Virus record (IMG/VR): IMGVR_UViG_3300047560_001181
Coordinates: 1-20,259 of that record
DNA: 20,259 nt
Origin: a virus
Direction: 5' to 3' (one strand)
The translations under genes were made by a program, and so were the position numbers. How positions within the stretch are numbered: position 1 is the first letter of the stretch; each line of letters begins with the position of its first letter. Positions 1 to 20,259 of this stretch are shown here, piece after piece. The notes under the pieces were generated by a model that ran no database searches, was not told the DNA's origin, and saw only the letters and a list, made by a program, of their open reading frames with translations.

Positions 1-68
1 TCGGTTTCACCCTCGGCTTGAGGGTAGCAGTCCATTGCGGTGACGGTCCAAGTGATAGTTGCTGACAT
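1..68 (-). CDS. Small conserved phage protein downstream of the tail fibre (partial, N-terminus only)
   Basis: The first 22 codons are visible, beginning MSATITWTVTAMDCYPQAEG, and the gene runs off the left edge. The ATG at 68 has a good Shine-Dalgarno (GAAAGGAA) a few bases upstream. The opening (a WTV strand, then MDCYP and AEG) matches what I remember of a small conserved family, roughly 100 aa, commonly encoded directly after tail fibre genes in aquatic phages. Its function is unknown; a fibre-assembly or tail-associated role is inferred only from position, right after the S74-type fibre. Too little sequence is present for anything firmer. Confidence 0.7.
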   Translation of the reverse strand, partial: MSATITWTVTAMDCYPQAEGET

Positions 69-86
69 GATGTTTCCTTTCAGGGG

Positions 87-2261
87 TTAAGCGATGCCTG
101 CGTCTGCAAGGCGTTTACGTAGGGATTGCAGTTCTGCAATGATGTTAGCAATGAACTCAGCAGAGCCGTATTCCATTGCTTGCATTTGTTCACCATCTTT
201 TTCACCAACCACAGAGTTAGGAGAAACTTCCTGCACTTCGTGAGCAATGAAACCAACACCTTTAGAACCATCGGCTTTCCAGCTCCAAGTCTTAGGCTTG
301 AGTGCATCAATGAATGCACCTGAACCAGTCAAAGGCTGCGGATTGTCTTTAAGTCGATAGTCGGAGGAGGTGTTGTAAGCTGTTGCTGATGTTGTAAATG
401 TGATAGTCCCGACAACTTGCTCAGAATAAGTGTCTGCAAAAAGCATTGCATATTGTGTATATGCGTTTGCGTTTGCTGAAACCATCAAACCATACTGAGA
501 AGAGCTATTGGTATATGGGTTAATTACTTGTCTGTATTTATTGTTAAATGCCGAGATTGTGCTCGTAGTCCCCACTAACAGGTTACCAGAGCTATCAATA
601 CGGGCGCGTTCTGTGTCTGCTGTGCCAAATGCGACATACCCATTAGAGCGACCATCGGCGCGAATAAATTGGTAGCCAGTATTGTAGTCGCCTCCAAAAT
701 AAAATTGTGAGTAGCCAAGCGTAGTATCGTTAATTGACCAAATGGACGCAAAAGTCCCCGAGTTAATTGTCATTCGGACAGCGGAACTGCCGCTTGTGGT
801 GCCAAGTTTTAAGTTCCCACTAGCATCAAGCGTCATTGCTTGAGTGAAGCTGATGGCGTCACCTGCTGTGCCGGAGGCTGCGTTAAACCACTTATGTGCA
901 CCATCTTGAGAATAATAGTTTGCTGCATCTGATGCCTTATAAATAAAGTTCCCAGACGTGTTTACATAGCAGTTATATCCAAGGTTCGGCTGACCAGCAC
1001 CACCAGACCACAAAGCAGTGCGAGTTCCAATATCAAGCGCTTTGTTTGCGCTATACCAAGCACTCGGCGTAACTCCCAGTCCCAGGTTGCCGGAGGTATC
1101 AAAATATCCACGGATACTTCCGTTGGTGATAATCGCAAACCCGTAATTGTTGAGCGTACCTACAACTGCTTCGCCGCCAGTATTTCCCAAATAAGATTGC
1201 TGCCCCGCAGAAGAAGTTGTACGAATACCGTTGTTAGTGGTAACGCTTACATCCACTTTATAGGTGGGCGAACTTGTCCCAATACCCAGGTTACCGGAGG
1301 AGTCCCAAGTCAATACGGATGTGCCAACGCTGCTATATGAAGCGCCGTAGCCAAGAGACCACGTTGATCCAGCATTGATAAGTTGGCCAAAATATGAACC
1401 GCCAGATGCGCCAAATGCCGCCATCAACTGCGATGCGCTACTTGTTGCGCCAGTCCCGTTGAAATATGCAGTTCCCCGCACATCCAATTTACCTAAAGGC
1501 GAACTTGCCCCAATACCCAACCCTGTGCTGGTCAGGCGCATGGATTCGGAGCCGTTTTGGAACCAGTTGTGATAACCAGATGCGCCAGAAAAGTAGGTGT
1601 ACGCTGTTTGGGAGTTTGTTAGATCGCGCAGACCAATCTGTCCGTATGAATAGCTTGCGCCGCCGTTGAAGAGTCCAAAGTTGACGCCGGAAGTCGGCGT
1701 TGAATCTGTAAGGTATAGCGCAGGAGCGGTGTTTGATACTTGCAGGCGCGTCCCATCAAACGTAAGCGCAGACCCACTGGTAGCAACTTTAGAGCCGTTT
1801 AAGTACAGTACACCGTTAGCTGTGCCGCCGGAGAGGGTCACCGATCCGCCAGTGGCAAAACCGCCAGCAGTCAAAGTTGTGCCGTCAAAAGTCAGGTTTG
1901 TGCTGTCTTGCAACAAGCCGGAAGTGCCCGCATAAGTCACACGCCCCGAAGTCAGGGCGCTGTCTTTGATAGAACCCGCAGTCAGATATGTGCCATCCCA
2001 AGTCAACGACGAGGACGCTCCGAAGACGCCGTTGTTGTTGAACTGGATCTGAGTGTTCGATCCTGCAACGACGCCCGTACCGCCCTTGCCTGCCAGCACC
2101 TGTACGTTGCCAGAAGCGTCCTTGTAGAACAACTTGCCGTCAAACGCATTTATGGCAAGTTCTACACCACTTGCAGATGTAGTAAGGTTTGCCGCCAAGG
2201 GCACATTACCAGTGGTAGTTGATCCATAGAGCAAAATGGGTGTGTATCCAGTCTGCGACAT
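87..2261 (-). CDS. Tail fibre/spike with C-terminal S74 intramolecular chaperone
   Basis: A 724-aa beta-rich, Gly/Ser/Thr/Asn-rich virion protein, likely a trimeric fibre for host adhesion. Residues 1-60 form a short N-terminal module. The shaft carries repeated turns of the type GNLGIGTSSP (near residues 247, 323, 391, 481 and 557), as in modular phage fibres. The last 92 residues are a Peptidase_S74 / endosialidase-type intramolecular chaperone: SDYRLK places the expected Ser633-Lys638 pair five residues apart, followed by KPKTWSW, GVGFIAHEVQ and a C-terminal helix. In this family the chaperone trimerises the fibre and cuts itself off just before the Ser, which would leave a mature fibre of about 632 aa. 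Start ATG 2261 has AGAGGT upstream. The gene follows the glycosyltransferase cassette. Confidence 0.93.
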   Translation of the reverse strand: MSQTGYTPILLYGSTTTGNVPLAANLTTSASGVELAINAFDGKLFYKDASGNVQVLAGKGGTGVVAGSNTQIQFNNNGVFGASSSLTWDGTYLTAGSIKDSALTSGRVTYAGTSGLLQDSTNLTFDGTTLTAGGFATGGSVTLSGGTANGVLYLNGSKVATSGSALTFDGTRLQVSNTAPALYLTDSTPTSGVNFGLFNGGASYSYGQIGLRDLTNSQTAYTYFSGASGYHNWFQNGSESMRLTSTGLGIGASSPLGKLDVRGTAYFNGTGATSSASQLMAAFGASGGSYFGQLINAGSTWSLGYGASYSSVGTSVLTWDSSGNLGIGTSSPTYKVDVSVTTNNGIRTTSSAGQQSYLGNTGGEAVVGTLNNYGFAIITNGSIRGYFDTSGNLGLGVTPSAWYSANKALDIGTRTALWSGGAGQPNLGYNCYVNTSGNFIYKASDAANYYSQDGAHKWFNAASGTAGDAISFTQAMTLDASGNLKLGTTSGSSAVRMTINSGTFASIWSINDTTLGYSQFYFGGDYNTGYQFIRADGRSNGYVAFGTADTERARIDSSGNLLVGTTSTISAFNNKYRQVINPYTNSSSQYGLMVSANANAYTQYAMLFADTYSEQVVGTITFTTSATAYNTSSDYRLKDNPQPLTGSGAFIDALKPKTWSWKADGSKGVGFIAHEVQEVSPNSVVGEKDGEQMQAMEYGSAEFIANIIAELQSLRKRLADAGIA

Positions 2262-2262
2262 A

Positions 2263-2313
2263 TTAAACCTCTTTTCTTGCTTTTTGATGTCTTACAATCC
2301 AAGCCATTTTCAT
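2263..2313 (-). CDS. Possible 16-residue leader peptide ahead of the S74 fibre
   Basis: The 69-base gap between the GT9-like gene and the fibre holds a 16-codon ORF reading MKMAWIVRHQKARKEV. It has an SD-like TTGAGGAAG just before its ATG, and its TAA lies one base before the fibre ATG. An imperfect hairpin (CAATCC with GGATTG outside, AAGC with GCTT inside) puts the SD in a bulge and the ATG in the loop. It could be a translational-coupling leader, or it could be chance: this length is easily met at random. Confidence 0.22.
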   Translation of the reverse strand: MKMAWIVRHQKARKEV

Positions 2314-2330
2314 CGCTTCCTCAAGGATTG

Positions 2331-2807
2331 TTAGGTATTAGAAACGATTTCAGCTTCTTTTTCAATTGACAGAACCTCTATCAAAGCGCTGAAAACCTTG
2401 TGCGGATCAACAAACCGCTCACTCTGGTGTTCAACATACTCCCACCATAAAAATTGGTTATCCACCAAAAACGATCTATCCTTTAACAGATTCACATTTT
2501 CAGGGTGACCAAAAATCAAAGGGTCTGAAACTGACCACAAAACGATGCCTTTTTTGCCCTCATCCCACCCCAGGTGTTGGAAGAAGCTGTCGCAAGAAAT
2601 CCATGTTTTGCACTGCCTCAAAAGAGCGCGAAGCTCCGGCAACGAGAGGTTCTTGCGGAAGTCTGGGACAAGTTGTTCTTCCCCCTCGATCCCAACCTGG
2701 ACGATTGGCTCGTTGATCAAGGGGATCAGTTCTTTCCAGAACGGGTAGTTCTTGGGGTTGGTTTTGCCACTCAGGAGCGCTTTTGAGTACGGGGAGATGA
2801 TGATCAT
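2331..2807 (-). CDS. GT9-like glycosyltransferase, C-terminal (donor-binding) half
   Basis: A 158-aa protein resembling only the C-terminal Rossmann half of a GT-B, family 9 (heptosyltransferase-like) enzyme. It opens with MIIISPYSKA and NPKNYPFWKEL, the usual start of that half, then LSLPELRALL, a WISCDSFFQHLG segment (the conserved Asp-Ser followed by His), and SVSDPLIFGHPENVNL, which fits the nucleotide-sugar loop. The matching N-terminal half appears to be the last ~78 residues of the upstream gene, and the two genes share an ATGA overlap, so they are probably translationally coupled and may act as a two-chain enzyme. Alternatives are a recent one-base frameshift that split a fused gene, or a degenerate enzyme. 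Donor sugar and acceptor are unknown; fibre modification is inferred from context. Confidence 0.72.
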   Translation of the reverse strand: MIIISPYSKALLSGKTNPKNYPFWKELIPLINEPIVQVGIEGEEQLVPDFRKNLSLPELRALLRQCKTWISCDSFFQHLGWDEGKKGIVLWSVSDPLIFGHPENVNLLKDRSFLVDNQFLWWEYVEHQSERFVDPHKVFSALIEVLSIEKEAEIVSNT

Positions 2808-3772
2808 AGGTATAGCTTCCGAAAAGCGCTCTCAATGCTGTCTTTCCACTTCCAGCGGTCCATCTTGGCATAGATGCTGTAAGGCTCAATGTCGCCAAAC
2901 AACTCTCTTGCCTCTGCAATCGACCTGCCCGGGATGATCTCTGGGTAGCAACTGAACACCTCTGGGTTCTTTATTTCCGGCAAAACATGGCTGAAAACCA
3001 CATGGTCACCCATGCCGCAGTTCAAAACAACAATCGTCTTGTCTCGGTACTCCAAGATGTTCTTGAATATCCGCTCATCATGGTGGTACATCTCAACGCT
3101 GGTTTCGCTTCGGATGCCGCCTGAGGGGCTTTTCAGGTGCCATGTGACCGCATTGGGGATCACCCACAGCGCATAGCCTTTCTGGTGCAATCCATAGGTG
3201 AAAAGAGTCTCCTCCCGATGCGCAACCCTGGATAAGCCCAAATTGTAGTCATGAATGCCAGCGCGGTACAAAAACGAACAATGCAGGTGCTGGACCTGCT
3301 TGGGGTGTTTGATGGTTCCCCACTGGATGTTTGGCTCGTCCCAGATGTCATCAATACGCCCTGTAGGCTCTTTTTCAAGCTCCTCGAAGGGTGGCGTCAG
3401 GATTGAGCCTCCAACGGCTCCTACGCCCGTTCCTGCGTATTCCAGCAGGTTTTCCAAGACGTTGCTCTCGGGGACAGCATCATCGTCCACCCGCCACACC
3501 CACTCATACCCCATGTTGTTGGCGGTTTGGTGGCTGTAGTGCTGACCCTTTTTGGCGGCGTAGCACCACTCCCAGGGGATACCCTTGGCATCCAGCATGT
3601 AGAAGATGCGCAGATACATGGGGTCTTGGCGCAGATCTTGCGGCTCATCGTTGTCATCAAAAACGACAATCTTGTCCACAGGGCGGCTTTGGTTGGCAAC
3701 TGCCATCAGCGCCATAGGCAGAGTTGTTCGGTAGCGACCGCGGGTAGCGATGGAGCAAAGAACCTTCTTCAT
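2804..3772 (-). CDS. GT2-like glycosyltransferase fused to a GT9-like N-terminal half
   Basis: A 322-aa protein taken from ATG 3772, which overlaps the upstream TGA as ATGA; a TTG four codons earlier is in frame but has no better ribosome site. Residues 1-~240 look like a GT-A (GT2-type) glycosyltransferase: an opening beta strand (KKVLCSIATRGR), VDDDA at 95-99 as the likely metal/nucleotide-sugar motif, GSIL at 122-125, and HREET at 185-189 in the usual position of the catalytic acid. From ~245 a second domain starts with KTIVVLNCGMGDHVVFSHVL, recalling the N-terminal acceptor half of GT9 enzymes, and stops abruptly after FRKLYL where the donor half would begin. That half is the next gene. 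A role in modifying the phage's own fibre is inferred. Confidence 0.8.
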   Translation of the reverse strand: MKKVLCSIATRGRYRTTLPMALMAVANQSRPVDKIVVFDDNDEPQDLRQDPMYLRIFYMLDAKGIPWEWCYAAKKGQHYSHQTANNMGYEWVWRVDDDAVPESNVLENLLEYAGTGVGAVGGSILTPPFEELEKEPTGRIDDIWDEPNIQWGTIKHPKQVQHLHCSFLYRAGIHDYNLGLSRVAHREETLFTYGLHQKGYALWVIPNAVTWHLKSPSGGIRSETSVEMYHHDERIFKNILEYRDKTIVVLNCGMGDHVVFSHVLPEIKNPEVFSCYPEIIPGRSIAEARELFGDIEPYSIYAKMDRWKWKDSIESAFRKLYL

Positions 3773-5223
3773 GACCGCACCCAAATCTCATGGATCATCG
3801 GGATGGGGCGCATGTTGATGAGACTGCCGTTTGCATCAAAATCCCATGCATATATCTGCTGTCGGTCCTTGAGCTTGAAGTCAAACCCTTTGAGCTTGTT
3901 CTCCATGATTTCAATGCCCTGATACTTGGGGTTCATCTCAGTGTGCATCTCCATGGCAATGGTAGAAACACGCTTCATGTCCTCTTGCGAGGCGTTGATT
4001 AAGATGTCGTACTCAGACCCCTCGCAGTCAATCTTTAGGAACACATCGTCCCCTTCAACCATCTCCAAAAGGTCATGCAATGTGACAGAAGAAACTTCTT
4101 CGGAGCTTTCTGACTGCACATACAGGCTGTTGTGACCGCTCTTGTCGTTGATTCCGATGTCCACACTCTTGCCGGCAACATCAAGGACCACAGCCTGCTC
4201 TGCGTGAATAACGTCTTCCAGCTTGGCTCGTTGAATGTTCTCAACCAGCTTTGAGTAGGTGGTTGACACAGGCTCCACGCAGACAACCTTGGAGGCTCCA
4301 AGAGTTGCCGCAAAGAGGGAGAAAGTGCCAATGTTTGCCCCGATGTCGATTGCCGCTTTGCCTTTGATGTCTTCAGGGGTCAAGTGATAGATGTTGCCAG
4401 CCACCACCTCGTCATAAAGTTCCTTGGCTTCTGTGCCACCATCGCAGATCCAAGCCAAGTCTTCTTTGGCAAACTCAATAGCGTTTTTTTGCATCGCTTT
4501 TTCTCCCCATGACGAGTTGTATTTCTTCGCAAGCTTCAACTCATTGCGAACAAAAATCTCGTTCCAATTTTTCACCAATTCTTCATTGTGAACAGTCCCC
4601 TCACCCTCATGGTAGATTGGGAATGATCCGGTGAAAATTTCTCCGTTATACACTTTAGGCGCCACCTGTTTGACCAAAAATCCAGCAAGCTTTGCCTCTA
4701 CACAGAACTCAACGTCTTCGCCACTTCCGACGCCGTATTCCTCATTCAAAAAGCCTATTTTCTCAAAAACCTTTCGATGGATCATTGCGCAAAAAAAGAC
4801 GGCAAAGTCAGAGTTTGCCGCATCGCTTCTTTGAACAACAGGTGCAGAGATACCAACATTCTCGTCAGAAAACATTGAATCCATCATTTCAAGCCACTGG
4901 TTTTTTGTTTGATCAAGCAACACAGTATCGTTGTTGAGCAAGACAATTTTGTCGCATGTGCTTTCTTTGATGCCGGCATTGGTTGCCGCAGCATAGCCCA
5001 TGGGCGCATCATTCCAAACAACTTTCAAGTTCTTGCCAAAACCGATTGCATCAAATTGATTTTTTAGACCATTCAAATACCAATATGAATTATCAGTACA
5101 TCCATTGGCGCTGATGATCAACTCAACATCAGCCATATCCGTCCATTTGAAAATGGAATCAATGCATGGCTTGAGGTACTTGTCGCAGTTGTTGTAGGTG
5201 GGAATGACAATGCTGTACTTCAT
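3769..5223 (-). CDS. Bifunctional GT2 glycosyltransferase - FkbM-type methyltransferase
   Basis: A 484-aa two-domain enzyme. Residues 1-~235 are a GT2 (GT-A fold) glycosyltransferase: it begins YSIVIPTYNNCD, has SANGCTDNS (39-47), NAPMGY-like WNDAPMGYAAATNAG (70-84), LLNNDT at 95-100 as the metal-binding motif, and GVGSGEDVEFC at 164-174, the usual acceptor-side acidic motif. Residues ~265-470 are an FkbM-type SAM-dependent methyltransferase: AIDIGANIGTFSLFAA (291-306, SAM loop), VCVEP (314-318) and LKIDCEGSEYDIL (396-408), the family signature. FkbM enzymes often O-methylate sugars, so the fusion could add a sugar and cap it with a methyl group. The start ATG overlaps the stop of the collagen-like fibre gene (TGATG), implying translational coupling, so the fibre is a plausible acceptor (inference). 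It overlaps the next gene by ATGA. Confidence 0.9.
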   Translation of the reverse strand: MKYSIVIPTYNNCDKYLKPCIDSIFKWTDMADVELIISANGCTDNSYWYLNGLKNQFDAIGFGKNLKVVWNDAPMGYAAATNAGIKESTCDKIVLLNNDTVLLDQTKNQWLEMMDSMFSDENVGISAPVVQRSDAANSDFAVFFCAMIHRKVFEKIGFLNEEYGVGSGEDVEFCVEAKLAGFLVKQVAPKVYNGEIFTGSFPIYHEGEGTVHNEELVKNWNEIFVRNELKLAKKYNSSWGEKAMQKNAIEFAKEDLAWICDGGTEAKELYDEVVAGNIYHLTPEDIKGKAAIDIGANIGTFSLFAATLGASKVVCVEPVSTTYSKLVENIQRAKLEDVIHAEQAVVLDVAGKSVDIGINDKSGHNSLYVQSESSEEVSSVTLHDLLEMVEGDDVFLKIDCEGSEYDILINASQEDMKRVSTIAMEMHTEMNPKYQGIEIMENKLKGFDFKLKDRQQIYAWDFDANGSLINMRPIPMIHEIWVRS

Positions 5224-6713
5224 CAGAAAGCACCCCCATTGACGCCACCTGTTATTGAGTTTGTCGTTCCATTGTAGGTCAGTTCAGTGTTCACATAAAC
5301 AGCTTGACTGCCGGATGTCCCGGTGACAAATGTCAAATAAGTTGATGCCGATGAGTTTGTGCTGATGGTGACAGTTGTCGGAGGGGCGCCAGAAAATCCA
5401 CTGATTCCCGAGTAGCCTGAAATTCCCGAGTAGCCACTGATGCCAGACGAGCCGGAGTAACCTGAAATACCCGAATAACCACTGATTCCGGAATAACCAC
5501 TGATGCCAGAATACCCCGAAATGCCAGAATAACCACTGATGCCGGAGCTGCCCGAATAACCCGAAACGCCAGAATAGCCGGAGGTTCCAGAGTATCCCGA
5601 ATAGCCGCTTGTTCCTGAGTACCCAGAGTATCCACTTGTCCCCGAATAGCCTGAATAGCCACTGGTTCCAGAGTAGCCACTGATGCCGGAGTAGCCGGAA
5701 ATGCCGGAGTAGCCAGAGATACCCGAAGTCCCAGAGTAGCCCGATGTGCCAGAGTACCCCGAAAAGCCCGATGTCCCGCTGTAGCCAGAGGTGCCGCTGT
5801 AGCCAGAGAAGCCAGACGTTCCTGACGTACCAGAATAGCCCGAATACCCCGATACGCCTGATGTTCCGCTTGTGCCGCTGTATCCGGAGATACCAGAGGT
5901 TCCCGAGTAGCCAGAGATGCCTGAGAAGCCCGAGATGCCGGAAGTACCAGAGTAGCCCGAGAATCCAGAAGTGCCAGAGAATCCTGATGTACCAGACGCA
6001 CCAAGGTTGTTGGTCCAAGAACCAGCAACGTAGCCCTCAAACTGGCTCAGCTCAGAGTTGTATCGGAAGGCGCCATTCGGACCAACAGTTCGCTGACCTG
6101 TCGTTCCTGACGGCATCGTTACAGAGCCAGTACCGGGCAGAACAGGGTTAGTAGCCAGACCAATTGTGGGAGGACCGCTGATGCCGGTTGCGTTTGAGAC
6201 CGAAGTCTGGTTCGCCACACCCTGCAAATAAGTCGAGGAGACAGCTCCGCCGCTTGTCAAAGTCAAAAGACCATTGCCGCTTGCGTTGGCAAAGTTCAGG
6301 ATCTGACCGCTCAGACCAATCGTGGGGTTGCCAGAGATGCCAGTGCCATTTGCAATCGTTAAACCCGTCCCAGTGACCTGAATAGAGCGGTTGACTACCG
6401 TGCTACCAGCGTCCTTCACAATGAAGCCTGTAGAGGCTGTATTGAGGCTTGCCGCGGCTCCCGTCAGGGCAAGGTTGATCGTTGACTGAGGACCACCATC
6501 AGTGACACTGATTCCAGGCTGAGCAGACAGGCTTCGGGAGTTGGGGAGCGTAGGCTCCTGGTTCACCGTGATGAAGGTCTGTTGCAGGTTCGGAGAGTTG
6601 GAAATAGCCGCCGTGGTCGTTCTCACGGTGATGCCGTTTTGAACAACCGGAACTTGCTCCGTCCCGGTCAAGGGAAGGGCGGCAGGCAGTTGGGTAATCT
6701 GTACGTTTGGCAT
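5223..6713 (-). CDS. Collagen-like tail fibre with Gly-X-Ser triplets
   Basis: A 496-aa virion fibre protein. The N-terminus (residues 9-35) has [17 protein letters not shown], shared with the C1q-like protein at 9886-10470 and probably an anchor to the particle. Residues 60-235 are beta-rich with two GISGxPTIGL repeats (125-134 and 177-186). Residues 240-443 are 68 uninterrupted S-G-X triplets, that is Gly-X-Ser with X mostly Tyr, Thr or Ile. This fits a collagen-like trimeric rod, but with almost no proline and many hydroxyl side chains. The last 53 residues ([11 protein letters not shown]..., [13 protein letters not shown]) resemble a module that in other fibres continues into a longer C-terminal part. 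Here the stop is shared with the next gene's start. It probably forms part of the host-contacting fibre. Confidence 0.88.
5385..5996 (-). repeat. In-frame 9-base repeat tract encoding 68 SGx triplets
   Basis: About 612 bases of near-tandem 9-mers of the kind TCTGGCTAY / TCCGGCATC, all in frame with the collagen-like fibre. Codons for Ser, Gly and the variable residue differ from unit to unit, so the array is not a recent perfect expansion, but an 18-base period (SGI-SGY and SGT-SGY) is locally strong near 5400-5560. Such tracts vary in length by slippage or recombination, so rod length may differ between relatives. Confidence 0.9.
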
Positions 6714-7081
6714 CAGTCAGGTGTCGGTGTAGGGGTCGGAGTGCTTTTAATGCCATCCAAATTGCCATTATTTTCCGGCGTTTCTGTGTTGCCTTCGGTG
6801 GAAAGCGTAAAACCTCCTTGATCTTGGGTGGCAGTCACATCATTGGGGTTGACTGCAACGCTCACATCAGGACGGGGGAAGCGCAGGTTGATACGCTCAG
6901 TCTTGCGCGCCGGCAAGCGATATGGATCCTTCTCGTCAGCGCATCCGCGGGCTTCGCATACCCGCAACCCCGGAAAGTTGTGATCCGGAATCAGTGTTGA
7001 GTAGGGAACCTTCATCTTGCACCGATCGCACACTGCGATGGCGATTTCAGAGTAGCCCAGTGTGTCGAGGAATCGGGGCAT
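6713..7081 (-). CDS. Conserved virion-region protein with a four-cysteine (zinc-ribbon-like) motif
   Basis: A 122-aa protein of unknown function. The N-terminal two thirds hold CDRC (18-21) and CEARGC (42-47), a CxxC...CxxxxC arrangement that could bind zinc, then [13 protein letters not shown] and LRFPRPD, which look like conserved structural text. The C-terminal third is low complexity and ends in a TPTPTPTPD tail. I chose ATG 7081 because it overlaps the stop of the preceding endonuclease gene (TGATG) and has AGGTGG at proper spacing; a GTG three codons upstream is less likely. It lies between the adaptor and fibre genes, so a tail or connector part is plausible. I do not recognise a named family. 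Confidence 0.75.
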
Positions 7082-7758
7082 CACAACCACCTACATTCGG
7101 TTATATGGGCATATTTGGCGCTAGGTTTTCCTTTGCCATAAGCCCAGTATTTTAGAGTTGCCTCTGGTATCCCCATTGCATGAGAAGCAATTTTTGAGCT
7201 TTCATACTGAGTTCCATTGACGATAAATGGCTTGATTTGACCTCTTGCAATTCTAGTCATACGACGAGATTCCATACGTTTTGCAAGATGCTCTGGGGTG
7301 TTTTTTCTTCCTTTCCCAGCGGCGGAAAGTTTTGCTCGAGTTTCTTCAGATGCCAGCATGCCTTTATTGGCTGGAGTATTGCCAATCATCCATGGAGTTT
7401 CTCTTGTTTTGCCTTTGAGTGGACTGACATACTCTTTGCCGCGAGGTTTTGATATTGGAGGCTTACCGCCACCAATAGCAAGGTTCCATCCAATGTTTTC
7501 AGATGAACGAATTTTTCTTTCAAGGTCGTAACAATATTCCTCTGGCGCAAAAATCAAAATTTGTTTGATTAAGTTGTCCCACCCATGTTTTGCAATTGCA
7601 TTTGCAAATTTTGGGTTGTCATGACGATTGTTTTTTTGCGACCCAAAATGACCGTAGTTCCAACGCCTGTTGGCGTTTCTGGCAACACCAATGTATCCCT
7701 CTGTCATAAAGTCAGAGTGGTGTTTTGCTCTGATCCAATAAACAGAGCATTGAGTCAT
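7081..7758 (-). CDS. Free-standing GIY-YIG homing endonuclease
   Basis: A 225-aa protein. Residues 1-95 match a GIY-YIG nuclease: VYWI (6-9) and GYIGVA (21-26) stand for the two name motifs, with Arg27/Arg31 and Glu80 (ERKIR) in catalytic positions and WNLAIGGGKPP closing the domain. Residues ~110-165 contain NUMOD3-like basic segments (GKTRETPW, NKGMLASEETRAKLSAAGKG), and the C-terminus (ESSKIASHAMGIPEATLKYW) is a helix-turn-helix DNA-binding module of the IENR/NUMOD type. Such genes spread between phages by cutting alleles that lack them. The start overlaps the adaptor stop (ATGA) and the stop overlaps the next start, so insertion left flanking genes intact. Its base composition looks more AT-rich than its neighbours. 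No intron is evident around it. Confidence 0.9.
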   Translation of the reverse strand: MTQCSVYWIRAKHHSDFMTEGYIGVARNANRRWNYGHFGSQKNNRHDNPKFANAIAKHGWDNLIKQILIFAPEEYCYDLERKIRSSENIGWNLAIGGGKPPISKPRGKEYVSPLKGKTRETPWMIGNTPANKGMLASEETRAKLSAAGKGRKNTPEHLAKRMESRRMTRIARGQIKPFIVNGTQYESSKIASHAMGIPEATLKYWAYGKGKPSAKYAHITECRWL

Positions 7759-8825
7759 TTTGTGTAGACCCCGATCGCGGGAGCATAGTATACAGGAGAC
7801 CGATCGCGCTCTTCCTGCTCAGCTTGATTGAGGTACTTTTCAGCCTGTCCTTCAAGGTAGGTGATGCGCGCAACATCCACACCGGGAAGCTCGAGCGCCA
7901 TGCGGTGAGACAGCATCATCTGCACAGCCTCATACCAGCGGGTGGGGATCTCCAGCTCATTGGTCAGGTCGCCCACATCCATGATCTGGCGGGAATACCA
8001 CACCACCATCTGCACAAAAGGATTGTCAGGAACTGGCCACAGGTTGATCGTAGCCTGAGGAATCGTGCGATTGAACCAGAACTGGTACGGCTGGTTGGCT
8101 GTGAAGTTCTGATTGGGCAGGTTTGTGTAGTCGTCTCGGTTCAGGCGCGCCATCGGGATCTGGCGGCTCATGTTGCCAACGTAGAACTCACGCACTTGGA
8201 GCGTATTTCCACCGGTTTCACGCATCCGGTAGTATTGCATCGTGGCGCCGGGGTCAATGTCATACCAAAGCCACTGATAATCGACCCAAGTCTCGACTCC
8301 GCAGTCATGCAAGGTCGTCCAGGTCGTTCCATCGTTGGAAACTTCCAGCAAAATGTGGAAATCACCTGAAACACCGGGCGAAATACCGATCGAACCGGCA
8401 TATTGACCATTGTTGTCGCCAAAATTGATGGAAATATTGCCATTTGGGGCGCTTTGAACGTCCACAGTCTCAATATCGTTGTCAAAAGCGTTGGCAACCT
8501 GCCCAGAAGAGGCGTAATAGCCACCGGTGGAGTTCGGTGTGGGACGTTGCATCGTGCGATACAGCGCATTCAGCACGTCATTGCCGCCAACAGGCAACAA
8601 ATACTGGAATTGGTCAGGATTCAGACCATAGACCTTCTTGTCGACAGCCCAGTATTGGATGCCAATGTTGATCAAGCCCTGCAAAACCATGAAAAGCGAC
8701 TCACGCGCCGACACAATTTGCTCAGAAGTCAGCTCTTCAGCCAACTTTCCTGCACGACGAGCGCCGTGATCAATGAAAGTTTGGACGTTGAAGACCTGAT
8801 TTCCGTATGTTCCGCTGTAACTCAT
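7755..8825 (-). CDS. Head-tail adaptor (T7 gp11 / HK97 gp6-like) with inserted discoidin-like domain
   Basis: A 356-aa protein. Residues 1-~95 and ~220-356 read like a connector/adaptor protein that binds below the portal: helical N-terminus (LTSEQIVSARESLFMVLQGL), NPDQFQYLLPVG, then NLPNQNFTANQPYQFWFNR, INLWPVPD, an EIPTRWYEAVQMMLSHRMAL helix and a final helix LEGQAEKYLNQAEQEE. Between them, residues ~100-217 form a beta-rich insert typical of F5/8 type C (discoidin) modules: ANAFDNDIET, ISINFGDN, GSIGIS, LLEVSNDGTTW and YYRMRETGG...VREFYVG. Those modules usually bind sugars, so the insert may decorate the virion neck. Start ATG 8825 has AAAGGAA upstream. The gene is flanked by an HNH and a GIY-YIG endonuclease. 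The adaptor call rests on sequence style and position. Confidence 0.8.
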   Translation of the reverse strand: MSYSGTYGNQVFNVQTFIDHGARRAGKLAEELTSEQIVSARESLFMVLQGLINIGIQYWAVDKKVYGLNPDQFQYLLPVGGNDVLNALYRTMQRPTPNSTGGYYASSGQVANAFDNDIETVDVQSAPNGNISINFGDNNGQYAGSIGISPGVSGDFHILLEVSNDGTTWTTLHDCGVETWVDYQWLWYDIDPGATMQYYRMRETGGNTLQVREFYVGNMSRQIPMARLNRDDYTNLPNQNFTANQPYQFWFNRTIPQATINLWPVPDNPFVQMVVWYSRQIMDVGDLTNELEIPTRWYEAVQMMLSHRMALELPGVDVARITYLEGQAEKYLNQAEQEERDRSPVYYAPAIGVYTK

Positions 8826-8837
8826 TGCATGGTTCCT

Positions 8838-9347
8838 TTAGATCACCGAAAAACTGTTGTTTTTTGAGATGTTTTCTTTGCCACGCAATACACGCATATT
8901 GTTGGGCGTGTGCAAGCCAGAGACCAATTCGCCTTGAAGAGGAATTACATGATCAACATGCCAAGGCTCTTTGTTTTCACGGGTCAGCATTGCCGCTACA
9001 GAGTACAGGCATTTAATTTTCAGCTTGTCAAAATCAGTAAGCCATCCAGGAGTTCGTTGTAATTTTAAGGCTCTACGTTTTGCGGTAGCGGCAGCAGCAA
9101 ATTCTGGTCGTAACTTTTGTCTTTCAAGCTGAAGTTTTTTGGATTTTTCATGGTCTGCATAATAGTACGCGATGGCTTGGGCGCGTCTTTTATCTGCATT
9201 TTTTTGATACTCTGCGGCATAGTCCCGCTTCATGTCCGAGCTTTTCCGCTTGTGATCTCGACTGCAAAACCTTGCATGCGATCTTTTGTGGTCGATATTT
9301 GTGCCACACAACTCGCAGGTCCTGTTTTTGTCGCCGCTAGTTCTCAT
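8838..9347 (-). CDS. Free-standing HNH homing endonuclease
   Basis: A 169-aa basic protein. An N-terminal zinc-finger-like motif (CELCG at 11-15, then C28 and H32) precedes a Lys/Arg-rich helical stretch with AAATAKRRALKLQRTPGW. The C-terminal 41 residues are a clear HNH core: WHVDHVIPLQG (129-139), VSGLHTPNNMRV and ENISKNNSF, giving the Asp-His, His-Asn and Asn/Lys-Asn positions. I start at ATG 9347, which shares a base with the previous stop (TAATG) and has GGAG seven bases upstream; a longer frame reaching to 9458 lies inside the previous gene and is likely spurious. It is a selfish mobile gene inserted between two virion genes without harming them. Confidence 0.9.
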   Translation of the reverse strand: MRTSGDKNRTCELCGTNIDHKRSHARFCSRDHKRKSSDMKRDYAAEYQKNADKRRAQAIAYYYADHEKSKKLQLERQKLRPEFAAAATAKRRALKLQRTPGWLTDFDKLKIKCLYSVAAMLTRENKEPWHVDHVIPLQGELVSGLHTPNNMRVLRGKENISKNNSFSVI

Positions 9348-9886
9348 TACCATACTCCGCCATCTGCGCAATGCCAACGCTTTAACGAGGCTGCTTTTCG
9401 TGTGGGCCGGCCTTTTTCGTCTTTCATGGGTCCGGGCATGCCACTCATTCTTGCACAAAAACTATCGTGCCGAGGCCCTTTTTCCTGTGGAGCCTGTAAG
9501 TTACTGCCAGTTGCGCGATTAAATTTTTTGCGACCTTTTGCAGTCAGTCCAGCACCTTTTTCAACCGACAACTTCTCTCCGCGGCCCACCGCCAAGGACA
9601 CGCCGCCCTTCTTCATTTTGGCGGTTTTTGCTGACTCTCGGAAGGCTTGGGCGGTAGGAGCACCTTTGCTACCCGGCTTGCGCATCTTTTCACCAGAGCC
9701 TTCAGCGATTCTTTCGCGTTTTGCATGAATGTTGGCATACAGACCGCCTTCCTTGAATTTCTTGCCCTCATCGGCTCGAGCGAACTCTTTGCCGACCTTT
9801 TGAGGGATACCGACCTTCTTGGCAAACCCAGGATTGTGGGCTACCGCTTCCATCAAACGATGCTGAGAAGGTGATTTGCTAGGCAT
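9347..9886 (-). CDS. Basic conserved phage protein (DUF6321-like C-terminus)
   Basis: A 179-aa, very Lys/Arg-rich protein of unknown function. The N-terminus (PSKSPSQHRLMEAVAHNPGF, then PQKVGKEF) is a motif I remember from many aquatic phages. A middle segment has FKEGGLYANIH and MKKGGVSL, the KxGG motif found in several genes of this window. The C-terminal part (AGLTAKGRKKFNRATGSNLQ, FCARMSGMPGPMKDEKGRPT, RKAASLKRWHC) is strongly conserved-looking and recalls DUF6321, a name from memory and not checked. Start: two adjacent ATGs at 9889 and 9886. I favour 9886 because AGGTGG is better spaced; either overlaps the previous TGA. The strong positive charge could mean nucleic-acid contact inside the capsid (inference). 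Confidence 0.8.
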   Translation of the reverse strand: MPSKSPSQHRLMEAVAHNPGFAKKVGIPQKVGKEFARADEGKKFKEGGLYANIHAKRERIAEGSGEKMRKPGSKGAPTAQAFRESAKTAKMKKGGVSLAVGRGEKLSVEKGAGLTAKGRKKFNRATGSNLQAPQEKGPRHDSFCARMSGMPGPMKDEKGRPTRKAASLKRWHCADGGVW

Positions 9887-10470
9887 CATGCCACCTGATT
9901 CATTGTTGCGATGACAGAGGGGATTGCAGGATATGCAGGAGACACACTAGAGGGCAAAGCCTCAAGGGTCAAGGTGGCAATTGTCGGCAACCAAACGATT
10001 TCGGCATAGTCGTTGGCATTCATCTCCAAGAAGATGTTCCATGCGGCTACACCATAACCAAAAATGCCAGCACTTTTGCGGGCAGGGATGGTCACTTGAG
10101 TGGCAGAATTTGCTACGTCAGTGCCATTGATTCGGAACCACACAGTCACATCGTTTTGAGCGTTCTCGACGTTCTTGAACTGCGCGCTGAACTGTAGGTT
10201 GTAGACGCCGGTATTGGGCACAACCAAGTGAGAGTTGCTTGCCAGAGTGATTCCATCAGCAACATCAGTTCCGGAGAACGTCATCACAGTACCCGTTGTG
10301 ATGCTTCCAGTCTGGTCATCAGTGCTACTGAAGGCGCCATAAGCGGCATCAAGAGCACGCAAAGCGCTCAACGTGGCTTTGACGTTTGCACCTGACTGAA
10401 CCAAAGGAACAAGCTCTGCGCCTGTCAGCGTTGCCGCTGAGGGCATTGCGGAAATTTTTGTGTCAGCCAT
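9886..10470 (-). CDS. C1q/TNF-like virion protein with fibre-anchor N-terminus
   Basis: A 194-aa protein. Residues 1-40 (KISAMPSAATLTGAELVPLV, then QSGANVKATLSAL) match the N-terminus of the collagen-like fibre at 5223-6713 and probably attach both to a shared virion part. Residues ~50-180 look like a C1q/TNF-type jelly roll: VVPNTGVYNLQFSAQF, DVTVWFRINGTDVANSATQV, GYGVAAWNIFLEMNANDYAE and IVW at the expected strand positions. C1q-like heads in phages usually trimerise and may bind host surfaces or cap a fibre. Its start ATG overlaps the stop of the preceding gene (TGATG). It may be a short fibre or a capsid-attached knob. Confidence 0.8.
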   Translation of the reverse strand: MADTKISAMPSAATLTGAELVPLVQSGANVKATLSALRALDAAYGAFSSTDDQTGSITTGTVMTFSGTDVADGITLASNSHLVVPNTGVYNLQFSAQFKNVENAQNDVTVWFRINGTDVANSATQVTIPARKSAGIFGYGVAAWNIFLEMNANDYAEIVWLPTIATLTLEALPSSVSPAYPAIPSVIATMNQVA

Positions 10471-10703
10471 CAGTTGCTCTCCAGTTCAATTTTGCTTGAG
10501 TCTTCTTGCAAGACATATCCCGATGACTCCATCAGGATGTAATACTTGGTGCGCGCTGAGCCACCATAAAGGTCAACTACGCCGTTGTCACCCACATCAT
10601 CGCCAGGAGTGGCTCCGGCCACGTTTGCGGCGCTTGTGTGCAAAGCAAACCCATCAGTGGTGTTTGCTTGGTTCGCAACCCCGGTGTAGCCAACGTATGG
10701 CAT
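10470..10703 (-). CDS. Small virion-region protein, 77 aa
   Basis: A 77-aa protein beginning MPYVGYTGVANQANTTDGFA and ending with an acidic tail (EDSSKIELESN). It has no cysteines, no membrane segment and a likely beta-strand core (KYYILMESSGYVLQ). Its ATG directly follows the upstream stop (TAAATG), and its own stop overlaps the C1q-like gene, so it is co-translated with proven-looking virion genes. I do not recognise a family; a minor structural or decoration role is inferred from position. Confidence 0.7.
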   Translation of the reverse strand: MPYVGYTGVANQANTTDGFALHTSAANVAGATPGDDVGDNGVVDLYGGSARTKYYILMESSGYVLQEDSSKIELESN

Positions 10704-11006
10704 TTAGATGCCCGCCTGGATCAGATTCATCGTTGCAGTGCCAGAACCAGAGTTCACCAGAACCTTGATACCGGTCACAGGGAATGCATAGTTGCCATCC
10801 TGGTTGTCAGTCTTGCTGGCAATCGTGGGGTGGCTGAACCACGTCGTGAACCCCACAGCAGGGTCATCAAAGGTGTGCTGGACGGTGTAGTTGACCGTGC
10901 CAGTCACAACAACACCAAAGCCCACGTTGAAGGGGCTGATGTTTGTATTCATTACAAGGGCAGAACTTGAACCGGTGCCCGTTTTGGAAACTTGTTGAAC
11001 TTTCAT
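10704..11006 (-). CDS. Small beta-rich virion protein, 100 aa
   Basis: A 100-aa protein (MKVQQVSKTGTGSSSALVMN...) rich in Thr, Val, Asn and Gly with alternating hydrophobic strands (VGFGVVVTGTVNYTVQHTFD, then AFPVTGIKVLVNSGSGTATM). This is a jelly-roll or beta-sandwich style common in capsid decoration and fibre-base proteins. The first gene after the second UUCG-loop terminator, with its SD (AAGGA) touching the terminator's T-run. Probably structural; the exact role is unknown. Confidence 0.72.
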   Translation of the reverse strand: MKVQQVSKTGTGSSSALVMNTNISPFNVGFGVVVTGTVNYTVQHTFDDPAVGFTTWFSHPTIASKTDNQDGNYAFPVTGIKVLVNSGSGTATMNLIQAGI

Positions 11007-11012
11007 GTTCTA

Positions 11013-11017
11013 TCCTT
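11013..11017 (-). promoter_or_regulatory. Shine-Dalgarno abutting a terminator T-run
   Basis: AAGGA directly follows the six-T tract of the terminator at 11018-11043 and lies seven bases before the ATG at 11006. Transcripts that read through the terminator therefore carry a ribosome site right at the foot of the hairpin, which could affect translation of the 100-aa protein. Confidence 0.6.
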
Positions 11018-11043
11018 AAAAAAGCGGGAGCCGAAGCCCCCGC
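11018..11043 (-). terminator. Rho-independent terminator with UUCG loop
   Basis: On the minus strand GCGGGGGC-TTCG-GCTCCCGC forms an eight-pair stem (one G-T wobble) closed by a TTCG tetraloop and followed at once by TTTTTT. It lies seven bases after the stop of the KGG-rich protein gene. Its core GGGGGCTTCGGC is identical to that of the terminator at 12647-12669. Confidence 0.9.
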
Positions 11044-11049
11044 CTTGGT

Positions 11050-12171
11050 TCAGCACTTCACAGCGCCGCCACGCTTCTTGGCGGGTGCAACCGTTACAGA
11101 CTTTTCAGTCTTGGTCACACTGCCAGAGGGCAAGTCAGGCTTTTTGCCAACCCCACCAAAGAAACCTTTGATGCGGTCAATGGCACGCCCGGGTGCGCCC
11201 AAAATGGTGTCGCGCATTGCTTCGTTCTCTTTCTTTTGGTCAGAGTAGAAGCGGTCATACGCGCCTTTGGACAGGTCTTCAGTGCTTCCGGAGTCACCCC
11301 CTACCGACAACTTCTTGACCTTGCCACCCTTTTTGAACGTGCCCGATAAAGCAGTGATGCTTACAGGAGCGGAGGGCTTCTTACGACCTTGGGGCATCTT
11401 ATCGACGTTCCCAGAATCGTTCACCGCACCGCCCCTAGCGTACTTTTTTGTGGCACCGCCTTCGCAGTAACCGCCGGCATTGCCCAGCTTGACACCGCCA
11501 GTCTTCGTGTTGGACTTGCCAGGAGGCGTACCCACCACGTTGTTCTCGACATACTTCATCACAGAGCCGCCGTCTTTGTAGCCAGCAACCTTGTTCAGCT
11601 TGATGTCGCCAGTCTTGGCGGGGACAACGTCCTTCTTGCCACCATCGTGCATCTTGGTATTTTTGTACCCTTCAGCACCGCGGGCAGAAGCCGACTCAGG
11701 GATGATGCCGCTCTTGGAGATGGCGCCACCCTTTTTGAAGCCGCCGCCGTTACCCATCACCACACCGCCGGTCTTGAGACCTTTGTGGGCTTTGGATGCG
11801 GGTTTGGACTCATGAGACTTCAGCTCTTTGCCAATGCCTTTGATGGCTTTCATCTCGGCTTTGTGCTCAGCTTTGGACTCTCCGCCCTCTTTCATCATCG
11901 CCGGAGCGGAAGATGCCATCGGGGGAACAGCCATTGCGCGGCGACGAGCAGCCAAAGGAGGACGAGCCGGACGTGCGGCAGGAGCCATACCACCACGGGC
12001 GGGCATAGCGCCGGACATAGCAGGAGTGATCCCGCCGTCCATCATGTGAGGCATGGACTTATGACCGTGCTCACCTTTGCCCTTCATGGAAACATGACCG
12101 CCCTTTTTCAATTTGAGTTCCACCGTAGGTTCGGTGGTCATCATCTTGACCATAGGTTTGAATTGCCCCAT
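11050..12171 (-). CDS. Lysine/glycine-rich 'KGG-motif' phage protein
   Basis: A 373-aa low-complexity basic protein of unknown function. The sequence is built from recurring xxGG units, many in a Lys context: LKKGGHV, ARGGMA, MKEGGES, LKTGGVV, FKKGGAI, YKDGGSV, TKTGGVKL, YARGGAV, FKKGGKV and a terminal KRGGAVKC. It also has an Ala/Pro/Met/Arg-rich stretch (residues ~50-90) and a Lys-rich helical stretch near 95-130. Similar KGG-repeat proteins are frequent in aquatic phage genomes near capsid genes; I know of no assigned role. Placement between two terminators and after the capsid gene suggests a virion component, possibly internal and DNA-binding. Start ATG 12171 has AAGG eight bases upstream; GTG 12174 is the alternative. 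Confidence 0.8.
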   Translation of the reverse strand: MGQFKPMVKMMTTEPTVELKLKKGGHVSMKGKGEHGHKSMPHMMDGGITPAMSGAMPARGGMAPAARPARPPLAARRRAMAVPPMASSAPAMMKEGGESKAEHKAEMKAIKGIGKELKSHESKPASKAHKGLKTGGVVMGNGGGFKKGGAISKSGIIPESASARGAEGYKNTKMHDGGKKDVVPAKTGDIKLNKVAGYKDGGSVMKYVENNVVGTPPGKSNTKTGGVKLGNAGGYCEGGATKKYARGGAVNDSGNVDKMPQGRKKPSAPVSITALSGTFKKGGKVKKLSVGGDSGSTEDLSKGAYDRFYSDQKKENEAMRDTILGAPGRAIDRIKGFFGGVGKKPDLPSGSVTKTEKSVTVAPAKKRGGAVKC

Positions 12172-12182
12172 CACGGTTACCT

Positions 12183-12632
12183 TCAGCCTTTCTGGGCATA
12201 AACCACGGTGAAGCGGTAGATGCCTTGAGTGGTACTGATCGTGCCGTTCGGATCAACAGTCAGGTAGACGCCGGTGTTTGCACCAACGTCAGCCATAGCG
12301 GCCAATTGAGCGGCAGTGAAGGACAATGCGGCGCGACCACCACCAATGACGTCCGTAGCAGACAGGTACTGAGTACCCGCGGCGGCGGTGCCAATGGTTG
12401 CGTTGATCGCGGTAGCAGTTCCGCCACCCACAGTCTCGTTCTGCACTTGATCAATGAAGAAATTCACGATCTGCGAACCAGAAGGGATGGTCACACTGGT
12501 GCTGGAAGCGGACCCGTCAGCGTTGGTGGTAACGGTGCTCGTCTGCATCGTGACGACGTAGCCGCCGTCAGTGGTGTCAGTCAGAGTACCGGAACCTGCG
12601 CGCAGGGCCGAACCAAAATACGTTTGAGCCAT
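12183..12632 (-). CDS. Beta-rich structural protein, possible head decoration protein
   Basis: A 149-aa protein (MAQTYFGSALRAGSGTLTDT...) rich in Thr, Ala, Gly and Val with alternating strands and no cysteine. It has SSTSVTIPSGSQIVNFFIDQ, then an NATIGTAAAGTQY region and a final IYRFTVVYAQKG strand. This pattern fits a capsid decoration or fibre-base beta sandwich. It is the first gene after the major capsid gene, separated by a UUCG-loop terminator, with a good SD (AAGGAG) eight bases before the ATG. Position right after the capsid protein supports decoration, but no named family was recognised. Confidence 0.72.
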   Translation of the reverse strand: MAQTYFGSALRAGSGTLTDTTDGGYVVTMQTSTVTTNADGSASSTSVTIPSGSQIVNFFIDQVQNETVGGGTATAINATIGTAAAGTQYLSATDVIGGGRAALSFTAAQLAAMADVGANTGVYLTVDPNGTISTTQGIYRFTVVYAQKG

Positions 12633-12640
12633 TGTCTTTA

Positions 12641-12646
12641 CTCCTT
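12641..12646 (-). promoter_or_regulatory. Shine-Dalgarno abutting the capsid-gene terminator
   Basis: AAGGAG starts directly after the T-run of the terminator at 12647-12669 and precedes the ATG at 12632. This is the same hairpin/T-run/SD arrangement as at 11013-11043. Confidence 0.65.
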
Positions 12647-12669
12647 AAAACAAGGGGGCCGAAGCCCCC
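12647..12669 (-). terminator. Rho-independent terminator after the major capsid gene, UUCG loop
   Basis: On the minus strand GGGGGC-TTCG-GCCCCC gives a perfect six-pair stem with a TTCG tetraloop, followed by TTGTTTT. It lies seven bases past the capsid gene stop. No promoter is evident in the remaining bases before the next gene, so downstream genes probably depend on partial read-through, which would give capsid transcripts in excess. Confidence 0.9.
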
Positions 12670-12676
12670 ATAGGGT

Positions 12677-13594
12677 TTAGACGCCGGGGGTGCCGTACAT
12701 TGCACGCCAGTCGGTGAAGCCGACGTCGTAACGCTCGGTCGCCTTGTAGCGCATCGTGTCGGTCTCGAAATCGCCTTCCATCGTCTTTTCCAAGCGACGG
12801 CGCATCAGCAACTTCATGCCTTCCGGAGCGTCGGTCTGCACCCACCATGCGGTGGCGCTGGTCAAACGCGAGATCACAGCGGCACCCTCGTCCAGCAAGC
12901 CGATCGACTTGATGGGGTTGATGTCGTTGTTGGCGTTGCCAGCACGCAGAACGCTCTTCAGCAGAACTTCGGCTTGGAAGACGTTGCCAGGAGCGACCAC
13001 CAGTTGGCGGGGCACCAGACGGATCTTCTTGCCGTTGTTGTCCACAGCCTGACGGATCTGGATCAACATCTGCTCGAGGGAGGTCTGAGACAGGTTGGCG
13101 GCAGTGGTCAGCAGGTTGCTGGCAGTGCCGTTCACGATGGGGTGCGAGGCGCTGTTCAGCGCAACACCGTCGCCACCAGCCGTAGCACCGCCGGTGAAGG
13201 CGTTGTTCAGCACGTTGGCAGACAGGGTTTCCTTGGTCTCAATCAGGGACTGAGCCAAGTGGCGGGCATACACCTGACCGATACGGATGTGGTCGCCGTC
13301 CTCAACCAAAACTTTGGTCAGAGCAAACGCCAAACCGTACACGGAATAGACGTAGCGCTTGAGGAACAGAACACCACCCTGCTGATAGGTCACGGGCGTG
13401 CCGTCAGCCAACAGCGGAGCGGCGCCGAAACCGTACAGAACCGGCTCTTCGTGGTAGTTACGGGGAATGCCTTCTTGTTCGCGGAAAACGCGAGACCATT
13501 CATCGGCACGTTGGTCATAGACTCCATCGAAACACTCGTTGAGGATAGGCTCAACGATGGAACGAAAGTCTGTACTGCGCATTGGAGCGGCCAT
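12677..13594 (-). CDS. Major capsid protein (HK97-fold, Mu gpT-like style)
   Basis: A 305-aa protein that should form the icosahedral shell. Typical capsid text includes an N-terminal helical arm (STDFRSIVEPILNECFDGVY), TYQQGGVLFLKRYVYSVYGL, ALTKVLVEDGDHI (spine-helix region), a VLNNAF plus GVALNSASHPIV loop, LEQMLIQIRQAVDNNGKKIR, LVVAPGNVFQAEVLL, NDINPIKSIG, and a C-terminal YDVGFTDWRAMYGTPGV. Length is normal for gpT-like/HK97-fold coats without a covalent protease domain. A consensus TAAGGAGGA lies eight bases before the ATG and a strong terminator follows the stop, which fits the most abundant virion protein. It follows the scaffold-like gene in the usual head-gene order. Confidence 0.93.
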   Translation of the reverse strand: MAAPMRSTDFRSIVEPILNECFDGVYDQRADEWSRVFREQEGIPRNYHEEPVLYGFGAAPLLADGTPVTYQQGGVLFLKRYVYSVYGLAFALTKVLVEDGDHIRIGQVYARHLAQSLIETKETLSANVLNNAFTGGATAGGDGVALNSASHPIVNGTASNLLTTAANLSQTSLEQMLIQIRQAVDNNGKKIRLVPRQLVVAPGNVFQAEVLLKSVLRAGNANNDINPIKSIGLLDEGAAVISRLTSATAWWVQTDAPEGMKLLMRRRLEKTMEGDFETDTMRYKATERYDVGFTDWRAMYGTPGV

Positions 13595-13601
13595 TTTTTA
13601 G

Positions 13602-13610
13602 TCCTCCTTA
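13602..13610 (-). promoter_or_regulatory. Full-consensus Shine-Dalgarno of the major capsid gene
   Basis: TAAGGAGGA is a near-complete complement of the 16S rRNA 3' end and sits eight bases before the capsid ATG. It overlaps the TAA of the upstream gene. It is the strongest ribosome site in the window. Confidence 0.85.
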
Positions 13611-14204
13611 GATAGCCACCGGGTAGGCGGCGGTGTTTGCGGCAGTGTAGATCTCAGCGAACTGATGTTTAGCAACTGTGGCGCGAACGATGGTGTAGTT
13701 ATCTCCCCAAGCATTGCCGGGGTACGGGGCGAGGTCAACAATTCGCATTTGACCTTGACCATTGGCGCCTTTCAGCGTCGAGGACAGGGTGCATTGCGAC
13801 AAACCGGTGACGTTGGAGCCATCGGTCGTGTTGCTCAGGTCGGCTTGATCGCCGATAGCGGTCTGTGCGACGGAGCCGTCAGCCTGAATTTCATACACGA
13901 TCTGGGGATCTTGATAGAAATAGGCGATGCACGAACCGGTCTGGTATGCCGTGGAGGCAGGCCAGTAGTTCGAAACGCGACGACGACCAGTCGTATCGGT
14001 CCACTCGACGCCATCAAAGGCGCCAACAAAAGCATCACCAGCGGCGGCAATTGCGAGAACGCCGTTGTTGTACTTCACGGGTTGACCTTTCAGGATGTCA
14101 GATCCATAGGCCGAAGAAATACCGTTTGCAAGCGCTTGAGCGCGATCCAGACCGGAAGGATGGAACGCGGGGCGCATGCCGAACGGAGCAGAGGTAGAAC
14201 TCAT
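13608..14204 (-). CDS. Virion-region protein, possible capsid decoration/stabilising protein
   Basis: A 198-aa protein starting MSSTSAPFGMRPAFHPSGLD, directly upstream of the major capsid gene. It is Ala/Thr/Gly/Ser-rich with probable beta strands: SDILKGQPVKYNNGVLAIAA, AFVGAFDGVEW, CIAYFYQDPQIVYEIQADGS, and MRIVDLAPYPGNAWGDNYTI near the end. KGQPVKYNNG followed by DAFVGAFDGVEW recalls small beta-barrel capsid cement proteins whose strands start from such turns, but I cannot name the family. SD TAAGGAG lies five bases before the ATG. Role inferred from style and location between scaffold and coat genes. Confidence 0.75.
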   Translation of the reverse strand: MSSTSAPFGMRPAFHPSGLDRAQALANGISSAYGSDILKGQPVKYNNGVLAIAAAGDAFVGAFDGVEWTDTTGRRRVSNYWPASTAYQTGSCIAYFYQDPQIVYEIQADGSVAQTAIGDQADLSNTTDGSNVTGLSQCTLSSTLKGANGQGQMRIVDLAPYPGNAWGDNYTIVRATVAKHQFAEIYTAANTAAYPVAI

Positions 14205-14218
14205 ATTAACTCCTTATG

Positions 14219-14767
14219 TTAGCCCTCGAATACGGGGGCGTTGTTGGCTTGCTGTTTGTCAATGTTGCCCATGCCGTCGCCTTCCACCTGCAAGAGAGGT
14301 CTACCACGCGAATCCCGCTGACCCTGCAAGTCTTCAAGTCGCATCTGAATCTTCTCAGCCTCTTCGCGTGGGGCTTCGTAGTGCAGTTGCGTCATGACTT
14401 CTTGGTAGACATCCATCGGGAGTTTGAATAGAAGCATCTCGTTACAAGAGATCTGACCAATGTGTTCGCCAGCTTTGAGCTTGTAATTCTGGAACCCAGG
14501 CAAATCGTCCGCCATAACGGGGACGTACCCAAGCCGAATTCGCTTGTCAATGGTGTCGTAAGCATTGGTAGTTGAAAGCCAGCAGACATGCCATCCCGGG
14601 ATTTCCGGAACTTTGGGCAGCGCTGATTGCGTCCACTCATCGCTCCACATCTTGCGACGTTCTTGCTTTGAAATGAACTTTTCCTCTGGCGCCGCACGCG
14701 ACAAATCTTGCGAAGATCTTTGCTCACGACCACCAGCGGAGAGGGATTTTTTTAACCTAGATTCCAT
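14219..14767 (-). CDS. Conserved hypothetical phage head-region protein, 182 aa
   Basis: A soluble mixed alpha/beta protein with a basic N-terminus (ESRLKKSLSAGGREQRS), a central GWHVCWLSTTNAYDTIDKRI block, then LGYVPVMADDLPGF, ISCNEMLLFKLPMDVYQEVM and a charged helix (APREEAEKIQMRLEDLQGQ). The tail is flexible. The start at ATG 14767 was chosen because it has AAGGAA upstream and follows the scaffold-like stop; the frame extends to 14845 but there it would lie inside the scaffold gene. I have seen similar proteins between scaffold and capsid genes in environmental phages, always without a role. A head-assembly helper is possible. Confidence 0.75.
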   Translation of the reverse strand: MESRLKKSLSAGGREQRSSQDLSRAAPEEKFISKQERRKMWSDEWTQSALPKVPEIPGWHVCWLSTTNAYDTIDKRIRLGYVPVMADDLPGFQNYKLKAGEHIGQISCNEMLLFKLPMDVYQEVMTQLHYEAPREEAEKIQMRLEDLQGQRDSRGRPLLQVEGDGMGNIDKQQANNAPVFEG

Positions 14768-14778
14768 GTTCGTATTCC

Positions 14779-15741
14779 TTATGCGTTGCGTTGTTTTGCG
14801 AAATAGCCTGCGACGATTCGCTTGCGTGCTTCTACGTTGTCCCAAAGACCTGCGTCCTTGATCGATCGCACCAACTCGGGTGGGATCGTCACGCTCCTTG
14901 GGTTAGAGCCACCAAACTTTTCGCGTCCGGTACTTGTCACAACTTGCCTCGGTCTACGAGAGGAATTCTCGTCACTGTCGTCATTGTAGAGGTGAGGTGC
15001 CCGCTTTGACAAGCGTTTGTCCAACTCCCTCCAGTATTCTTTTGTCGCAGGGTTCCAGCCTTCTTTAACCATGCGCTGATCAATCGCCTTGGCAATCAAT
15101 GTGTCCTCGTCATCATTCTCGGCGTCATACCAAGGATTGCGACTCATCCACTCGTTTGCATGGCGTTGCATTGCCTGCGTGTTCTCATCCATCGGCGCGG
15201 ATTGAGGTTGCTTGGTCGCCGCTTCTTTAACTGATTTAAGAGATTCAGCGTTGCGGCGGGCTTCGTACCACATCTCCTGGGCTTTGATCATGGCAGTGCC
15301 ATCGCCAGCCTGGGTGGCTTCTTCCACCTTCATCTTGGCGTATTGGATCTTCAGCTCAGCGTCTTCAATCGCCTTGTCCAGACGACCGAGTTCAGCACTG
15401 TGGGTACGGCGCTCAGTGACAGACAGGCGCTCTTGGAACTGCTGGAGTTGTTTCTCGAGCAATTGGATGCGGCTGTCCTTCTCTTCGCTGATGCGCTTGT
15501 CCAGCTCACGGCGCGCCTTGCGTTTGGCTCGGCGTTTGGCTCGTAGGGCTTCCAGCTCTTCGCTGTCCAGACCCTCTTCTTCAGCGGCTTCAGCGGCAGA
15601 ACTCTGCGCATCACCACCTTCAGCATGACCTTCGTCATCGCCTTCTTCTTTAACAAAATCATCAGGAAGCTCAACAACAGCAGAGCCGTCTTCGCCTTCC
15701 TTGATGTTCAGTTCAATGTCTTTTTCGTTTTCAGTTGCCAT
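14779..15741 (-). CDS. Scaffold-like capsid assembly protein
   Basis: A 320-aa highly charged protein in the place of a scaffolding protein, between portal/GroES and coat genes. Residues 1-60 are strongly acidic; ~65-165 form a long Lys/Arg/Glu coiled coil (ALRAKRRAKRKARRELDKRI, LLEKQLQQFQERL, IEDAELKIQYAKMKVEEA). The C-terminal third has WMSRNPWYD, AKAIDQRMVKEGWNP and a conserved-looking NPRSVTIPPELVRSIKDAGL end, which may contact the coat protein, as C-terminal helices do in other scaffolds. Its N-terminus has DGSAVVELPDDF, also found in variant form twice in the portal N-terminus. SD GAGGAA precedes ATG 15741. No protease gene was seen in the window, so fate after assembly is unclear. Confidence 0.8.
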   Translation of the reverse strand: MATENEKDIELNIKEGEDGSAVVELPDDFVKEEGDDEGHAEGGDAQSSAAEAAEEEGLDSEELEALRAKRRAKRKARRELDKRISEEKDSRIQLLEKQLQQFQERLSVTERRTHSAELGRLDKAIEDAELKIQYAKMKVEEATQAGDGTAMIKAQEMWYEARRNAESLKSVKEAATKQPQSAPMDENTQAMQRHANEWMSRNPWYDAENDDEDTLIAKAIDQRMVKEGWNPATKEYWRELDKRLSKRAPHLYNDDSDENSSRRPRQVVTSTGREKFGGSNPRSVTIPPELVRSIKDAGLWDNVEARKRIVAGYFAKQRNA

Positions 15742-15748
15742 AGGTTCC

Positions 15749-16183
15749 TCACAAGAAAGCTTTCATCGCCAAAGGATCGCCGGTCACCGTAGCGATGACT
15801 TCGTGATCATTCAGGATCATGAACAATGCTGGATCTTCCAGTTCATCCTCACCGGGGATCTTGACTTCCCAACGGTCGCCGCCCCACTTGGGGACACGGA
15901 TGTAGTCACCGACTTCACACCAGGAGCCTTCTGGCCAGCCCTGCATCGTGTCGCGGTTCTTGAAAGCAAGCGGACCAATTGCGATGACCTTCGCCACCAT
16001 GTTGTTCCACTTCTCAGTTTCCTTGGTCTCCTCGACCAAGATAATTCCAGCGCTTGTTGCCTTCTTTTTTGTGCGGCGGAGCTGTACCAAAATACGCCCA
16101 CCAAGAGGTTTAGCACCGGGATCTACGCTCGGAAACGCCCAAGCTATCTCAGCTTCGTTAAAAGCTACCGGTTCATTCATCAT
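15749..16183 (-). CDS. groES-like: GroES-like co-chaperonin (Cpn10)
   Basis: A 144-aa protein with a Cpn10 core at residues ~25-135: PLGGRILVQLRRTKK (first strand), TSAGIILVEETKE in the place of the GroES mobile loop (E. coli SAGGIVL, whose Ile-Val-Leu contacts GroEL), MVAKVIAIGPLAF, then VGDYIRVPKWGGDRWEV and FMILNDHEVIATV. It is longer than bacterial GroES (~97 aa) through an N-terminal arm of ~25 residues, an insert KNRDTMQGWPEGSW and a short C-terminal tail. Phage co-chaperonins such as T4 gp31 replace GroES so host GroEL can fold the large coat protein. Position between portal and scaffold supports that role. Start: GTG 16186 and ATG 16183 both follow AAGGAAG; I chose ATG. It overlaps the upstream 62-aa gene. 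Confidence 0.88.
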   Translation of the reverse strand: MMNEPVAFNEAEIAWAFPSVDPGAKPLGGRILVQLRRTKKKATSAGIILVEETKETEKWNNMVAKVIAIGPLAFKNRDTMQGWPEGSWCEVGDYIRVPKWGGDRWEVKIPGEDELEDPALFMILNDHEVIATVTGDPLAMKAFL

Positions 16184-16361
16184 CACGGTTATCTTCCTTT
16201 ATGAAATTTTCGATGACTTGCAGAGCCTCTTCTAACCCTGCGTGTTGTCCGACCATGCGTTGATAAGTCTCCCAGTTAGCGGCATTTCCAGCGGCAAGGG
16301 AGGCGGCTATTACAGCCTGCCGAGACTTATACGCACCGATCAGGTCTCCAAGTGTGTGCAT
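16173..16361 (-). CDS. Small helical protein, 62 aa
   Basis: MHTLGDLIGAYKSRQAVIAA... is a predicted all-helical 62-aa protein with a short acidic tail (FIKEDNRDDE). The WETYQRMVGQHAGLEEALQV helix resembles small conserved phage proteins found after portal genes, which have no known role. The start follows the upstream stop by two bases but the ribosome site is weak (only A-rich), so expression may depend on coupling; its 3' end overlaps the GroES-like gene. Likely a real gene, function unknown. Confidence 0.68.
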   Translation of the reverse strand: MHTLGDLIGAYKSRQAVIAASLAAGNAANWETYQRMVGQHAGLEEALQVIENFIKEDNRDDE

Positions 16362-16363
16362 TT

Positions 16364-16513
16364 TTATTTTTTCTTCGCTTGTGACAGACCTCCTTGCGGT
16401 TTGGCAGGTGCTTGACCGCCGGTTTTCAGGGAAGTGCCATCCAGTTTCTCGCCAGAGGCGATACGCTTGTGCATAGGCACGGCTTCATTGTGGTACGGGT
16501 TGTTGGTAGCCAT
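16364..16513 (-). CDS. Small KGG-type protein, 49 aa
   Basis: This short ORF begins MATNNPYHNEAVPMHKRIAS and ends GGLSQAKKK-stop. It starts one base after the portal stop (TGA-A-ATG) and has a strong GAGGAG inside the portal 3' end. It is basic, with LKTGGQAP and PQGGLSQ echoing the KGG motif of the larger protein at 11050-12171 and the C-terminus of the protein at 19035. Fills the gap between portal and the 62-aa gene precisely. Function unknown. Confidence 0.72.
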   Translation of the reverse strand: MATNNPYHNEAVPMHKRIASGEKLDGTSLKTGGQAPAKPQGGLSQAKKK

Positions 16514-16514
16514 T

Positions 16515-19031
16515 TCAAACTCCTCGGTTTAGCATGTCAAAGGCGGTTTTCGCCTGCTCGTTGCGCAATTTCACCGCTTCGCTGGTCTGCTTGGCGGCTT
16601 CTATTTGCTCTTTGGTCTGGTTGTCCATCTGGGCAACCATCAAGTCCTTCTGATTCTTCTCTTTCTCCATGGCGATGTCGTCTTGGATCTGTTTCGCCTT
16701 GAGTTGCATCTCTGCCTCGTCCCGTTTTGCACGACGTTGCGTCTCAGCCATGCTGGTATCCAGCAAAACCTTGGCATCGGGCGTCATCGGCATCTGCTGA
16801 GCGGACTGTTTCATCTGTTGAGCCTGTTGCATCAAGCCCTGGATGATGGGCAGAATGCCCTGGAAGACAGTCTGAGTGTCCAAAGACACATGCTGGGACG
16901 CCACGCCGAACAACTTGTCCACCTTTTCGGTGTTCTCGGGCAGTTCGTAGTCGGTAATCGGGTGACCAACCGCCCGGGTGACGTAGCCATTCATGCGGTT
17001 CAAGTACCAAAGCGTCAAGTGTTGCTTCAGGTGCTCGATCACATTGGGCACAAACGCCGGTGCAATCAGGGGGTTGGACCCCATGATCGGGTCTTTGGCG
17101 AAGTCCAAGTGGCTCTGGATGTGCGCCAAGTGGTCCTGATCGATGTAGGCAAACGCCGGCTGACCAGTAGACATCGCCACGTTCTCGTTGGCGGGGTCTC
17201 GCTTCTCAGGGTCGGGCGTGTTCTTCAGCAATTCGTTGACCGCGGGGATCTTCAACTGCTTGAGCAGGCGCTCTTCCACCGCCTTGGCGTTGTACAGCTC
17301 AGGGTGCTGGTCAGAACGTGCCACCACAGCCTGTATTTGAGCCATACGCTGGGTTTCGGAGAAGATGTGGGGGTCAGATACCGGCACCACGTCCGTGTTG
17401 CGCTTGAAGTCTTCCTTGCGGATCTCCAAGTCGGCGACCACATCGCCCTTCTTCTGCTCGTCCAGATACCAGCGGTTCAGGCGACCCAGCACCTTGAGCA
17501 CTCGACCTTGGGCGTCGTGCAGTCGGGCATGGATGGCGGAGAACACCGCGGCGCCTTGCTCAATCAAAGCCTGAGTCGTGCCCACCGGCATGTTGGAATT
17601 GATGTCAGCGATCTTCTCTTCTGCCGTGGTCACCACACCCTTGGCGTTGGTTTCCAAGAAGCCCATGAGCTTGAACAGCACCTCGGACGGAGGATTGAAC
17701 GGCATGGGCATGGCGATCTTGCGGATGTCATCCACACCAGGGGCGCCTTCGATCTCAACGATCTGCGTGACATCCACCTGCTGGCTTTGTCCGCTCATCT
17801 TGGCGCCCTTCAACTTCAGCATTGTTGCCGCATTATTGATATGAGCGCTATCAAGCAAAGCCCGGAGAGAACCGGTGAGAGCAGCAGAAAGACCACCAAT
17901 GAGGTGAGGAAGACCGACCGCATAAGCACCTCGCCAAGGAATGAACTTGAACTCGATCAACCAATCTAGCTTGGTCATCGTCTCGTCACCCTCTTCCCAG
18001 TTGCGGTAGATGCCGAGGATTTCGTTGTTCAGGTCGTCGATCATCAGGATGTAGGGAGCCAACTTGCCCTTGGAGCGCTTGTCGTCTTCCAGCTCCATCC
18101 AGGTATAGACGTGGTACACCGTGCGGGTGCCATCCACGTTCTCATCCCACTTTTTGCCTTCGATCTTGTTGTTTGCCTTCTCAGCCTTGGACTCTTGCGG
18201 CTCCATGCTGGCGCGCACAAAGTCAACATCACGGTACAGACCAATGCTGATGCGGCGCTTGAACTCCTGCTCAGTGATGTAGTGGACCTCGGTCACGCGC
18301 TGGGCGGTGTAGAAGTTTGCGGCAGAAAACGGCAGGTAGACGTTGTCAATTGGCACAAACTCAGCGCAGGGGCGGCGCTTTTCCTCGTCGTACCAAAGCT
18401 TCAGGTACTGAGAGCCACCCAAGGGCAACTGGGTCAGCAACTGTTCCTGCTCGTCTCGGAACTCCTCGATCTGCTCGGTCAACTGCCAGTTCATGTAGTC
18501 GCGCTTGCGCTCGGCAACTTCGACCTTGTCCCTGTCCACGTCGCCAAGGATCTTGGTTCGGGTAGGACCATCGGGCGGGAACAGCTCTTTGATGGCACGG
18601 GAGGCAAAGTCCACGCAAGCCTCAGCCATGACAGGGTGAACCACCTTGCTGGCGCCGGAGAAGGTTGCGCCGCCGGGAGCATCATTGCCCATGCCAGTGC
18701 GGCGGATGCCTTCCTCATACTGCTTGTCGCGCAGGGAGCGGGCGTCCTTGTCCTTCTCAATCAGGTCGATGTACTCAATTGCCAGACCGCCCATGTTGTA
18801 GGCTTCAATGGTGTCTTCGGCGAGGTTTGAGTAGAAGTCTTCGTCCTCTTCCGGACCTTTGAAGTCATCCAGGTTCATGCGCACTGATCCGTCAGGAAGC
18901 TCCTCGAGCTGGCTGTCATCCAGGTTCAGCTCCATCTCTGCGCTTCCGTCCGGGTTCTCTTGGATGTCATCAGCAGACATGCCGGGGATTTCACGCCCAA
19001 AGTCTTGCTCAATCGGGAATTGTGTAGCCAT
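16515..19031 (-). CDS. Portal protein (P22-like style, 838 aa)
   Basis: The dodecameric portal forms the DNA channel at one capsid vertex. Recognisable blocks are SKVVHPVMAEACVDFASRAI plus KELFPPDGP, a YMNWQLTEQIEEFRDEQEQL helix, LPLGGSQYLKLWYDEE, VPIDNVYLPFSAANFYTAQR, LIEFKFIPWRGAYAVGLPHL, NNAATMLKLKGAKMSGQS, and AEEKIADINSNMPVGTTQAL followed by a long helix into RVLKVLGRLN. The last ~105 residues are a Gln/Lys/Glu-rich coiled coil (QQAQQMKQSAQQMP..., MQLKAKQIQDDIAMEKEKNQ), as in P22-type portal barrels. At 838 aa it is longer than P22 gp1 (725 aa). The N-terminus carries two DGS motifs (28-39 and 47-57) shared with the scaffold-like protein. The SD is GAGGAAA in the end of the upstream gene. 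Confidence 0.93.
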   Translation of the reverse strand: MATQFPIEQDFGREIPGMSADDIQENPDGSAEMELNLDDSQLEELPDGSVRMNLDDFKGPEEDEDFYSNLAEDTIEAYNMGGLAIEYIDLIEKDKDARSLRDKQYEEGIRRTGMGNDAPGGATFSGASKVVHPVMAEACVDFASRAIKELFPPDGPTRTKILGDVDRDKVEVAERKRDYMNWQLTEQIEEFRDEQEQLLTQLPLGGSQYLKLWYDEEKRRPCAEFVPIDNVYLPFSAANFYTAQRVTEVHYITEQEFKRRISIGLYRDVDFVRASMEPQESKAEKANNKIEGKKWDENVDGTRTVYHVYTWMELEDDKRSKGKLAPYILMIDDLNNEILGIYRNWEEGDETMTKLDWLIEFKFIPWRGAYAVGLPHLIGGLSAALTGSLRALLDSAHINNAATMLKLKGAKMSGQSQQVDVTQIVEIEGAPGVDDIRKIAMPMPFNPPSEVLFKLMGFLETNAKGVVTTAEEKIADINSNMPVGTTQALIEQGAAVFSAIHARLHDAQGRVLKVLGRLNRWYLDEQKKGDVVADLEIRKEDFKRNTDVVPVSDPHIFSETQRMAQIQAVVARSDQHPELYNAKAVEERLLKQLKIPAVNELLKNTPDPEKRDPANENVAMSTGQPAFAYIDQDHLAHIQSHLDFAKDPIMGSNPLIAPAFVPNVIEHLKQHLTLWYLNRMNGYVTRAVGHPITDYELPENTEKVDKLFGVASQHVSLDTQTVFQGILPIIQGLMQQAQQMKQSAQQMPMTPDAKVLLDTSMAETQRRAKRDEAEMQLKAKQIQDDIAMEKEKNQKDLMVAQMDNQTKEQIEAAKQTSEAVKLRNEQAKTAFDMLNRGV

Positions 19032-19034
19032 TTG

Positions 19035-20259
19035 TTATTTCCTCTTTGCCATGGTCAAGCCACCTTTGGCTTTGGTTATGTCTGGATCGGTAGTGTCATA
19101 TGTACCACGATTGCCTATGGCCGACTTAATTTTTGTTTGTTCAAAAGGTCGATATGCATCAATAACATGCTCGGCATCATATCCACCTTCAATGTTGTTT
19201 GGATCACCTTTGTAATAAGGCATGCCAGCATCAAACACATCTTTGTGAATCATGCTGTCGTAACCTTGTTTTTTGAGTTGATTCACAACATTTGGATTGT
19301 CGGCCAAAGCATATGCATCCACAGACGCATTAGGCAACAAATCGTACAAAATTCTCTCAATATCTTTTTCCTCGCCAGCCTTCATGATTTCGTCAGCCAG
19401 TCGATCAAAGCCCCGGATCTTGTGTCCTTTTGAATCTCTTGCGTCAATGTTGTGACTGGCGTTGCCCTTAAAAACATGATGGTCAAGCGTCCACAAAATA
19501 TCAGCCAAATCCTCATACCCCAACTTTTCGGCATGAGTTGGCACGCTGAGATCATGATTTACACGATCAATTAGTTCATCCAACGTAACATGCTCACCCA
19601 AATTCCTGATGTCAAATGGCTTCTGTGTTTTTAAATGAACCGGGACAGAAGTTGATCCGGGGCCATGCTCCACATTCCAGTCGAGTTGCCTTGAGTAAAC
19701 ATTTGCCACTTCAGGATCGGTGGTAAATGACGGGGTTGATCTGTCTTGAGTGGTGATGAATTTATCCGCCTTGGGAACCCTGCGCTGTCCACGATACAAA
19801 ACATCTTTTACTTTGCTGTCTTCAAGAAACTTCGCTTTGTTCGCCTCGCGCTCAGCCGCAGGCAATACTTCTTGGGTTCCCTTGATAGCCTTTGCCGCCT
19901 TCTTCAGCAAGCCACCGCCAGCAAAGCCTCTGTCTTCCATCTCCATCATCATGGCGTCTGGGTTGTCAGAGAAATGCACCTCTTCCTTTGGCGCGGCGGC
20001 GGCTCCGGTCAAGCCAACGCCAATCGCTTGGTACAGCGGCTGACCCTTTGCCTCGATGGCTTCACGCATCTGGGGCGTGATGTCGATGCTGTGCAAATCC
20101 TTGTATTCAGGCTGTCCAGATCGAATCATTCCAAGACCGGCGCGGTCTGGAACCATCCCCTCACCAACCGGAACTTGAATCGTGCCAACGCTGGCGCCGT
20201 ACTTTCCATATTCGTTGTTCAGGTAGTTGGGGATGATCTTGTCGTAGAAGCCCTTCATG
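19035..20259 (-). CDS. C-terminal part of a large polyvalent protein with ADP-ribosyltransferase-like domain (partial)
   Basis: 407 residues are visible; the frame is open at the right edge, and the Met at 20258 is probably internal. Residues 1-75 (MKGFYDKIIPNYLNNEYGKY, LHSIDITPQMREAIEAKGQP, LYQ) match text I know from the C-termini of phage polyvalent proteins. Residues ~150-400 look like an ART-type domain: LYRGQRR (R-binding strand), STPSFTTDPEVANVYSR (the S-T-S/helix element), a central helical insert, then a YDSMIHKD segment and IKSAIGNRGTYDTTDPDITK, a common end of phage ART domains. A clear catalytic Glu pair was not located. FAGGGLLKK and KAKGGLTMAKRK carry the GG motif. Injected polyvalent proteins can modify host proteins on entry (inference). 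Confidence 0.78.
   Translation of the reverse strand, partial: MKGFYDKIIPNYLNNEYGKYGASVGTIQVPVGEGMVPDRAGLGMIRSGQPEYKDLHSIDITPQMREAIEAKGQPLYQAIGVGLTGAAAAPKEEVHFSDNPDAMMMEMEDRGFAGGGLLKKAAKAIKGTQEVLPAAEREANKAKFLEDSKVKDVLYRGQRRVPKADKFITTQDRSTPSFTTDPEVANVYSRQLDWNVEHGPGSTSVPVHLKTQKPFDIRNLGEHVTLDELIDRVNHDLSVPTHAEKLGYEDLADILWTLDHHVFKGNASHNIDARDSKGHKIRGFDRLADEIMKAGEEKDIERILYDLLPNASVDAYALADNPNVVNQLKKQGYDSMIHKDVFDAGMPYYKGDPNNIEGGYDAEHVIDAYRPFEQTKIKSAIGNRGTYDTTDPDITKAKGGLTMAKRK

Follow-up and report, generated by a model that had tools for sequence, protein, structure and literature searches.

A phage enzyme cassette paired with Gly-X-Ser collagen-like fibres, a candidate system for fibre glycosylation and methylation

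What do three overlapping enzyme genes modify when they lie between two fibre genes of a virus? The question is raised by the window analysed here, an IMG/VR virus record of 20,259 bases, in which a late module on the minus strand runs in the order portal, capsid, SU10-type adaptor, collagen-like fibre, three enzymes and S74 fibre (Table 1). The fibre gene and the genes for GT2-FkbM, GT2-GT9N and GT9C form one overlapping operon. A preliminary description of this DNA had placed three overlapping genes between two fibre genes, and its gene order, overlaps and motifs were all confirmed, as was its claim that the first enzyme gene begins on the stop of the fibre, the two being joined by a TGATG overlap. 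A consensus scan of positions 1900-7200 found no minus-strand promoter-like sites; the absence of internal ones fits a single transcript, but proves little. Two further minus-strand ORFs of the late module (7081-7758 and 8838-9458) resemble homing-type endonucleases by eye (GIY-YIG-like, HNH-like), and one of them sits just upstream of the fibre region.

Table 1 Features of the fibre and enzyme region, in window coordinates
Feature	Position	Strand	Evidence
Downstream fibre with C-terminal S74 chaperone domain	87..2261 (2261-87)	-	Pfam Peptidase_S74 5.8e-11
Enzyme 3: GT9 (heptosyltransferase-like) C-half	2331..2807	-	Pfam; PDB profile search to heptosyltransferase I
ATGA stop-start overlap, enzymes 2/3, dividing the GT9 enzyme into halves	2804..2807	-	Direct sequence reading; junction listing across relatives
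Enzyme 2: GT2 domain, then short GT9-like N-half	2804..3772	-	67-sequence alignment; Pfam GT2 7e-6
ATGA overlap, enzymes 1/2	3769..3772	-	Direct sequence reading
Enzyme 1: GT2 (~residues 1-205) and FkbM methyltransferase (~residues 293-432)	3769..5223	-	Pfam; NCBIfam; AlphaFold pLDDT 83.3
TGATG stop-start overlap, fibre/enzyme 1	5221..5225	-	Direct sequence reading
Collagen-like fibre, putative acceptor, 496 aa	5223..6713 (6713-5223)	-	ORF list; Pfam Collagen 2.3e-29, 101 bits; triplet count
69-triplet repeat, fibre residues 238-444	5382..6002	-	Residue positions converted to window coordinates

The fibre has the long uninterrupted Gly-X-Y repeat of a collagen-like protein. Its 69 contiguous triplets comprise 68 Gly-X-Ser and a final GAP, with X being Tyr (27), Thr (16), Ile (14), Phe (6), Val (2), Ser (2) or Ala (1), in agreement with the 68 triplets and the prevalence of Tyr, Thr and Ile reported earlier. 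The more than 100 clustered hydroxyls per chain also held, since 113 were counted (68 repeat Ser plus 45 Tyr, Thr or Ser at the X site), while the description of the repeat as free of proline has to be corrected for the single Pro of the terminal GAP. Because Pro is nearly absent, it is doubtful that the predicted triple helix would be stable without modification.

Enzymes 1 and 2 both score above the Pfam cut-off for GT2, carry the invariant motifs NND or DDD and have GT-A enzymes as neighbours in PDB. In enzyme 1 the Pfam scores were 8.5e-16 for GT2 and 1.2e-12 for the FkbM methyltransferase, and the latter belongs to NCBIfam TIGR01444 with 90.5 bits (cut-off 37.7). The probable start of enzyme 2 is the ATG at 3772-3770 rather than the TTG at 3784, because the resulting 322 aa match most homologues (321-325 aa); invariant in the alignment of 67 sequences are DDD and REET in its GT2 domain and G-D-H in the GT9-like N-half, a half assigned to GT9 solely from its position, this motif and fused relatives. 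Enzyme 3 reached 16.7 bits with the GT9 Pfam model, under the cut-off of 22, which is exceeded by the C-half of one homologue (L006, 24.6 bits) and of the fused P0003; a profile of the enzyme 3 family matched E. coli-type heptosyltransferase I in PDB (1.6e-4). Comparison of the window with its relative L003 gave a dN well below dS for enzyme 1 (0.285 and 2.28) and enzyme 2 (0.065 and 1.01), showing that both are under selection preserving the protein sequence. The AlphaFold model of a natural fusion of enzymes 2 and 3 (L195; pLDDT 89.5, pTM 0.80) had polypeptide O-GalNAc transferases, TarP and RmlT among its top PDB neighbours. This fold likeness may be a weak pointer to a protein acceptor, weak because many GT-A enzymes score alike.

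The cassette has a variable architecture. Most relatives retain the GT2 of enzyme 1 and have the FkbM domain replaced by another, unrelated SAM methyltransferase, so that FkbM was rejected as a fixed part of the cassette; in the group of phage P19250A the methyltransferase is a stand-alone protein. Nearly every copy has a methyltransferase, either FkbM or its unrelated counterpart. In almost all nonredundant relatives the GT9 enzyme is interrupted at the identical ATGA stop-start, a recurrence that rejects an assembly error. A programmed frameshift was discarded too, as the ATGA is conserved while the preceding codons vary and share no common slippery heptamer; stop-start coupling fits better. 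Fused forms exist as well: L195 and L420 have GT2b joined to both GT9 halves, and single ORFs of 766 aa (L406, GT2a-GT2b-GT9N-GT9C) and 773 aa (L424, GT2a-MTase-GT2b-GT9N) each have a long GYS collagen in their cluster. Since such fusions exist, the parts of the cassette probably work together.

We have surveyed the association of cassette and fibre by enzyme, by fibre and by lineage. Among viral contigs, 328 relatives of enzyme 2 were detected; 80 of these were kept, and removal of near-copies left 44 nonredundant cassettes, the window among them. A collagen-like ORF was found within 2.5 kb of the cassette in 40 of the 44, the remaining four being short contigs. It lay upstream in 34 of the 36 cassettes whose contig extends 1 kb or more on that side, versus 21 of 34 downstream. 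The triplets of these collagens (n=5,804) end in Ser in 83.5% of cases and only 1.9% contain Pro. Among the four short contigs, one alone (L059) extends 2.8 kb upstream; there the cassette follows an S74-type fibre and no GXS repeat occurs. Conversely, pattern scans returned at least 117 collagen stretches of the Gly-Tyr-Ser type and at least 120 of the Gly-Pro-Thr type. Among the matches listed, the cassette accompanied 44 of 117 GYS-type and 0 of 120 GPT-type stretches (Fisher p = 2e-16), a contrast and not an estimate of frequency, as certain stretches belong to the same record and phages of different kinds may be the source of the two classes. When whole records were searched, again among the matches listed, 16 of 49 GYS records without a cassette in the first stretch proved to contain enzyme 2, against 0 of 50 GPT records. 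Enzyme 2 was absent from the other 33 of the 49, records that are often fragments, and as many GYS collagens are without enzyme 2, modification by the cassette is not obligatory.

To control for lineage, we picked phages of the window's own lineage by their adaptor gene, which is unrelated to fibre and cassette, at an identity of 67% or more and regardless of fibre or enzymes. In the 36 loci with at least 5 kb downstream, GXS collagen and cassette occurred together in 7 and both were missing in 29, with no discordant case. The tree requires at least four concordant changes of fibre and cassette; the independent pairs within this lineage number 3-4 and all agree, too few for significance (sign test p 0.25). 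The cassette is tightly and specifically associated with GXS collagens. Co-occurrence with SGx/GXS-repeat fibres is what the preliminary description had named as a check of its proposal, and the survey gave the opposite of the pattern that would speak against that proposal, namely homologues found mainly away from such fibres, for example beside host LPS-type genes.

Outside viral contigs the cassette is very rare. The 84,980 species of bacteria and archaea searched yielded just four matches, all on phage-like contigs and two of them beside GXS collagens, and a bacterial origin beside LPS genes was rejected on these numbers. Plasmids gave no match. Among isolate phage records enzyme 2 was found in one, the Methylophilaceae siphovirus P19250A (host IMCC19250), where the cassette corresponds to the hypothetical proteins gp24-gp26. 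In the same genome (KX815270.1) gp23 (1,201 aa; L086:7753-11358) is annotated as tail length tape-measure protein, yet it is a Gly-X-Ser-rich collagen-like fibre directly upstream of the cassette. The cassette is a phage gene set, located in nearly all cases by GXS collagen-like fibres and hardly ever seen in genomes of bacteria. It is carried by many uncultured phages, most of them aquatic, and its gene neighbourhood suggests that these phages coat their own fibres with sugar. In the open-licence literature we found no earlier description of the pairing of fibre and cassette.

We moderately favour a dedicated fibre-modification system, which would probably O-glycosylate the repeat Ser and methylate the glycan. 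The earlier proposal of a candidate self-glycosylation and methylation system is supported by the three-way survey, while we infer that the fibre is the acceptor, as well as the residue used, the sugar, the sequence in which the enzymes act and the advantage gained. The four genes would be one late-expressed unit that makes and modifies the collagen-like fibre. Enzyme 1 and enzyme 2+3, the latter a GT2 together with a GT9-like enzyme in the form of two polypeptides, would act in the host cytoplasm, placing a short glycan on side-chain hydroxyls along the Gly-X-Ser rod. The likeliest site would be the third-position Ser, since this residue hardly ever changes and the one before it does; a Tyr in that second position may be an alternative. 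The glycan would then be O-methylated, perhaps as a cap put on by the cassette methyltransferase, and it might substitute for the missing proline or hydroxyproline as stabiliser of the rod, shield the fibre, or both.

The main rivals of this reading are modification of the host surface and transfer of the linked genes as one block. LPS synthesis classically involves GT2 and GT9 enzymes, and the literature commonly reads such phage genes as a change of O-antigen (PMC7029224), so the cassette could alter LPS or another polysaccharide, blocking superinfection or changing the receptor, and its location by the tail fibres, in regions known for hypervariability, would reflect a shared host-interaction module. 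We consider this unlikely, because a single class of fibre is involved rather than tail fibres generally (none of the 120 GPT collagens among the matches listed), 29 phages of the same lineage with other fibres go without the cassette, and homologues are nearly missing from bacterial genomes, where LPS genes would be expected. Caution is in order, if fibre modification is true, against interpreting all phage GT2 and GT9 genes as LPS modification.

Physical linkage of fibre and cassette could also yield co-occurrence without any pairing of enzyme and substrate. Overlapping genes would travel together, and with just 3-4 independent changes counted in one lineage, fibre and enzymes might have been transferred as one DNA block, their association reflecting only linkage and module exchange. 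Nevertheless, this seems very unlikely to us, as the GXS class is maintained despite large differences in fibre length and other domains, the pairing holds in the siphovirus P19250A, in contigs of up to 494 kb and with fused, split or reordered genes, and linkage alone leaves the absence of the cassette from the sampled GPT collagens unexplained. The enzymes could instead act on another virion protein, such as the downstream S74 fibre or a baseplate protein, with the GXS fibre as a mere passenger. A second fibre often comes directly after the cassette, and L059 shows only an S74-type fibre upstream; but the downstream neighbours are more variable (collagen in 21/34) than the upstream GXS collagen (34/36), and we regard this possibility as quite improbable.

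For the proposed fibre glycan, two large relatives suggest a dTDP-6-deoxyhexose as the donor sugar. In one (G069, 494 kb), whose fibre cluster also contains GXS collagens, a gene for dTDP-glucose 4,6-dehydratase lies between GT2a and GT2b-GT9N (439.5 bits, cut-off 365.1), together with RmlD-like and RmlA-like genes that are both under their cut-offs. In the other (G079, 187 kb) RmlA-like and RmlB-like fragments adjoin the cassette. RmlB was not found in the 12 smaller records searched, and host sugar nucleotides would consequently be needed there.

Several known systems resemble parts of the proposed modification. BclA-type exosporium glycoproteins of Bacillus carry oligosaccharides on a collagen-like repeat, as proposed in the window, but they are bacterial spore proteins and not phage fibres, and the BclA repeat is rich in Pro and Thr. 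Anthrose, a sugar of BclA, is a deoxysugar with an O-methyl group (PMC9614988). In mimivirus, the lysyl hydroxylase/glucosyltransferase L230 acts on the collagen-like L71 (PMC9614988), a viral enzyme modifying the collagen-like protein of its own virus, as we propose here. However, L230 hydroxylates and glucosylates Lys, whereas the cassette-linked GXS repeats are nearly free of Lys (0.5% of triplets), and L230/PLOD-type domains (2OG-Fe(II) hydroxylase, PLOD/GT25) were sought in the three window enzymes and are absent. Mycobacteriophage glycosyltransferases decorate capsid and tail-tube subunits at the C-terminus, according to Freeman et al. 2023 as cited in PMC12619734. By this account they share with the cassette, for which the role is proposed from genes alone, the action of phage-encoded glycosyltransferases on virion proteins of the phage itself, but differ in the acceptor, which in the window would be a repetitive collagen-like rod served by a fixed GT2/methyltransferase/GT9 cassette. 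In the cuticle collagen of Riftia glycosylated Thr stands in place of hydroxyproline (Mann et al. 1996, as cited in PMC6953826); going by that citation, a sugar at the triplet position that stabilises the triple helix can replace hydroxyproline, an effect proposed also for the window fibre. Riftia has, though, an animal collagen modified at threonine, while the window fibre has mostly serine, with Tyr, Ile or Phe at position two. In a comparison with GtrAB serotype conversion, in which a GtrB-like enzyme works with the flippase GtrA and a glucosyltransferase of the membrane, the GT2 domain had weak similarity to the GtrB profile, and the contiguous operon held no additional gene.

If fibre modification is true, a common uncultured aquatic phage group gains a defined system of virion glycosylation, the hypothetical proteins gp24-gp26 of P19250A become a testable pathway, and there is a suggestion of how a proline-free collagen-like rod might be stable. 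There would be practical use, too, for a compact enzyme set that adds sugars to so simple a tripeptide repeat. Beyond this, we tentatively raise the possibility, though a doubtful one, that phage collagen-like fibres fall into chemical classes, every class having dedicated modification enzymes. The GT2/methyltransferase/split-GT9 cassette would belong to the proline-free GXS rods, where a methylated deoxysugar, attached to Ser at the third position, would serve in place of hydroxyproline; 2OG-Fe(II) hydroxylases and PLOD-like enzymes would belong to rods containing Pro and Lys.

At L221:2798-4621 and L272:3-1757 (minus strand), near collagen-like fibres with Gly-Gln-Lys triplets, we saw PLOD-like proteins that combine GT25, GT_PLOD and 2OG-Fe(II) oxygenase domains; their make-up resembles that of mimivirus L230. 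Among the loci listed, 2OG-Fe(II) oxygenase genes lay within 3 kb of the collagen in 10 of 94 GPT-type (L204-L323) versus 2 of 112 GYS-type loci (L087-L203), a contrast that is biased since the model was built from GPT-locus matches. Within the GPT set the link of these oxygenases to Lys-rich repeats was weak (p 0.026). Furthermore, three relatives of the P19250A group (L064, L075 and L082) have a 2OG-Fe(II) oxygenase-like ORF at ~0.57 kb from the GXS collagen.
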